Assembly: GCA_027449865.1 (NCBI GenBank)
Contig: DAIDKV010000161.1
Span: 1-64,000 of the forward strand
Direction: 5' to 3'
DNA length: 64,000 nucleotides
Source of the DNA: Planctomycetales bacterium
GTDB lineage: Bacteria > Planctomycetota > Planctomycetia > Isosphaerales > Isosphaeraceae
The position numbers and the translations under genes were made by a program. Shown here piece after piece: positions 1-64,000 of this stretch; the stretch's first letter is position 1, and each line of letters begins with the position of its first letter. Under the pieces are notes generated by a model. The model was not told the origin of the DNA, did no database searches, and was given only the letters and a program-made list of their open reading frames with translations.

Positions 1-78
1 CCGCCCATATGTCCGCCCATCGGCATCCCACCACCATAGCCGCCCATATGTCCGCCCATCGGCATCCCACCGCCATAG
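1..78. repeat. 39-bp tandem direct repeat, two copies
   Basis: Bases 1-39 and 40-78 are identical except for one base (CCACCATAG versus CCGCCATAG). The unit is 13 codons long, so copy-number change keeps the reading frame of the glycine-rich gene. The array may continue past the left edge. Confidence 0.85.
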
Positions 79-2153
79 CCAGGATGACCACCCATCATCC
101 CGTTCATCATCCCCGGATGGCTTCCCATGGGCATCCCGCCAGAGATTCCCGGATGTCCACCGCCCATCCCCCCCATCATCCCAGGATGCGCCGCTGGGCC
201 GACCCCCGGATGTCCACCGCCCATCCCCCCCATCATCCCAGGATGCGCCGCGCCGCCGGGATGCATCGCTGGGCCGCCCATGGTGCCGGGATGTCCGGCG
301 AGACCTGCTCCCGACGGTCCCATTCCACCCCGGTAAACCGAGGCCGCCGAACCGGCGTGCATCATCGAGCCCGCCCCCCCCGCGCCATGCTGGACCGCCA
401 TGTGCGTGGCCGTTCCTGGATGATGGGCCGTCACGCCGTTGAAGGACGTTCGACCAACTCGCGAGCCCGACGCCACCGCCGAAGCCTGCCGAAGCGATCC
501 GCCCGCCGTGTGAGCGGCCCCACCCCCAGCATGGTGGCCGAACGGATTGGCATAGGCGTGTGAAGCCGGAGGAGACGCCAGTCCGTGTCCCAATGCACCT
601 GAGTGTGCCAGGCTGGCCCTGTGCGCAGCCGTCCCGATAGTCCGATGGATGTTGGCGTTACGATTGATGTTGATATTGCGGTTGATATTGACGTTACGAT
701 TGATGTTGATATTGCGGTTGATGTTGACGTTTCGGTGGACGTAGCGATTGCCGAAGGGGTAATAGCCGCCTCCGAGAATGCCGGCTCCCAGGAAGGGATA
801 ATAAAATCCTCCATAGAATGGGAAGCCGAGTCCGAAAAATGGAGAGCCGAAACCTCCGAAACCAAATCCGTAGTAGGGGAGTCCGAAGCCGAGCCCGAGA
901 CCGAACCCGCCGAAGCCGTAACCCCCAAATCCTAGCCCGCCGAAGCCACCGTAGAACGGCAGACCACCGTAGGCGAGTCCGCCGTAGAACGGGAATCCAC
1001 CGAATCCAAAGCCGCCGTAGTAGGGATAGCCGAAACCGAAGCCCCCGTAGTAAGGGTAGCCCAGGCCAAGCCCAAATCCGCCACCGAGCAGGCCACAGCC
1101 GCCGTAGCCACCATAGCCGCCACCGTAGCCGCCATAACCACCGTAGCCGCCATAACCACCGCCGTAGCCCAGCCCATACTGGACTGGCGTTGCGTAGTAC
1201 GGATAGCCAGAGCCGCCGGACATGGGGTAATCGAGGTAGCCGTAATAGGGGCTCAGGCTGCCGTAATTGGCGTAACCATAGAAACGGCCATTTTCGTCGT
1301 AGAAGACGCCTGGATAGCCGTCGTACAGACTGTTCGGACGTCCGAACGCGCCGTTGAGCTGGCCGTAGAGCTCGGGCGAGATGGTTGAGTAGGGTTGATA
1401 CGTGAGTTCATCGGACGCCTTCGCCGTCTTCGCGATCTCAGCCGGGGCGAAGAGAGTGCCACGGTCCTCCAGGGTCCGATCCCAGTAACCATCCTGGAAG
1501 ACCCATCCCTCCGGCTGCTTGACCCACTGCGCCGGCACCCAGGACCATCCGGGCTGGGCCTTCGCCCAGAAGCCCTTCTTCCAGACGACGCCATCGCCAT
1601 CGGGGTAATACTGACCTGGGATGTAGAAGGTGTTGTCGGCTGGCGGCTGGCCTGGTTCGTCGTCGGGGCGGACCTGAGGCGGGCCGTCCTTCCGGTAGTC
1701 GAGACGGTCGGTCTTTCGCTCGCTCCAGAAGCCGGGTACGCGATACCATCCCCTGTCGTCGCGTTTCCAGTATCCGTTCACCCAAAAACGCCCGGGAGGC
1801 GGGACACGCCATGTGCCCGTCACCCAGAGGTAGGTGTCGCGTGAGGCGTCCCATTGCCAGTAGCCCTCGATCCACTCGGCCTGGAGGCTTGGCGGGTCGA
1901 CGGCTGGGCGCTCCGTGATTGGGGCCGGAGGTGTCTTGGCGACGTGGTCGGGCTCGAGATCTTTCCTCGGCGAGAGAAACGCCTCGTGCAATGGGCCGGA
2001 GGTCAAAGCCCGGACTGAAGGCGGCGGCAGGGGCGCGGGCGCGAGTGCCGGATCAGGCTCAGGCCCCGCCAGGACCCGTCCGGGCGCGATCCCAACCCCG
2101 AGGAAACCGAAAACCACCACGACACCGAGTCCGCGTGAGGAGAAGCGGTTCAT
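1..2153 (-). CDS. Secreted WXXGXW-repeat / glycine-tyrosine-rich protein, 3' end beyond the window
   Basis: One open frame of 717 codons runs from an ATG at 2153 to the left edge without a stop, so the C-terminus is missing. Residues 1-30 form a signal peptide (NRFSSRG, hydrophobic core, cleavage near LAG). Residues 93-225 carry aromatic repeats of the YXWGXW/WXXGXW kind (EWIEGYWQW, FWVNGYWKR, WYRVPGFW, WSWVPAQW, WVFQDGYW). From about residue 325 the chain is Gly/Tyr/Phe-rich (YGGYGG, YPYYGGFGFG), then Asn-rich (NINRN), then His/Gly/Met-rich (GHPGMMGG) to the edge. The role is unknown; a cell-surface or envelope structural protein is an inference. It lies 149 bp downstream of the BsuPI-like gene on the same strand. 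The many plus-strand open frames here are mirror images of its biased codons. Confidence 0.8.
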   Translation of the reverse strand, partial: MNRFSSRGLGVVVVFGFLGVGIAPGRVLAGPEPDPALAPAPLPPPSVRALTSGPLHEAFLSPRKDLEPDHVAKTPPAPITERPAVDPPSLQAEWIEGYWQWDASRDTYLWVTGTWRVPPPGRFWVNGYWKRDDRGWYRVPGFWSERKTDRLDYRKDGPPQVRPDDEPGQPPADNTFYIPGQYYPDGDGVVWKKGFWAKAQPGWSWVPAQWVKQPEGWVFQDGYWDRTLEDRGTLFAPAEIAKTAKASDELTYQPYSTISPELYGQLNGAFGRPNSLYDGYPGVFYDENGRFYGYANYGSLSPYYGYLDYPMSGGSGYPYYATPVQYGLGYGGGYGGYGGYGGYGGGYGGYGGCGLLGGGFGLGLGYPYYGGFGFGYPYYGGFGFGGFPFYGGLAYGGLPFYGGFGGLGFGGYGFGGFGLGLGFGLPYYGFGFGGFGSPFFGLGFPFYGGFYYPFLGAGILGGGYYPFGNRYVHRNVNINRNININRNVNINRNININRNANIHRTIGTAAHRASLAHSGALGHGLASPPASHAYANPFGHHAGGGAAHTAGGSLRQASAVASGSRVGRTSFNGVTAHHPGTATHMAVQHGAGGAGSMMHAGSAASVYRGGMGPSGAGLAGHPGTMGGPAMHPGGAAHPGMMGGMGGGHPGVGPAAHPGMMGGMGGGHPGISGGMPMGSHPGMMNGMMGGHPGYGGGMPMGGHMGGYGGGMPMGGHMG
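148..251. repeat. 47-bp perfect direct repeat, two copies at 57-bp spacing
   Basis: Bases 148-194 recur unchanged at 205-251. The 57-bp period is 19 codons and encodes repeated His/Pro/Gly/Met-rich peptide (GHPGMMGGMGGG) on the minus strand. It is an in-frame duplication inside the surface-protein gene. Confidence 0.8.
656..727. repeat. 36-bp tandem repeat encoding an Asn/Ile/Val/Arg-rich segment
   Basis: Two 36-bp units (656-691 and 692-727) differ at one base. On the minus strand each encodes 12 residues of the NINRN type, and degenerate half-copies flank the array. The period is a multiple of three, so expansion would be in frame. Confidence 0.8.
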
Positions 2154-2302
2154 CGCGACGACTCCGCCTGTCAGGCCCGAGCAACGGCCAACGGTCGACA
2201 CACCCTTCGATTAAGAGTACGCTTACCGCTCGCCGAAAGCACGAACCCTTTCGTCGTGATGTCCTCCTTTTTGTCGACACAATCGATCGATGATTCGGTC
2301 CG

Positions 2303-3214
2303 TCATGCTCGATGGTGGAGTCGACCGCCGACGACAAATATTGAGGAACCCGTGAAGCCCTCGGCCGAAGCAACGATCGTGTAGGTTCCAGGTCGAACGG
2401 GGAGACCTTTCGGATGCACCCGCCCGTTCCAGGTCGCCGTGTACGCGATTGTCTGGCCGGGCTGGATCGTGACGGAACCCACGCCCGAAACAACGCGGTT
2501 GTCCTGCCAGATCGTCCGCGATCCAACCTTGACGGCGAAGTCCTCCACCGAGTTGATCGGTAGTGTGACCGCCGAGGTTCCCTGGTTTTTGAGGCTCGCC
2601 GTGAAATGGACGCGATGGCCTTTTGGATAGCGAAGGCGGTCGGAGGTAACCCTCAAAACAATGGAGGAGAGATCACCGGTCTGGGTCGTGGTTGCGAATC
2701 CGGGCGGGACAGGGTTCGATGTCGGTGGTTGAGTTGGGGCCGGAGACGCAATGGGATTGATGGGCTCTGTGATCGGGCCGGCCGAGGATGAAGGAGTGGA
2801 GGCCGTCTCGCCTGCTCCGACCTTCACCGTGGTGGTTGCCTGCGGAGCCATCTGGTTGACGACCGTATATGTCCCGGCGGGAGGGGCCGAACCATCCTGA
2901 GCCTTGCCGTTCCAGGTGGCGGAAAGGGTGAGCGACTGGCCAGGCTGGAGTGTCTGAGCCGTGACGAACATCGGCTGAATTCCCGCGTTCGATTGCCAGA
3001 TCGTCCGACCGGCCTGCTGGACCTCGAATCCGTCGAGACTTGGCCCCTGGTCCACCGTTATCGGCTGCGAGGAATGATTGGTTTCCTGGAGAGTGAAAGT
3101 GACCGGCTGCCCCGGCGCGGCGACTGGGGCACTTGACGTAAGGGTGGTTGATAGGCCCGAGAGCAGGCTCCGGCCTTCAAGTCCCTCGATCTGCGGTCGT
3201 CGTCGGCTTTTCAT
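2303..3214 (-). CDS. Secreted protein with two BsuPI-like beta-sandwich domains
   Basis: 303 aa from the ATG at 3214; the frame is open for 28 codons upstream, but this start gives the N-terminus MKSRRRPQIEGLEGRSLLS, the basic-plus-LExRxLLS pattern typical of planctomycete exported proteins, and GAGG lies upstream. Residues 20-132 and 182-297 are two copies of the same fold, each with a TIWQ strand, a QPGQ turn and a WNG...P.GTYT hairpin, matching the BsuPI (intracellular proteinase inhibitor-like) family. A Pro/Thr/Ser-rich linker (135-180) separates them. The family name comes from a protease inhibitor, but no inhibitory activity can be inferred here; an extracellular binding role is more likely. 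It probably precedes the WXXGXW gene in one transcript. Confidence 0.75.
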   Translation of the reverse strand: MKSRRRPQIEGLEGRSLLSGLSTTLTSSAPVAAPGQPVTFTLQETNHSSQPITVDQGPSLDGFEVQQAGRTIWQSNAGIQPMFVTAQTLQPGQSLTLSATWNGKAQDGSAPPAGTYTVVNQMAPQATTTVKVGAGETASTPSSSAGPITEPINPIASPAPTQPPTSNPVPPGFATTTQTGDLSSIVLRVTSDRLRYPKGHRVHFTASLKNQGTSAVTLPINSVEDFAVKVGSRTIWQDNRVVSGVGSVTIQPGQTIAYTATWNGRVHPKGLPVRPGTYTIVASAEGFTGSSIFVVGGRLHHRA

Positions 3215-3488
3215 CGGATCGCTTTTCCTCACCGGACAGGCCGGTGCCGGGTCTTTAGGTCGCTCACTTCGACGAGGAAACGCCCGTTCGGCCGGCATTC
3301 ATAATCGCAATTCCCTTGCCAGACAATCCGAACCGCCTCGATCATGACCTTCCCCGGGTCACGAAGGCGTGCATCCAGGCGCCCGGTCTGCTTGCCGGAG
3401 GGCCGAGGATGGATTAAGATTCAGGAGGGAAACGGCGAGAATAGGCGTGGACCCGGCTGTTCGCCTGACGTGGCTTTGGGGGGCGGAG
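3215..3488. other. Divergent intergenic region
   Basis: The stretch separates the minus-strand BsuPI-like gene from the plus-strand FHA gene and should hold both promoters. I see no clear -35/-10 pair. An open frame continues leftward from the FHA gene to 3369, but its codons look non-coding. Confidence 0.4.
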
Positions 3489-4019
3489 ATGAAAGCGGAA
3501 CTCGTTCCGGAGAATGGTGATCCGCCGATTCCGGTCGTCCGGGATGTGACGGTGGTCGGGCGACGCGAATACTGCGACGTGGTGATCCCGAATCGAAGTC
3601 TTTCGAAGCGGCACTGCGTTCTGGTGAAAACGGACGGATTGCTGGTGATCCGCGACCTGGCGACGACGAACGGGACGAAGGTGAAGGGTCAAAAGATTCG
3701 ATGGGCCGCCTTGCTGCCGGACGATCGTATCAGTCTGGGGGCGTACAAGCTCCGTATCTACCTTGGGCCTGACGACATGCCGTCTCCGTCCGAGCAATAC
3801 CAGGCAAAAGCTCGGAACGGTGGTCGGAATGGATCGCGGCCAGAGACCGAGGGCGCAGGGGGCGGAACCTCGACGGGTCCGTGGCCGGCGGCGAAGGTAG
3901 AGGTGCCGGTCGGCTTCCCTGAGCCGTCGCGCAGTCTGGTTGCCTCACCTCCTGTCATCGACGATTTTCAGTTCGAAATCCTCGACGACGAGGAAGACGA
4001 GATCATCGAGCTACCCTGA
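3489..4019 (+). CDS. FHA-domain protein
   Basis: 176 aa from the ATG at 3489, directly after a GGGGGGCGGAG purine run. Residues 1-92 form one forkhead-associated domain with its signature residues: GRR at 24-26, S37..SKRH at 39-42, and TTNGTKV at 59-65. FHA domains bind phosphothreonine peptides. Residues 95-160 are a Pro/Gly/Ser-rich linker and the C-terminus is acidic (ILDDEEDEIIELP). There is no membrane segment, so it is cytosolic. The partner kinase is not in this window. A second FHA protein lies at 20729-21316. The function beyond phosphopeptide binding is unknown. Confidence 0.85.
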   Translation: MKAELVPENGDPPIPVVRDVTVVGRREYCDVVIPNRSLSKRHCVLVKTDGLLVIRDLATTNGTKVKGQKIRWAALLPDDRISLGAYKLRIYLGPDDMPSPSEQYQAKARNGGRNGSRPETEGAGGGTSTGPWPAAKVEVPVGFPEPSRSLVASPPVIDDFQFEILDDEEDEIIELP

Positions 4020-4061
4020 ACGCCTGAACGGGATCGCTCTTTGAAGGGTTCCTTGGGCCAG

Positions 4062-4122
4062 GGGAGAGGAAAAGAGAGCGAGGCGACGCCGACGGCGGGA
4101 TAACCCGTCCGGCGCCGCCTCG
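4062..4122 (-). terminator. Hairpin terminator downstream of csrA
   Basis: Bases 4079-4122 form a GC-rich stem-loop (CGAGGCGaCGCCG pairs with CGGCGcCGCCTCG, with one bulge). Read on the minus strand it is followed by a T-rich run (CTCTCTTTTCC). It starts about 85 bp after the csrA stop, so it would end the fliW-csrA transcript. Confidence 0.55.
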
Positions 4123-4207
4123 TCGGGAGCAGATTCGTCGGCCGGCCCAGTCGGTCGGTCGGCCCCGAGGTGCGGTGGGGCCGGTACGGACGGGGCCGAG
4201 GGTCGGT

Positions 4208-4474
4208 TCAGTTCGGCTCGGGGCGAGACCGGCGCACCTCGCGGCGTAGCGGCTGATTCAGTCGCTCGATTTGCCGAGCGTCCTGAGGTTCCAGCCGACT
4301 CGCCTGGCGATTCTCGCGCTGGATGGCCTCATACACCTCTTGTCGGTGCACGGAGATCTCGATCGGGGCCGCGATCCCCAGTCGAACCTTATCTCCCCGA
4401 ATGTCCACCACGGTGATGACGATATCATCGCCAATGATGATACTTTCGTCGCGGTGTCGGGACAGGACCAGCAT
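4208..4474 (-). CDS. csrA: CsrA carbon storage regulator, next to fliW
   Basis: 88 aa; starts MLVLSRHRDESIIIGDDI and continues with VRLGIAAP and a basic/acidic C-terminal tail about 25 residues longer than E. coli CsrA (61 aa). CsrA dimers bind GGA motifs in mRNA leaders and block or alter translation. The ATG at 4474 follows an excellent AGGAGGAAGGAG ribosome site. The gene is 131 bp downstream of fliW on the same strand, the classical arrangement in which the FliW protein binds and antagonises CsrA to couple flagellin level to flagellin translation. A second, shorter CsrA is encoded at 34181-34378. Confidence 0.95.
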   Translation of the reverse strand: MLVLSRHRDESIIIGDDIVITVVDIRGDKVRLGIAAPIEISVHRQEVYEAIQRENRQASRLEPQDARQIERLNQPLRREVRRSRPEPN

Positions 4475-4605
4475 CGTTTACGGCTCCTTCCTCCTGCCAG
4501 CGCGGCCCGCGACCATCCCTGATCACGCTGCCCACGCCCTCGGTGACCACGACGGAGCTGGGGGTGTCACGTCGTCATGGATACTACGAAGAGAGGCGGC
4601 CCGGA

Positions 4606-5079
4606 TCAGGCGGTCGCGCGGAGCGCGGCGGGCCCGGGCAGCAGGTTGGGGGCGGCGTGGGCCGCTTCGAGGGGGAAACGGACCGGATATCGGCTGCTGG
4701 TGAGGACGAGTTGCCGTCCCAGGCGCCGGACCGGGTTGAAGACCAGAGGCCCTTGCAAATTGACAGTCAGTCCACCGCCGTCAGCCCGGTTGAGGATGAC
4801 GTAGATCAGGGCCGATCGTTCGTCGTCCAGTTCGAGAGCGGAGCGGTCTCCCTGTCGGATCTCGACGCGGTAATCGCCCACGGCCATCGGCGGAGCGATC
4901 AGCGCGAAGGCGAGTTCGGGCGCGGTGAGGCTCTGCAACCAGGAGAGGCCCATCACGACCGGATCGGGCAGAAGGACATAGTGAATGAACGAGTGGAAGC
5001 CCAGCAGTCCTTCCGGTATCGTGATGACGTCCGTCTCGCAGGCCTGGATCAGCCCGAAGCGGGTCGTAAGGATGTTCAC
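4606..5079 (-). CDS. fliW: FliW flagellar assembly factor
   Basis: 158 aa from a GTG at 5079 that follows CAAGGAGGTAACCAGGAA, a near-perfect Shine-Dalgarno sequence; the frame extends farther upstream but looks non-coding there. Features match FliW: TTRFG near the start, ITIPEGLLGF, FALIAP, a YVILN core strand and NLQGPLVFNP. FliW binds both flagellin and CsrA; when flagellin is exported, FliW is freed and sequesters CsrA by an allosteric mechanism. The length fits the family (about 150 aa). The C-terminus is extended by an Ala/Pro-rich tail. Confidence 0.93.
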   Translation of the reverse strand: MNILTTRFGLIQACETDVITIPEGLLGFHSFIHYVLLPDPVVMGLSWLQSLTAPELAFALIAPPMAVGDYRVEIRQGDRSALELDDERSALIYVILNRADGGGLTVNLQGPLVFNPVRRLGRQLVLTSSRYPVRFPLEAAHAAPNLLPGPAALRATA

Positions 5080-6894
<1,815 letters not shown>

Positions 6895-6921
6895 AACGCG
6901 TGAACCTGCCTCTCCGGGACT

Positions 6922-8088
6922 TCACTGGGCCGGGTTCATCGCCATCAGGAGCGAGCGAACCCGGCTCTCGAAGCTCTTATCAGCCTCCAGGACACGACGA
7001 AAATCCGGCTCGCTCAGGACGTAAAGCTCCATCTCCGTCTTGGCAGAAACCGTTTGCTCGACGAGACGGCCGAAGAACGACGTGATCCGCCCGAAGCCCT
7101 CGCCGTAATAGAGCTCGTCCTGATAGTGACCTTCCCTGCTCGCGACAGCGACGCCGGACCCGATCAGGTAGTATCGATCACCGGGCTCGCCCTCGCGCAC
7201 AATCGTCTGGCCCGCTTCCCGGGTCTCGACGGTCATGACATTGGCGATTCGGGTGAGCGTCGCCTCGCTCAGACCCTTCAAGATCTCCGACTGTGCCAGC
7301 GCGCGGGCAATCCGAACGGCCGTCCGCGTCATCGTGTTGGCGACGATCCGCCCGCCAATCATGTTGACGACCCGGTCGGCGTGGTCGATCACGCGCTGAT
7401 CGTGTGTGACGATGAGAACCGTCGTACGGGCAGGACCGTCGGCAAGCTGGCGGAGAAGTTCCAGAACAACCCTTCCCGATTCGGCGTCGAGCGCCGCGGT
7501 CGGTTCGTCGGCCAGCACCAGCCCCGGGGAATTGACGAGAGCCCGAGCAATCGCGACGCGTTGACGCTGCCCTCCCGAAAGCTGCGCGGGAAGGTGGTCG
7601 AGCCGTTCACTCAGGCCGAGCCTTCCGAGGAGCCCAGCGCAGCGGTCGTTCATCTCGCGGATCGACCCACGCTTCAAGGCGGTCGCCATCCGGACGTTCT
7701 CCATCGCGGTTAGCGACGTGAACAGGTTGTGGCTTTGAAAGATGAACCCGATGTTCGTCCGGAGCGCCACGGCATCGGCCTCTCCAAGAGCACCGACGTC
7801 GCGTCCCATCACCGAGATCCGTCCGTGCTGGATTCTCCTCAGGGCCCCGATCAGAGTCAAAAGCGTGGTTTTTCCAGACCCTGACGGACCGGTCATGATG
7901 ACGACTTCACCTCGGCCGATCTGGAGCGAATTGTCGAAGAGAACCTGTGTGCGTGCGTCTCCCTCACCAAACCAGTAGCTAACCTCCTCGGCCGCGATCG
8001 CCAGGTCCTTGACGATAGGCCGGGCGACGGCCAGGTTGGTCTGTGTGGGCTCGGGGCCCTGGTCATGCGATTCGGCCGCGTCGCTCAT
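6922..8088 (-). CDS. ABC transporter ATPase (DevA/MacB-like) fused to a cyclic-nucleotide-binding domain
   Basis: 388 aa from the ATG at 8088 (GGAAGG upstream); a GTG six codons earlier is possible. Residues 34-255 form a LolD/MacB/DevA-type ATPase: Walker A GPSGSGKT at 67-74, Q-loop FIFQSHN, signature LSGGQ at 170-174, Walker B LVLADEP at 190-196, and a switch His in VTHD. Residues 266-380 are a Crp-like cNMP-binding beta-roll (LKGLSEATL, VREGEPGDRYYLIGSG, YYGEGFGRITSFFGRL). It is the last gene of a minus-strand run with two permeases, a membrane-fusion protein and a histidine kinase. The fusion suggests the pump is gated by a cyclic nucleotide or a similar ligand, which is an inference. Confidence 0.9.
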   Translation of the reverse strand: MSDAAESHDQGPEPTQTNLAVARPIVKDLAIAAEEVSYWFGEGDARTQVLFDNSLQIGRGEVVIMTGPSGSGKTTLLTLIGALRRIQHGRISVMGRDVGALGEADAVALRTNIGFIFQSHNLFTSLTAMENVRMATALKRGSIREMNDRCAGLLGRLGLSERLDHLPAQLSGGQRQRVAIARALVNSPGLVLADEPTAALDAESGRVVLELLRQLADGPARTTVLIVTHDQRVIDHADRVVNMIGGRIVANTMTRTAVRIARALAQSEILKGLSEATLTRIANVMTVETREAGQTIVREGEPGDRYYLIGSGVAVASREGHYQDELYYGEGFGRITSFFGRLVEQTVSAKTEMELYVLSEPDFRRVLEADKSFESRVRSLLMAMNPAQ

Positions 8089-8127
8089 GGATCGCCTTCC
8101 AGACACGGGAAATTCGGTGGGCCTTGC

Positions 8128-9318
8128 TCATTGAAAAAGCTGGGCTGGGTCGGCGGAGGCAAGACGGCGAGCGGCGAAGGTACCCGAGACGACGCACATC
8201 AGGACCGTTAACCCGAGAATCCCGAGGGCCTCGGCGGGACTCAGATCCATGGGTAATCCGGTCGAATTGTGCACGAGCCGGAAGAGTCCAAGGCTCACGA
8301 TCAGGCCGCAGGCATACCCGAGCATCGCCAGGTAAACCGACTGCGCCACCACGATTCGGAAGAGCCGGAGATCCGAATATCCCATCGCCTTGAGAGTGGC
8401 AAACTCGGCGAGTCGCTCGCTGATGTCCGAAAAGAGTACCTGATAACAGATCGCAAGCCCAACGATAAAACCCATCACCACGCCAATCGTGAAAACCGTT
8501 CCGATCGGCGCGACGTGATCCCAGAAGCCCTGCTCGCGGTCGATGAGACCGCGTTTCGTCAGAACGCGCACGTCGGGAGGGAGGCCCGCGCGCATCTTGT
8601 CACGAACGCGGTCAGCGTCGACTCCCGGCCGGAGCCGAATCAGCCCGACCGTGACGCGGTCGTCCCCCGCAGTCAGGCCTCGACGGTCGGGAAGGATTCG
8701 AGCGAGGCCCGCCTCACTCATCACCAGCGTTCCATCGCTCTGATAGTCGGCCCCCAGATCGAAGTTCGAGGAGATCCGAACCGTCTTTCCCGAGAGCTCC
8801 GAGGTCGTGCCTGGTCCCAGAGGCCCGAGTCGATCCGAACGCGAGCGGCGGTCGGCCATCGCGACCCCTGGTCGGGCCCATTGCCGACGCTCGCTCACGA
8901 TCGCAGGCAGGTTGATGGCGTCGGAGTCTGGCGGATACGCGACCACGCGGATCGGCCGCGGGAGCCCATCCTTGATGTTCCGCCAGAACGTTCGCCGGGT
9001 CTCGATAGAAACAGGCACGGCACTCTCGACCCCTTGATAGGACCGTGCCTGCTCCAGCCTGCGCCTGGGAAAGTCGTAGGGGACGGAGAGTGTGTAGAGC
9101 GTCCGGCTGACGATCATCAGATCGCCGTCAAGGTGGCGGATCAGTCCAACCATGCTCTCCAGAAGCGACCGCTGGAACCCGCGCTCCATGAACATCAGAG
9201 TCACCGCGAACGCGGTTCCTGCCACCGACGCCAGGAGTCGCAGGCGATTCTCAGTGAGGTTGCGCCAGGCGAGCGGGACGCGGTGTGGCGGGTCGGCAGT
9301 TGGGGGAACCGCTCTCAT
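8128..9318 (-). CDS. ABC transporter permease, DevC/FtsX-like (copy 1)
   Basis: 396 aa with the FtsX/MacB/DevC layout: one membrane helix near residues 27-46, a large extracytoplasmic domain (about 50-265) and three C-terminal helices (about 270-294, 325-347, 362-384). The conserved cytoplasmic motif ERLAEFATLKAMGYS lies between helices 2 and 3. Its ATG overlaps the kinase stop as ATGA, implying translational coupling. The ATPase follows 39 bp later. The other DevC-like permease at 11794-13053 is homologous (DHLAEYATLKAMGHS), so the pump may be a heterodimer. Confidence 0.88.
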   Translation of the reverse strand: MRAVPPTADPPHRVPLAWRNLTENRLRLLASVAGTAFAVTLMFMERGFQRSLLESMVGLIRHLDGDLMIVSRTLYTLSVPYDFPRRRLEQARSYQGVESAVPVSIETRRTFWRNIKDGLPRPIRVVAYPPDSDAINLPAIVSERRQWARPGVAMADRRSRSDRLGPLGPGTTSELSGKTVRISSNFDLGADYQSDGTLVMSEAGLARILPDRRGLTAGDDRVTVGLIRLRPGVDADRVRDKMRAGLPPDVRVLTKRGLIDREQGFWDHVAPIGTVFTIGVVMGFIVGLAICYQVLFSDISERLAEFATLKAMGYSDLRLFRIVVAQSVYLAMLGYACGLIVSLGLFRLVHNSTGLPMDLSPAEALGILGLTVLMCVVSGTFAARRLASADPAQLFQ

Positions 9319-11714
9319 GGAATCGGTCCTTCAACGGAGACGGATGGCCGGGTCATCGTGCCGAGCGGAAGCCGGACGACGAACTCCGAGCCGCGTCCTG
9401 GCCCGTCGCTTCGCGCCTCGACACTACCTCCATGAAGCTCGACCAGATTCTTGACCAGGGTGAGGCCGATACCGAGCCCGCCCTGGGAACGGGTGAGGGC
9501 GTGATCGGCCTGGACGAAGAGTCGGAAAACCTGACGGAGCATGTCGGGCTGGATTCCGATTCCGTTGTCCCGAATGCGGAGTACGACCTGGTTGACCTCT
9601 CGCGAAGCGGACAGTTCAATCCGACCGCCGGGCTCGGTGTACTTGGCGGCGTTGGTGAGGAGATTGCCGACCACCTGCGCCAGCCGAACCGGGTCGACAT
9701 CGAAAACGATCGGCACATCGGGAAGAAGGATCGAGAGCTGCTGGCTCTTCGAGGCAATGAGCGGCTGCGCCGTCTCGACCCCATGGGCCACCACCCGTGC
9801 GAGGTCGATACGTTCGACATGGAGATTGATCTTGCCCCGCATCACCCGGGAGACGTCGAGCAGGTCATCAACCAGGCGAACGAGGTGGTGCAACTGGCGT
9901 TCCATCATCCCGAGCGACTGATCGGTCATTGATTGGTCGACGCCAGGCATGCGCAGGATTTGAAGGGAGTTGCGAATGGGGGCCAGCGGATTACGCAGTT
10001 CGTGGGCGAGGGTGGCGAGAAATTCGTCCTTTCGGCGATCCGCTTCCTGGAGTGCGGCCTCAGCCCGCTTCTGGTCTTCGATATCGGTGCAGGTTCCAAA
10101 CCAGTAGACGATCTTGCCGCGATCGTCCCGGATCGGGACGCCTCGGGTTTTGAACCATCGATATTCGCCGTCGTGGCGACGGATGCGATACTCCAGATCA
10201 TAATCATCCTGGTCGTCGCAGGCGGCCCGCCAGCAGGCGGCCACATGGTCGCGGTCGTCGGGGTGGATCACTTCTTCCAGCCAGCGCAGACCCAGCAACT
10301 TCTGCTCAGGAATGCCGGTATATTTCCCCAACTGACTGCTCAGCCAGTCGCACTGACCATCGGGAAGGTCGGTCCAGAGCAGGTTGGGCAGGGCTTCGGC
10401 CATTGTCCGCCATCGCTCCTCGCTGGCGAGAAGCGCGGCCTCGACCGAGAGCCGGTCGGTATCATCGCGGCCCTCCACAACCAGCGAGGTCACCTGTCCG
10501 GTGTCGTCGCGAAGACCGGTCACAACGATGGACCCGTGCCGGATCGTCCCGTCGGCCACCCGATACACGATCTCGCCCGTCACAGGACCCTCCGAGGCGA
10601 GGGCCCGGGCGATGAAGTCGCGCCATCGTTCCTGCATGTCGGAGAGTCGGGTCCACCAGGGTCCGTCCCAGAGTTTCCGGCCGATGGCGTCCTCGCGACG
10701 GTGACCGGTGGCGCGAAAACAGTTCTCGTTGGCGTCGAGCATCGTTCCATCGGGCGAGAGGATCGCCATATACTGAAACTGCTGATTGAAGACGGCTCGC
10801 AGCCGAAGATTCGCCTCGCGGAGTGCCTGCTCGATCCTCTCCGGTTCGGTAATGTCGACACCCGCGTAGAGCCCGCCTCGAATCCGCCCTGATTCATCGA
10901 AGAGCGGAACGGCGTGTCCGAGCATCGCGATCGATGACCCATCCGTCAGCCGGAGTTCCTGCTTGACCGAGCGGACCTCCCGACCGGTCGCGATGGCTCT
11001 CTGGAGCGGAAGCTCGCCGGGCTGTGCTTCGCGTCCTTCCAGAAAGACCCGGTAACCCGGGTTCTCCTCAATCGGGGCGCTGAGCGAGATGTTGGCTTCT
11101 GGAGGGAGACCCAGAAGCCGTGTCAGGGCCGAATTACTCCAGACACGCCGACAATCGGGCGACTCGGCCACCGCAATTCCCATGGGAATCACGTCGAGCA
11201 GTGCCCGGAACTCAGCAACGCGACGCTGAAGGTCGCGGTTCAGTTCGGCGATTTCCTGCGCGGCCTGCTTGCGATCGGTCACGTCGCGGCAGACACCGAC
11301 CATCCGTACGGCCTCGCCGTTCGCTCCGAAGTAATACCGGCCGAACGTTTCAATCCAGCGAATGCTCCCATCAGACCGAACGATCCGGTGCTCCAGCCGA
11401 TAATCGCGGCGCTCTCGCAGACTGCCTAGCAGTGCCGATTCAACGATCTCGAGCTCGTCGGGGTGGACCCGATCCGCGAAGTCCCGGTAATGCCGGTTTG
11501 GATTCCCGGGCTCATAGCCGAAGATTCGCTCGTGATGCTCGTTCCAGTGAACCGATCCGGCCCGAATGTCCCAGTCCCATAGCCCCAGTTCGGCAGCATC
11601 GACAGCGAGACCGAGCCGCTCCTCCTCGACCTGATGAGGATCCCAGGCCGACGCCCCCTCGGGTGCGCCCTCACCGGCGTGTCGACCATCCGCCCGCCGA
11701 TCGACCTCACCCAT
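9315..11714 (-). CDS. Cytosolic multi-PAS sensor histidine kinase inside the exporter operon
   Basis: 799 aa from the ATG at 11714; the preceding AGGTGATC is complementary to the 16S rRNA tail, so I prefer it to the GTG at 11732. Four PAS/PAC modules fill residues 25-545 (for example GLWDWDI, FGYEPGN and IHPDDRDHV). HisKA follows with the phospho-acceptor His571 in ATLAHELRNPLAPI, then a HATPase domain with N box Asn688 (NLLTNAAKY), DNGIG at 716-720 and a GLGIGL G2 box. There is no membrane segment and no receiver, so it senses a cytosolic signal. No response regulator gene is adjacent. Its stop overlaps the start of permease 1. Confidence 0.9.
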   Translation of the reverse strand: MGEVDRRADGRHAGEGAPEGASAWDPHQVEEERLGLAVDAAELGLWDWDIRAGSVHWNEHHERIFGYEPGNPNRHYRDFADRVHPDELEIVESALLGSLRERRDYRLEHRIVRSDGSIRWIETFGRYYFGANGEAVRMVGVCRDVTDRKQAAQEIAELNRDLQRRVAEFRALLDVIPMGIAVAESPDCRRVWSNSALTRLLGLPPEANISLSAPIEENPGYRVFLEGREAQPGELPLQRAIATGREVRSVKQELRLTDGSSIAMLGHAVPLFDESGRIRGGLYAGVDITEPERIEQALREANLRLRAVFNQQFQYMAILSPDGTMLDANENCFRATGHRREDAIGRKLWDGPWWTRLSDMQERWRDFIARALASEGPVTGEIVYRVADGTIRHGSIVVTGLRDDTGQVTSLVVEGRDDTDRLSVEAALLASEERWRTMAEALPNLLWTDLPDGQCDWLSSQLGKYTGIPEQKLLGLRWLEEVIHPDDRDHVAACWRAACDDQDDYDLEYRIRRHDGEYRWFKTRGVPIRDDRGKIVYWFGTCTDIEDQKRAEAALQEADRRKDEFLATLAHELRNPLAPIRNSLQILRMPGVDQSMTDQSLGMMERQLHHLVRLVDDLLDVSRVMRGKINLHVERIDLARVVAHGVETAQPLIASKSQQLSILLPDVPIVFDVDPVRLAQVVGNLLTNAAKYTEPGGRIELSASREVNQVVLRIRDNGIGIQPDMLRQVFRLFVQADHALTRSQGGLGIGLTLVKNLVELHGGSVEARSDGPGRGSEFVVRLPLGTMTRPSVSVEGPIP

Positions 11715-11793
11715 GTTGATCACCTGACTCACCCATATGTACCAGCGCCGCTCTACTCACCAGGATAACGGCTGCAACTCCACGGCGAAACCT

Positions 11794-13053
11794 TCAAAAG
11801 AGGTTGGCCGGATCGGCACGCCAGACTTTCTCCACGGTGAAGATCGCCGAAACCAGTCCGATGACCGAGGCGATCAGGAGCGACAGGCCAAGGATGCCGG
11901 GCGTCAGTCGCATTGGGATACCGGCCAGGGCTTCCGTTGCCCGGTAGAGGACGAATCCGAGAACCACCGCGACCAGGTAGGCCACACCCGCATAAATCAT
12001 CGCCTGCTCGATCACCACCCGCGACAGGTAAGCATTGGAATGGCCCATTGCCTTGAGTGTCGCGTATTCGGCCAGATGATCGCGGACATCGTTCGAGAGG
12101 ACCTGATAGATCACCACCGAGGCCACAATCGTCGCGATCAAAACCCCGAAAGCGAAGAGCTTACCGGTGGCCGTCTGACCCACCCAGTGCTCCGACTCTC
12201 GCCGGAGGATCTCATCGCGACTCCTTGGCACGACGTCGGGAGGGAGAGTGGCTCGCAACTCACGACAGGCGGCCTCAACCACCGCTGTCTCGCTGTTCCG
12301 GAGTTTGAGGAATCCGAATTGGACTACCTCGGTCGATGGTCGCTCGCAAAGCCTGGCGAAGTTGGCATCATCGCAGATCGCGATTCCGTCGGCCGCAAAG
12401 CCACGGAGCATCGGGAAGCCACCGACCACTCGGACGGACGTCCGGCCCATCTCCCAGCCATCGAATCGCCCGACCATCGGCCATCCGAAATCCAGGTTGG
12501 AGAGCTCGTCGAGAAGGACATTTCGCGGGATCTGGAGCCTCGGCCTCGCCTCTTCAATCGCTCGCCGAACCGGACCCGTGAACGGGTTGGAGTCGAGCGC
12601 GATGCCGAGCACGAGCAATTCTCGACGCTTGAGCGGACGAGGCAGGCGATCGCCGAGGAGCCATCGGCGGAGCGGGCCCGGCTCAGGTGGATCGTCGTCG
12701 GACATCGCTTCCGACTCGTCGAGCGGATAAGGCGGGCATCGCCAGAGGTTAAAAGTGGCGTACAGGGGAGAAGCCGAGGCCACTCTCTCCAGCGACCTCG
12801 CCTGCCGGAGCCGCTCTTTCGGGAATTCTCCGGGCGCGAAAAACTGGTCGTAGGTCGCGGCGAGAAGCACAACATCGAAATCGATCTGCTCGTAGATATG
12901 CGTTGCGGTGATCTCAACGGCGTGGTAGAAGCCTAGCTGCAGCAAGACCATCGTAATGGCGAAGGCGACACCCCCAATGGCGGCGAAGGTTTTCGAGCCG
13001 CCGTGTCGGACGTTTCGAAGGGCCAGTGGAGGCGTCGGAAGACCGGCACTCAT
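11794..13053 (-). CDS. ABC transporter permease, DevC/FtsX-like (copy 2)
   Basis: 419 aa with the same architecture as copy 1: an N-terminal helix (about 20-42), a long periplasmic domain and three C-terminal helices, with the conserved DHLAEYATLKAMGHS motif between them. Its ATG overlaps the stop of the membrane-fusion protein (ATGA). It resembles DevC of cyanobacterial heterocyst glycolipid exporters and the MacB permease half. Two non-identical permease genes with a single ATPase gene point to a heteromeric pump. The substrate is unknown; lipid, glycolipid or peptide are all possible. Confidence 0.87.
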   Translation of the reverse strand: MSAGLPTPPLALRNVRHGGSKTFAAIGGVAFAITMVLLQLGFYHAVEITATHIYEQIDFDVVLLAATYDQFFAPGEFPKERLRQARSLERVASASPLYATFNLWRCPPYPLDESEAMSDDDPPEPGPLRRWLLGDRLPRPLKRRELLVLGIALDSNPFTGPVRRAIEEARPRLQIPRNVLLDELSNLDFGWPMVGRFDGWEMGRTSVRVVGGFPMLRGFAADGIAICDDANFARLCERPSTEVVQFGFLKLRNSETAVVEAACRELRATLPPDVVPRSRDEILRRESEHWVGQTATGKLFAFGVLIATIVASVVIYQVLSNDVRDHLAEYATLKAMGHSNAYLSRVVIEQAMIYAGVAYLVAVVLGFVLYRATEALAGIPMRLTPGILGLSLLIASVIGLVSAIFTVEKVWRADPANLF

Positions 13054-14039
13054 CGTGACGATCCGCTGGTGTTCGATGGACGAATCTCGGAGTCCACTTC
13101 CATCTCGACAAACTGGCTCGCCGGTCCTGACCGCTCCAGCAGGATCGTTACCTCGACGATTCGAAGGTCGCGAGGCGCCCTCGGGTCAAGGCTTATGAGT
13201 TGATTCTTGCCGACGATCGCTCCTACCCGTGTCACACTTCCCGCAACCCTGGTGCCGAGAATGTCGACCTCTGCCGGATCACCAGGCTGAATTCGGGGTA
13301 TATCGGCCTGATAGACTTCCGCCTTCGCGACCATCGATGAGAGATCGCCCATCACGAGCAACGCCCCGCTGCTGATCTCGCCGGGCGCGGCGAGGGTCCG
13401 GAGAATCCGCCCCGCCGACGGGGCATGAATCTCGGTTGCTCGCAGAGCGGAGGCCGCCAAATCGACCTCAGCCTGACCAATTGTGCCGTCAAGATCCTTC
13501 GATTTGGGGCCCTGAGCCAGTTCGAGGTCGAGCTGGGAGCGGATGGCCTGCATCTCGACCTGATAAAGAGCAAGTTCCGCGTCGTACCGATCCTTCCCCT
13601 TGAGGGTGGCACCAAACTGGTCGTACAGCTTCTTCGCCTCGTCGTACCGGCGTCGGCTCGATTCGGCGGCCTTGCGCGCGGCGGCGAGGCGGGCGGCCCG
13701 ATCGTGATCGGCCCGTTCCTTCTTCGAAAGGACGAGGTCGAGCTGAATTCGGGCAGCATCGTGCCCTTCAAGGATCGCAAGGAGGTCACCGGCTGAGACG
13801 TCGTCACCTTCCTTGACCTTCAGCTCAACGACCCGTATTCCCGGCCGGATACCGACCTCGATCAATCCGGTAGCCGGTAGGAGCCTCGCCAGCGCCACGA
13901 TCGATGACCGATGCCCTGAGGTAATCGATCGCTCCTGTCCCATGGCATCGAGCAACGGACCGGTGACTCCCCACGCGATCAGGGCCGTCGTGACGATGGC
14001 CACAACTGCGGCCGAGGAGCGAATCGATCCCATCGCCAT
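13050..14039 (-). CDS. Membrane-fusion (HlyD/DevB-like) protein
   Basis: 329 aa from the ATG at 14039, preceded by GAGGAAGAGG; the frame is open farther upstream but that start would bury the signal anchor. Residues 7-28 are a hydrophobic anchor. A split lipoyl domain (GIRVVELKVKEGDDVSAGDLLAIL and IHAPSAGRILRTLAAPGE) flanks a long coiled-coil hairpin (about 95-200), followed by beta-barrel segments. It is the periplasmic adaptor of the exporter encoded downstream. No outer-membrane TolC-like channel lies in the window. Confidence 0.88.
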   Translation of the reverse strand: MAMGSIRSSAAVVAIVTTALIAWGVTGPLLDAMGQERSITSGHRSSIVALARLLPATGLIEVGIRPGIRVVELKVKEGDDVSAGDLLAILEGHDAARIQLDLVLSKKERADHDRAARLAAARKAAESSRRRYDEAKKLYDQFGATLKGKDRYDAELALYQVEMQAIRSQLDLELAQGPKSKDLDGTIGQAEVDLAASALRATEIHAPSAGRILRTLAAPGEISSGALLVMGDLSSMVAKAEVYQADIPRIQPGDPAEVDILGTRVAGSVTRVGAIVGKNQLISLDPRAPRDLRIVEVTILLERSGPASQFVEMEVDSEIRPSNTSGSSR

Positions 14040-14133
14040 GCCTCTTCCTCGGTCTCGGGACGCTTCGAGAATCGCACGAATGCGTCCACAAGCATACACG
14101 TCAACCGATCCGTTGCCAAGTGGTCGGACGTCC

Positions 14134-15123
14134 TCATCCGCGGGATGCACCCGGCTTTCGGAAGATCCGGGCGAGTGTGTCCTCGAGCGCCTGGCCCCGG
14201 AGATCGATTCGGAGAATGGTTCCTTGTGGATCGATCAGGTACGTCGCTGGGATTGCGGAAACGCCGAACGCCTGCACGAGGTCGCTCGATGCGCCGGCGT
14301 TGTGGACCTGCGGCCAGGTAACCTTCCGCGCCCGTGCGAATTCGAGGACCGCATCCTTCGACTCGTCGAGGCTCACGCCGACGATTTCGAGACCATCTGC
14401 GTGATAAGATTGATAGGCTGCTTGAAGCCTTGGCAATTCCGCGACACATGGCCCGCACCAGGTCGCCCAGAAATCGATCAGAACATACTTACCCCGAAAA
14501 TCGCTACTACGAACAGGTTTACCCTGAACGTCCTCCGCCGAGAAGCTCGGCACTGTCTTACCGACAAGATCCAGCCGTTTCAGATCCTGCTGGATCTTCT
14601 GTCGGACGGCCTCGATCTCGCCGAACCGGTCGAGCACGGCGGCCATGGCCTGGCGAGCGACGTCGTACTCGCCAGCCGCGAGGGAACGGGCAGTGAACTC
14701 GTCGGAGAAGGTTCGGATGAACTCTTCCTGGGCCTCGGTGGCATCGAGTCCCTTGACCAGATCGCGGAATCGGACGAGGGCCTCGTCGTACCGGCCGGCC
14801 TCAGCCCTGGCCATCGTCACAACGATCTGCGCCAGCGCCTTGACTGGCCCGTTGGGATCCGTCTGAACGTACTTTCGCCCCAGATCTTCGACCTCGGCGA
14901 ACCAGTCGTGCTCGATGGCCTTGTTGAAGAGGGCCGCATAGGCCTGGTCGCGATCGGCGGCCTTCGGGTGGGCGATCACATATTCGGAAAGCTCGCGGAC
15001 GAGAGCCCGGTCGTGCCGAGCCTGGATCTCGGCGACGCCCGCTGCAGGCGGCTCCGCGGCGAACGAGGCTGGCGACCCGAGGAATACGACCGCGGCAACA
15101 GTGCAGGGGAGGGATGCTCTCAT
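14134..15123 (-). CDS. TlpA-like thioredoxin-fold protein with intact CGPC
   Basis: 329 aa from the ATG at 15123 (GAGGAG upstream). Residues 1-23 are a signal peptide ending in SFAAE. Residues 30-185 are alpha-helical and repeat-like. A TlpA/ResA-type thioredoxin domain starts at about 188, with the redox motif WCGPC (Cys223 and Cys226) and the cis-proline motif SAIPATYLI. It should act as a periplasmic thiol-disulfide reductase. Its last codons lie 94 bp before the membrane-fusion protein on the same strand. A paralogue with the same helical N-terminal half but a mutated active site is at 56631-57746. Confidence 0.88.
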   Translation of the reverse strand: MRASLPCTVAAVVFLGSPASFAAEPPAAGVAEIQARHDRALVRELSEYVIAHPKAADRDQAYAALFNKAIEHDWFAEVEDLGRKYVQTDPNGPVKALAQIVVTMARAEAGRYDEALVRFRDLVKGLDATEAQEEFIRTFSDEFTARSLAAGEYDVARQAMAAVLDRFGEIEAVRQKIQQDLKRLDLVGKTVPSFSAEDVQGKPVRSSDFRGKYVLIDFWATWCGPCVAELPRLQAAYQSYHADGLEIVGVSLDESKDAVLEFARARKVTWPQVHNAGASSDLVQAFGVSAIPATYLIDPQGTILRIDLRGQALEDTLARIFRKPGASRG

Positions 15124-15157
15124 GGATTCGCTCCTCTTGGTGATTCGCAAGCCTGGA

Positions 15158-16621
15158 TCAGCGGAGACTCGACGCGATGGGACGTCCGTGGGTCATGCGA
15201 CCCGCGGGGAGAGCGACGGTCGGGGCGCCGACAACTTCCTCAATCAGCTTGCACCACTGCTCGCAGCAGAACTCCCGCTCGAATCCAGCCAAAAAGGCGG
15301 AGCGACCACGATCGCCCATCTTGCGGACCAGGGAGGCGTCGTCAGCCAGATTGGTGAGAGCTTTGACAAGCCCCTCCACATCGCCTCGGTCAAGCGTGAC
15401 CCCGCAACCAGCGTCTCGAATTGCATCGGCCGACTCACAATGGGCAGGACCAACAAAGACCGCCGGTCGCCCCGCGGCCATGATTCCGTAAAGCTTCCCT
15501 GGTACGACGATCCCAGTCATCTCGGGACGCATGGAGATCAGGTGGACGTCGGCCACGGAGAGCGACATATGAAGCTCTTCACGCGGCACATATCCCAGGA
15601 AGCGAATATTTTCGAGCTGCTCTCGATTCTGTGCCTCACGGACCTCGGCGAGCCTTGGACCGGCGCCGGCGAAGAGGAAGACGATGTCGGAGCGACTTCG
15701 AAGTCGCCGTGCTGCTTCGAGGAACTCATCGAAGGTGTGGGCGAGTCCGAGATTACCCGAATACATGGCGACGAAGGCGTTTTCCAGCCCGAGGGATCGG
15801 CGCATCTCATTGGAATCGTGGGGGATCGGATAGATCTCCTCGCGGCGGCTCCAGACGGGGATGGTCCGAATTCGATTGTCGGCGACGCCCTTTTGCATCA
15901 CCCGATCGGCCATGTAGGGCCCCAGGACGACCACGCGATCGGCCCGCCGGTAGACGACGGACGCAAGCCAGTCGAGCACGCGGACGACCCGGCTTTTGGG
16001 CGACATCCGACCGAGCGCGAGGCTGGCGTCGGGGTGAAGATCCATGCTCCAGTAGACGTGCCGAGAGCCCTTCAGCGTCTGAAGGATCGTTCCGACCAGG
16101 CCAATGATCGGTGGAGTGGTCAACGTGACGACTGCGTCGAACTTCGGCATGGCGATCGCCTTGACGAACGCGCCGGCGTAGAAACTGAGGTAGTCCGTCA
16201 TCCGGGCGAGTGTCCCGCGTCGGCCGAGCGAGGTGGCGCGAACCCGGTGAATCGTGACGCCCTCGTGGACTTCATGTGCTGGCGGAATCGGCTCGCCAGG
16301 CTGGTAACGTCCCCGTGCGCAGAGAACGTGGCACTCGTGGCCGTGAGCAGCCATTGTCGCGGCGAGGTCGTTGAGATGCTGCGCGGTCGAGGCGTGATCG
16401 GGCCAGTAATACTGATTGATAAACAGGATTTTCTTACCGCGTCCGCTGGTCGCGAGCATCGGGGCGACATGTGGAGCGGGCGGCACCTGCGCTTCAGGTG
16501 GTTCGACAGCCCGTCGCGGGGCCGATTTCGAGGTGCGAGTGATCGATTGCCATCCGTGGGTCAGCCATCGGCGCGGGCTCACTATAACGCTCCGGCATAC
16601 CAGGTCGAAGGGGTCGTCCAT
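15158..16621 (-). CDS. Glycosyltransferase family 4 (WbuB-like)
   Basis: 487 aa; GT-B fold. The core begins at KKILFINQYYWPDHASTAQH near residue 62, so the true start may be the ATG at 16459 rather than 16621. The C-terminal donor site shows MYSGNLGLAHTFDEFLEAA, FLFAGAGP, RFLGYVPREELH and the E-x7-E-like stretch (RPEMTGIVVPGKLYGIMAAGRPAVFVG). It probably transfers a nucleotide-activated sugar to a lipid- or protein-linked acceptor at the inner membrane. It follows a nucleotide-sugar epimerase gene and precedes the TlpA-like gene by 34 bp. Confidence 0.87.
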   Translation of the reverse strand: MDDPFDLVCRSVIVSPRRWLTHGWQSITRTSKSAPRRAVEPPEAQVPPAPHVAPMLATSGRGKKILFINQYYWPDHASTAQHLNDLAATMAAHGHECHVLCARGRYQPGEPIPPAHEVHEGVTIHRVRATSLGRRGTLARMTDYLSFYAGAFVKAIAMPKFDAVVTLTTPPIIGLVGTILQTLKGSRHVYWSMDLHPDASLALGRMSPKSRVVRVLDWLASVVYRRADRVVVLGPYMADRVMQKGVADNRIRTIPVWSRREEIYPIPHDSNEMRRSLGLENAFVAMYSGNLGLAHTFDEFLEAARRLRSRSDIVFLFAGAGPRLAEVREAQNREQLENIRFLGYVPREELHMSLSVADVHLISMRPEMTGIVVPGKLYGIMAAGRPAVFVGPAHCESADAIRDAGCGVTLDRGDVEGLVKALTNLADDASLVRKMGDRGRSAFLAGFEREFCCEQWCKLIEEVVGAPTVALPAGRMTHGRPIASSLR

Positions 16622-16665
16622 GACGTGTGCTGCGCGGACGCGCGGTGGATTCTCGATGAGGACCA

Positions 16666-16697
16666 GCGGGGCGTCACCTGGTCAGGCGACGCCCCGC
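16666..16697 (-). terminator. Strong hairpin between epimerase and glycosyltransferase genes
   Basis: GCGGGGCGTC at 16666-16675 pairs perfectly with GACGCCCCGC at 16688-16697, and the loop contains a further CCTG/CAGG pairing. It starts 13 bp after the epimerase stop. No U-run follows on the minus strand, so it may be a processing or attenuation structure rather than a full terminator. Confidence 0.5.
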
Positions 16698-16709
16698 CGT
16701 CATGGTGGG

Positions 16710-17639
16710 TCAGACGTTGGCGAACGGATTCTGGAACTCGATCAGCTTGGCAGCACGAACGAGTTCGGAGATCCCGCGGTCGAGGTCGACGGTCGTCTCG
16801 AAGCCCTTCTTGCGGATCTTCTCGTAGGAGACCTCGTAGTTGCGCTGGTCGGCGTCGCTGCCGACCTCCGCAAAGTGAAGGTAGTAGTCGACGTGCTCAA
16901 GGATCTTGCGAGCCACGTCTTCCTTGGTGAAGTTCATCGTCTCGTGGCCGACGTTGTAGACGTCGTCCTTAACTTCGTCCCACCGCTCGAGGGCAAAGAT
17001 GAACGAGCGGGCCATGTCGCGAACATGGACGAAGGTCCGCTTGAAGCCACCCTCGTAAACGATCAGGTTTCGGTTCTTGACGGCCTGGTAGGTGAAGTCG
17101 TTCGGCATCAGGTCAAGACGCATCCGGTTGCTGACGCCGAAGGCCGTCGCGAACCGGTAGGCGATGCCGTTTCCGGCATCGAGAACCATCTGTTCGGCCG
17201 TCGCCTTGGTCTCGCCATAAAGCGTGATCGGGGAGCGTGGAGTGTCTTCATTGCAAACGTAATCAGGAATCGATCCGTAGATGCTTCCTGTGGAGGCGAA
17301 GACAAAACGCTGATCGGGCTTACGGAGACGAAGGAGGTTGGCGGTGCCGTCGACGTTGACGGCCTGGGCGAGCTGCGGCTCTTTCTTGCAGGCCGGATAG
17401 CCGACGATGGCGGCGAGGTGAATGATGGCCTCGACACCGTCGAGGGCCGACTTCACGGCAGCGGCATCGGTAACGTCGCCACGGACCAACTCGAAGAAGC
17501 GGTTCGAGCAGCAGGGCAAGAGGCCATGGCCGCCGAACTTCAGGTTGTCGAGGACGCGGACCCGATGTCCCTGCTCGAGCAGCATGGGGACGAGGGTGGA
17601 CCCGACGTAACCGGCCCCGCCGGTGACGAGAATTCGCAT
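16710..17639 (-). CDS. NAD-dependent sugar epimerase/dehydratase (extended SDR)
   Basis: 309 aa from the ATG at 17639, chosen because the Rossmann motif GGAGYVG then sits at residues 7-13 and GGAG precedes it; the frame is open 75 codons upstream without coding character. HLAAIVGYPACK, STGSIYG and the catalytic YGETK (Tyr-x3-Lys) are present, as is a C-terminal substrate domain with RTFVHVRDMA. It likely interconverts a UDP-, GDP- or dTDP-sugar for the adjacent glycosyltransferase. The exact sugar cannot be read from sequence. It is transcribed divergently from glmS, which supplies amino-sugar precursors. Confidence 0.87.
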   Translation of the reverse strand: MRILVTGGAGYVGSTLVPMLLEQGHRVRVLDNLKFGGHGLLPCCSNRFFELVRGDVTDAAAVKSALDGVEAIIHLAAIVGYPACKKEPQLAQAVNVDGTANLLRLRKPDQRFVFASTGSIYGSIPDYVCNEDTPRSPITLYGETKATAEQMVLDAGNGIAYRFATAFGVSNRMRLDLMPNDFTYQAVKNRNLIVYEGGFKRTFVHVRDMARSFIFALERWDEVKDDVYNVGHETMNFTKEDVARKILEHVDYYLHFAEVGSDADQRNYEVSYEKIRKKGFETTVDLDRGISELVRAAKLIEFQNPFANV

Positions 17640-17967
17640 CGCAAGCTCCATCCTTGGTGGCTCGAGTCGCGCCTGGAACGTCGAGTTGGTGCGGGCGTGA
17701 ATCCGGCCGGAAGGCGAGACGGGCTGATGGAAACTCGCCAGGCCCTCGTCCTTGCGGCCTCTCCGTTGCATCGCTTCGTTGTGGAGGCAGGCGGTCGAGG
17801 TCTCCACCCCGCCGTTCTGTCCGGGCGACACTATCGCCGAGTCTCGGAGGCGTGTCAACGTCACTTTGCCGATCGGCGCGGAGCGGTGGCCTCGCCTATA
17901 ATCGGAGCATGAGTCGTGCGAACGATGTGCCAGAAGAAAAAAGCTGCCTGAGGTTCAGGAGCGGCTC
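17640..17967. other. Divergent promoter region between the epimerase gene and glmS
   Basis: 328 bp without a supported gene. It contains a perfect TATAAT at 17897-17902 oriented toward glmS. Nothing comparable was seen for the minus strand. Confidence 0.4.
17897..17902 (+). promoter_or_regulatory. Candidate -10 element of glmS
   Basis: TATAAT matches the sigma-70 consensus exactly in a GC-rich context and lies 65 bp upstream of the glmS start. No good -35 hexamer is found at 16-18 bp, which limits the call. Confidence 0.4.
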
Positions 17968-19809
17968 ATGTGCGGAATTGTCGGATACACAGGGCCTCAG
18001 CGAGCGGCGCCGATCCTGGTGGGCGGGCTGCGCAGGCTCGAATACCGGGGCTACGATAGCGCCGGGCTGGCCACCGTGGAAGAGGATCGGCTCATTCTCC
18101 GGAAGCGGGCCGGAAGAGTTCGAGCGCTCGAGGAACTGGTTGAGGAGCAACCGGCACCAGGCGGGGCCGGGATTAGCCATACCCGTTGGGCGACCCACGG
18201 GCCAGCCAGTGACCGCAATGCGCATCCGCACCTGGGTGGTCGCGGAGGCGAGTGGCGTGTTGCCGTAGTCCACAACGGCGTAATCGAAAATCATTCCGCG
18301 TTGCGGCGTGAGCTGGAATCGCAAGGATTTGCGTTCGCGAGTCAGACCGACACCGAGGTCATCGCGCATCTGATCGCACGTGAACTGGAGTCAACGACAG
18401 ACCTTTTCGAGGCTGTCCGACGCATCCTGCAGCGACTGGAGGGAACTTACGGGCTCGGAGTCGTGGCGCCGGAACATCCCGGGGAAATTATTGGAGCGCG
18501 GTTTGGGAGTCCGCTGGTGGTTGGGCTTGGCGAGGGAGAGCATTTCCTCGCCAGTGACCCGGTGGCCATAGCCCCGCACACCGCCCGGGTCGCGTACCTT
18601 CAGGACGGTGAGGTCGTCCGGTTAACACCCGACCATTTTGAGATGCGGCACCTCGAGCATGGTCCGATCACGCCGAGGATCGACCGCCTGGACTGGAAAC
18701 CTGACGCGGTCGAACTGGGTGGCCACGCGCACTACATGATCAAGGAGATCTTCGAGCAGCCGGAGACCGTGGTTGATGCCTGCCGTGGCCGACTCCGTCG
18801 CGGAGAGGCCACCGCGGTTTTTGGCGGACTGAACCTTACGGACCGCCAACTCCGCCGCATTCGGCGGATTGTCTTTGCCGCCTGCGGGACGAGTTGGCAC
18901 GCCGCACTGGTCGGTGAATACCTGATCGAGCGCCTCGCCCATTTGCCGGTGGAGGTTGAGTACGCCAGCGAGTTCCGCTATCGGAATGCACCGATGGACG
19001 ACCGGACGCTTGTTTTCGTTCTCAGCCAATCGGGCGAGACGGCCGATACGCTGGGCGCGCTCCGAGAAGCCCGGCGACGTGGTCATCTCACACTCGCGAT
19101 CGTCAACACGGTCGGTAGCTCGATTGCCCGCGAGTCGGAGGGGGGGATTTACCTTCACGCTGGGCCCGAGGTCGGGGTCGCGAGTACCAAGGCATTCTCT
19201 GCACAGGTCGCGGTGCTGGCCATGCTGGCCCTCTACCTTGGGCGACTCCGGCACCTCTCGTTCCCTGACGGTCTGGCGGTGGTCGAAGCGATCGATTCCG
19301 CACCCGCTCTGATCGGCGAGGCGCTCCAGTCGGAGCCGGAGGTCGAACGTGCCGCCGACCGGATTGCCGGCGTCCGGAATGCCCTCTACCTCGGCCGCGA
19401 CATCCACTTCCCAGTAGCGCTTGAAGGAGCTCTCAAGCTGAAGGAGATCAGCTATATCCACGCCGAGGGGTATCCGACCGCCGAGATGAAGCACGGGCCG
19501 ATTGCCCTGGTCGATCGCGAGACGCCCTGCATCTTCGTCGCGCCCCGTGGCTCGCTGCACGCCAAGACACTCAGCAACGTCGAGGAAGTCCGGGCGCGGC
19601 ATGGAATGGTACTGGCCGTCGGCACACGCGGGGACTCGACCCTCGCGGAACGGGCCGACATTTTTCTGCCAATCCCCGAGGCACCCGAAGTCATCCAGCC
19701 GTTGCTGGCGGTTGTTCCCTTGCAACTCCTGGCTTACCACGTGGCGTTGCGGCGAGGCTGCGACATCGACAAGCCGCGCAACCTCGCCAAAAGCGTGACG
19801 GTCGAGTAG
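17968..19809 (+). CDS. glmS: Glutamine-fructose-6-phosphate aminotransferase (isomerizing)
   Basis: 613 aa; makes glucosamine-6-phosphate from fructose-6-phosphate and glutamine, the first step to UDP-GlcNAc. MCGIVGYTG places the nucleophile Cys2 of the class-II glutaminase domain at the mature N-terminus; SHTRWATHG and VHNGVIENH follow. Two SIS sugar-isomerase domains (about 290-420 and 460-590) carry ACGTSWHA, SQSGETADT and the C-terminal DKPRNLAKSVTVE, the family signature. AGGAG lies 7 bp before the ATG. The length matches the family (about 610 aa). The shadow frames on the other strand are not genes. Confidence 0.97.
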   Translation: MCGIVGYTGPQRAAPILVGGLRRLEYRGYDSAGLATVEEDRLILRKRAGRVRALEELVEEQPAPGGAGISHTRWATHGPASDRNAHPHLGGRGGEWRVAVVHNGVIENHSALRRELESQGFAFASQTDTEVIAHLIARELESTTDLFEAVRRILQRLEGTYGLGVVAPEHPGEIIGARFGSPLVVGLGEGEHFLASDPVAIAPHTARVAYLQDGEVVRLTPDHFEMRHLEHGPITPRIDRLDWKPDAVELGGHAHYMIKEIFEQPETVVDACRGRLRRGEATAVFGGLNLTDRQLRRIRRIVFAACGTSWHAALVGEYLIERLAHLPVEVEYASEFRYRNAPMDDRTLVFVLSQSGETADTLGALREARRRGHLTLAIVNTVGSSIARESEGGIYLHAGPEVGVASTKAFSAQVAVLAMLALYLGRLRHLSFPDGLAVVEAIDSAPALIGEALQSEPEVERAADRIAGVRNALYLGRDIHFPVALEGALKLKEISYIHAEGYPTAEMKHGPIALVDRETPCIFVAPRGSLHAKTLSNVEEVRARHGMVLAVGTRGDSTLAERADIFLPIPEAPEVIQPLLAVVPLQLLAYHVALRRGCDIDKPRNLAKSVTVE

Positions 19810-19842
19810 ATACCGCTCGCGTGGCGGTGGTCGGCTCGGCGC

Positions 19843-19874
19843 AAAAAAGCCCCCGGCCCAGATGGGTCGGGGGC
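19843..19874 (-). terminator. Rho-independent terminator of the LTXXQ/Spy-like gene
   Basis: On the minus strand a 12-bp stem (GCCCCCGACCCA with TGGGCCGGGGGC, one G-U pair, tiny loop) is followed directly by TTTTTT. It lies 33 bp beyond the stop of the gene at 19907 and between two convergent genes. Confidence 0.85.
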
Positions 19875-19906
19875 CCGCATGAGGGGGAGTTCCGTCTCGC
19901 CACGAA

Positions 19907-20557
19907 TCAATTCTCTTCCCACTTCACCTCGAAGGGAGCGCCGAGCATCTCCTTCCATGCCTTGCGCTGCTCGTCGTTGAGCTTGCCCTCGACCTTGGAG
20001 AGGGTCTGCTGCCGAAGCTCGCCCATTTTTTTCATGGCTGCCTCTCGGTCGCCCTGGCTGTCCTGGAAGATGGTGCGCATCTCTTGCATCATCTCCTGCT
20101 GGATGGTCTGAATGTCTTCCTTCTGGGAGTCGGTCAGGTTGAGCTTCTTGGCGACGCCTGGATCGTTCGCCAGGGCCATGGCGCCTTGCTGCTGAAGGGC
20201 GATCTGGTGGAGGCGATGGGCCTGATCCGTTTTGAGGAACTCCGCGATCGCCTTGTGTGTGGCGGCGCCGAGTTCTCGGTTGAGCTCCATCATCTTGTTC
20301 CGGCGTTCCTCGCCTTCGAGACCCTGGGTTGCCTCGCGATTCTCCTGCATTTTCTCGCGGGTCTTCTCGGCAAGTTCCTCGGCCTTCTTCTTTTGATCGT
20401 CGTCGAGCTTGAGTTCCTTCTGAACGCTGGCATTGCTCAGAAGGATCGCAGCATTGCCGCGACCGAACATCCCACCCCCTCGGCCCTGAGCGGCGGCAGG
20501 GCCAGCGATCAGGGCGACGAGCCCCAGTCCGAGCACGGTCCGGATCGTTGCGTTCAT
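19907..20557 (-). CDS. Secreted helical LTXXQ/Spy-like protein
   Basis: 216 aa from the ATG at 20557 (CAGGAG nine bases upstream). A signal peptide ends near AAAQG at residue 24. The rest is almost all helix and strongly charged, with two similar blocks, KLDDDQKKKAEELAEKTR and NLTDSQKEDIQTIQQEMM, that resemble the L-T-x-x-Q repeats of Spy/CpxP periplasmic chaperones. The C-terminal QRKAWKEMLG motif is common in planctomycete paralogues. A periplasmic chaperone or envelope-stress role is an inference. It has its own strong terminator (19843-19874). Confidence 0.75.
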   Translation of the reverse strand: MNATIRTVLGLGLVALIAGPAAAQGRGGGMFGRGNAAILLSNASVQKELKLDDDQKKKAEELAEKTREKMQENREATQGLEGEERRNKMMELNRELGAATHKAIAEFLKTDQAHRLHQIALQQQGAMALANDPGVAKKLNLTDSQKEDIQTIQQEMMQEMRTIFQDSQGDREAAMKKMGELRQQTLSKVEGKLNDEQRKAWKEMLGAPFEVKWEEN

Positions 20558-20728
20558 GGCGTCAGACTCCTGGGAAGTTGCAAGAGCGGAAGCGGCAGGA
20601 CCGAGCGGACTGCGCACGATGGACGCGACCGCGTCCCAGGACGCACGAGTCCGACCTCAATCGATCCCTGAAGGGAGAGAGCGACAAATCGCTGGGATCG
20701 GTCCGGGCCTGGACCCCGGATTCCTGCG

Positions 20729-21316
20729 TTACTTGACGTCTTCCTCGATGAGTTTGAAGAAGTCGTCGTCGCTGGGCGGCTTGGCCACTGGTTTTTTCGG
20801 AGCCGCGAAGTGCTCAGGGACGGCGTCATCAAACTCAGCCTCGTCGGCCGAGAGCCGTTCAATGACAGTCGGCGCCTTTTTTGGGCGTTTGGGCTTGATC
20901 CGAGCGTCGTCGGTATCAAGGCCGGCAAGGTCAATCAGAGAGTGCTTCGCCCGCTCCTGCACAACCTCCTCATCGAGTTCCTTGTGAGCATGGAGGAACG
21001 CCTCGGGGCCTGCCGGATCGTACTCGATGGTAAACATGTGACCGGCAATACCAAATTGCTCGTCGGGCATCACGCTCTGTTCGGTGGTCAGACGGGCGCC
21101 ATTGACAGTAGTTCCGTTGGTGCTGCCAAGATCCTTGATGTTCCAGACACCGTTGAGGAGGCGCAGCATGCAGTGCTTGCCCGAGACATTCTCAAAATCC
21201 AGCCGGATATCACAGGAGGGCCTGCGTCCGACGATGATCTCGTTTTTGTAGAGCGGGACCGGGTCGCCGCCGCCGACAGGTTGCAAGATACCCAGGACCT
21301 CGGATCGGGGTCGCAT
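20729..21316 (-). CDS. FHA-domain protein (second)
   Basis: 195 aa; ATG at 21316 after GAGGGACGAG. The FHA domain spans residues 8-100 with GRRPSCDIRL, NVSGKHC and GSTNGTTVNG, the phosphothreonine-binding signature. The C-terminal half is Lys/Asp/Glu-rich and contains PKRPKKAP and a final DDDFFKLIEEDVK acidic motif. No membrane segment is present. The protein is organised like the FHA protein at 3489-4019 (FHA, then a low-complexity acidic tail), but the sequences differ. The role and the kinase partner are unknown. Confidence 0.85.
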   Translation of the reverse strand: MRPRSEVLGILQPVGGGDPVPLYKNEIIVGRRPSCDIRLDFENVSGKHCMLRLLNGVWNIKDLGSTNGTTVNGARLTTEQSVMPDEQFGIAGHMFTIEYDPAGPEAFLHAHKELDEEVVQERAKHSLIDLAGLDTDDARIKPKRPKKAPTVIERLSADEAEFDDAVPEHFAAPKKPVAKPPSDDDFFKLIEEDVK

Positions 21317-21570
21317 GGCTCGTCCCTCGTGTCCGGATGACCGATCGTGTGAGATAGGGATCGGATGACGTTGAGATATCGGGATGGAGTGGATCTTACC
21401 AGAGCCGCTTTCGCCATCTCAAGGGCCCACCGCCGTACGGTTCTCGTTTATCCGTGTCCCGGCAGGGGCTGGAATCGCATCCGCGGTTGGGATAGCCTCG
21501 CAGACTGGGGAATGTCCCGGCGCAGTCCTCTTCGGAGCAGATCGGCGCGACAACCTGGGAGACGACCGAA

Positions 21571-22446
21571 ATGAGCATGGGTGCAAACGATCAGGAATGG
21601 ACCAGGCGCCGCCTGCTGGCGGCCGGGGGCGCGGCGGTTGGGGCCCTGGCGATGGGTGGCAAAGCTCATGCTTTCTCCATCAAGGAGGATCTCTACGCCC
21701 CATTCAAGATGGGGCTCCAGAGCTATTCCCTCCGCGGATACAGCAGGGGAGGACACCCCGATGTCGAGAAGGCTCTCGCCGTCACGAAGGATCTGGGTGT
21801 CCGATTCTGGGAGGCCTATCCCGCCCACATTCCGACCACCACCGACCCAGCCCAGATCGCCGCGATGAAGCATCAACTCGATTCAGCCGGAGTCACTCTG
21901 ATCGGTTACGGCGTGGTCGGACTGGGCAAGAACGAGAAAGCGAACCGTAAGTATTTCGATTTTGCCCACGCGATGGGTCTCAAGTACCTCTCAGCCAGTC
22001 CCGAGCCGGGCAGCTTCGACGTGCTGGATAAGCTCGTCGAGGAATACGGAATTGCGGTCGGCATCCATAACCATGGTCCCGAGGACCGACACTACTCGAA
22101 GATCGCGGCCATCGAGAAGGCGATCAAGGACCATCACCCGAAAATCGGATGCTGCGTGGACACCGGCCATTTCCTTCGATCGCACGAAGACCCAGTCCAC
22201 GCGGTCGAGGTGTTCGGCAATCGAGTCTTTGGCGTCCACCTCAAGGATGTCAAGGACGCGAAGGAGTTCACCGTCCTCGGCCGTGGCGACCTTCGAACGG
22301 TCGATTTGCTCCGGCTTCTGGCCCAAAATCACTACGATTATTGCCTGGCGATCGAGTACGAGGAGAACCCATCGAATCCTGCCGAAGACATCCGGGCCTG
22401 CCTGGCGGATTCCCGTCGCGCGATTGCTGAGGCGAGGAAGTCCTGA
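21571..22446 (+). CDS. Tat-exported sugar phosphate isomerase/epimerase-fold protein
   Basis: 291 aa. The N-terminus carries a twin-arginine signal (TRRRLLAAGGAAVGALAMGG), so the folded protein is exported. The remainder is a xylose-isomerase-like TIM barrel with metal-site residues in AVGIHNHG, GCCVDTGHFLRS, GVHLKDVKD and CLAIEYEENP. Such proteins are abundant in planctomycetes and act on sugars or inositol derivatives. The substrate is unknown. GGGAG lies upstream of the ATG. It is followed at 107 bp by a hydrolase gene in the same direction. Confidence 0.87.
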   Translation: MSMGANDQEWTRRRLLAAGGAAVGALAMGGKAHAFSIKEDLYAPFKMGLQSYSLRGYSRGGHPDVEKALAVTKDLGVRFWEAYPAHIPTTTDPAQIAAMKHQLDSAGVTLIGYGVVGLGKNEKANRKYFDFAHAMGLKYLSASPEPGSFDVLDKLVEEYGIAVGIHNHGPEDRHYSKIAAIEKAIKDHHPKIGCCVDTGHFLRSHEDPVHAVEVFGNRVFGVHLKDVKDAKEFTVLGRGDLRTVDLLRLLAQNHYDYCLAIEYEENPSNPAEDIRACLADSRRAIAEARKS

Positions 22447-22552
22447 ACGATCCCAATGCGATCGCCCCGCGGATTGCCCTCGGCGCGTTCGCGGGGAACG
22501 TTACACTGGATCCTGGTCCGGGTGCTTTTCCACGGCCGGGGAGTGGTTCGGG

Positions 22553-23422
22553 ATGATGACCGATCATCGGAGAGCGTCTGCTTCGGCGTCCCACCGCGAC
22601 GTTTCGCTGACCACGTCCGACGGTCGGACCCTGAGGGGCCGCTGGTGGCGCCGACCGACAACCCGAGGGGTCATTGTCATCGCTCATGGCTTTGGCGAGC
22701 ACGGCGGAACCTACGCGGCGACCGCTGAGGCCATCGGCCAGGCGCTTGACGTCGAGGTCGTTGCCTTTGACTTGCGTGGCCACGGCCGGAGTTCCGGCCG
22801 CCGTGGGATCGTTCGTCGTTACGAGGATCTGGTCTCGGATTTTACCCACGCCATCGAGTGGACGGCCCGGGCTCGGCCTGACGTCCCTCGATTCGCGCTG
22901 GGACATTCCAACGGTGGCCAGGTGGTTCTGAGAGTAGCGCTCGATCCCCCGTTGCCGATCGATGGCTTCATTGTCTCGAACCCCGCGCTCCGGATCCTCA
23001 TGCCGATCCCTCCACGGGTTCTACGGATCGGAATGTTCCTTAACCAATATGCTCCCTGGATCACCCTCCGGGCTGCGACAAGGGTCGAAAGGCTGACAAG
23101 GGATGTCGAGATTCAGCGAGAGTTCCTCGCCGATCGCCTTCGACACAACCGAATGAGCGCCCCTCTTTTCTTCGGGATGGTGAAGGGAGGGACGATGCTG
23201 ATTGACCGGGCCCCGGAGATCCGATCGCCGATCGCGATGGTGATCGGAGGGCATGATCCCATTGTCGATCCGGCCGCCGCGCGCGAACTCTACGACCGGC
23301 TTGGCAGCGACGACAAGACACTACTCCTCTACCCCAAGATGCTTCACGAACCGCTCAACGAAATCGGCCGGGACCAGGTTCTCGACGACCTGATTCGGTG
23401 GCTTGAGCCTCGCTTGCAATGA
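22553..23422 (+). CDS. Alpha/beta hydrolase, monoacylglycerol lipase / lysophospholipase-like
   Basis: 289 aa from the ATG at 22553 (GGGGAG upstream; a second ATG follows immediately). It shows the serine aminopeptidase S33/Hydrolase_4 pattern: oxyanion loop IVIAHGFGEHGGTY, FDLRGHGRS, nucleophile elbow GHSNGG, acid GGHDPIVDP and His in PKMLHEPLNE. No signal peptide is evident. It probably hydrolyses mono-acyl lipids. The open frame extends far upstream into the isomerase gene in another reading frame, which is a shadow. Confidence 0.87.
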   Translation: MMTDHRRASASASHRDVSLTTSDGRTLRGRWWRRPTTRGVIVIAHGFGEHGGTYAATAEAIGQALDVEVVAFDLRGHGRSSGRRGIVRRYEDLVSDFTHAIEWTARARPDVPRFALGHSNGGQVVLRVALDPPLPIDGFIVSNPALRILMPIPPRVLRIGMFLNQYAPWITLRAATRVERLTRDVEIQREFLADRLRHNRMSAPLFFGMVKGGTMLIDRAPEIRSPIAMVIGGHDPIVDPAAARELYDRLGSDDKTLLLYPKMLHEPLNEIGRDQVLDDLIRWLEPRLQ

Positions 23423-23439
23423 TGAAAGGAAAGGGCGTC

Positions 23440-24582
23440 TCAGGCCCGAACAAAACGATGTCCGGGCATCCGTCGGACCATCCGTTTTAATTCGAGGACG
23501 CTTAGCGTCGCCATGACCTGGGCCGCCGTCATTTTGGTTTGCGCGATGAGTTCATCGACTCCGGTCGGCGTATCATCGAGCCGGCCGAGAAGCGATCGCT
23601 CGGGATCAGTGAGGGTTAGCTCGGCAGGGTGACGGACAGGCGGCTCATCCGGCGCTGTTCGTACTTCCTTCACCAGCGGACCAAGCTCTTCCAGGATGTC
23701 GTCAACCGTTTCGACAAGCCGGGCTCCATCGCGGATCAGCCGGTGACAACCGCGACTGCTGAGGCTATCGACCGGCCCTGGCACGGCGAAGACCTCGCGG
23801 TTCTGCTCCATCGCGTGATTTGCAGTGGATAAGGAACCGCTCCTCGGCGTCGCCTCAACAACCACCACGCCCAGGCTCAGCCCTGAGATCACCCGGTTAC
23901 GCTGGGTGAAGAGACCGGCGAGCGGCATTTGCTGCATCGGCATTTCGCTAATCAGGGCTCCCGCTTCCACAACGCCCCTCGCCAGATCTTCGTGCTCCGG
24001 GGGGTAGACGGAGGCCAGTCCGTTGGCCAGAACGGCGATCGTCCGCCCGCCAGCTCGGAGGGCACCCCGGTGCGCCGCGGCGTCGATCCCGCGAGCCAGA
24101 CCTGAGATGACCGTGACCCCTACCCGCGCCAGGCCGGATGCCAGCCGCTCGGCGACACGCATCCCGTAAGGGCTCCCGTGCCTGGAGCCGACGATCGCGA
24201 TAGCGATCTGGTCGCGTGGTTCGAGTATTCCCTTGCAATAGAGCAGCGCCGGAGGGTCGGGGATGTTCTCCAGCGGAGGCGGATACTCGGGATGCTTGCG
24301 GGCCAGGATGCGGACGTTCGACCGTTGGCAGAGGGCCAGTTCCGCCTCGGCATCGTGATCCTGCCGGGCCCGGGCGATTTTCTCGGCCAGTTTCGGGCCG
24401 ACGTTTGGTACCCCCTTTAGCTCGGCGATGGTCGCCGAAAGGACCCGTGCAGGCGAGCCGAACCGTGCCAGAAGCGCTCGCGAGGTCTGCGGCCCGACTC
24501 CAGGGACCATCGAGAGACGGAGCAAGTCGAGCAAGTTGAGATCGGAGGGCGGGGATTCCGGGGACGGGTCCGCTTCCACCAT
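23440..24582 (-). CDS. dprA: DNA processing protein DprA
   Basis: 380 aa. DprA protects incoming single-stranded DNA and loads RecA during natural transformation. An N-terminal SAM/HhH region (VPGVGPQTSRALLARFG) is followed by the Rossmann DNA-binding core with VGSRHGSPYG, SGLARGIDAAAHRGAL, GNGLASVYPPEH-type (ANGLASVYPPEH), FTQRNRVISGLS and GSLSTANHAMEQNREVFAVPG. A C-terminal winged helix (about 325-378) ends the protein. It begins 15 bp after the aroB stop, so the two are probably co-transcribed. No other competence gene is nearby. Confidence 0.95.
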   Translation of the reverse strand: MVEADPSPESPPSDLNLLDLLRLSMVPGVGPQTSRALLARFGSPARVLSATIAELKGVPNVGPKLAEKIARARQDHDAEAELALCQRSNVRILARKHPEYPPPLENIPDPPALLYCKGILEPRDQIAIAIVGSRHGSPYGMRVAERLASGLARVGVTVISGLARGIDAAAHRGALRAGGRTIAVLANGLASVYPPEHEDLARGVVEAGALISEMPMQQMPLAGLFTQRNRVISGLSLGVVVVEATPRSGSLSTANHAMEQNREVFAVPGPVDSLSSRGCHRLIRDGARLVETVDDILEELGPLVKEVRTAPDEPPVRHPAELTLTDPERSLLGRLDDTPTGVDELIAQTKMTAAQVMATLSVLELKRMVRRMPGHRFVRA

Positions 24583-24597
24583 CGGAGTCGATCCTTC

Positions 24598-25737
24598 TCA
24601 GGGCCGGCCTAGTACAGTCAGGATGTCCTCGCCGCCCGCGGCGTCGGTCATTTCAACCCGCCCAATTGACCGGGGCAGGATAAACCGAATCCGGCCGCCC
24701 TGATTCTTCTTGTCGCGTCCCATCGCCTCGAGTAGCCGGTCGGGGTCGAGCCCCTCGGCGGACGTTGGCAGGCCGAGGCGGTCGAGCAGCCCGACGATCC
24801 GGTCGACAACATCGGGCCCGATCCATCCAAGCCGGGCCGCCAGGCGAGCCTCGGCGACCATTCCAACTGCGACCGCCTCGCCGTGACGAAACGGACCGTC
24901 GTAGCCGGCGACCGACTCGATCGCGTGGCCGATGGTATGCCCGAAATTGAGGACGGCGCGAAGGCCGGTCTCTTCACGCTCGTCCTTCGAGACGACCTCC
25001 GCCTTCAGCTCGCAACTCCTAGCCACAATCCGGCGGAGCACCCGGGGATCGCCATTGAGGATCGGTCCGACCGTGCCTTCGAGCTCCTCGAAGAAGGCAC
25101 TATCGAGGATCACACCGTACTTCACAACCTCGGCCAACCCGCACCGCAGTTCCCGATCCGGGAGCGTTCGCAGAGCGTCGGTCTCAATCCACACACAGGC
25201 CGGCTGGTGGAACGCTCCGATGATGTTCTTGGCGCCGGGATGATTAACGCCGACCTTCCCGCCGACCGAACTGTCCACCTGGGCCAGGAGCGTCGTCGGG
25301 ACCATCACCAGCGGAACGCCTCGGGCGTAGGTTGCGGCCACGAAGCCGGCGAGGTCGCCGATCACGCCGCCACCGATCGCGACAATCGCCGTGTGGCGGT
25401 CGGACTTCCGCTCGATGAGTCGATCGTAGAGCTTCGAGACCGACGCCATCGACTTGCTCGACTCACCCGGTGGGACAACCGCCACGGCCGGCTCGATCCC
25501 GACACCCGCCAGTCCGTCGCGATAGGTTTCGACGACTCCGAGGGCGTCAAGATTCTCATCGGTGACGATCAACGCCGATCGGCACGAGCGCCCTGCCCAC
25601 GAGGCTCCGAGCGCCTCGCGGACGAATGGGCCGAATTCCCCCGATCGGCCCGAGACCACCCGGATCTCGTACGACCGAGAGCCGAGATCCACGGCCACGC
25701 GGAGATTGGACGGGTCGATCAATCCTGCCATCACCAT
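24598..25737 (-). CDS. aroB: 3-dehydroquinate synthase
   Basis: 379 aa; converts DAHP to 3-dehydroquinate, the second step of the shikimate pathway, using NAD and a divalent metal. Motifs include GGGVIGDLAGFVAATYARGV, VPTTLLAQVDSSVGGKVGVN and the metal ligands in NFGHTIGHAIE and RHGEAVAVGM. The length is slightly above the usual 360. The first ATG (25737) has a weak GGAAACT site and a second ATG lies two codons later. It is upstream of dprA in the same transcript. Confidence 0.95.
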   Translation of the reverse strand: MVMAGLIDPSNLRVAVDLGSRSYEIRVVSGRSGEFGPFVREALGASWAGRSCRSALIVTDENLDALGVVETYRDGLAGVGIEPAVAVVPPGESSKSMASVSKLYDRLIERKSDRHTAIVAIGGGVIGDLAGFVAATYARGVPLVMVPTTLLAQVDSSVGGKVGVNHPGAKNIIGAFHQPACVWIETDALRTLPDRELRCGLAEVVKYGVILDSAFFEELEGTVGPILNGDPRVLRRIVARSCELKAEVVSKDEREETGLRAVLNFGHTIGHAIESVAGYDGPFRHGEAVAVGMVAEARLAARLGWIGPDVVDRIVGLLDRLGLPTSAEGLDPDRLLEAMGRDKKNQGGRIRFILPRSIGRVEMTDAAGGEDILTVLGRP

Positions 25738-25849
25738 CGACGAGTTTCCGGAAGTCCATCGAGCCTCAAGGCCACACCCATTCGGCTCCTAGTCTATCAC
25801 GGAAACCACCGTCGCGGGCAGGTGAGGCGCTTCAACGCTCGCGACCTGA

Positions 25850-25896
25850 TACCAAACGAAATCGAGGGACGCCAGTGATCACCCTGGCGTCCCTCG
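25850..25896 (-). terminator. Terminator of the PEP-CTERM gene
   Basis: A perfect 13-bp stem (CGAGGGACGCCAG at 25863-25875 with CTGGCGTCCCTCG at 25884-25896) with an 8-base loop is followed on the minus strand by ATTTCGTTTGG. It sits about 40 bp beyond the PEP-CTERM stop. Confidence 0.8.
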
Positions 25897-25933
25897 GTCG
25901 ACCGGAACGGTGTTTAGGCCAACGCTAGCGATT

Positions 25934-26635
25934 TCAGGACGCCTTGCGGCGACGATACCAGCCCAGGCCGGTGACCGAGGCCAGACCCGTCAACAGCATG
26001 GTAATCGTTCCCGGCTCAGGGACACTCGCGATATTGATCGACTCGATCACGACGTTGTGACTGGTCGCCGTCACATAGAGAACGTCATTAGCAGTAGCCA
26101 TCTCGTTCGCCGTTACGGTGAAGGTGTAGACGGTATTGTTAGAACCGTTATTGGTAACCTGACCGAGGTAATCGGTCAGTTTGTAGGGTGCCCCAAGGGT
26201 CGGGGTGGTGACGGGCAGCGAGCCGCCGAAAACCGCGAAGCCTTCCGTGTTTTGAACGCTGCCGATGGTGATCGTTACGTTGCCATCACCCGGCTTATAC
26301 GACTTGCTCAGATCGAGCGCGACCGCACTTGTCGTATTGACTTCGTGCTGTGTGTCGGACGCGATCCCGACACCCGTTTCACCGGAGCCCCCGTTCTTGC
26401 CGTAAAGATCCGTCGGGCCGGTGAGCGTCAGAGACTGAGGCGGGGTCGAAGTCTGCTCCGTCGAGGTGTATCCATAGGCCGTCAGGTCATAGCCCCCGCT
26501 CACGGAAGTGAACGACTGCGAGGTCCCGAGAGTTCCAGTATGGGCCCCAGGCAAATTCCAGAGGATATCCGCACGGACCGGTTCGACCATCAGCAACACA
26601 GCGGCAGCGGCGATGTACAGGACGCGATTCACCAT
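25934..26635 (-). CDS. PEP-CTERM sorted exported protein
   Basis: 233 aa. A signal peptide (residues 1-22, ending VRADI) and a C-terminal sorting signal VPEPGTITMLLTGLASVTG...WYRRRK (PEP box, hydrophobic helix, Arg cluster) define it as a substrate of the exosortase/PEP-CTERM system. The body is Thr/Ser/Gly/Asn-rich and beta-like, with no recognisable enzyme motif. The ATG at 26635 follows GGAAAGAGAGG. No exosortase gene lies in the window. It has a strong terminator downstream and an AT-richer region upstream. Confidence 0.88.
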   Translation of the reverse strand: MVNRVLYIAAAAVLLMVEPVRADILWNLPGAHTGTLGTSQSFTSVSGGYDLTAYGYTSTEQTSTPPQSLTLTGPTDLYGKNGGSGETGVGIASDTQHEVNTTSAVALDLSKSYKPGDGNVTITIGSVQNTEGFAVFGGSLPVTTPTLGAPYKLTDYLGQVTNNGSNNTVYTFTVTANEMATANDVLYVTATSHNVVIESINIASVPEPGTITMLLTGLASVTGLGWYRRRKAS

Positions 26636-27195
26636 TAGCCTCTCTTTCCAGGTACTGTTTTCGTTCTGAGTTATTCCAGGAGACGGCAGCCATGAAAAGT
26701 CGTTTCGTTTGCCGATTTTTGCTCAAACACCACAGCGAAGAGGAGACGACCCGTTGATTTCAGATCGCCTGGGCATCTAGCGGACCAATCTGTGTGCTTC
26801 TCATGCCGCCAGACCAATAGTAGCTATCACGTACCCAAGAGTTAATTGCTGTATACAATTTTCGTCGTGCGGTGGGATTGGTGACGTTCTATTTCGCCAC
26901 GTCGGGGGCTTTGGTGAACACCATCCCCGTGCCGATGTCGCCCTACAACTTGATTTGACAATCCCTGTTTCGTGAGAATCGGTCGATCGGGCGTGAACGC
27001 ATTCCGATCATGAAAATTTCGGGATGATTCCGAGTATCAAGCGAGAGGATTCCGAAAGGTCTCCACGGCAACGTGGACCGCAACCCGAAAAGTGGAGACG
27101 TTCGAAAGGAAAAACCGCCTCATGGCCCGCTCGTCCTGGTAAAGGATGGGCGTGCCATGGGGCGGCGAAGGAATGGGTCGATGCTGAAGGCGGGC
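26636..27195. other. 560-bp intergenic region, less GC-rich than its surroundings
   Basis: No supported gene. The composition falls well below that of the neighbouring genes in 26,640-27,060. It holds the PEP-CTERM upstream region and an inverted repeat at 27059-27099 (listed separately). An isolated TTGACA at 26955-26960 lacks a matching -10. Confidence 0.4.
27059..27099 (-). terminator. Inverted repeat downstream of the PQQ-propeller gene
   Basis: GTCTCCAC (27059-27066) pairs with GTGGAGAC (27092-27099) around a 25-base loop that can fold on itself. It is about 100 bp beyond the stop of the gene at 27196, with T-rich patches nearby but no clean U-run. Confidence 0.3.
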
Positions 27196-28527
27196 TCAGG
27201 ATTGCGGGTTAGCCTCTCCTCCGGCGGGTGCGGCGCCCGCATCCGCGCCCGGTTCGGCAGGGTTCTCAGCCGGAGTTTCGGGTGGCGGCGGCGGGTTGAG
27301 CTCGATGCCCTCGGACGGGATGAAGCCAAACGGAGGCTGCTTCGGGTCACGGAGCAGTTGCGGGCGGACCTGACCGACTTCTCGAAGGCCCAGAACCAGG
27401 CCCGATTGCGTGCCGAAGTAGATTCGGTCGTTGAATCGGTTCACGAGGTAAAGAGGGTATTCCCGAAGGTTGAGCCCAGCCCGGAGGTGAGACGCCGCCG
27501 GATCGATGACGATTCGACCGGTCGTACGATCCACGACGAAGAGATCGCGGTTATACGAGCGGAGATAGACCTTCGTCGGCGAGATCGAAACAAGCTGGCC
27601 ACCCTGGGTCGGAATCGTCCATCGAGGCTCGCCGGTCTTGGGGTCGAGGCTGGAAAGGCTCCCCTCAATGTTGATCACGTAGATGTCTTCGCCGGCGACC
27701 AGCGGGGCCTGCTCAATCGGCGCTCCGCTCGGGAAATTCCAGAGCGGCTTGGCGGTCACGAGGTCCGTCGCGTAGAGGAGTTTGTCAGCGGAAGGAATCA
27801 GCAGGGTCCGAGAACCATAAGCGCCCAGTCCCTCGCCAATCGCGCCGCCGGTTGTGAAGCGATACATCACAGTCGGATCATCGGCCAGGACTACCCACGC
27901 CTTATGGTCACCCCCGCCGAAAGCGATCAGTTTCTCGGCTGGGAGCGGCCGAGTCTTGATCGCCTTGCCGGCATGGTACGACCACAACGGGAGCGGCTTA
28001 TCGTAGATGTGCTCGATCCCCTTGTTGTCCAGGTACTTCAGCCGGAAGGCCTTGATCATCCCGTCGCTCATTCCGAGCAGGACGCGAGAGTCGTCGCAGG
28101 CAGGTGTGCTTGAAGGAAGCGTACCCAGGTCGACCTTCCAGAGCATTCGGCCAGTCCCACGATCAAGGCCGTAGAGTGTGTTCGCGCTGGTGGCAAAAAC
28201 GGCCCACGTGTTGGCGGCCGTACCGGCGGCGAAACCCGAGCGTCCCCCCAGTTCGGCGGACCAGAGGATACGTCCGGTCTCCGGGTCAATTGTGTGCAAC
28301 CGGGCGTGGGATGTCTGTGCGAAGAGAAGGTCGGATGTCCGACTGATCTGAACCAGCCGTTCGGAACCGATCAGCGGAATCACGGAGAACCAGTTTCGCT
28401 CAAGCCCAGTCCGCTCGAGGGGCGTCCGGCCCGGGATCAGATCCCTCGCAAATGGCAACTGGGCCCGCGCCGGAGGGCCGGCGACGCACACGAGAACCAG
28501 CCAAACCAGGAGGGATCGGCGGAGCAT
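27196..28527 (-). CDS. Exported PQQ-like beta-propeller repeat protein
   Basis: 443 aa with a signal peptide (1-22, PPARAQ). At least four propeller blades are visible, with the recurring pattern xLYGLDRGTGRMLWKV, LLYATDLVTAKPLWNF, SLSSLDPKTGEPRWTI and LFVVDRTTGRIV. The fold is of the BamB/PQQ type but there is no dehydrogenase catalytic pattern. The C-terminal 45 residues are Pro/Ala/Glu-rich. Planctomycetes carry many such proteins of unknown role; scaffold or outer-membrane assembly functions are guesses. GGAAAGG precedes the ATG. Confidence 0.85.
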   Translation of the reverse strand: MLRRSLLVWLVLVCVAGPPARAQLPFARDLIPGRTPLERTGLERNWFSVIPLIGSERLVQISRTSDLLFAQTSHARLHTIDPETGRILWSAELGGRSGFAAGTAANTWAVFATSANTLYGLDRGTGRMLWKVDLGTLPSSTPACDDSRVLLGMSDGMIKAFRLKYLDNKGIEHIYDKPLPLWSYHAGKAIKTRPLPAEKLIAFGGGDHKAWVVLADDPTVMYRFTTGGAIGEGLGAYGSRTLLIPSADKLLYATDLVTAKPLWNFPSGAPIEQAPLVAGEDIYVINIEGSLSSLDPKTGEPRWTIPTQGGQLVSISPTKVYLRSYNRDLFVVDRTTGRIVIDPAASHLRAGLNLREYPLYLVNRFNDRIYFGTQSGLVLGLREVGQVRPQLLRDPKQPPFGFIPSEGIELNPPPPPETPAENPAEPGADAGAAPAGGEANPQS

Positions 28528-28620
28528 GGAGCGGTCCTTTCCAGGATCCGAAGGAGATGTCCGGGTCGAGGCCCGGCCTCAACGGTGATCAATCATCCCT
28601 AGCCGACGCCCTGGGTCGCG

Positions 28621-29646
28621 TCAAGCAAACCGGGGCGGTCCATCCCTGTCATCGTCGTCATAGAACACCCAATCGGCATCCGGCCCACCTTCCTCGGCCG
28701 CCGACTCCTTGATGTCATCCTCCTCGGGGTCGATTTTGACGCCACCAGGCTCGGGGCTCGTAACGGTTGCCGCGAGACATTTCGGGCAGGCGGATGCCGT
28801 TCCGGTGTAGGGCGAGGCACACCGTGGACAGAGGCCGACGCTCCGCCGGAGAGTCGGCAGAGAGGCGTGGAGGCTCGCCCCCTCCACAGTCCGGGCGAAG
28901 GTCTCCGCGACCATGGTTGCCAGTTCGACGACATCCGCCTGAATCCGACCGCCACGAAGCCGTCGATGGATGACCTCAAGGAACCATCGCGAGAGTTCGC
29001 GCTCCAGGTCGTCGCGACGTTCGTTGTCGAGTTTGGGATCGAGACCTCGAAAGAGTTCCAGGACCCGAGCGGGATCATTCACACGTCGGGCCGCCTGGAT
29101 CTCGGCGAGATGACATTCGAGGGCCTCGCGACGGGCAACAGCCAGCCCTTCCGCCCGCCCAGCGAGTGCAGGGTCGTTGGGATAACGCTCGGCGAACTGG
29201 CTGAGGAGGTTCCCGGCATCACGAAACTGGGTTGCCTGGAGCGCCTGGTCAATCTCGGCGAGGAGACGGGCCCGATCGTCGACGGCAAGCGAGTGAGATG
29301 TGGAGGTCAGGCGCCGGATCAATTCTTCCGAGATCCTCTCCAGGGCTACCACAGCGCGTCCGGCGAGTTCAGATCGGGTCTGTTCAACACGATCTTGTTG
29401 ATCCAGACGAGTCGAGGCGATCACGGTCGCCTGCTCGATCGCGATCCCGAGAAGACCAGAGAAGAGCGTGATGGCACCAGCTTCGAGGACGGCCGCTGCT
29501 AGAGTGGCGGGATTCCAAGGGTTCTCGGCGATTCGCTCGATCGTCCGAGAAGCGCCCCAGGCCAGTCCGACCGCCAGCAACGCCAGCCCCATTGGGCGGC
29601 CGGAAATGAGAAAAGGTCGGCGATTCGCGAAGTTGGTCGGTCGCAT
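28621..29646 (-). CDS. Membrane protein with helical domain and C-terminal zinc ribbon
   Basis: 341 aa, family not recognised. Two membrane helices lie at about 17-34 and 48-72 (MGLALLAVGLAWGAS and AITLFSGLLGIAIEQA). A long, charged helical region (75-250) contains TPR-like stretches (LLSQFAERYPNDPALAGRAEGL). A zinc ribbon at about 275-295 has CPRC and CPKC knuckles, and the C-terminus is very acidic (DDDDRD). The order suggests an inner-membrane protein with a cytosolic metal-binding regulatory tail. Neighbours give no functional clue. Confidence 0.7.
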   Translation of the reverse strand: MRPTNFANRRPFLISGRPMGLALLAVGLAWGASRTIERIAENPWNPATLAAAVLEAGAITLFSGLLGIAIEQATVIASTRLDQQDRVEQTRSELAGRAVVALERISEELIRRLTSTSHSLAVDDRARLLAEIDQALQATQFRDAGNLLSQFAERYPNDPALAGRAEGLAVARREALECHLAEIQAARRVNDPARVLELFRGLDPKLDNERRDDLERELSRWFLEVIHRRLRGGRIQADVVELATMVAETFARTVEGASLHASLPTLRRSVGLCPRCASPYTGTASACPKCLAATVTSPEPGGVKIDPEEDDIKESAAEEGGPDADWVFYDDDDRDGPPRFA

Positions 29647-29875
29647 GATGAAAGATACGGACTCCGGAAGCGGACCCAGGGTCAGGCCTCCAGGAATTAT
29701 TCAATGGTTGGGGCTTCAGGGCCAGCGGTGGCCTTCAGGAATCCGCGAAGGCAAGAGGACCTCGCCGACAGGCCAATGGCCAACCCGCAAGGTCCTCCCT
29801 GGATCGATCCAATCCTGAGCCCAGGCGATTTGCTATCCGCTGGCTCGACTTGATGCAACGGGCGTTGCCAGTTCG

Positions 29876-30409
29876 TTACGCTCCGAATTGGCGGGCGATT
29901 CGGTTTGTTGCCACCCGCTCTTCCTCGAGGATCGACTCATCGAGGTGGTAGAACATCAAGTAGGCATCCTCGCCGGTGTCCAGGTAATGCTCACGGACGA
30001 CCTCGGAGGCCCGGAAGCCGTTAATCCGGAAAAATAACTGGGCGGCAAGGTTCGTTTCGCGGACGTAGAGAGCGATCCGGTTCCGCCGCTGGGCCGAGAG
30101 CTTCCCGACCAGTTTGAGAAGCATCTGCCGTCCGACTCCCTTTCTCCGGAATTCGGGGTGGGCGGCAAAGTCGAGCACATGAATCTTGTTGCGGTGCAGC
30201 TCGTAGATCATGAAGCCGACGATCCGCTCGCCGTGTTCGGCGACCATCCCGATGCAGTTCCGCTGCCGCAGGACGCGAAGGAACTCCTCCTCGCACCACG
30301 GGTACTCAAAGCTCGCGTGCTCGATGGCGAGGACCTCGGGCATGTCGCGCCGAATCATCCACCGAATGTGCACGCGGGTTTGCGCGGGGGAGGTGGGGAA
30401 CGTGTTCAT
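29876..30409 (-). CDS. rimI: GNAT acetyltransferase, RimI-like
   Basis: 177 aa from the ATG at 30409, chosen for the AAGGAGGCGCG ribosome site. GNAT motif A is present as HPEFRRKGVGRQML (acetyl-CoA pyrophosphate loop), preceded by VGFMIYELHRNKIHVLDFA and followed by ALYVRETNLAAQLFFRINGFRA, the arrangement of RimI, which acetylates the N-terminus of ribosomal protein S18. The C-terminal 20 residues are charged and extend beyond typical RimI (about 150 aa). Other N-terminal acetyltransferases of the family cannot be excluded. Confidence 0.8.
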   Translation of the reverse strand: MNTFPTSPAQTRVHIRWMIRRDMPEVLAIEHASFEYPWCEEEFLRVLRQRNCIGMVAEHGERIVGFMIYELHRNKIHVLDFAAHPEFRRKGVGRQMLLKLVGKLSAQRRNRIALYVRETNLAAQLFFRINGFRASEVVREHYLDTGEDAYLMFYHLDESILEEERVATNRIARQFGA

Positions 30410-30931
30410 CGCGCCTCCTTCCATGGGGCCGAACGGACGAGCTCCGACCGTTGAGCCGCCCTGGGACATCCTGTCAGAGCGATATTAAACCTGCGACCCC
30501 GGCGGCAGCGATTGGTCGGAGGTGATCCGGACAGGGCAAGCGAGAGGAAGCGAAGATGCAGCCCCGATCCGGTTCCGTCGAGGCGGGGCGGATTCTATCG
30601 AAGAGACGTCTCCCTGCCAAGGGACCTTCCGCCTCGTCCTCGAGCCCCGCCGACCCCCAATTTCCGCCGGGAAAAACCGGAAGGAATCCATGCCTCCCGG
30701 TCCCCTCCTCGAGCCTAGGCCGCCCGAGCTAGTTTTAATATCGGACAGCAGCCGCTCCGATCGTGAGGAATGCGCGAGTCAACCTGATCGGAAAGAACCG
30801 CCACGAGAAACAGGCCAGCCCCCCCAGCCCCTTGCCGAGTTTGCGGCCTGTTCCAAGTTTATCTAGGCACAAAGTCCGCCACCCCATCAGTATCATCGAC
30901 GACCCTGGTCGGAATGCGGGAAGTCGCCGGC
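30410..30931. other. 522-bp intergenic region
   Basis: No supported gene; the short frames here have no homology-like features and the composition is irregular. A weak inverted repeat (AAACAGGCC at 30808-30816, GGCCTGTT at 30845-30852) lies beyond the DUF1571 stop and could help end that transcript. Confidence 0.35.
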
Positions 30932-32011
30932 TCAGAATCGACCAAAGGCATAGGCGGAGTTCGAGACATCGAAGTCGATCTCTGTGAGTCCGACGTTCAA
31001 CTTCAGATCGTTGTAGGTGTACTCCTCAACCAGGGGGGGTTCAGGGTCGGAAGCGGTCGGCCACTCGAAGGCTTCGAAGTGGATGGGGAGTCCCAGGGCA
31101 TGGTCGATGTAGAGATGGACGCGGTAGAACATGTAGTCGGGGCTCTTACGAGAGTGAGTGACCGTGATTCGGTGGCAGGGCCTGGAGCCAACCATCTTTT
31201 CGCAGAACTCGACATTGGTTTCCTTCGAGTCCAGTTCCGCAGTCCAGCGGGCTTCAAGGGTTTCGAGGAGAGGACCGATGCCCGCCTCAGTGATCGGATG
31301 CCGGCAATCCGACATGGCTCGCGGACCCAGGGGATCGAGGTGAAGGGTTCCGGCGATCAATCGCCCGAGCCCGACATCATGGGCGAGCACCTTGCCATCG
31401 TGCCTTCCCTCGATGTAAATAGCCTCGCGACCGGCGGCGGGTTGCCGGAACTTGAGGTACACGCTACGAGGCTGTGTACGGGCCTTCATGTACATGATGT
31501 GGGGGATACCCAGCCGTCCGTCGATTCGTTCCCTCTTCTCGAGGGTGCAGACGTAGTCACGAACCCTCTCGTATCGCTCCTGGCATTCCTCAATGGCCCG
31601 GAGGGCCCGGGCGATGGGGGCGTCCAGCGCTTCGGGGAACTGGTCGCCAGAGACGTTTTCCAGAGCCCGGTGGGCCGTGGAACCCACCAGGTCCGAGGAT
31701 TCCGTCGGCTCGACCAGAGCGATGGCGGGCGGACGCGGGGCGATCGAGGTTTCCGCAGACGGAGACTCTTCAGAAATGGGGGAGAACGCAATCGTCGAAG
31801 TCCGACTCGATGCCATCTCTCGATGCTCGGCCGAGAATCGAGTAGGGCCCGCGGTCCAGAGAAGTCCCAGGCCACTCGCCACGCCGAGCATAAGCCAGTA
31901 TCGTCGCGGGCTTGTTAGGCGTTCCAGCTCCAGATTCGGTAACACGCGGCTACGGCCTCCGTTCCTCGATTCCTTCCTCTTAAGGACGGGCCCAGTCATT
32001 GGGGTTGCCAT
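30932..32011 (-). CDS. DUF1571 family protein
   Basis: 359 aa. A signal anchor is at about 37-55 (YWLMLGVASGLGLLWTAG) after a basic N-terminus. The conserved part (about 150-355) matches the planctomycete-rich DUF1571 family: YERVRDYVCTLEKRERIDG, MYMKARTQPRSVYLKF, GREAIYIEGRHDGKVLAHD, VGSRPCHRITVTH and the C-terminal LVEEYTYNDLKLNVGLTEIDFD. The fold resembles LolA/LolB-type lipid-binding barrels, which is an inference from the pattern. No enzymatic residues are evident. Confidence 0.8.
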   Translation of the reverse strand: MATPMTGPVLKRKESRNGGRSRVLPNLELERLTSPRRYWLMLGVASGLGLLWTAGPTRFSAEHREMASSRTSTIAFSPISEESPSAETSIAPRPPAIALVEPTESSDLVGSTAHRALENVSGDQFPEALDAPIARALRAIEECQERYERVRDYVCTLEKRERIDGRLGIPHIMYMKARTQPRSVYLKFRQPAAGREAIYIEGRHDGKVLAHDVGLGRLIAGTLHLDPLGPRAMSDCRHPITEAGIGPLLETLEARWTAELDSKETNVEFCEKMVGSRPCHRITVTHSRKSPDYMFYRVHLYIDHALGLPIHFEAFEWPTASDPEPPLVEEYTYNDLKLNVGLTEIDFDVSNSAYAFGRF

Positions 32012-32410
32012 GAGAGGTTCGCCTTCGGCCCGCGGGCCAGGTGTGCCACGGGGATCATCAGGGGCGTTCGGGTCTTGAACTTGCCCGCGTGTATCCCATT
32101 ATGACGATGGATTGGGAGAGATGTCGATGCTCCCTCGGGCGTCGACCTGTGGGATTTGCGGAGCCATTTCCGCCCGTCTCTCAAGACCATGGCTCTCACG
32201 AATCTCCTCTTTTTTCGACAGGAGCAACTCCTGGACCAAAGCTGTGTCGGACGCACAAAGCCCCTGGGATGGAAATAAACCCGGTTTGATTGATATAACC
32301 GGACAGGTGGAGACCTCACCGACTTACAATACTTGGTCAACTTTTCAATCCGGCTCGCCCTCGGCCATACACCAAGGTGGGCGTACAGAGTAATCAGGAG
32401 ACTTGCCGCC
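32012..32410. other. Divergent region between the DUF1571 gene and the MBL-fold gene
   Basis: 399 bp without a gene. An AT-rich patch at 32279-32335 includes TACAAT (32325-32330), a possible -10 for the plus-strand operon, but the upstream -35 is poor. Confidence 0.35.
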
Positions 32411-33079
32411 GTGCCGGACTATTCGATCGAGATCGTGGAGTCGGCTCCATTCGCCCAGAACGGCTATATCCTCCGACGCGAGGGATTCTCCACCGCTCTG
32501 GTCGTGGACCCCGGGTTCGAGACGACCCCCATCCTCGAGTACCTTGAGCGAGAGAAACTCACCCCGGCCATAATCCTGAACACGCATGGGCATGTCGATC
32601 ATATCGCCGGGAATGCAACGATGAAGCAAGCCTTTCCCGACGTTCCACTCGTCATTGGGCGAGGTGACGAGTCCATGCTCTCGAACCCCGATCTGAACCT
32701 CAGCACACCGTTTGGCCTACCTGTAACCAGCCCGCCAGCCGATCGGACGGTCGAAGACGGAGACCGGATTCAAGCTGCAGGCTTCTCGTTCCTGGTCCGC
32801 GAAATTCCTGGACATAGCCCGGGTTCGGTTGTCTACATCGCCGAGGGGATATCGCCGTCCATCGTTCTTGGCGGCGACGTTCTCTTCGCTGGATCCGTTG
32901 GCCGAGCCGACTTCCCGGGCGGCGATTTCGCCCTGCTCAAGTCAGGCATCCGCTCGAAACTCTTCAACCTTCCGGAGGATACCCTGGTCTACCCGGGCCA
33001 TGGCCCGGCCACCACGATCGGAGCGGAACGCCGGTCGAACCCCTTCGTCGGCGAGCAAGCCGGGCTGTTCTTCGCATGA
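32411..33079 (+). CDS. MBL-fold metallo-hydrolase (glyoxalase II-like)
   Basis: 222 aa from a GTG at 32411 that follows CAGGAGACTTGCCGCC; the frame extends 26 codons upstream without a good site. The metallo-beta-lactamase motif THGHVDHIAG, then GHSPGSVVY, GGDVLF and the final YPGHGPATTIGAE give the two-metal site of the glyoxalase II/YcbL-type small hydrolases. The likely substrate is a thioester or similar. It overlaps the next gene as ATGA, so the two are translationally coupled. Confidence 0.88.
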   Translation: MPDYSIEIVESAPFAQNGYILRREGFSTALVVDPGFETTPILEYLEREKLTPAIILNTHGHVDHIAGNATMKQAFPDVPLVIGRGDESMLSNPDLNLSTPFGLPVTSPPADRTVEDGDRIQAAGFSFLVREIPGHSPGSVVYIAEGISPSIVLGGDVLFAGSVGRADFPGGDFALLKSGIRSKLFNLPEDTLVYPGHGPATTIGAERRSNPFVGEQAGLFFA

Positions 33080-33798
33080 GCCGTCTCTGGGCGATCTCTG
33101 ACCTGCACCTTTCCTTCGGTCGCCCCGATCGACGCGATCGGTACGCCGGACGATGGCGCGACCATGCCGCAAGGATCGAGAATGCCTGGCGCGAATCCGT
33201 CCACCCTGACGATGTGGTCCTACTCCCCGGCGACCTTTCATCAGCGCGCAATCATCGAGAAATCCAACCCGATCTCGAATGGCTGGGAGGTCTCCCAGGT
33301 CTCAAGGTCCTCGCCCCTGGCAACCACGATCGATGGTGGAACGGAGCGGTACCCGTCCGCCGGATCCTGCGCCGTGGAATGATCGCGGTCGATGGCGACG
33401 CCGCCGAGGTGGGCGACCGGATCTTTTGCGGCGCAAGAGGCGTACCCGTTCTTTCCGAAGAGGCTGCCCCTCAGGGCGGCCTCGCCGAAGCTCGTGGGTC
33501 GGCCGCTCTGGATGCCGCCCTCAAACAGGCCGACCATCTCCGAAACGGGACCGATCGCCCCATCTACGTCCTCTGGCATTTCCCCCCGTTCGATGCCCAC
33601 GGCCGCGCCGGTTCCTGCGTCGATCGCTTTGAACGGACCGGTATCCGGGCCTGTGTTTACGGTCATCTGCATATCCAGGCCCAGTGGTCGACGGCGGCTC
33701 AAGGAACGATCCGAGGTATCCGATACCATTGCGTCGCGGCCGACGCTCTCGGCTTCCGACCCCTCCGGATCGAGGGGCCCACGAACCTCGGCCGCTAA
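33076..33798 (+). CDS. Calcineurin-like metallophosphoesterase
   Basis: 240 aa. All family blocks are present: DLHLSF (D-x-H), LPGDLSSA (GD), APGNHDRW (GNHD), LWHFPPFD (His) and YGHLHIQA (GHLH). No signal peptide is present, so it should be cytosolic. It starts within the stop of the MBL-fold gene (ATGA overlap), which suggests a two-enzyme unit. The substrate is unknown. Confidence 0.9.
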   Translation: MSRLWAISDLHLSFGRPDRRDRYAGRWRDHAARIENAWRESVHPDDVVLLPGDLSSARNHREIQPDLEWLGGLPGLKVLAPGNHDRWWNGAVPVRRILRRGMIAVDGDAAEVGDRIFCGARGVPVLSEEAAPQGGLAEARGSAALDAALKQADHLRNGTDRPIYVLWHFPPFDAHGRAGSCVDRFERTGIRACVYGHLHIQAQWSTAAQGTIRGIRYHCVAADALGFRPLRIEGPTNLGR

Positions 33799-34180
33799 TT
33801 CGGGAAGTTCAAGCGACGATCGACACGGTATTCTCCTTCTCGAATCCGACGACACCGCCCATCACGCCTCCATATGACCGCTCCCTCGAAAGCCTGACCT
33901 CAAACCCATCAACCCCAACGCACTCCCAGGGTGCTCCATTTCTTTCCCCTTTTTACAACCGTCGCGGGAATTGAGCACTTGAGGTGACACTATTCTGTTC
34001 AGTAACTCCTCAAGACTGCTGAGCGGATATTTTTTTAAGTCTAATCTATATCTGGTTTTAGACACACAGAAATTCAGGTTTTGCGAAAAGCGGCACAGGA
34101 GATGCAATCTCAATGGGGCGGGATGGAGATTTGAGTTCGGTGAACTAAAGAAGAGGCCAGTACACAACCGGGAGATCACC
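33799..34180. other. Intergenic region with an AT-rich leader upstream of the second csrA
   Basis: 382 bp. Bases 33,985-34,090 are strikingly AT-rich (T7 tract, TCTAATCTATATC) for this genome and probably contain the promoter and leader of the csrA gene at 34181. I could not assign a -35/-10 pair with confidence. Confidence 0.4.
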
Positions 34181-34378
34181 ATGCTGGTTCTGAGCAGGAA
34201 GCTGGGCGAGAAGATCGTGATCGGTGACAACATCGTGGTGACGGTGGTGAAGATCGATCGGAATCAGATCCGGATTGGGATCGAGGCACCTCACGACGTG
34301 GCGGTCTATCGGGAAGAGATTGCCCCGCAGCGGTCGATGAAGTCGTCAGTCGTCGAGGCTGTTGGTGCCGGGCGCTGA
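34181..34378 (+). CDS. csrA: CsrA carbon storage regulator, second copy
   Basis: 65 aa with the canonical CsrA sequence [18 protein letters not shown]...[18 protein letters not shown], closer to E. coli CsrA in length (61 aa) than the fliW-linked copy. The RNA-binding residues at the N-terminal strand (Leu4, Arg6) and the GIEAP turn are kept. GGGAG lies 7 bp before the ATG. It stands alone, with no fliW nearby, so it may be controlled separately from the flagellar copy. Confidence 0.94.
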
Positions 34379-34764
34379 AGAGTGTGTTCTCTCTCGTAAC
34401 CGGCAGGGGAATCCTGGTGTCCCTTGTCCTCTTTGCTTCCATGGCGGGGCGATGCTGGATTGGTTCGATCACTGCGCGACAGAGATCGTTCCCGCCCTCT
34501 CGTTCCATAACATTTCTTGCTTTCTCCGCCTGCGCATCCACGCCGGGAAGCGGTCCAGACCAACACGCACACCTGCACAGAGGGATTGTCGGCTCGTACG
34601 ACCGGCTTCAGGGATCAATAAGTTTTCTCGGGATCTGGGACGATGGGTGAGGCGAGGGCCTCATAATGGTTGGCGAGGCCAGTCTGACCACATTTCCTGA
34701 AGTGGTCGGCGAGGAGATGAGTCATTCCTGGGTGGTTAGGATGAGTCGTAAGGACGAGCCTGCC
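34379..34764. other. 386-bp intergenic region
   Basis: I see no supported gene, RNA or clear regulatory element. Short frames on both strands have no ribosome site or recognisable motif. Confidence 0.35.
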
Positions 34765-35914
34765 TCAGTCGATCGCCTCGAACTCGCGCCCATGCAAGAT
34801 CAACCAGGTGGCGGCCCTTGCCCGTAGTTCGGGATCCGTTGGCGAGCGAACAAGGGCTTCGCTAATCCGGTCAAACTCGGCACGCTCCGCGCGGAGGTGC
34901 TCGATCGACTGACCTTCCTTGCGAGCCTCATCCGATCGGCCGAGCCGATTGAGAACGAGCATCCGGCGGTATCGGACCTGTGGGTCGAAGGGGTCGGCTT
35001 GCACGGAGCGGTTGCAATAATCGAGGGCGCGATCGGGCCGGCTGTCGGCGATCTCTTGCTCGGCGAGTGCCGAGTGGATGGCAGGATCGGTCGGGGCAAG
35101 TTGAAGAGCGTGCCCGAGCCATTCCGTGGCGCGTTCGGACTCGCCCTTCGCGACTGCGTTGAGCCCCGCGCCGAGGTTTCCCATCGGGTCATTGGGACGG
35201 AGAGCCAGGTAACAGTCGTATTCGTCGGCAGCCTGGGCGTACCGGTGCAGTGAGCGGAGCAGATCAGCCAGGCCAAAGTGTGCGGGTGCCAGCGATGAAT
35301 CGCGGCGAAGAGCCTCGCGGTAGTAGGCGAGAACAGCCTGGGCGTTATCACCGGTGCGGGTCCCAACCTCCGTAAGTAACAGGTAGGGGCGTCCGTCGTC
35401 GGGCGACTCGCGCCCTTCGTGACAGGACGGACCGTGCCCGTTCCAGCCGGAAGCTACCCAGGTAGACCTGGGCGAGGGCTTCGGCCAGTTCCGGGTCTGG
35501 TCCATTAAGTTCGTCGAAGGCGCGTCGGAGGTAGGGCTCGGCCTCGGCCGGTCGGCCGTCTTTGGCGAGGAACAACCCGAAGAGGCACGCCGATCGCGCG
35601 GCATCCAGTCCCAGCGACTCGGCGGTTGCCAGCTCATGGGTTGCCGTCCTTCCGTCGCCGGTGGCTCCGGCGACCCGGGCGAGGTAGTAATAGGCCTCGG
35701 CGGATCGCGGAGACGAGCGGAGCCATCGCTGAAGCGAAGCCTCGGCAACATCGGGATGACCGGCCGCAACCCCCTTCCGGACGGCCGCGGCGTCTCTTTC
35801 CTTGCCTCGCGTTGCCACGACCACCAGAATCACTGCGGCGACGGCAAGAACAGGGGCCGTGGAGATCCACCATCGGCGCAGACCGAGAGCGGGGCGCGGC
35901 GTCGCGTGCTCCAT
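34765..35914 (-). pseudogene. Membrane-anchored TPR protein, interrupted by a frameshift near 35,411-35,420
   Basis: The first part (35914 to about 35415) encodes an anchor (WWISTAPVLAVAAVILVVVATRG) and TPR-like repeats ending ...LERARSVLSR. The same repeat protein then continues in the next frame (ESPDDGRPYLLLTEVG...) to 34765 with clear TPR units such as AVLAYYREALRRDSSLAPAHFGLADLLRSL and PDRALDYCNRSVQADP. Removing one base from the GAAGG around 35,415 restores a single product of about 382 aa. It may be a real pseudogene or a sequence error. It is divergent from the TPR and cytochrome genes that follow and could belong to the same pathway. Confidence 0.75.
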
Positions 35915-36083
35915 GGGGCAGACCTGATCTTGTGACTCAAAAAATCGAAGGTGTGGCGAAGACCTAACGAGGTTTATCACAGGGAACAGGTGAGATCAAG
36001 AGGATGAGCCCATGACCGATCACTGAATCGCGGAGCCGACCGGAGTGAATCGGCCATCGCACTTGCGACCTGGCGAGGTTACG

Positions 36084-37448
36084 ATGGTGGTGTTGCGGCT
36101 GCGGCCGTATGACGGCGATGATCCCCGTTCCGACGTACCGATTATGTTCAGATGTCCTGATGTATCTGCCACCCGAGAGGGACCGGCGGTCCTTCCGCCT
36201 ACGCCCGGCCGAGTTCGTCAGGGAGTGCGGATTCACCGAGTGTGTCTGGCAGTGGTCAAGCTGGGGTTGGTCGCCGGCCTGGCTGGTTTTAACGTCTGGT
36301 GGTATCTGAGAGACGCCCGCCCTCTGGCTGACAACCAGACGATGGAGCGCTGGATGGCCCGGGGCGCGGCCGAACGCGTCTTGGTCGAGCAACGCGAGAT
36401 CCTTCGTCGTGAGCCGCACAACGCCGAGGCCCGGATCGCCCTTGGCCGCGCTCTGGCCACCTCGGGCCGATTGCTCGAATGCGCTCGAGTGTTGAGAAGT
36501 GTCCCCGACTGGTCGCCCCAACATTATGATTCGCTGTTCCGCGCCGCACAGGCGTTCTTGATGGTCAACCGTGCCCGGGACGCCGAGGCGGTGCTGAAGT
36601 CCATTCTCGTCGCCGACCCGCTCCACCCGCCTGAGCCGGGCCTCTACCATGATGCAGGCCAGGAGCTACTAAAGCTCTACGCGACCGAGGATCGATGGGA
36701 AGACGCCTACCCGGTTATCTGGCAGGTCTTCGATCGATCGGCGCCGGCCGATCGCCCGAGGGCCCTCACGATGCGCGTTCGGTCGGAGGTCGAGCGAGTG
36801 GCGCCCGGACAGCGACGTGAGGCCGTGGCACGCTATGTTGCGGCCGACCCAAAGGACATCGAGGCGCTTCGGGCCCTCGCGAACGCCGAACTGGCCCTCC
36901 AGCGGCGAGAGGAGGCGATCCAGCACATGAAGGAATGCCTTCAAATCCGTCCGGACGACCCGCGAGTCTGGCGCGATTACCTGGCGATCCTGCAAGCGAC
37001 CGGCGATCGCGAGGGATTTCGCGCCGCGATGGAGAAGTTACCCAAATCGGCCGACGAGGAACCCGAGGTCTGGGTCCACCGAGGCCGACAGGCCGAGCAG
37101 GCGGGGAACGTCGAGGCCGCAGCCTTGGCATACCGAGAGGCACTGAATCTCGATCCGAACCGGATCGCCGCCCATTATCGGCTGGCAGCGATCGAGGCCA
37201 GACTGGGCCATCGGGCCGAGGCCGAGGCCCATCGTCGTCGATGGGACGAGTTGCGCGAGGCCCAGGCGAAGCTTCGCCAGGTGGACGCCGAATACCGATC
37301 CGCGCTCTCGGCCGCGGCCGGTGACAATCCCGATCCGAGGGCGCTGGACAGGTTCCGCTCCGCAACCCGACGGCTGGCGGTCACCTGCGAAGCGTTAGGT
37401 TGGGCGAGGGCCGCAGCGGCTTGCCGACAGATCCTCGCCGACCTTTGA
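36084..37448 (+). CDS. Membrane-anchored TPR protein
   Basis: 454 aa from the ATG at 36084 (GAGG five bases upstream); a GTG at 36045 is an alternative. A single membrane helix lies at about 55-72 (VVKLGLVAGLAGFNVWWYL). The remainder is a TPR solenoid: NAEARIALGRALATSGRLLECARVL, DIEALRALANAELALQRREEAIQHM and NVEAAALAYREALNLDPNRIAAHYRLA. It likely faces the periplasm as a scaffold. The cytochrome gene starts 28 bp later in the same direction. It probably works with that cytochrome. Confidence 0.82.
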   Translation: MVVLRLRPYDGDDPRSDVPIMFRCPDVSATREGPAVLPPTPGRVRQGVRIHRVCLAVVKLGLVAGLAGFNVWWYLRDARPLADNQTMERWMARGAAERVLVEQREILRREPHNAEARIALGRALATSGRLLECARVLRSVPDWSPQHYDSLFRAAQAFLMVNRARDAEAVLKSILVADPLHPPEPGLYHDAGQELLKLYATEDRWEDAYPVIWQVFDRSAPADRPRALTMRVRSEVERVAPGQRREAVARYVAADPKDIEALRALANAELALQRREEAIQHMKECLQIRPDDPRVWRDYLAILQATGDREGFRAAMEKLPKSADEEPEVWVHRGRQAEQAGNVEAAALAYREALNLDPNRIAAHYRLAAIEARLGHRAEAEAHRRRWDELREAQAKLRQVDAEYRSALSAAAGDNPDPRALDRFRSATRRLAVTCEALGWARAAAACRQILADL

Positions 37449-37476
37449 CCACTTGCAGCCCGAGGAAATCGATCTG

Positions 37477-39399
37477 ATGTCGCAACGCCGTTCGCCGTTC
37501 CTCCGAAGGCTGGCCATGGTTCTGCTCCTGGGCATTCCGGTTGTCGCGGGCCTCTCCTGGTGGGCCCGCTCTCGGCTCGCCACCACTGAGGACATGGTCC
37601 GGGCTCGTGCCGCCTACGATCGTGAGGACTGGGAACAATCCGAAGAGTGGTCACGGCATCGGCTCAAGGCGGCCCACGATGATGACGAGGCGCTCCGTTA
37701 CCTGGCTCGCTCCCTGATCCGAACCGGCCGCGACGACGCGGGAGCCGCCATCTACAAGCGGCTCGGCGTTCCGGCAATGCAGGCCGAGGATCTCTGCGTG
37801 CTCGGCCGGTCCCTGCTCCGATCCGGCAAGCGCAACGCCGCTCGCGAGGTTCTTGAGGGTTCCCTGGCCCTCGATCCTGATCACGACGAGGCCCGGTTTG
37901 AGCTCACACGCGTCTACCTGAACCTTGACCGCCAGGAAGATGCCCGTCGTTCCGCGGTCGAACTGGCCCGACGCCCGGGATGGGAATCGCGAGCCGAGGC
38001 CATCCTCGGCACCATACTCCTGGAGCAGAACGACCCTGACGCCGCCGCGAACACCTGGCTCCGCGCCCTTTCTCGGCCGAGGCCTACCGTCCACGCCGAG
38101 GGGACGCCGACACCCATCGTCCCTGCCACCGAGCTAGCCCGCGCCCTGCTTCGCGCCGGCCGTCCCGGCGAGGCGATCGGTCCTCTCCGCGAGGCGATGG
38201 CCGGGGCGCCGCGCCCTGAGGTCGCCTGGCTTCTGAGCCGGGCCGACCTCCAGCGTAAAGACTTCGGCGCCTTCCGCGACGACCTGAAGCAGACCGCGTC
38301 GTTTCGCGACGAGCACCCGATCCTGCCCGAACCGTCGCCATACGTCGGAACCGCGGCGTGCTCGCCTTGCCACGCCGATCGGGTCCGCACCCAGTGGGCC
38401 TCTCGGCACGCTCAGACGTTCACTCGATCTCGTGATCTCGGCAAGGTGCCCGTTCCCGATCGCCCAGTTCACGACCCCGCCGACGCCTCGGTGATCCACA
38501 CCTTCCACCGCGACGACCAGGGCCGCATCCACCAGGAGACCCAGGCGGGCGGGAAGGTGTTCCAGGCCGTGGTTCAGTATGCGTTCGGCTCAGGCGACCG
38601 CGGGATGACACTCGTCGGCCGAGAGCCCAACGGCCAGGCCCGCGAACTTAGGCTCTCCGACTACCCCGAGATGATCAGCAAGGGCGCCGAGGTACACCAC
38701 GTCCCGCAGTGGGACCGGACCAGCGGGCATCCCACCGTCCCGCCGAAGGCAGACGAATACCTTGGCCAGCCGCTGGGCGCCGACGACGTCCGCCGATGCC
38801 TGCTCTGCCATGTCACCGACCCGTATTCAGTCGCCGAGCAACGCGGTCCGTGCGCCGCTGACCGGGCGATCGGATGCGAGCGGTGCCACGGCCCCGGACA
38901 CAATCACGTGCTGGCTGTTGAGGGGAAGCTGCAAGCGATCGACCCGGCGATCGCACGACCTTCGATGGCGACGGGCCCTGAGATCGTCCAGCTTTGCTCG
39001 GGATGCCACAACCCGCGCGGGCGGGATGTCCTCCGCGACGACCCGCTCGCGGCACGGTTTCAGGGAGCGACCCTCACCTGGAGCCGGTGCTACTCCGAGA
39101 GCGACGGAGCCCTCAACTGCCTGACGTGCCACGACCCGCACCGCAACGCCTCCACCTCGAAAGAGTATTACGAGGCGCGCTGTCTCGAATGCCACTCTCG
39201 GAGCCAGCCCCCGTCTGAAGTTGCCCGGAACCGGCCAGGACGCCGGTCGCTCCGCGAGGTCCCTACGCGGACCGTCTGCCCGGTGAACCCCTCGAACGGA
39301 TGCCTGGGTTGCCACATGCCGGCCGTCCAGGGCATCGTCCCGCATTCGACGTTCACCGACCACTTCATCCGGGTCCATAAGGATGAAAGCGGTTCGTGA
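37477..39399 (+). CDS. Seven-haem c-type cytochrome with N-terminal TPR region
   Basis: 640 aa from the ATG at 37477 (GAGGAA upstream). An anchor helix is at about 11-28 (MVLLLGIPVVAGLSWWA). Residues 40-275 are TPR-like. The C-terminal half has seven CXXCH haem-binding motifs: CSPCH, CLLCH, CERCH, CSGCH, CLTCH, CLECH and CLGCH, spread over about residues 295-612. The last motif is followed by Met (CLGCHMP). This resembles the cytochrome c554-like multihaem proteins of planctomycetes. It should be a periplasmic electron carrier or an oxidoreductase; the partner and the substrate are unknown. Confidence 0.88.
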   Translation: MSQRRSPFLRRLAMVLLLGIPVVAGLSWWARSRLATTEDMVRARAAYDREDWEQSEEWSRHRLKAAHDDDEALRYLARSLIRTGRDDAGAAIYKRLGVPAMQAEDLCVLGRSLLRSGKRNAAREVLEGSLALDPDHDEARFELTRVYLNLDRQEDARRSAVELARRPGWESRAEAILGTILLEQNDPDAAANTWLRALSRPRPTVHAEGTPTPIVPATELARALLRAGRPGEAIGPLREAMAGAPRPEVAWLLSRADLQRKDFGAFRDDLKQTASFRDEHPILPEPSPYVGTAACSPCHADRVRTQWASRHAQTFTRSRDLGKVPVPDRPVHDPADASVIHTFHRDDQGRIHQETQAGGKVFQAVVQYAFGSGDRGMTLVGREPNGQARELRLSDYPEMISKGAEVHHVPQWDRTSGHPTVPPKADEYLGQPLGADDVRRCLLCHVTDPYSVAEQRGPCAADRAIGCERCHGPGHNHVLAVEGKLQAIDPAIARPSMATGPEIVQLCSGCHNPRGRDVLRDDPLAARFQGATLTWSRCYSESDGALNCLTCHDPHRNASTSKEYYEARCLECHSRSQPPSEVARNRPGRRSLREVPTRTVCPVNPSNGCLGCHMPAVQGIVPHSTFTDHFIRVHKDESGS

Positions 39400-39534
39400 G
39401 GCGCCCGGGGCGGCTCATCGGGCCTCGACGACAGATGGGCACGAGTGCATAGCGGTGGGAATTCCGCGAGGCAAGCGGATAGGCCGCCCCGCGCCGTGAC
39501 ACTAATAGGGAGTGCGGCACGAGGAGGGACTATC

Positions 39535-41007
39535 ATGGAAATCGAGAAGCGTGAGGTCGTCCCGGGACCGTGGGGGACGTTGCTGAGCGTCGGCTCGTTC
39601 GCGGGCTGGAGCGACGGGGAGTTGCTCTCGCGCTTCGCGGAGGGCCGTGATGAGGTCGGGGAGTGCGCCTTCGCCACGCTGGTGGAGAGGCACGGTGCGT
39701 CGGTCTGGCGGGTCTGCCGGGCAGTCCTGGGCGACGATCATGAGGCCGAGGATGCCTTCCAGGCGACGTTCCTCGTCCTGGCGAGGCGGACGCGGTGGAT
39801 CCGGAATCGGGAGGCGGTGGGCGCCTGGCTGATCGGGACGGCTTATCGGGTGGCGGGAAATGCCCGGTCGTCGGCCATCCGCAGGAAGTCCCACGAGCGC
39901 AGGGCAGCGGGTCAGAGGGCGACGGCCACCAACGCCCCCGATCCGGCCGACTGGGTGCCGGTCCTCTTGGAGGAAGTTGGACGGTTGCCGGAGAAGTTCC
40001 GGTTGCCGATACTGCTTTGCTACCTCGACGGGATGACCCAGGAAGAAGCCGGGCACCGGCTCGGCTGGCCGATCGGGACGGTCCGGAGCCGCCTGGCGCG
40101 GGGCCGGGACCGGCTCCGAAACCGGTTGATCCTGCGGGGCCTTGCGCCCTCGGTCGCGGCTTCGGCGTTGGCGTGGCGAGAGGCAGGGGCGGCCGTCTTG
40201 CCCCGGGGACTCGCGGGACGGACGATCGCAATCGCCGCAGGATCGGGGTCGGTCGGCGCGATCGCTGGGCCGGTCGCGATCCTCGCCCGGGAGGGACTCG
40301 CAATGGGGATACGGGAGACGTTCAGGACTCACGCCCTCGCCTGGGTGGCCGCCGGGGCGATCGCCGCCGGGGCCGTCGGCCAGGCAGGCGTCCTCCACGT
40401 TCGGGGCCAGGCCGAGGACCAGAAAGCACCGGCGAGGCCGTCGCGAGGCGATCCCCCCGCGAAGAAGGCCGAGCCGATCCGGTTCTGGGTCCTCACCCTT
40501 GATCGCCCGAAGCTCTCCGATACGGGGTTGACCGAGGAGGACGTCGTCCGATCGGTGGCCTCGCTCTTCCCGGCAGGGGACCGGGCGATCCACCCGAAAG
40601 TCTGGGCCGATCCGTCGAGGGAGGGACAATACCTCGTCCTAGCAACAACGCCCGACGGTCGCCCGATGCCGATCGATGCCCTGAGGGAACTCCGGTTGTC
40701 GAGGCCCGACGCGCAGAGGGTCGGCATCCCGCTGCGCAACGTGGCGACGTTCTCGCGGGCGAACCGGTCGAAAAAAGACCTGGAGGCGGAACTTGACCGG
40801 GCACGAGCCCAGCTCGTCCGGACGACGGAGGAAAGGATGCAACGCCAGGCGGAACTGGAGAAGGTCCTGGCCGAGCTGACGCGGGCCGAGGAGCAGGAGC
40901 GAAAGGCCGAATCGGCTCTCCTGGGCGCGAGGCAGAGGCTCGAATTCGGAAGGGCCTCGTCTCGTCTGTCGCCCTCCGATGAGGGAGCTCGACCAGCCCC
41001 GCGTTGA
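39535..41007 (+). CDS. ECF sigma factor with C-terminal membrane and extracytoplasmic region
   Basis: 490 aa from the ATG at 39535 (GAGGAGGGA upstream). Residues 32-200 are a complete ECF sigma factor: region 2 with [19 protein letters not shown] and [19 protein letters not shown], and region 4 with [22 protein letters not shown] and [16 protein letters not shown] hydrophobic segment (267-287) follows, then a globular part resembling a stress-sensing domain (about 310-410) and a coiled coil (about 420-470). Long C-terminal extensions are known in planctomycete ECF groups and can replace a separate anti-sigma factor; no anti-sigma gene is adjacent. Its targets are unknown. Confidence 0.88.
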
Positions 41008-41025
41008 CGGACGATCCTCTGCAAA

Positions 41026-44000
41026 TCAGGCGGACGCCCCAACGGCGCCGAGCGATTCCTCGGCGATCCGACGGAGGGCCTTCAGGTCGAGCTTGCCCGT
41101 GCCGAGCATTGGAATCGACTCGACGCGAATGACGTTCTCGCGGCGAGGGATGAAGAGGTTCGGCAGCCCCTGCGCGGCCAGGCCGGCGAGGGCGCGGTCG
41201 ATCTCGGTACCTTCGAGAGTGGTCAGCACCGCAAGCTTCTCGCCCTTACGCTCGTCGCCAACAGCGGTCACGGCGAAGACCGGGTCGGTCCGGCCGATCG
41301 CCTGATGAAGCGCTTCCTCGACCCGGCCGTGGGGCACCATCTCGCCGCCGATCTTTGAGAACCGAGAGAGCCGGCCCGAGATCCGGAGGAAGCCATCCTC
41401 GGTCAGTGAGCCCAGGTCGCCGGTGTTGTACCAGCCGTCGATGAAGGCGGCCTCGGTGAGGTCGTCACGGCCGAGGTAGCCGCGCATTACGTTCGGCCCC
41501 TTGACCATCACAAGGCCTTCGGTGTCCGGGCCGACCGGCTCGAAGGTCTCGACCTGGACCACGCGCACCGCGACGCCCGGCAGGGGACGGCCGACGTATC
41601 GCCGTCGAGAGCCAGGCTGGAAGAAGCCGGGCTCTCGGTGGTCGAACGTATTCACGGCGACGACTGGGGCGCACTCGGTCATCCCGTAGCCCTCCATCGG
41701 CCGGATTCCAAAGGTGTCCTCAAAGCCCAGGGCGAGCGACTCGGGAAGGGCCTCGGCGCCGGCGAGGACCAGCCGGAGCGAACCGAACTGCGCGGGTGCA
41801 ACCCGTCGCATGTAGAGCTGAAGGAACGTCGGCGTCGCGAGCAGGACCGTTGCCGCGTAGCGACGGACCAGCTCGCCGATCGCGGCGGCGTCGAGCGGAC
41901 TCGGGTGGCAGGCTGTCCCGATCCCCGAGTTGGCCGCGAACCACGAGATCGTGTAGCCGAACGAATGGAACAGAGGCAGGATGCCGGCAAGCCGGTCGCC
42001 CGGGAGCACGCGGTACGCCTCCCGGATCGCCTGGATGTTCGCGTCGATGTTGAAGTGAGAGAGCACCACGCCCTTCGGCTCGCCGGTGCTTCCGCTGCTG
42101 AAGATCACGGTGGCCGTGTCGTCCACCCTAACCGGGCGTGTGGCTCCGACGGCTCGCTCGATCCATCGAGTCGGAGCAAACATTGCGATCGCGGCGGCGG
42201 CCAGGCGATCGCGTCCGGTAATGGAGTCCCGAAGGTCCTCGGCGAAGATCAGCTCGATGCCATCTGGCGGTTGAATCTTTCCTTTTTCGAGGAAAGCACG
42301 ACTGGTGACGACAGTTTGCAATCCGGCTTGCCGCGCGGCCGACTCCATCCCTGAGCGCCCGCCGGTGAAGTTGAGGTGGACGGCCGCCCGGCCAGCCATC
42401 GCGGCGGCGAGGTTCACCAGTGAGGCTCCCACACTCGTCGGCAGGAGAAGCCCGACGGCTGGCTGCCCCTCCCACTTCGAGCGGAGCACCCGAGCCATCG
42501 CGATCGCACCAGTGAGAGACTTGAAGTACGAGAGGTGCGGTGTCTGGAAGTCGGCCAGCGCGAAGCGGAACGGATGCCGTCGGGCGCGTCGGATGAACTC
42601 GTGGTGGAGCGGTCGCCGGTCACATTTCCGGCAAGTCCATGCTTCTTGACCGAGGGCCGTGATCGCCTGTCGTATCTCAAAGAGCGAGGCGTCGGTCGAC
42701 ATCGGCTGACCGATCGAAACCGTGACAGGATAGGGAATGCGCTCAGGGATTCGCCGATGACTCGCCGGCGCGAAGACGCTCCCCAGCAGTCGGTCGAGGT
42801 GGATCGGGATGATGGGGATCGTCCTCCCCTTGACGATCCGTTGAAGTCCGCGCTGGAAAGGTGCCATCATTCCGGTCCGGGTGAGTTGTCCCTCGGGAAA
42901 GACACATACGACGTCGCCGGAATCGAGCGCCTTGCCGGCCTCGCGAAACGCTTGAAGGATCAGCTTCGGGCCGCCTGCCGCCGAGATCGGAATCGCCCTC
43001 AAGGTGCGGAGGAATGGGCCGATGATCGGGTGGTCGAAATAGGGGGCATAAATTAGAAACCGGATCGGACGGTCGACGCTCGCGATCAGGAAGAGACCAT
43101 CGGCGAACGAGACATGGTTGGGAACGAGCAGCGCGCCGCCGGTGGTCGGAACGTTCTCGCGGCCGATCGTGCGGACGCGGTAGATCGTGTGCGCCAGGCC
43201 GATCAGCAGGAAGCGGAAGAAGGCGTCGGGGACGAGCGTCATCGCCCAGAAGAACCCGCCGAGCAGCAGGAGCGAGAGCCCGGCGAACGTCCCTCGAGCG
43301 GGGATGTCGAGGTGTCCGAGCGCCAGAGCAAGAACGGAGCCGCCAAGCATTCCTAGATAAACGATTGCGTTCGCCATCGCGATGACGGCGCCCCGGCGGT
43401 CGTCGGGTGATCGGGACTGCAAGAGGGCGTTGAGCGGGACGATCAGCAACCCGCTGAATCCGCCCATGATCGCCATGATCACGACCAGCGCGAGGAGGTT
43501 GGGCCCGATCGCCGCGAAGGCGAGTGTGGAGAGGGTGAGCCCAAGGGCTCCGAGCGGGAGCAAGCCATATTCGACACGATCACCCGAGAGCCGCCCGGCT
43601 AGCCAGCACCCTGCGCCGACTCCGATCCCGAGCGCGATCAGCGGAAGAGTCGCCAGACTCTCGCTGAGTCCAAGGATTTTCGAGGCATAAGGGAGGATTG
43701 GAGCCGGGACCAAGCTGCCGATTCCCCAGACAATCACCTGGCCGATGATGGTCAGCCGAAGGACACGATCGGCGCGGATGGTCCCCCAACCAAGGCGAAT
43801 TGTCGCGAGCAGGCCTCCCTCGGCCCGCGCTGGTGAGACGCTTGGGATCGTCATCGCGGCGAAGAGGCCACCTGCCGAGAGAACTCCAAGCACCATCGCT
43901 CCAGCCCAGAGCGGAAGATCAAGCCTCCGCGCGGCCTCGACGAGAAGCGCCCCACCGCCCATACCGGCGAGAATCGACAGGTTCGAGCCCATCTCCAGCA

Positions 44001-44454
44001 AGCCGTTGGCCGGAGAGAGGCGATCGCGCGACACCAGTTCGGGGATGATCCCATACTTCGCGGGGCTGAACAGCGCTGCCTGTACGCCCAGCATTGCGAG
44101 CACGATCAGGATGATCGGTCCACCGGCCGGCCGCACAACCAACGCGGCGATTCCCGCGACCATCAGAGCGACTTCGAGGATCTTGGTAGCAACGAGAATT
44201 GTTCGCTTGCTGAACCGGTCGGCCAGCACGCCAGCCGGAATCGATACCAGCACCAGAGGTATCATGAGGACAATCTGCGCGATCGCCGTGTGCTGCTGTC
44301 CCTCAGCCTGGCTCGATGCCGCGGCGATCGACAGAAAGATCACAATCTGTTTCCAGGCATTGTCATTGAAGCTTCCCAGGCATTGGGCGGCAAGGAGCCC
44401 GCGCATCGAACGCCAGGCGCCATCAAGAGATCCACGATCCACGTTGCGTTCCAC
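41026..44454 (-). CDS. LplT-PlsC-Aas fusion: lysophospholipid transporter and acyltransferase/acyl-ACP synthetase
   Basis: 1142 aa from a GTG at 44454 after CCAGGGAGGCATC. Residues 1-400 are an MFS transporter of the LplT type (FNDNAWKQIVIF; LVSIPAGVLADRFSKRTIL). A PlsC acyltransferase domain (about 420-600) has NHVSFADG (HX4D) and FPEGQLTRTG. An AMP-forming acyl-CoA/ACP synthetase domain (about 650-1130) has SSGSTGEPKGVVLSH, GYGMTECAP, YNTGDLG and a C-terminal GTGKLDLKAL lysine motif. In enterobacteria LplT and Aas are separate proteins that re-acylate lysophospholipids; here all steps are fused. The N-terminal signal that tethers it is the transporter itself. Confidence 0.92.
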   Translation of the reverse strand: MERNVDRGSLDGAWRSMRGLLAAQCLGSFNDNAWKQIVIFLSIAAASSQAEGQQHTAIAQIVLMIPLVLVSIPAGVLADRFSKRTILVATKILEVALMVAGIAALVVRPAGGPIILIVLAMLGVQAALFSPAKYGIIPELVSRDRLSPANGLLEMGSNLSILAGMGGGALLVEAARRLDLPLWAGAMVLGVLSAGGLFAAMTIPSVSPARAEGGLLATIRLGWGTIRADRVLRLTIIGQVIVWGIGSLVPAPILPYASKILGLSESLATLPLIALGIGVGAGCWLAGRLSGDRVEYGLLPLGALGLTLSTLAFAAIGPNLLALVVIMAIMGGFSGLLIVPLNALLQSRSPDDRRGAVIAMANAIVYLGMLGGSVLALALGHLDIPARGTFAGLSLLLLGGFFWAMTLVPDAFFRFLLIGLAHTIYRVRTIGRENVPTTGGALLVPNHVSFADGLFLIASVDRPIRFLIYAPYFDHPIIGPFLRTLRAIPISAAGGPKLILQAFREAGKALDSGDVVCVFPEGQLTRTGMMAPFQRGLQRIVKGRTIPIIPIHLDRLLGSVFAPASHRRIPERIPYPVTVSIGQPMSTDASLFEIRQAITALGQEAWTCRKCDRRPLHHEFIRRARRHPFRFALADFQTPHLSYFKSLTGAIAMARVLRSKWEGQPAVGLLLPTSVGASLVNLAAAMAGRAAVHLNFTGGRSGMESAARQAGLQTVVTSRAFLEKGKIQPPDGIELIFAEDLRDSITGRDRLAAAAIAMFAPTRWIERAVGATRPVRVDDTATVIFSSGSTGEPKGVVLSHFNIDANIQAIREAYRVLPGDRLAGILPLFHSFGYTISWFAANSGIGTACHPSPLDAAAIGELVRRYAATVLLATPTFLQLYMRRVAPAQFGSLRLVLAGAEALPESLALGFEDTFGIRPMEGYGMTECAPVVAVNTFDHREPGFFQPGSRRRYVGRPLPGVAVRVVQVETFEPVGPDTEGLVMVKGPNVMRGYLGRDDLTEAAFIDGWYNTGDLGSLTEDGFLRISGRLSRFSKIGGEMVPHGRVEEALHQAIGRTDPVFAVTAVGDERKGEKLAVLTTLEGTEIDRALAGLAAQGLPNLFIPRRENVIRVESIPMLGTGKLDLKALRRIAEESLGAVGASA

Positions 44455-44813
44455 GGCGATGCCTCCCTGGATGTGAATACGACCGGCATGGTCGACGGGA
44501 CAGGACAACGGCCCGCCCTCACTATACATGTGCGGCAGGGAGCCCTGTGAGCCACTTCACGAGCGAATTTCGGATCGCGAAGAATCGGGATTGACCTTCG
44601 CCCGTGACAAACCGAGGCCGTCGGAGCCATCCAGGAGATGCGTTAGATCCGATCAGGACCGGCAACGTTCATTTGCCGCAGGTCTCTTCGAGAAGTCGTG
44701 TACCTTCATCAGCGAGCGCATGCGAAGTGTGTGACCGAGCAGGCCCGGGATCGATACGAACAAGACGAATGACTTCGTTGTGGTAGGCGAGGTGCCACCG
44801 GAACCGTCATCCA
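44455..44813. other. 359-bp intergenic region
   Basis: It lies between the acyltransferase fusion and the deaminase stop, both on the minus strand, so it should hold the fusion gene's promoter. I see no clear promoter elements and no gene; the small plus-strand frames look spurious. Confidence 0.35.
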
Positions 44814-45413
44814 TCAAGAGGCACCTGGATTGTAAGGAGATCGACCCGAGGCGAGGAATGCCTGAAGAGGGACGATTGCCTCGTCGCGGAGGACGTCAAC
44901 CTCCACGCCGATCGGGAGCAAACCACGACGCCCGCGAAGGCGATCCGCCCATCCGTCCGGCAGCGGACCCTCGCGGAAGCCGGCGATCGACTCGACGTCC
45001 TCGGCCCGGGCGCCAACGACCAAACCACGGAGCCCCGACCACCAGATCATCCCGAAGCACTGGCAACACGGCTGAGCGCTGGTGACCAGCTCAAGAGCCG
45101 GGAGGCTGCGTGAGGCGAGGTCGTGTGTCACGAGCGATTGCTGCGCCAGCGCAATCGCAAGAGCCTCGGCATGGGCGATCGAACATCGCGACGACTCAAC
45201 CACATTGACCCCGACGGAGATCAACCGGCCCGTCTCAAACTCGAAAATCGCAGCGCCGAAAGGTCCGCCTGTGTTCCGGCCGACATTCTCCGAGGCGAGG
45301 CGGATCGCCATCCGCATTCGCGAGAGACGATCCTTAAACACCTCGCCAGGGCGGACAATCGACTCGATCCAGTCGGGCAGGGCCATCGTGAATTTTGGGA
45401 AGTGTCCTGGCAT
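44814..45413 (-). CDS. Nucleoside/CMP deaminase-like zinc enzyme
   Basis: 199 aa. The cytidine/deoxycytidylate deaminase-fold zinc site is complete: HAEA at 81-84 (His81 and catalytic Glu83) and PCCQC at 115-119 (Cys116 and Cys119). It is closest in pattern to guanine deaminase/TadA-type proteins (GGPFGAAIFEFETG, VNVVESSRCSIAHAEA). The substrate cannot be decided. The C-terminal 60 residues are longer than in small deaminases. The SGNH-like membrane gene ends 16 bp before the start, so the two are one transcript. Confidence 0.8.
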   Translation of the reverse strand: MPGHFPKFTMALPDWIESIVRPGEVFKDRLSRMRMAIRLASENVGRNTGGPFGAAIFEFETGRLISVGVNVVESSRCSIAHAEALAIALAQQSLVTHDLASRSLPALELVTSAQPCCQCFGMIWWSGLRGLVVGARAEDVESIAGFREGPLPDGWADRLRGRRGLLPIGVEVDVLRDEAIVPLQAFLASGRSPYNPGAS

Positions 45414-45429
45414 CGGTCATGGCCTTGAA

Positions 45430-47193
45430 TTATCGGGTCGGGACCGGTCTGGGGATTCCCAGGTTGGGCAGGCCGAGGGATTCGACGCTGGCGCCTGCGA
45501 CCAGTTGGTCATGGGCCGTCGCGCAAGCCTGCTTCCGCTGCAAACGCGTCGCCGGATCGTAGCGCAACCCCTGGGCATAGGTCCCGAAGTGGATACCCCA
45601 AAGGCAGAGATCTTTCCAGGCCGACCGGCCGATCCTGAATCGCTTGACGCATTCCGAAGGATCGATCGGCGGAGCAGCAACCTTCGACGACCAGCCGAAG
45701 GCCTGGCGATCGCGCAGTTTGCTCAGAACCGCCTGCGCCAGTGCGATCTGGCCGCGAAGCGAGGGGTGCATCGCGTCCTGGAACAGCTCATCGTCCAGAC
45801 GACCGTGCCTCCCGATCGCGTGCAACTCGGCCTGACCGTCGATCAGAATCGCTTCGTGCCGGCGTGCGACATCGCGACAAACATCCTGAAATTCGGAGGG
45901 ACATCGAACTGGATAGCCGTCGCGATCACGAGCCGCGATGAAGGCACGATACGAATCCTCACGAGATCCAGCGAGACTCAGCAAGACTCCTAGACGGTAA
46001 TAAGACTCGGCGAAACCGGGCTGTCGGGCGATCAGACCTCGATAGGCAACGATCGCTGAGGCGAGGTCAATCGACTCCAATCGGCGTGCCCGCATAAAAT
46101 CGCGTGCGAATTCTTCACGCTGGCCTCGCGGCGTCGAATGGGGTAGGAACGATCGGTTCGGCTCGAAGTCGGCGTCGTTCCCCGGTGGAACGATCACGAT
46201 AGCCAGGGCATGAATTCGGCTCGTGTAATCCAGGATGGCGTCGAGCCGGCGCCGGTAATCGGCGAGCAGGAGGTCGTGTTCCCTCGGTGTGAAGGCGGGC
46301 GCGTCAACCAGTTCGCGCCGGCCCGAGGGCGGAACTTCCAGCCGGCACCGCTCGATCGCCCGACGGATCAGCTCGCAGGTCGCCGAGAGAGCCTCGGCCG
46401 CGTCGAGTACCATACGCCAGGCAGCGGGTCGAAGATCATCATCATAGGGGACCGCAAGGCGCGACCCATTCAGCCGCGATCCAAACTCGTTATGTCCACA
46501 GTAGACGATCAGGAGGTCGGGCCGTCGCGGGATCATCGCCAGCCTTTGATGCTGCAATTCGAGTGTATCACCCGAATTCGCGAGCGTCTGAATCCGGACG
46601 CGACGCCCTGGGATTGCCTCTTCGAGCTTCCAGGCAACCATCTGCCCGATTGAGACCCAGGCGTGGTAAGGAACGCCCTGCGCACTTGACTCGCCCAGAA
46701 CCGCTAGCTCGATCGTCTGGTCGTCAGAGCGAGGCGGTAAGTTTTCTGGGAGCGTGACATCTTCCTTGGACAGCGGTGGCCAAAGCGTCTGAGAGTCGAC
46801 CTGCATGCCTCGGGAAAGCCCACCAACCGGAACCAGCGAGCCTCGCGACCGGGCCAGCCAGTGCGTGGAGACCAACTCGGCCAAAACCAGCCCAACCCCC
46901 GTCGAGGTGAGTACCAGTCCCGCCCGGAGTAACGCCGGCGGACATCGGCGGCGGGAAGCAAGTGCTCCTATCGTCGGTAGTCCAACCGCAATCACGACCA
47001 GCAGTATCACATATGCAAACTCAACCGCCATAAGGAACGACCAGGCGACCGCCCAGAATGGGGGTGTCTGGATCAGTTCCTCGAGGCTGGCGAGCAGGGC
47101 GCAGACGGCGATGGCGCTTGTCGTGGCGAGGACAGCTAGGGCGAGCAGGCGGCGGCTCGCCAGGCCGAGGATCCTGGGCCGATCGTCAGGCAT
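45430..47193 (-). CDS. Membrane-anchored SGNH/GDSL-like hydrolase
   Basis: 587 aa. Three membrane helices occupy residues 15-37, 47-72 and 89-110. The extracytoplasmic domain carries SGNH-family blocks: block I as AVLGESSAQG (nucleophile Ser169 or Ser170; Asp of GDS replaced by Glu), block III as YCGHNEFG (G-x-N-E), and block V as QDAMHPSLRG (Asp and His). A TPR-like insertion (about 370-420: AYRGLIARQPGFAESYYRLGVLLSLAG) sits inside the enzyme. The role may be an acyl-ester hydrolase or acyltransferase of the envelope. It is co-directional with the deaminase. Confidence 0.8.
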   Translation of the reverse strand: MPDDRPRILGLASRRLLALAVLATTSAIAVCALLASLEELIQTPPFWAVAWSFLMAVEFAYVILLVVIAVGLPTIGALASRRRCPPALLRAGLVLTSTGVGLVLAELVSTHWLARSRGSLVPVGGLSRGMQVDSQTLWPPLSKEDVTLPENLPPRSDDQTIELAVLGESSAQGVPYHAWVSIGQMVAWKLEEAIPGRRVRIQTLANSGDTLELQHQRLAMIPRRPDLLIVYCGHNEFGSRLNGSRLAVPYDDDLRPAAWRMVLDAAEALSATCELIRRAIERCRLEVPPSGRRELVDAPAFTPREHDLLLADYRRRLDAILDYTSRIHALAIVIVPPGNDADFEPNRSFLPHSTPRGQREEFARDFMRARRLESIDLASAIVAYRGLIARQPGFAESYYRLGVLLSLAGSREDSYRAFIAARDRDGYPVRCPSEFQDVCRDVARRHEAILIDGQAELHAIGRHGRLDDELFQDAMHPSLRGQIALAQAVLSKLRDRQAFGWSSKVAAPPIDPSECVKRFRIGRSAWKDLCLWGIHFGTYAQGLRYDPATRLQRKQACATAHDQLVAGASVESLGLPNLGIPRPVPTR

Positions 47194-47315
47194 CCGGCAT
47201 CGGCTCCCATTTGGGTCTGGATTGTGGTCGTTCGCTTCAATTCACTCCAGCGTACCATTATCATGATGAGAGAGTGACAGGGTGATTTGGTTCGAGAATC
47301 GATGGGAGGCCACCC

Positions 47316-48128
47316 ATGCGAATTCGGCCCGAGATTCTCTTGGCGGCCTGCCTGGCCGCCTCACTCCTTTTCGGAGCTACGGCGCTCGCCGAGGAAATTC
47401 CGATCGGCGTCCTGCGGGACTGGCTCTACCACGACAACCGAGGTCAGACGTACCTGAGTCGGGGCGAATATCAGAAGGCCGAGGAGCGGTTCCGAAATGC
47501 CATCGAGATTATTCGACCTTACTCGTTGGCGGACCAGCGGCTCCTGGCCAGCAGCTACACCAAGCTGGCACGCGTACTCTATCATCAGGGCCGTTACGCC
47601 GACGCCGAACCGCTGGCCACCTGGGCGCTGAAGGTGCGCGAGTCGAACCCAAAAGTCCGCGCCGATCTCGTCTTCCAAAGCCTCTACACACTCGCCCTGA
47701 TTCACATGGCCGAAGACCATTTCAACAAGGCCGAGATCCTCTTGCGCCGGGCACTGGAGATTCAGGAGCACGAGATCGGCCCGGGTCACGTGCAAACCGC
47801 CGCCACGATCGACGAGCTGGCGGGTGTCTGCGTCGAGCAACGGAAGTTCCACGACGCAGACCAGCTCTACCGCCGCGCCCTCCGGATCTACGAGCGGTTC
47901 GACCCCGATATGAACCCCGACCTTGCCGCCTGTGCCGATCACTACTCGGCGATGCTCGCGCGAATCGACCGAAAGGCCGATGCCGAGAAGTATCGATCGC
48001 AGGCCGCTCAGATCCGAGAGACCATCGCAACCAAAAAGTCTCGCCTCCTCGACACCCGACCAAGGCCGGAATTCCGGGTTGATACTCCGGCGCAAAAGTC
48101 GAGGGCTTCTGACTCGCCAAGACGATGA
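47316..48128 (+). CDS. Secreted TPR protein
   Basis: 270 aa from the ATG at 47316 (GGGAGG upstream) with a signal peptide (1-26, ALAEE). Residues 35-230 form TPR repeats of the kinesin-light-chain type: GQTYLSRGEYQKAEERFRNAIEI, LARVLYHQGRYADAEPLATWAL, HFNKAEILLRRALEIQE and KFHDADQLYRRALRIYE. The C-terminal 45 residues are basic and unstructured. It should be a periplasmic or surface adaptor. Divergent from the SGNH-like gene. Confidence 0.82.
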   Translation: MRIRPEILLAACLAASLLFGATALAEEIPIGVLRDWLYHDNRGQTYLSRGEYQKAEERFRNAIEIIRPYSLADQRLLASSYTKLARVLYHQGRYADAEPLATWALKVRESNPKVRADLVFQSLYTLALIHMAEDHFNKAEILLRRALEIQEHEIGPGHVQTAATIDELAGVCVEQRKFHDADQLYRRALRIYERFDPDMNPDLAACADHYSAMLARIDRKADAEKYRSQAAQIRETIATKKSRLLDTRPRPEFRVDTPAQKSRASDSPRR

Positions 48129-48427
48129 TTTCCTGGCGGATACGGCTCGCTCGCCGAGCCCAGGTTTCGAGGGGCAATTTCATGCATGATGGTTGAATTG
48201 CATCCATAAAAAATTTCTGAAGAAGGTCCGCCGCCGTCAAAGCAAGACTACACTCACGCAATGATAACCTTTAAGGGAGTGGTCCTGGAGGGAACTACCG
48301 CTTCTCGGGGCGAGGGGTTTTCGGATTCTTAAGGGCGAGGGCCTTGGAGGCCGATTCCGACGTTAGAATGGAGGGAAGGTTGAGAGGGGAGGCGGCGCCC
48401 GATTTGGCTGTGGAACGGGGACGGTTG

Positions 48428-50341
48428 ATGAAGCGGACCTTCGCCTTGGTAATGCTACTGGCCTCGCTGGGGGCATTGATCAAGCTGGCGGCCCGTTCGG
48501 GCGATCCGACGGACCAGGTTCTCGCTCGGCCAGTCACCACGGTGTCAGCCGGCAAATCGTCGGCCGTGGACGGGCCGAGGCCGCTGGTCGATCGGTATCG
48601 GGACGCCTCGCCGAGGGTCCGTGAGATGGTCGCCCGGCTGGTCGAGCGTTTCGGCCGGAACGCCGAGGCCATCGATCGGACCGACGGAGAGCGCGGGCTC
48701 GTCCTGCTCGACCGGCTGGACATGGAGGCGTTGGTTCTCTACGAAAAGTATCCGGCCGACTTTAGACGGCTGCGCGAGATTCTAGGGACCGACGCCGCGG
48801 CTGACCTTCTCCTCCACTGGCGCGAGTACTTCGGCCTGAAGCGAGGCGACGAGACAGACCGTGGCATCCTGATCGCGGAACTGGCGGCGCTCTCACCCTC
48901 GCAGCGTCGGGCCGCGGCGCGATTTCCGGCGGCCCTCCCGCTGATCCTGGCCGAGCCTGATGGTGTCGTCGCCTTGATCGATCGGCTGAAGGACGATCGC
49001 CGAGCCCGGACTGATGCATTGACCATCCTGGGTTTCATCAGCCTCGAAAAAGGTGCCGCCGAACTGAGATCGGCGCTCCGCACTCTGGAGCACTTTGGAC
49101 CGTCGGCGCTGGAGGCTTTTCGCGGACATGGATTGGAGGGCTTCGCCCTGGTCTGCCTGTACGGGCCGATTCTGGAGGCGATGGGCGATGCGATGCCGCT
49201 CGACCAGGCCCTAATCGTGCTCGCTGTCAACGCCGACCACATCGACGCGATGCTCCAGACCCAGCGTCCCGAGGCCGTGGCGGGTCACCTGCGACATGTG
49301 GTGGCAGCCGGTTTGGCCGAGACTGTGGGTGGAAGTCCTCGAGGATTGCGGTTGGTGGTCGAGCAAGGGGAGCCTGGTGAGCAGGCCCTCCGACGCGCCG
49401 GTCCGGACGCCGCTGATGTCGTCTTCGGCGACTTCGTCGACGCAACCCTCCGCCGACAGGCGACACTCGCTCTGGCCGAGCACGGGCCGATGGCGCTGGC
49501 GATCCTCGATAAGTACTCGATCGATCCCGACTTCCGCGAGGTGCTACGTAAGTATGGCGCGGCGGCGATCCCGCCGATCGCCCGCGCGGACGCCGGGCCC
49601 GAGACGATCGCGTTCCTTCAGTCGAAGGACCGCCGATCGTTCCGCGAGGCGGTCGCGCTTTCTGCGCTCTCGATGGCCGGCGAGAACGGTCAGGCAACCA
49701 TCCGAACGATCCGCGAAGCCGGATTGGAGCGGGTGGTGAGTCTGGACGACGGATCACTTTCGTACTATCAGTTCCTCCCGCTTTACGACGTGATCCACCT
49801 GAGCAACGTGATGCGGCAGGGATACGCTCCGACCTCTAGCGAGCTAACCTGGGCGATGATCGACGGCTGTTTCGCGATCGCCGACGTGCTGAGCCTCACG
49901 GCGATGCAGCCGGAAGGAGCGTTGGCGGCGGAAGCAGCACGGTCCGAGGTGAAGGCAGCGGCGCGAGTCGGTGTCAGGACGGCTGTCGAGGGGGCGTCAA
50001 CGGCGACAGAGCGGATGGCCCGGTGGTGGGCCATTCGATCAGCGGGGGGCGTGTACCAGGTCCTGCGTCGAATGCCCGAGGCGCTCCCACGGCTGAGCCT
50101 CGGCCAGCTCTCGGCGATGGCCGGGCCGCTGTGCGAGCGTGCCGGGATGCGGCTGACGAGCTGGCGGCCCGTCCGATTCCTCAAGGACGGTGCCGAGGTC
50201 GTCTTCCGTATCCCTCCCGAGCGGGGCCTGAAATACCTCTCGGCACAGATGGTCCAGGCGGGCGTCGGGGTGGTCGGGTTCCAGAAGATGGAGGAGCACC
50301 TCCGGAGCCGTCGGCCGAATCCCTCGGCGGGAGGCGAGTGA
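48428..50341 (+). CDS. Membrane-anchored helical-repeat protein, family not recognised
   Basis: 637 aa from the ATG at 48428; upstream codons look non-coding. Residues 1-22 are a signal peptide or anchor (MKRTFALVMLLASLGALIKLA). The rest is a helical solenoid built from degenerate units of a G-x-x-A-L-x-x-L-x-x-(Y/F) type, such as HFGPSALEAFRGHGLEGFAL and EHGPMALAILDKYS. The unit recurs in the neighbour at 50895-51875 (QLGPEGLSAVRVYG). There are no catalytic motifs. Position and paralogy tie it to the GTPase cluster (to 55163). The function is unknown; a scaffold in that complex is the simplest reading. Confidence 0.7.
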   Translation: MKRTFALVMLLASLGALIKLAARSGDPTDQVLARPVTTVSAGKSSAVDGPRPLVDRYRDASPRVREMVARLVERFGRNAEAIDRTDGERGLVLLDRLDMEALVLYEKYPADFRRLREILGTDAAADLLLHWREYFGLKRGDETDRGILIAELAALSPSQRRAAARFPAALPLILAEPDGVVALIDRLKDDRRARTDALTILGFISLEKGAAELRSALRTLEHFGPSALEAFRGHGLEGFALVCLYGPILEAMGDAMPLDQALIVLAVNADHIDAMLQTQRPEAVAGHLRHVVAAGLAETVGGSPRGLRLVVEQGEPGEQALRRAGPDAADVVFGDFVDATLRRQATLALAEHGPMALAILDKYSIDPDFREVLRKYGAAAIPPIARADAGPETIAFLQSKDRRSFREAVALSALSMAGENGQATIRTIREAGLERVVSLDDGSLSYYQFLPLYDVIHLSNVMRQGYAPTSSELTWAMIDGCFAIADVLSLTAMQPEGALAAEAARSEVKAAARVGVRTAVEGASTATERMARWWAIRSAGGVYQVLRRMPEALPRLSLGQLSAMAGPLCERAGMRLTSWRPVRFLKDGAEVVFRIPPERGLKYLSAQMVQAGVGVVGFQKMEEHLRSRRPNPSAGGE

Positions 50342-50342
50342 A

Positions 50343-50765
50343 TCAGGCGGCCGGGTCGATCTGGGGATCGTACAGCGGCTCGCGGTCGTCAACTTTGGGG
50401 CGCCTCTTCCGCTTCCGAATAGCCCGGGCCGCGAGGCCGATGAACAGCCCGATCGTGAGGTGGATCGATAGAAGAAAGGCAAGCGCGAAACCGAAGGACT
50501 CTGTATCGCGCACGGGGTCGTACAGACCCAGGACGAGCACGCCGAGCCCGTTGTTCTCCCGACTGACGAGGTGATAGGCAAACCAGGCTGCCAGTCCGCT
50601 CAGAGCGCAGGCAGTCGCAATGGTCCAGGCGTGGGCCATCTCTGAGGCGGGCTGGGGAATCCGGGCGATATTGATGGGGAGAATGATCGCGGCGGAGAAG
50701 AGGATCGCCAGCATTCGGATCGGGGTCTTCGGGTTTCCGTCGGCGATCTTCGCGTTCGTATCCAT
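50343..50765 (-). CDS. Small three-helix membrane protein
   Basis: 140 aa from the ATG at 50765. Three hydrophobic helices (about 17-34, 47-66, 91-114) and a basic C-terminal tail (RKRKRRPKVDDREP) are visible. The gene lies between two plus-strand members of the cluster and ends one base after the stop at 50341. A convincing promoter (50814-50842) precedes it, which supports a real gene; the same frame is open far upstream, where it is only a shadow of the next gene. Family not recognised. Confidence 0.65.
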   Translation of the reverse strand: MDTNAKIADGNPKTPIRMLAILFSAAIILPINIARIPQPASEMAHAWTIATACALSGLAAWFAYHLVSRENNGLGVLVLGLYDPVRDTESFGFALAFLLSIHLTIGLFIGLAARAIRKRKRRPKVDDREPLYDPQIDPAA

Positions 50766-50813
50766 CGGGCGAATCCCGGTCGGAAGAGATGGCTGGCGAT
50801 CGGCCTTCCCGGA

Positions 50814-50842
50814 ACTATATCGGAATGCAGCCGACGAATCAA
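50814..50842 (-). promoter_or_regulatory. Sigma-70-like promoter of the small membrane protein gene
   Basis: On the minus strand TTGATT is followed after exactly 17 bp by TATAGT, a good match to TTGACA-17-TATAAT. The expected transcript start is about 40 bp before the ATG at 50765. Confidence 0.6.
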
Positions 50843-50894
50843 TGAGTGGGATGAATGGATACGGTCTAGGGCGGGGAAACGAGGGCCAGGACAA

Positions 50895-51875
50895 ATGAAC
50901 GGGAAACTCCGAGGTCGGACCGTCGGGACCGTCGCGGTGGCGATGCTGGCGGTCGCGACACTGACCGCGCCGGCGCTGGCGGGGAAGGTCGCCTGGCTCG
51001 ACGACCTGATGCAGCAGGTCATCGCCGAGGCCAGAGCGGGCGGCAAGAACGTCGCCCGCGAGATCAGCGGCGATGGCGCCAGCGCGGGGGGGCGCCGGCT
51101 CTTCCCCAGGCTCAACGCCAACGAGACACTCGAACGACTCGCCCGCCAGGGCGACGATCTCACCCTCGCTGGCCGAGAGGCCGAGCGACCGGCCGAGGCC
51201 CTGCTGGAGTCGCGGTTCTCCCGTCTGATGCAGCGCGACCCGCAGGCCATTCAGACCTTTTCGGGGCTTCCGATCGCGGAGAAGCGGTTGGTGGTCGAGC
51301 TGGGCGAGACGGCGCAAAAGCTGGCGCGACGGTATCCGGAGAACGCCGAGGCGATGGTCCGACAACTCGGGCCTGAGGGCCTTTCGGCTGTCCGGGTCTA
51401 CGGAGACGACGTCGCCGAGGTACTGGCGAGGGAAGGTCCGGAGAGTCTCGGCGTTTTGCGCAGGACGGGTCGGGCCGGCTGGTCGTTCTTCACGGGAACC
51501 GTCCTGCCGCACAAAAAGAAACTGGCCGCCGCTGGCGTGCTTGCCGCATTCCTGGCTGATCCCGAGAAGTTCATCGATTACGCGGGCCAGGCAACCGACT
51601 ACGCCGTTCGCGAGTTCGGCCGGGCGGGAATCCAACTGACTGCGGCGGTCGCCGAGGGCGCGGCTCGGGGAATGGAGAGCACCATCGGCGAGGCGCTCGC
51701 GGCTTATGGGCTGAACGTGCCGGTCCTGCGGTATTTCGGGATGGCCGCGGCCGGAATGGTCGTTCTGATCTCGTTCCTGGTGGTGGTCGGGCTGCCGGTG
51801 CGATGGATGTTCCGGCCGATCGTAGGACCGCTCCGGTGGGCGAATTCACTACGGAAGGCCGGGCGGATCGCCTGA
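50895..51875 (+). CDS. Secreted/membrane helical-repeat protein, paralogue of the gene at 48428
   Basis: 326 aa. Signal peptide at 1-29 (ALAGK). The central part (75-200) contains the same repeat logic as the 48428 product, for example RRYPENAEAMVRQLGPEGLSAVRVYGDDVAEVLAREGPESLG and a matching GxEALxxL unit. A hydrophobic stretch (205-222) and a C-terminal membrane helix (281-301) follow, with a short basic tail inside. The topology suggests an anchored protein with an extracytoplasmic helical domain. It lies 202 bp upstream of the GTPase gene, in the same direction. No catalytic motif. Confidence 0.7.
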   Translation: MNGKLRGRTVGTVAVAMLAVATLTAPALAGKVAWLDDLMQQVIAEARAGGKNVAREISGDGASAGGRRLFPRLNANETLERLARQGDDLTLAGREAERPAEALLESRFSRLMQRDPQAIQTFSGLPIAEKRLVVELGETAQKLARRYPENAEAMVRQLGPEGLSAVRVYGDDVAEVLAREGPESLGVLRRTGRAGWSFFTGTVLPHKKKLAAAGVLAAFLADPEKFIDYAGQATDYAVREFGRAGIQLTAAVAEGAARGMESTIGEALAAYGLNVPVLRYFGMAAAGMVVLISFLVVVGLPVRWMFRPIVGPLRWANSLRKAGRIA

Positions 51876-52077
51876 TTGACCCACGGTTAAGGAGGACGAA
51901 CGCTCGGAGATTCAACAGGCACTCAGGTCGTCGGGGATCGACAAAGACTTCACGGACGCGAAAAATGCCGTGAGATGGGTTCGATCCCGGCCGGCTCCCT
52001 GACGATCTTAGAAGGGACCGATCCGGACGCGGGCGGCGGCCGGACGAGGAGGCGGGGTCACTTTTCGGGGCGACAGG

Positions 52078-54438
52078 ATGAGCAATCGCCGGACAAATCC
52101 ACTGGATGACCTGGAGGCACGACTTTCACGTCCGCTGAAGGTCGCGCTGTTCGGCCACCGAAACGTCGGCAAAACGACCCTGCTGGCGATGTTCTATCGA
52201 CAGGCGTCGAGCGGCCAGGTTCCTGGTCTTCGACTCGCCGCCGCCGATCCCCGCACCGCGGAATACCTCGCCGAAAAAATCGCCCAGATCGAATCCGGCC
52301 AGCCAATGGCAGGCTCGCTCGCCGAGACCGAACTGAACCTCAGGCTCTATCACGGACCGGCCCGATTCAACCTGATCGTCAAGGATTACCAGGGCGAGCA
52401 CGTCACACTCGGCTCGGACGAACCTATTCACGCGTTCTTCGACGGCTGTGACGCCGTCTTCCTCTGCCTCGACCCGGACGGTCCCTCCGATCCCGTCGAG
52501 CGACGGCGACGTCAGCAGGAGATCGAAAACCTGCTGGAGCGGTACATCGAGCGATCCGATGACGCTCGGGCCGATCGTCCGGTGGCGCTGCTCCTGACCA
52601 AGTTCGACCGCGTGATGGAGCAGGGGACTTCGGACCTCGATTCGGAGGCGGATCCCGAGATTTCCGACTCGATGGTCGAGCGGATTGTCGACCATCATTA
52701 CGGGATGACACGACACGCCCTGGCGGCACACGCGCCCGAGGGGGCGATCTTCGGTGTGAGCTCGTTCGGACCGGGCGCCCAGGGGAATCGTCCGCCCTCG
52801 ATTCTACGACCGATCGGACTGGAAGGTCCGCTCTCCTGGCTCGCCGAACAACTGGAGTCGCGCGATCGCGCGGCGATGGTGGCCGCCTGGGAGCGCGGCT
52901 CACGCGACATCGGGCGGCTAGGTCGGGTGGTCGGGGCTTACGAGCGGCGGTATCCGCGATCAAATCGGTCGTACGAGTTCCGGGACGGACTCACGGCGAT
53001 GATCCGTCGTCGACGACGCGGACGACTCTATCGGCTGGCCGGCGGGATCGTCCTCCTCGCAGGGTTGGCGGCCGGCTACGACGCCATCGGATTCCGGCAA
53101 GCGACTGCCTTCGAGCACTCGCCCGAGGCGGCCGCGCCGGCGATCGCTCGGCGATGGTCCGACCTGATGGAATGGCACCCGTCCCTGGGGATCTTCTGGC
53201 CAGGCCTCGAGCGCCAGGCCCGGCTCAAGAAGGCTGAATGGCAGGTCAAGGCCGCGGGAGTGCAGGTCGCCAACGGAACCGCCGCCCCCGACCTGCCAAA
53301 GCGTCTCGACAGCCTGAAGGACCAGTCGCCGCGTCTTGCACCGGCGATCCGAGAGGTCGAGCAGGCGCAGCAACGCGCCCGCCACGATCGCCGCTGGAAA
53401 GAGGTCGAGGGCGAGGCAAGGTCGCTGGCCTCGGTCGACGACCCCACCACCGGACTGGCCGCCATCGATGGCTTTCTTCGCGAGTTCCCCGACAGCTCGA
53501 AACGCATCGATGCCCTCTCGATCGCCCAGGAACTGAAGCAGGCCCTGAACGCTCGTCGATTCGCCCAGGATCAGCAGTTCGTCGACGACCTGGTACGCTC
53601 CGAGGCGATGCCTGGTATGTCGCTGGAAGATCTGATCGAACGCGCCCGCCAGTTCCTCACCGATCATCCCGAGAGTCCGGCGCTTGATGCCGTCAAGGCG
53701 CGGCTGGATGACTACCTCCGCCGACTCGACGAGCAGGATATCGCGAAGGCTCGCGATTACTCGCGGCAATATCCGTCACGGTTCGCGGCCCGCATGGAGC
53801 GCTACCAGGATTATCTGAAGGCGCATCAAACAGGGGGACGCTTTCTAAGCGAGGCGATCGAGGCACGTGACCGGATTCTCGGAGAATGGGACATCTACGC
53901 CTATCGCCAGGCCTTCGATCATCTGGCCGCCCACCCGGATGACATCGCCGAGGTCGCCCGGCGACTTCGCGACTACCAGCGCGATCATCCGGACGGCCGG
54001 TTCGCCTCCGTCACGAAAAAATATCTCGACTGGTGGGAAAAGGTTTCCGTGCCGGGACAGTACAGGATCACTTTGCGCCGAGGCGAAGTCGAGCCGACAG
54101 TCGGCAAGTACCTCTCGGGCGACGGTCCCGACCTGGGCGTCGTGATCGAAGTTGCGGGAACGACGTATGGGCCCTCGCCGGTGATTCGCGACACGAGGCG
54201 ACCCATCTGGGATTATGCGTATCCGCAGCCGATCACCTGGAAGGTGGGCGATCCCATCACAATCCGGCTCGTCGACTATGACTGGACAGCCACCGACGTG
54301 TACGTCCTGACCAGCCGACCCGGCGACCCACTGGCGATTCGGCTCCTCTCGGGGACGATCAAGCCGTCGAAGGGAGGAAAGACCACGCTCGTCTTCGCCT
54401 CGGATTTCGCGATGCCAGATCTGTCACCGCCGGAGTAA
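52078..54438 (+). CDS. Membrane-anchored TRAFAC-like GTPase with helical repeat and C2-like domain
   Basis: 786 aa. Residues 18-275 are a P-loop GTPase: G1 GHRNVGKT at 26-33, switch II DYQGE at 103-107 (D-x-x-G), G4 TKFD at 174-177 and a probable G5 VSSFG at 227-231. The DxxGE switch and the layout resemble the DO-GTPase families found in computational surveys. After a basic patch comes a membrane helix (318-335). Residues 345-650 are helical and BamD/TPR-like (YRQAFDHLAAHPDDIAEVARRLRDYQRDHP). The last 125 residues form a C2-like beta sandwich (VVIEVAGTTYGPS, then RRPIWDYAYP and IRLVDYDW). It lies just before a GAP1-like gene. Function unknown; inferred as the core of a membrane GTPase system. 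Confidence 0.8.
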   Translation: MSNRRTNPLDDLEARLSRPLKVALFGHRNVGKTTLLAMFYRQASSGQVPGLRLAAADPRTAEYLAEKIAQIESGQPMAGSLAETELNLRLYHGPARFNLIVKDYQGEHVTLGSDEPIHAFFDGCDAVFLCLDPDGPSDPVERRRRQQEIENLLERYIERSDDARADRPVALLLTKFDRVMEQGTSDLDSEADPEISDSMVERIVDHHYGMTRHALAAHAPEGAIFGVSSFGPGAQGNRPPSILRPIGLEGPLSWLAEQLESRDRAAMVAAWERGSRDIGRLGRVVGAYERRYPRSNRSYEFRDGLTAMIRRRRRGRLYRLAGGIVLLAGLAAGYDAIGFRQATAFEHSPEAAAPAIARRWSDLMEWHPSLGIFWPGLERQARLKKAEWQVKAAGVQVANGTAAPDLPKRLDSLKDQSPRLAPAIREVEQAQQRARHDRRWKEVEGEARSLASVDDPTTGLAAIDGFLREFPDSSKRIDALSIAQELKQALNARRFAQDQQFVDDLVRSEAMPGMSLEDLIERARQFLTDHPESPALDAVKARLDDYLRRLDEQDIAKARDYSRQYPSRFAARMERYQDYLKAHQTGGRFLSEAIEARDRILGEWDIYAYRQAFDHLAAHPDDIAEVARRLRDYQRDHPDGRFASVTKKYLDWWEKVSVPGQYRITLRRGEVEPTVGKYLSGDGPDLGVVIEVAGTTYGPSPVIRDTRRPIWDYAYPQPITWKVGDPITIRLVDYDWTATDVYVLTSRPGDPLAIRLLSGTIKPSKGGKTTLVFASDFAMPDLSPPE

Positions 54439-54479
54439 GGGAATCGGCTCCCGGATCCGCCGATCACGGAGACGCCTCA

Positions 54480-55163
54480 ATGATCGAACAGGCCGTCTAC
54501 GGGAGTTTCCCGTTCTGGAACCGCGGCTACGCAGTGCTCTCGCGATCGTCGGGCTGCCGGCCTGATTGGCTGGCCGCCCTGAAGCAGGCCGCTCAGCGAT
54601 ACGGCGAGCGGCCCCCGGGTGTCGCCGAGGCCCAGGGAATGTTCGCCCTAAGAATCGAGAGAGGCCCCTGGATGATCGTCGGTGTGGCGCCACAGGGAGA
54701 GGATGACGCCGGACGTCCCGGTGCGCTGGCCTTCCATGCGCTCTTTGTTGGGTCGTGGAGCTACCTCAGAGCCGGCGCCGATCCGTTTTCCTTTGCCGGC
54801 CTCCATCGGCGTGAATGGAGCCCTGACGACCTGGAGGCCACACTTCCATCCCCGTCCCTGGACGTTCGAGCCTCCGCCGAGGATTCGGACGAGGGTTCGT
54901 CGGAGACGATTGCTCGGGCCATCACGGCTGGGCGTCGGGTCGTTGTTCCGTCCGCCGGACCCATCGACGCGCTCGCCCGGGCCGTCTGGAAACGGCTCCC
55001 GCTTCGCGTCCGACTCCGAGCCTCGGTCGCCACCTGGGCTTTCGACAATGCCAATCGCTTCAATCTGGTCGCGATGCCCCGGCTCTCCGCGGCCGGTCGC
55101 GTTTCCTCGGAAATTGTCCTCGGCGCGGATCTCGGCGGGACCCAACGGCCGGTTCCCCTCTGA
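54480..55163 (+). CDS. GTPase-associated protein resembling the GAP1 N-terminal domain
   Basis: 227 aa, 41 bp after the GTPase gene. The opening MIEQAVYGSFPFWNRGYAVLS (YGS, then RGY-L-S) is the pattern of the GAP1 N-terminal family, which in other bacteria is encoded next to DO-GTPases. A beta-rich middle part follows (MFALRIERGPWMIVGVAPQGEDDAGRPG, FHALFVG, WSYLRAGADPF), then a helix with LRVRLRASVATWAFDNANRFNLVAMPRL. There is no signal peptide, so it should be cytosolic. It is shorter than full GAP1 proteins: only the first domain is present. Assignment by pattern only. Confidence 0.6.
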   Translation: MIEQAVYGSFPFWNRGYAVLSRSSGCRPDWLAALKQAAQRYGERPPGVAEAQGMFALRIERGPWMIVGVAPQGEDDAGRPGALAFHALFVGSWSYLRAGADPFSFAGLHRREWSPDDLEATLPSPSLDVRASAEDSDEGSSETIARAITAGRRVVVPSAGPIDALARAVWKRLPLRVRLRASVATWAFDNANRFNLVAMPRLSAAGRVSSEIVLGADLGGTQRPVPL

Positions 55164-55200
55164 TCCGGAATTCGGGCCGTTTTCCCCTTCGAAGCCGTCC

Positions 55201-55206
55201 TATAAT
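55201..55206 (+). promoter_or_regulatory. Candidate -10 element before the methyltransferase
   Basis: A perfect TATAAT sits in GC-rich DNA 84 bp upstream of the methyltransferase start. No good -35 is found at the usual distance. The element marks a possible transcript break after the GTPase cluster. Confidence 0.35.
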
Positions 55207-55289
55207 AATTGTGGGATATTTGAGGGGAGCTTTCGCCGACGACCGATGTCGATCGACGAGCGTGGCCGATTGATGGGGCCGGTGTCGCC

Positions 55290-56069
55290 TTGCCCGACCG
55301 CAAGTGGAATAATCAGGACCGACACTGGAGCCGTCATGCCCTGGGTTATGAGGAAGTTTTCCTCGACCCCTACGGGCCCGGCGTGGAAAACCCGCTCTGG
55401 GCGGCCCTGGACGCAATCCCCGATCCCCAGCGCAAGACCGTCGCCGACCTTGGCTGCGGGACGGGCCCGCTTTTGTCACGGCTTGTCGATCCTTTTGGTC
55501 GAGTTCTGGCCCTTGATTTCGCCGAGGGGATGCTCGACCGGGCTCGTGCCCGCCTCGGATCCAGGGCTTCCGCACGCGTCGAGTTTTTGAACCGGCCGAT
55601 GCACGAGCTCGACGATCTGGCCGGACAGCTCGATGTCGCCGTCGCGGTCAACTCGCTGGTGATGCCCGACGTCCGACTGATCGACCGAACCCTGCGCGCT
55701 ATTCGATCAGCGCTCCGACCGGGCGGGGTATTTCTGGCGATCGTGCCGTCGATCGATGCCCTGGCCTACCACGCGATGCTTCTGGCGGACCGGGCGCTCG
55801 AGCGAGGGATGAGCCCCCGAGCCGCCGAGCGTCTGGCCGCCTCGCTGATCGAGCGTCGATACTACGACTTCGCCTTCGGGCGGTTCCGGTTCCAGGGCCT
55901 CAGCCAGAAGTTCTGGCAACCGTTCGAGGTCAAGTACCGCCTGGCCCGCGCGGGGTTTAACTCGGTCGAAATGGCGAAGGTTCTCTATCCCTGGGACGAT
56001 GCGCTCGCCGGTTCCGAAGAGCTCGCCGGATTTCCCCGAAGCTGGGACTGGTTCTTTCGCGCAACCTGA
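55290..56069 (+). CDS. Class I SAM-dependent methyltransferase
   Basis: 259 aa from a TTG at 55290 (no in-frame ATG or GTG near; GGGG upstream). Methyltransferase motif I is VADLGCGTGPLLS at residues 51-63, followed by LALDFAEGML (acidic motif II) and LRPGGVFLAIVPS. Substrate not evident; the family includes small-molecule and quinone methyltransferases. Its stop overlaps the next start (TGATG). The catalytic core is intact. Confidence 0.82.
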   Translation: MPDRKWNNQDRHWSRHALGYEEVFLDPYGPGVENPLWAALDAIPDPQRKTVADLGCGTGPLLSRLVDPFGRVLALDFAEGMLDRARARLGSRASARVEFLNRPMHELDDLAGQLDVAVAVNSLVMPDVRLIDRTLRAIRSALRPGGVFLAIVPSIDALAYHAMLLADRALERGMSPRAAERLAASLIERRYYDFAFGRFRFQGLSQKFWQPFEVKYRLARAGFNSVEMAKVLYPWDDALAGSEELAGFPRSWDWFFRAT

Positions 56070-56503
56070 TGCCGGATGCGACGAAGACCGTTAAGATAAA
56101 AGGGGAATGGACGAGCGAGAAGCCGTGCGAGAGGTCGGCCGTGTCGGGCGATCCGGCCGGAGGGTTAGCGAAGGGGTCCGTCGTCATGCGCCCGCAGTCG
56201 AGGAACATGCCCGAGCAAGAACATTCGATCAAGGTTCGCTCGAACGAGCTCTTCTACGAGGAAACCGTTGTTCCCACCAGGACCACCCGACCATTCGTTG
56301 AGTACCTCCGTGAGACGCCGGCGAAGCCGATGGCGGGCTGGCTCCAGATGGTCTTCGCGATCGTGGGAGTGATCGTCGGAGTACTGTTTCTGGTCGCGCT
56401 CTGGAGAATCTCGCATCCGCACCTGTCAAAAAAGCCAGTGATTCGCCCGACAACCGCGCCAACCGCGATGGCCGACTCTCACCGGAGAGATCAGACGGGT
56501 TAA
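56069..56503 (+). CDS. Small single-pass membrane protein
   Basis: 144 aa if the ATG overlapping the methyltransferase stop is used; the ATG codons at 56186 (AAGGGG upstream) and 56207 are alternatives that would leave 105 or 98 aa. One membrane helix lies at about 93-113 (MVFAIVGVIVGVLFLVALWR) with a polar N-terminal region and a short, basic C-terminal tail. No recognised domain. Its overlap with the methyltransferase suggests coupling. Confidence 0.5.
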   Translation: MPDATKTVKIKGEWTSEKPCERSAVSGDPAGGLAKGSVVMRPQSRNMPEQEHSIKVRSNELFYEETVVPTRTTRPFVEYLRETPAKPMAGWLQMVFAIVGVIVGVLFLVALWRISHPHLSKKPVIRPTTAPTAMADSHRRDQTG

Positions 56504-56630
56504 GTCCGAGGTGCGTAGGGTGCGTCTCGGATTTGCCCGACCGCGCCCCCGGTAGTAGAATGATGGCCCTGCGCCGGCGGGCGTCCCGTCCGGTCGCCAG
56601 GCCCTGGATCACCTACAGGATTGACCCACG

Positions 56631-57746
56631 ATGAGCCCAACCTGGATCGGCGTGATGGCAACATCGCTCGGTCTCGCGACCCTCGCGACCAGCCCCGGAG
56701 AAGCCCAGGCCCAATCGCCGAGGCCAAGGCCGGCCGATACCCGCCAGGCCGGGGCGAGGCCCGCGAGTGGGGGCCTTCAAGCGATCCAGGACGAGTACGA
56801 CCGCGAGCTTCTTCGAATCGAACGCGAGCGACTGGCCCGGCTCGACCGGCTGGCTGCGTCCCAGCCCCCCGAACAGGCCGACGCAACGTATGAGACACTC
56901 TTTCGTCTGGCGATTTCCAACAATCTCTTTGCCGAGGCTGACCCTGCCGCCGATCGGATACTTGCCGCGACGCCGGCTCCCGCTCCGGCGGTTCGCTTTC
57001 TGGCCGAGACGATTAACCTGATCGCCTCCGCCGATCGCGGGGAGTACGACCGTTCGCTGGCCGATCTCCGTCGGCTTGTCGGTCCGTCCAGGAAATCGGC
57101 CGGAGTCGGAGCATCCGCAAGACCGGCTCCTTCCACGGTCCTCGACACTCCGTCGCTCCTGATCCTTTGCGGGGCGTACTATCAGCGGCTCGTCCAGGGC
57201 GGGCGATTCGACGTGGCCCGCGAGGCCTTCGCATTGCTCGAAAAAGAGACCAACAATGCGGATGTCAAGGAATACTGCCAGCAGCGTCTCCGGCAGCTCA
57301 ACCTTGTCGGCAAGCCCTCGCCAACCGTTCGTGGCATGGATATCGACGGCAAGCCTCTGGATCTCGCCGCGATGAAGGGGTCGGCCGTGCTGGTCGTTTT
57401 CTGGGCGACCTGGTGCGTTCCCAATGCGGCTGAGGTTGAATGGCTTGACAGTGTTTATGAAGCGAACCGAGGCCGGGGCTTCCGAATCATTGGGATCAAC
57501 CTCGATGCCCTTCAAAACGGCGGATCAAGGCCCGAGGTCGTTCAACCCGCCGTCCGCCAATTTCTTGTTGAGCACAACGTCCGGTGGCCGAACCTGATCA
57601 CCTCGCCCGGACCCGACGACATCGCCGCCGCCTTTGGCGTTTCCGAGATCCCTAGCAACGTTTTGATAGGTCGGGACGGCCATGTGATCCAGGTGGACCT
57701 TTCTCGGAAGAACATGGCCGAGGCGGTCGCCGCGGCTCTTCGATAA
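56631..57746 (+). CDS. TlpA-like thioredoxin-fold protein lacking the second active-site Cys
   Basis: 371 aa with a signal peptide (about 1-27, EAQAQ). The N-terminal half is helical like that of the protein at 14134-15123 (the pairs QARHDRALVRELSEY / QDEYDRELLRIERER and LDLVGKTVPSF / LNLVGKPSPTV show the relationship). The thioredoxin motif reads WCVPN: Cys262 is kept but the resolving Cys is Asn265, so it cannot be a standard dithiol reductase. The cis-proline region SEIPSNVLI is kept. It may be a single-Cys binder or a pseudo-enzyme. It is the paralogue of the CGPC protein. Confidence 0.85.
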   Translation: MSPTWIGVMATSLGLATLATSPGEAQAQSPRPRPADTRQAGARPASGGLQAIQDEYDRELLRIERERLARLDRLAASQPPEQADATYETLFRLAISNNLFAEADPAADRILAATPAPAPAVRFLAETINLIASADRGEYDRSLADLRRLVGPSRKSAGVGASARPAPSTVLDTPSLLILCGAYYQRLVQGGRFDVAREAFALLEKETNNADVKEYCQQRLRQLNLVGKPSPTVRGMDIDGKPLDLAAMKGSAVLVVFWATWCVPNAAEVEWLDSVYEANRGRGFRIIGINLDALQNGGSRPEVVQPAVRQFLVEHNVRWPNLITSPGPDDIAAAFGVSEIPSNVLIGRDGHVIQVDLSRKNMAEAVAAALR

Positions 57747-57775
57747 ATCGAGATCACGTGTTCAAGGTAGCGTTC

Positions 57776-58501
57776 TCAGGCCGGCGGCCGCGGAGCGCTC
57801 ACCTCGGTCGCCTGGGCGAGCGAATCGTAGAGAGTGGTCAGGAAGTTACGGAATCCATCTGCGATTTGTGAGGTTTGCGTCGCCTTGACTGCCGTCAGAG
57901 CGGGACGGCCGTAATCGAGCAGCTTCTGACGAGCCTCCGTGGCCGAGGCGATCGAGGCGGTCCCGTTCTGCTTCAGTTCGGAGAATGCGACGGCACAGGC
58001 TTTGTCGACTTCCTCGCGGCTGGCCTTCAGTTCGCCGGTGGTCGGGGCGTCACCGGGCCAGACGAGCTGGTTGCTGTCATTGAAGAAGCTGGTAAGTGGG
58101 GCGACTCGCCGGGATGGGGTGGCTTCTGCCCGTGCGGCGGTCGGAGTCACGCGCGCTGTGCGAGACCGAGCGGCGTGTCCGGTGTACGATGGATTGCCGC
58201 CATCGGGGTAGTAGCGGTCGACGAAGCCGTTATCGCGGATTCGGTTGATATAGGCGTTCGGACGATTGCCATAAACATCATTCTGGATGGGACCGCGGAC
58301 ATGGTTCATCCGGGCCAGCGAAACCTGGTTGAGGTAGTCGGAAGGCTGCTGGACGTAGCCGCCCATGCCGAGGCCCCAACCCCATCCCAGGCCCATTCCG
58401 AGACCCCACTGAGCCTCAGCCGGATCCGGCCCTAGCACGATCGCCGCTGCCGCGAGCGCGACCGTCAGGAGGACGTGTCCCCGCTTCGCTGCCGAATTCA
58501 T
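57776..58501 (-). CDS. Secreted protein of unknown function with Gly/Trp/Met-rich start
   Basis: 241 aa from the ATG at 58501 (GGGGA upstream). Signal peptide at 1-31 (AEAQ), followed by a WGLGMGLGWGWGLGMGGY stretch, then a region typical of planctomycete secreted proteins (NAYINRIRDNGFVDRYYPDGG), a Thr/Arg/Ala-rich linker and a helical C-terminal half. No known domain. Related in style to the glycine-rich gene at the left edge but not clearly homologous. It is convergent with the TlpA-like gene. Confidence 0.7.
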   Translation of the reverse strand: MNSAAKRGHVLLTVALAAAAIVLGPDPAEAQWGLGMGLGWGWGLGMGGYVQQPSDYLNQVSLARMNHVRGPIQNDVYGNRPNAYINRIRDNGFVDRYYPDGGNPSYTGHAARSRTARVTPTAARAEATPSRRVAPLTSFFNDSNQLVWPGDAPTTGELKASREEVDKACAVAFSELKQNGTASIASATEARQKLLDYGRPALTAVKATQTSQIADGFRNFLTTLYDSLAQATEVSAPRPPA

Positions 58502-58657
58502 CGCGTGTCCCCGCCAAGAACGGATAAAGCCGCCGTCGCCGCCCTGCAACTGGGCGAACGTCCCGACGTCTCTCACCGTCATTCTACACTCCACGGATTC
58601 GCACGTCAGGGGGCAGGCCATCGCGAACATCGTGACTCGCGCCGGAAAGCAAACAAC

Positions 58658-58701
58658 GGCCCCGGCGGGTCTGGAGGGTCACTCCAGGACTCGCCCGGGC
58701 C
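58658..58701 (-). terminator. Hairpin terminator of fliA
   Basis: A long GC-rich imperfect stem (GGCCCGGGCG...GGAG with CTCC...CGCCGGGGCC) starts about 45 bp beyond the fliA stop and is followed on the minus strand by a T-rich run (GTTGTTTGCTTTCC). Confidence 0.6.
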
Positions 58702-58746
58702 GTCTGCTCGCTTTGGGCTCCACGCAAGCTCACGGACTTTTTGGGG

Positions 58747-59523
58747 TCAGGTCCCGAACTCGGGCCGGCGGGTGGCGAGTTGTGACTGGAGCCGCTGAAT
58801 GATCGACGAGTGCATCTGAGAGACCCGCGACTCGCTCAGGTCGAGCGTGGCGCCAATCTCTTTCATGGTCAGCTCTTCATAATAATACAGGATAATAATA
58901 AGGCGTTCGTTCCGGCTCAGGCCCTTGGTGACCATGCGCATCAGGTCCTTGCGCTGGAGCCGGCGGGTGGGATCTTCGCCCTTTTTGTCTTCGAGGATGT
59001 CGATTTCGCGGACGTCCTTGTAGCTGTCGGTCTCGTACCACTTCTTGTTGAGGCTGATCAGACCGACGGCGTTGGCATCCATGGCCATCTTCTCATATTC
59101 TTCCATGGGCAGGCCCATGTGTTCAGCCAGTTCGACATCGGTGGGCGGTCGGCCGTGGCGGGCCTCAAGTTCCTTGCGCGCTTCCTCCATTTTAGTGGCC
59201 TTGGAGCGGACCAGTCGGGGAACCCAGTCCATGGTCCGAAGCTCGTCGAGCATGGCACCGCGGATACGGGGAACGCAATAGGTCTCGAACTTCACGCCCC
59301 GGGTCAGGTCGAAGGCATCGATGGCGTCCATCAGGCCGAAGACCCCGGCGGAGATCAGGTCGTCGAGGTCGACCCCCTCGGGGAGGCGCTGCCAGATGCG
59401 TTCGGCATTGTACTTGACCAGGGGCAAGTAGCGTTCGACCAGTTGGTTGCGCAGTTCCGTGGTGGGGTGTTCCTTGAACTCCCGCCAGAGTTCGGTTACA
59501 TCCACATCCACCTTGGTTGACAT
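58747..59523 (-). CDS. fliA: RNA polymerase sigma-28 / FliA-type sigma factor
   Basis: 258 aa from the ATG at 59523, which follows GGAGGTCAGG. Regions 2 to 4 of a group 3 sigma factor are complete: YNAERIWQRLPEGVDLDDLISAG, FDLTRGVKFETYCVPRIRGAMLDELR (the FliA/WhiG signature), a region 3 from MEEARKELEARHGRPPTD and region 4 YYYEELTMKEIGATLDLSESRVSQMHSSI. It directs late flagellar genes in flagellated bacteria. It is the last gene of the flhA-flhF-flhG-fliA block. No flgM-like anti-sigma gene is in the window. Confidence 0.94.
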   Translation of the reverse strand: MSTKVDVDVTELWREFKEHPTTELRNQLVERYLPLVKYNAERIWQRLPEGVDLDDLISAGVFGLMDAIDAFDLTRGVKFETYCVPRIRGAMLDELRTMDWVPRLVRSKATKMEEARKELEARHGRPPTDVELAEHMGLPMEEYEKMAMDANAVGLISLNKKWYETDSYKDVREIDILEDKKGEDPTRRLQRKDLMRMVTKGLSRNERLIIILYYYEELTMKEIGATLDLSESRVSQMHSSIIQRLQSQLATRRPEFGT

Positions 59524-59969
59524 CCTGACCTCCGTGTCGGCTGCGCGAGGGGTCGCACATCCTGTGCTCCGGGCCACGACGGCGCCCGCTCCCGGAGGGC
59601 GATCGCCGGCGCCGTGTCACGCATCGCAGAGTCTCGGTCGCGTCCGGTCGGCGGGATCTCGTCCCGTTCCGGCCAAGATGGCGACCGTCCCTTCTCCCCT
59701 CGCCGTCCTAGGAACTCCCACCCCGTCTAGTATCGACTCGTCCGCCTGATCGGCTTGAGTGATACCATCGCAACGACCCAAAAAACCCGCCTTCGCGTCG
59801 TAAGCCGCGGCCGTCTCGGCCGCCATCGCGACAACATTGTCGAGCGGGCATCCCTGCCCGCGCTGGATTCGCCTCGGCGTTGAAACCAACGACGGGCGGA
59901 GACCTGGCTCCAATTCGGCCTGATCTGGCGTCTTTCATCGGCTCCATCCTCCCGAAAACTGGAATAAGA
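59524..59969. other. 446-bp gap between flhG and fliA
   Basis: No supported gene. Minus-strand frames of up to 140 codons exist, but none has a ribosome site plus a recognisable motif. It probably holds a fliA promoter; I see no clear -35/-10 pair. Confidence 0.35.
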
Positions 59970-60920
59970 TCAACCGGTCGCGACCATTCCGAGGGCCCAT
60001 CGTGTGGCGAGGCCGGTAAAGAACCCCGGCCGTCGGCCGCGTGGCTGGGCGCGGGCGTCTTCGCGAGTGAGGGCACGGGCGAGCCGCCGGACACCGCGCG
60101 AGGCGACCCCGTTGGGATGTGCCAGAACAAAGGGGACTCGGGCGCGAACGGCCTGGCCGACGCAGGGGTCGGATCGGATCGCGCCAGAACCCATCGGTGA
60201 GACCACCACGCCGAGGAACTGCCGGCTCGTCGTGACGAACAGGTCGAGGACCTCGGCGGCCTCGGCGGAAGTTCTTGCCTGGTTCACCACGACCCTTATC
60301 CGGGGTGGGGCGGTCAGGCGTCGAAAGCGGGCGGTTGCCGCGTGGGCATCGGCCAGTGAAGTTGGCTCGGGCGTGGTGACCACCACCGCGGTCTCGGCGG
60401 CCGTCGCCAGCCGGACAGCGCCTGGGCCGAGGCCGGAGCCTGCGTCCACCAGCAAAAAGTCCGAGTCGGCCTCCAGTTCGCCCAGTTCGTCGACCAGGAG
60501 GGCCGGTCCGCCGTCGAGCGCCTCGGGGCCGGTCCGGATCGCGTGCGCGCCGGGGAGGATTCGGATTCCGCCCGGGCCTTCCATCACAGCCTCGGCGAGG
60601 GAGCAACGCCCGGCGAGCACATCGCCCAGGTCATTCCGGGGTGAAAGGCCGCAGAGCAGGTCGAGATTCGCCAGGCCGATGTCGGCATCGACCACCAGCA
60701 CGCGATGGCCCAGCTCGCCCAGCGCGATCGCCAGGTTAAGCACCAGGTTTGAAGTACCGACGCCCCCCTTGCCGCTGGTGAACAGCAGCGACCGCGCCAG
60801 CCGGGTCGAGGACGCCGAGGCGGGGAGCCCGGTCTGGGGCCTCGACTCGGTCGTTGTGAGGCTGCTCACGGCTCGGCTCGCCGAGACGAGCTGCCGGAGT
60901 CGATCTGCCTGGTCGGACAT
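59970..60920 (-). CDS. flhG: FlhG/YlxH-like MinD-family ATPase with altered P-loop
   Basis: 316 aa from the ATG at 60920 (GGGATCGAGGAGATCGGC upstream), chosen over a GTG that overlaps the flhF stop. The deviant Walker motif reads SGKGGVGTSN: the N-terminal signature Lys51 is kept, but the usual catalytic Lys before Ser is Thr56. VVDADIGLANLDLLCGL (Walker A' region) and LLVDAGSGLG (Walker B) are otherwise typical. FlhG controls flagellar number and place with FlhF. The C-terminus is Arg-rich. The order flhF-flhG matches other flagellar operons. Confidence 0.88.
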   Translation of the reverse strand: MSDQADRLRQLVSASRAVSSLTTTESRPQTGLPASASSTRLARSLLFTSGKGGVGTSNLVLNLAIALGELGHRVLVVDADIGLANLDLLCGLSPRNDLGDVLAGRCSLAEAVMEGPGGIRILPGAHAIRTGPEALDGGPALLVDELGELEADSDFLLVDAGSGLGPGAVRLATAAETAVVVTTPEPTSLADAHAATARFRRLTAPPRIRVVVNQARTSAEAAEVLDLFVTTSRQFLGVVVSPMGSGAIRSDPCVGQAVRARVPFVLAHPNGVASRGVRRLARALTREDARAQPRGRRPGFFTGLATRWALGMVATG

Positions 60921-60976
60921 GCCGATCTCCTCGATCCCTCGGAAACGATGGGCTGCGGCGAGCGCCGCGGGTCCGA

Positions 60977-62089
60977 TCACGCCAGGTCTTCCTGATTGAG
61001 GATCAGGCGGGCCAGCCGCATCCTGTCGGCGGGCTCAATGTCGTCCGGGACCGCCTGGCCGGTCGTCAGGTAGCTGACCGGTCGGCTCGACATCCCCAGC
61101 ACGCCGAGGATGCCGCCGAGGCTATCGGCCTCGTCGAGCTTGGTCAAAATCAGTCGATCGACCTGCACGGCCGCGAATCGGTCGACGGCCGCCTTCAAGC
61201 TCCGTTGACCCGCCACTGCGCTCAGGACCAGATGGATCTCATCGGGTCTCGCCTGTTGAAGAAACCCGGCCAGTTCCCGGATCTTCACCTCGTCACGCGG
61301 GCTCCGGCCAGCGGTGTCGATGAAGACCAGGTCGACGGTCCCCAACTCATCGAGTGCGGAGGGCATCTCGGACGGATCGTTCACAACGGCGAGCGGCAGG
61401 TCGATGATCTCGGCGTAGGTCCGAAGCTGCTCAACAGCCGCGATCCGATACGTATCGACGGTGATGAGCCCGACGCGGGCCCCGTGGGCCAGCTTGAAGT
61501 TGGCGGCCAGCTTGGCGACGGTGGTCGTCTTTCCGACGCCGGTCGGACCAACCAGCGCCACGATCCGACGGACGCCGACTGCCGGCGCGATCGGGGGCGC
61601 CACGGGAATGCACTGGGCGACCGCGTCGACCAGCGCCGCTCGGATGGCCTCGCCGTCGCCGAACTGGTCGGGCTCAAGCCCCTCGGCGATGTGACGGATC
61701 AGCCGTCGCGTAAGGACCTCGGGAACATCCGCCTCGATCAGTTGCGAGTAAACCGGGACCAGCTCGGCCGGGACGTCGGGGAGCAGGTGGTCGATCCTTC
61801 CCTGACGGCTGAGTGTCTCGACCATTGTGTGCAGCCGCGAGAGTTCGTCGCCGATCCGAGGGGTCGGCGTTACGCCGTGAGCCATGAAACCTGGGGAGGT
61901 CGTGCCGGCGGTCGCAGCCGGCATCCGATCCGTGGCCGTGACGAGCACCTCGGCGCGGGCCCCGAGACCAAACAGGCGACGACGACGGACCTCGCGCGCC
62001 GCCAGGATCACGGCGTCGCCGCCGAGGTCCCGACGCACTCGAGAGAGGGCGTCCTTCATCGTCCTGGCGCGGTAGGTTCTCGGCTCCAT
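60977..62089 (-). CDS. flhF: Flagellar biosynthesis GTPase FlhF
   Basis: 370 aa from the ATG at 62089 (GAAGG upstream). SRP-family GTPase: P-loop LVGPTGVGKTTTVAKLA, DTYRIAAVEQLRTYA, FIDTAGRSPRDE and TKLDEADSLGG, the FlhF/Ffh/FtsY signature. A basic N-terminal segment (about 1-90) precedes the NG domain. FlhF recruits the first flagellar building blocks to their site and is stimulated by FlhG. It sits between flhA and flhG on the minus strand. Confidence 0.94.
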   Translation of the reverse strand: MEPRTYRARTMKDALSRVRRDLGGDAVILAAREVRRRRLFGLGARAEVLVTATDRMPAATAGTTSPGFMAHGVTPTPRIGDELSRLHTMVETLSRQGRIDHLLPDVPAELVPVYSQLIEADVPEVLTRRLIRHIAEGLEPDQFGDGEAIRAALVDAVAQCIPVAPPIAPAVGVRRIVALVGPTGVGKTTTVAKLAANFKLAHGARVGLITVDTYRIAAVEQLRTYAEIIDLPLAVVNDPSEMPSALDELGTVDLVFIDTAGRSPRDEVKIRELAGFLQQARPDEIHLVLSAVAGQRSLKAAVDRFAAVQVDRLILTKLDEADSLGGILGVLGMSSRPVSYLTTGQAVPDDIEPADRMRLARLILNQEDLA

Positions 62090-62198
62090 TCCGGACCTTC
62101 CTTTGACGGACAATCCTGTCCCGGCGGCGCACGCTCCCCGGGTTGTCGCGCGGGCGAGGCCCGCCGACGGCAGTGAATGCCTGTGGGCGAGGCCCACC

Positions 62199-64000
62199 TT
62201 ACGGGTTCATCGAATCGACGAGCGAAGTGGTATAAGTGGTGATCGGATCCTCTTCCTCCTCGACCACACTGCCGAGGACCTCGACCGGCGTATCGCGTGG
62301 GATCTCACGCTGGCTGAGGACGACCAGCCGGGGCAGGTCAGTCCGAGTGAGATCCTTCAGTACGGCACGGGCCGCGGGCGAGGTGAGGATCACCGGCGGA
62401 TACCCGTTCTCAATCAGCGTTCCGACGGCGGCGGCCGCCGCCTGGACGATGCTCCGGGCGGTCTCGTCACCGAGGACCTCGGCGGGCCGGGTCTCGGCCT
62501 GACTGCCCGCCGCGGCGAGGCGGTCGTCAAGGTCGTCGGCCAGCGTTACGGCGCGAAGCCGTCCGTCCGGGCCTCGATACTTCTCGGCGATCTGCCGGGC
62601 GAGGCTCCGGCGCACCTGTTCGGTCAATGATTCGATGTCCTTGGTTCGACCGGCGTGCGAGGCAAGCGATTCAAGAATCGTCTCCAGATCGCGGATGCTC
62701 ACCCGCTCTCGGAGCAGGTTTTGAAGGATGCGCTGCAACTCGCCGGCGCGGAGCAGGCTGGGGACGACCTCGCCGACCAGGGTTGGTGCCGTGGCGCGGA
62801 CCCGTTCAAGCAGCCGCTCCACCTGCTCCCGTGTGAGTAGCTCGGCAGCGTGGTCGGCAACGATTTCGCCGAAGTGGCCCGCGACGACCGCTGCGGCATC
62901 GAGGACGCGACATCCGGCGAGTTCGGCGACCTCGCGGCCCTCGGCGTGAATCCAGACCGCGGGCTGGCCGGTGAGCGGGTCAACTCCGTCTCGGCCGTCG
63001 GGTCGCGTGACCAGTCCGGCGGGCGGCACGGCCAGCAATCGACCGGCGTAGGCAATCCCCTGACCGACCTGCGTTCCCCGGATTTTCACCCGGTACTCGT
63101 TCGGCGGCAAGCCGATCGAGTCGTGGATTCGGACCTGCGGGACGATCAGTCCAAGCTCGCGGGCCACCCGCTGCCGGACGGACTTCAAGCGGCCGAGCAG
63201 ATCACCGCCGCGTGAGGGATCCGCCAGTCCGATCAGGCGGAAGCCGATCTCCAGTTCCAGCGGATCGACGTGCAGCAGATCTTCCATCCGGTCCGAAGAC
63301 GCCTCAACCGGCTCGCCCTCAACCCGGGTCGAAACCATCGCGGCGAGGCGGCTTCGCGGCGTGGCCGTGGGACGAGGTTCGTCGGCGGCCGGAGCGGGTT
63401 CCTCGCTCTCATCGACTCTTCTACCGCCCAGCACGGCCGCGCCGATGGCGAGGCCGCCGCCCAGGGCCAGCAGCGGGATCTTCGGCAGCGGGGTCATCGC
63501 GAGCAGGGCCAGAAACGCCGCCGCGGCTCCCAGCACGCCCGGACGCGAGAACATCTGTTCGAGGACGTCGCGGTTCAGGTCGGTCGAGGACGACGACCGC
63601 GTCACTATGATGCCCGAGGCCAGCGAGATCAGGAAGGCCGGAACCTGGCTGACGAGGCCGTCGCCGATCGTTAGCTTGGTGAAGACGTCGACCGCGTCGC
63701 CGAGGCTCATCCCGTGGTTGACCACGCCGAGGATCAGGCCGCCGGCGATGTTCACCAGCAGGATAACCACGCCCGCCACGGCGTCGCCGCGGACGAACTT
63801 GCCGGCCCCGTCCATCGCGCCGAAGAAGTCGGCCTGACGATAGACCTGGTCGCGTCGGCGGTGAGCCTCGTGCTGGTCGATCAGGCCGGCGTGCAGGTCG
63901 GCGTCGATCGCCATCTGCCGGCCGGGCAGGCCGTCGAGCATGAACCGAGCGGCGACCTCGCTGATGCGCGTCGCTCCACGCGTGATCACCACGAACTGGA
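62199..64000 (-). CDS. flhA: Flagellar export apparatus protein FlhA, N-terminus beyond the window
   Basis: 600 codons are visible of about 700; the first ~100 residues are beyond the right edge. The visible part opens with QFVVITRGATRISEVAARF, DGLPGRQMAIDADLHAGLID and the FHIPEP-family loop, then two to three membrane helices (VAGVVILLVNIAGGLILGVV, LVSQVPAFLISLASGIIV, AAAFLALLAMTPLPKIPLLALGGGLAIGAAVL), and the large cytosolic domain (LPPNEYRVKIRGTQVG, HAAELLTREQVERLLE). FlhA forms the gate of the flagellar type III secretion export apparatus. It is upstream of flhF in the same direction. Confidence 0.96.
   Translation of the reverse strand, partial: QFVVITRGATRISEVAARFMLDGLPGRQMAIDADLHAGLIDQHEAHRRRDQVYRQADFFGAMDGAGKFVRGDAVAGVVILLVNIAGGLILGVVNHGMSLGDAVDVFTKLTIGDGLVSQVPAFLISLASGIIVTRSSSSTDLNRDVLEQMFSRPGVLGAAAAFLALLAMTPLPKIPLLALGGGLAIGAAVLGGRRVDESEEPAPAADEPRPTATPRSRLAAMVSTRVEGEPVEASSDRMEDLLHVDPLELEIGFRLIGLADPSRGGDLLGRLKSVRQRVARELGLIVPQVRIHDSIGLPPNEYRVKIRGTQVGQGIAYAGRLLAVPPAGLVTRPDGRDGVDPLTGQPAVWIHAEGREVAELAGCRVLDAAAVVAGHFGEIVADHAAELLTREQVERLLERVRATAPTLVGEVVPSLLRAGELQRILQNLLRERVSIRDLETILESLASHAGRTKDIESLTEQVRRSLARQIAEKYRGPDGRLRAVTLADDLDDRLAAAGSQAETRPAEVLGDETARSIVQAAAAAVGTLIENGYPPVILTSPAARAVLKDLTRTDLPRLVVLSQREIPRDTPVEVLGSVVEEEEDPITTYTTSLVDSMNP

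Follow-up and report, generated by a model that had tools for sequence, protein, structure and literature searches.

A membrane-anchored DO-GTPase and a GAP1-N2-type partner with a predicted longin fold as a possible constitutive envelope switch in Isosphaerales

Introduction

The GTPase/GAP1 kind of bacterial system was described in 2020 by Kaur, Burroughs, Iyer and Aravind (PMC7159879), who also mention members from planctomycetes and GTPases that have further domains besides a C-terminal membrane helix. DO-GTPase/GAP1 pairs have hitherto been proposed as conflict systems of obscure biochemistry. A sequence-only reading of the planctomycete locus presented here had called it undescribed, which stands only in part: the GTPase/GAP1 kind has been known since 2020 (PMC7159879), while the main text of that paper contains no mention of Isosphaera, Singulisphaera, Gemmata, C2 or longin.

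The locus, with the genes A, C, D and E, resembles the DO-GTPase/GAP1-N2 systems (PMC7159879) in its DO-GTPase2 protein, the GAP1-N2-type gene just downstream, membrane association and domains past the membrane helix. It differs from them in that zinc ribbons, an FNIII protein, GAP1-C and a variable effector are absent and GAP1-M is degenerate. Unlike those mobile, patchy systems, it is universal and vertically inherited in its order, with four constant partners. Another bacterial switch with a small-GTPase fold is MglA-MglB of Myxococcus, a Ras-like GTPase and its roadblock GAP, and the fold of MglB is related to the one predicted for E. However, MglA is soluble, whereas D is predicted to be anchored in the membrane, with its TPR and C2 parts in the periplasm, and the predicted topology of E is that of longin, not roadblock.

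Results

The window, i.e., the whole stretch of 64,000 nucleotides that was analysed, contains the four same-strand genes A-C-D-E in the order noted before, as its open reading frame listing confirmed. The features are as follows.

48428..50341, plus strand: gene A, helical repeat protein of 637 aa with an N-terminal anchor (residues about 4-22) and no Pfam family (ORF, genome survey, hydropathy)
50343-50762, minus strand: gene B, small membrane protein (ORF, promoter-like site)
50895..51875, plus strand: gene C, 326 aa, with a signal-like N-terminus followed by a helical domain, a membrane helix towards the C-terminus (residues 281-299) and a short basic tail (ORF, hydropathy)
52078..54438, plus strand: gene D, 786 aa, DO-GTPase2 with membrane helix, TPR-like repeats and C2 domain (Pfam DO-GTPase2)
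52129..52872, plus strand: GTPase domain of D, residues 18-265, Arf/Arl/Rag-like fold with G1 GHRNVGKT, DYQGE and TKFD (invariant columns, VIA-align)
53023..53085, plus strand: residues 316-336 of D, probable single membrane helix with the positive side N-terminal, placing the GTPase in the cytoplasm (hydropathy, charge)
53125..54048, plus strand: residues 350-657 of D, TPR/BamD-like helical repeats, predicted periplasmic (YfiO match, model helices)
54049..54426, plus strand: residues 658-783 of D, C2 domain (Foldseek, Pfam C2, alignment columns)
54480..55163, plus strand: gene E, 227 aa, GAP1-N2-type protein of the short form, with a longin fold and a degenerate GAP1-M-like remainder and without a membrane helix (Pfam, hhalign, structure model)
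54714..54716, plus strand: codon of Arg79 of E in the motif D-D-x-G-R79-P, candidate arginine finger (invariance, loop position in the model)
55290..56069, plus strand: linked class I SAM methyltransferase gene downstream of E, membership uncertain

Protein D belongs to the DO-GTPase family, as had been suspected from its motifs: it scores 45.8 bits against Pfam DO-GTPase2 (PF19993), over the curated cut-off of 27, and the profile is matched by 47/47 D homologues. The G1, DYQGE and TKFD motifs read earlier are present, and residues D103-E107, T174 and D177 of the latter two occupy invariant alignment columns among these homologues. The conserved Walker B-region Glu, a DO-GTPase trait, is E107 of DYQGE. 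In VIA-align the GTPase domain reached Z 15.7 against an Arl2-type GTPase and Z 15.0 against an Asgard RagA-like GTPase, and this domain took up the rows for D, so that the helical part is barely covered.

In the one-chain order of GTPase, membrane helix, helical repeats and C2-like end, the repeats and the C2-like end were borne out by the AlphaFold model (pLDDT 84.6) and by Foldseek. The membrane helix, found in 47/47 members, is Ala/Gly-rich and preceded by an Arg/Lys cluster (mean 7.3 K+R per 15 residues), but it is only moderately hydrophobic (KD 1.0-2.1), and the topology of D is therefore a prediction. The repeats match the YfiO profile in 20/47 members (best E 2.4e-7). For the C-terminal domain, modelled at pLDDT near 90, Foldseek returned many C2 chains, including those of Itch, cPLA2, E-Syt2 and dysferlin (E about 1e-4, probability 1.00), and Pfam C2 was matched by 10/47 members (best E 0.009). 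Three of the five usual Ca-ligand Asp positions are well conserved (D685, D733 and D735) and two, D682 and D740, are not. All five aspartates are expected only of Ca-binding C2 domains, and Ca binding is not a general property of C2 domains.

Protein E begins 41 bp after D with the YGS..RGY pattern that had been recognised in the sequence. Its assignment to GAP1-N holds at the level of family profiles. Alone, E scores 18.9 bits against Pfam GAP1-N2 (PF20013), under the curated cut-off of 24; some members of its family exceed the cut-off (e.g., 27.4 and 27.5 bits), 21/32 E homologues match at E<0.1, and hhalign of the E family against canonical GAP1-N2 gave a probability of 94% and E 9.8e-8 over 183 columns. 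G16 and R79 are invariant and common to the E family and canonical GAP1-N2 proteins. Judged by these profiles, E is a diverged GAP1-N2 protein. It does not have the full GAP1 N, M and C set and stops after a degenerate M region, GAP1-M being matched by only 4/32 homologues (best E 0.0014). Long forms of the family possess a membrane helix and end in a different domain.

The model of E (pLDDT 90.7) follows in its DSSP order the longin topology beta1-beta2-alpha1-beta3-beta4-beta5-alpha2-alpha3. In VIA the best fold match was to the type VI secretion protein TagF (Z 9.4, spanning 180 residues), followed by an Asgard longin (Z 9.0) and then by DENND1 (DENND1A/B), C9orf72-SMCR8, FLCN/FNIP2 and GATOR1 chains; most of the longin/DENN matches lie at Z 7-8, a level flagged by the tool as possibly accidental. 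R79 is the one invariant Arg, kept in 38 E and canonical GAP1-N2 proteins, and in the model it sits in the beta4-beta5 loop between strands 64-74 and 80-90. The arginine finger of longin-domain/DENN GAPs is placed in that loop (PMC12803157), and SMCR8 Arg147 provides an experimental precedent (PMC8213707). Thus E resembles the longin-domain GAPs (C9orf72-SMCR8, FLCN-FNIP2, GATOR1 and DENN GAPs, e.g., Avl9) in its predicted longin fold, its invariant beta4-beta5 Arg and an Arf/Rag-like partner GTPase. Unlike C9orf72-SMCR8, FLCN-FNIP2, GATOR1 and Avl9, it is bacterial, has no detectable sequence similarity to them and no evident full DENN module, and its GAP activity is putative.

The longin fold also includes GEFs, so E could activate D instead of inactivating it. 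As an exchange factor or scaffold, E would have analogues in DENND1, which acts on Rab35, and in TagF, a repressor of type VI secretion that acts by binding Fha and needs its S-D-R residues for this (PMC5995506), and DENND1A/B and TagF are among its best fold matches. We nevertheless consider this role rather unlikely, as in the literature DENN GAPs are told apart from DENN GEFs by just such an invariant Arg between beta4 and beta5 (PMC12803157).

The match to TagF raises the question of whether the locus is a remote cousin of the TssM-TagF module, which likewise combines a membrane NTPase having a periplasmic part, a beta-domain in TssM, with a following gene for a longin-like cytoplasmic regulator. 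In environmental plasmid T6SS loci, tagF lies directly 3' of tssM in 14/15 cases, a biased count since nine loci were selected by their TagF match, and E and TagF share an invariant D-x-x-G-R motif, which hhalign puts in register. However, the E-TagF alignment is not significant (E 0.31-0.88; 8/150 column shuffles score equally high), nor is the D-TssM alignment (E 0.0022, restricted to the G4 region), and sequence homology of D/E with TssM/TagF was rejected. The locus has no other T6SS genes, TagF works through Fha, and IcmF_C occurs in 1/149 genomes of the class. We find such kinship improbable.

The upstream proteins had been described as two homologous anchored repeat proteins. By hydropathy the anchors stand, with an N-terminal anchor in A and a signal-like N-terminus and C-terminal membrane helix in C, and no Pfam match over the cut-off was found for A. 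Direct homology does not stand, because neither BLASTP (E 0.13) nor hhalign (probability 1.6%) detected similarity between A and C. Both profiles match one stretch of an intermediate protein, G176 (E 6e-11 and 2e-7), so A and C share a repeat segment at most. They may at most be related via intermediates, and with purely transitive support we rejected them as plain paralogues. The small membrane protein of gene B does carry a promoter-like site (9/12), as claimed, but we excluded it from the set because it occurs in just 2/45 genomes of the order.

Within the order, the Isosphaerales, D was found in 45/45 genomes, A and C each in 43/45 and E in 42/45; each of the four is present in 26/26 good-quality genomes, and they are usually single-copy. 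C-D adjacency occurs in 35/45 genomes, D-E in 27/45 and A-C, with A being 5' of C, in 26/45, and the locus thus has both the conserved neighbourhood and the DO-GTPase/GAP1 profile similarity on which the sequence-only reading had staked its proposal. E is not linked to D in roughly one genome out of three, some pairs being far apart. Where D or E has been relocated, partners stay paired, as in genus g18, with A-C together and D-E together. The set is inherited vertically: in the D tree 11/11 genus groups are clades and the GTPase phylogeny matches the genera exactly. Distant planctomycetes have overlapping A/C-D-E-like operons (genome G239, locus L103, and a second copy in G012, locus L126), and one more (G106, L128) has A-C-D with a doubtful E. 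The SAM methyltransferase gene lies near D in 16/43 loci and adjoins a relocated E in two further genomes.

In the source genome the locus stands beside fliA/whiG, flhG, flhF and flhA (58747-63992 of the window), and the same order recurs in four more loci, which could suggest a flagellar or motility function. We rejected this link as highly improbable, as the flagellar cluster is near D in only 5/43 loci, whereas the four genes of the set are universal in the order.

The membership of D and E in the DO-GTPase/GAP1-N2 families, for which a conflict role has been proposed (PMC7159879), would fit an anti-phage or abortive system whose effector would be C/A or the membrane part, and defence had been among the roles envisaged for the locus. 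PADLOC returned no system match (best 12.9 bits), and its searches, like those of NCBIfam, gave no informative match for A, C, E or the GTPase; a PDB sequence search with the profiles of A, C, D and E yielded nothing useful. A scan of the neighbouring proteins found no effector, FNIII or zinc-ribbon part at the locus, and the same genomes hold, away from it, bona fide patchy systems of the GAP1-N2 and GAP1-N1 types that do come with effectors. At this locus the defence interpretation does not hold, given the near-universal, usually single-copy presence, the genus-following GTPase tree and the absence of variable effector, FNIII or zinc-ribbon parts. We hold it to be quite unlikely; the set has the look of a lasting envelope component, not of a defence system.

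Discussion

We propose, with a probability of roughly one half, that the locus encodes a GTPase switch which Isosphaerales maintain constitutively in the inner membrane and which, together with the longin-type partner E and the periplasmic proteins A and C, acts in envelope organisation. D would hold its Arf/Rag-like DO-GTPase domain in the cytoplasm and, after a single membrane crossing, its TPR-like repeats and C2 domain in the periplasm; sequence and model support the earlier view of a planctomycete version tied to the membrane and to extracytoplasmic repeat proteins. The cytoplasmic longin-fold protein E would bind the GTPase domain and most likely accelerate the hydrolysis of GTP, Arg79 serving as the arginine finger next to the invariant Glu107 of D, at the position of Ras Gln61. 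C and A, as anchored periplasmic helical proteins, may associate with the outer part of D, and the GTP/GDP state could be relayed across the membrane, so that a periplasmic complex is assembled or released. Such a role would lie in envelope organisation rather than in conflict. In this picture the families, linkage, distribution and vertical descent of the genes are observed, folds and topology come from models, and the GAP direction, the formation of a complex and the cellular role are inferences.

A broader view, which we put forward tentatively, is that of a housekeeping trans-envelope machine in planctomycetes rich in endomembranes, assembled from components that are otherwise characteristic of eukaryotic membrane traffic, i.e., an Arf/Rag-like GTPase, a longin-type GAP with an arginine finger and a C2 domain, with GAP1-N2, perhaps together with TagF, forming a bacterial branch within the longin GAP superfamily. 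New here are the predicted longin fold of the GAP1-N2-type protein E, which resembles the FLCN/GATOR1/C9orf72-SMCR8/DENN regulators and TagF, and the modelled position of R79 at the longin-GAP finger site.

The locus suggests that a DO-GTPase/GAP1 lineage has become a fixed core component of the envelope that is passed on vertically, and the predicted fold offers a concrete mechanism for the GAP1-N2 family as a whole, that of a longin-type GAP with a single invariant arginine. If true, longin-type GAPs, known from eukaryotes, would extend to bacteria, and their host group would be the planctomycetes, which are noted for their elaborate internal membrane systems. In that case the GAP1-N2 proteins would be genuine GAPs, and part of the DO-GTPase systems would belong to core cell biology, not to immunity.

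Gene set and family assignment

Four genes on the plus strand make up the set described here, and the positions that the sequence-only reading had given them proved to be correct open reading frames.

48428-50341, plus strand: gene A, repeat protein of 637 amino acids
50343-50762, minus strand: small membrane protein gene between A and C
50895-51875, plus strand: gene C, repeat protein of 326 amino acids with a terminal membrane helix
52078-54438, plus strand: gene D, GTPase of 786 amino acids
54480-55163, plus strand: gene E, GAP1-N2-type protein of 227 amino acids

The D protein reaches 45.8 bits with the Pfam DO-GTPase2 profile (cut-off 27), and E 18.9 bits with GAP1-N2, below the cut-off of 24; the family names proposed earlier are therefore right, that of E being marginal by its own sequence. 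At profile level, canonical GAP1-N2 proteins clearly match the E family (hhalign E 9.8e-8). Family membership is established for both. A and C had been taken for homologues; BLASTP and hhalign found no direct similarity between them, yet the two profiles hit one and the same stretch of an intermediate protein (L125). This protein is one of a larger group of C-like repeat proteins (L125, L129-L134) from planctomycetes of other families; they carry terminal membrane helices and have no adjacent DO-GTPase.

The small gene does have the promoter-like site claimed for it. It was rejected as a member of the set because, among 45 genomes, it is confined to its own genome and one congener, and it represents a lineage-specific insertion.

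Distribution and neighbourhood

Within Isosphaerales, the order of our assembly (45 genomes of 21 genera, with Singulisphaera, Paludisphaera, Aquisphaera and Tautonia among the named relatives), D is present in all genomes and genera, nearly always at full length, while A and C each occur in 43 genomes and E in 42. Each of the four is found in all 26 good-quality genomes (completeness of 90% or more, contamination of 5% or less), and most absences of A, C or E fall in incomplete or contaminated assemblies. In the maximum-likelihood tree of D, all 11 genus groups form clades. A core gene shows such a pattern. Beyond the order, class-wide samples yielded full-length D in a single family, and there in a subset of the genomes; a member of that family (L029) bears the name Gemmataceae. 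The Isosphaerales-type D gene also occurs in records titled Candidatus Kuenenia stuttgartiensis (L023, L024, L027); these titles are probably wrong because the genomes they correspond to fall within the family of our genome.

Systems of the GTPase/GAP1 kind go back to Kaur et al. 2020 (PMC7159879), whose description already covers members from planctomycetes, association with membranes and extracellular domains; among open-access papers we found no other user of the name DO-GTPase. What is new is the four-gene set A-C-D-E and its core, vertically inherited status in Isosphaerales. Canonical systems, in contrast, are patchy in the same genomes. A profile search placed canonical GAP1-N2 systems in 28 of the 45, a count that takes in a few marginal E matches. 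Our genome itself encodes a canonical GAP1 protein (GAP1-N2, 96 bits, with GAP1-M; L096 8036-10354, contig C192). Its contig C31 adds a protein weakly similar to DO-GTPase2 (19.9 bits; L097 9162-10541). One genome of the order (G038, L099 5137-12352) has a canonical DO-GTPase1/GAP1-N1 system with a GAAD-calcineurin effector, and a third patchy pair consists of a zinc-ribbon-like DO-GTPase (about 300 residues) and a short GAP1-N2 (about 220; L098 8199-9769, L101 3668-5947). A chief rival explanation, that the locus is a conflict system, was raised as defence by the sequence-only reading and is not borne out, as the gene set is universal in the order and carries no effectors.

The genes largely stay together. 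Of the 45 genomes, 35 have C immediately upstream of D, with a median gap of 239 bp; the pair D-E, with E on the 3' side, is kept in 27 (80 bp) and the pair A-C, with A on the 5' side, in 26 (197 bp). Where the block is broken, A and C remain paired in genus g18 and in G023, and so do D and E in g18. Independent recurrences provide the strongest evidence that the four genes work together. A divergent operon of overlapping genes in another family (G239, L103) encodes three proteins: one of 724 residues that combines A-like repeats with a terminal membrane helix like that of C, a 638-residue DO-GTPase2 with a membrane helix and C2-like end, and one resembling E. G012 has a second operon copy resembling it (L126). 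In G025 a copy of A-C-D sits where a contig ends (L127), and in G106 the A-C-D block is accompanied by an E-like gene that is doubtful (L128).

Further genes adjoin the four. A SAM methyltransferase gene (55290-56069) keeps company with E even after E and D have separated (L081, L082); its best solved relative, a weak match, is phosphatidylethanolamine N-methyltransferase. Genes for a WhiG/FliA-type sigma factor, a MinD/FlhG-type ATPase, FlhF and FlhA (58747-63992) adjoin the system here and at four other loci, and are absent from most.

Predicted structures of D and E

In the AlphaFold model of D (47 sequences, mean pLDDT 84.6), the N-terminal domain is, among solved folds, nearest to Arf/Arl/Rag-type GTPases (Z 15.7-14). 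A long helix (residues 296-346) holding the hydrophobic segment follows, then come TPR-like helices, for which 20 of 47 members show similarity to BamD/YfiO. Foldseek pairs the C-terminal domain with the C2 domains found in Itch, cPLA2, extended synaptotagmin and dysferlin (E about 1e-4, probability 1.00), in agreement with the C2-like end first suspected; of the five aspartates that usually bind Ca, it retains three. This C2 identification, model-based, is new. From the basic residues ahead of the helix (mean 7.3 K/R per 15), the GTPase is predicted to be cytoplasmic and the repeat-C2 part periplasmic, a topology that stays a prediction because the helix is only moderately hydrophobic.

The very confident model of E (pLDDT 90.7, pTM 0.88) has the longin order of elements, beta-beta-alpha-beta-beta-beta-alpha-alpha. 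About half of E proteins add a membrane helix and a further domain of about 200 residues; ours is the short form. Foldseek and VIA-align matches fall in one superfamily: TagF (Z 9.4 over 180 residues), a Lokiarchaeal longin (Z 9.0), DENND1 with Rab35, C9orf72-SMCR8, Lst4, FLCN/FNIP2, GATOR1 chains, Sec22b and Ykt6. Most Z values are 7-8, a range flagged by the tool as possibly accidental, though the consistency of the list makes a longin-type fold persuasive. Kaur et al. 2020 make no mention of longin, DENN or roadblock.

Only Gly16 and Arg79 are invariant across E and canonical GAP1-N2 proteins. In the model, strands 64-74 (beta4) and 80-90 (beta5) flank Arg79. A 2026 preprint puts the arginine finger of longin/DENN GAPs exactly between these two strands (PMC12803157); the invariance of Arg79 was recognised ahead of this comparison. 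SMCR8 Arg147 has been shown inside the ARF1 active site (PMC8213707). An R-P pair within a similar motif (GRDQLDRP, GRDADDRP) also persists in the divergent E-like proteins of G239 and G012. The longin/arginine-finger prediction for E is likewise new.

The TagF match brings in a second chief rival, that D-E is a distant relative of TssM-TagF. This analogy is attractive: tagF lies directly 3' of tssM in 14 of 15 plasmid loci read (9 picked by TagF match), TagF and E have in common an invariant D-x-x-G-R motif, which hhalign puts in register, and the Ser/Asp/Arg residues concerned are needed for TagF function (PMC5995506). Homology, however, finds no support in profile statistics. TagF of type VI secretion (L110-L124) and GAP1-N2 share the motif and a predicted longin-like fold.

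Proposed role

Most likely, D would switch between GTP and GDP states at the inner membrane, and E would turn it off as a longin-type GAP whose Arg79 is placed beside the invariant Glu107 of D. The remaining chief rival would make E an exchange factor or scaffold for D. C and A would be periplasmic partners of the repeat-C2 arm of D in a putative complex. We infer that the universality of the set and its lack of effectors point to a role in envelope organisation rather than defence.
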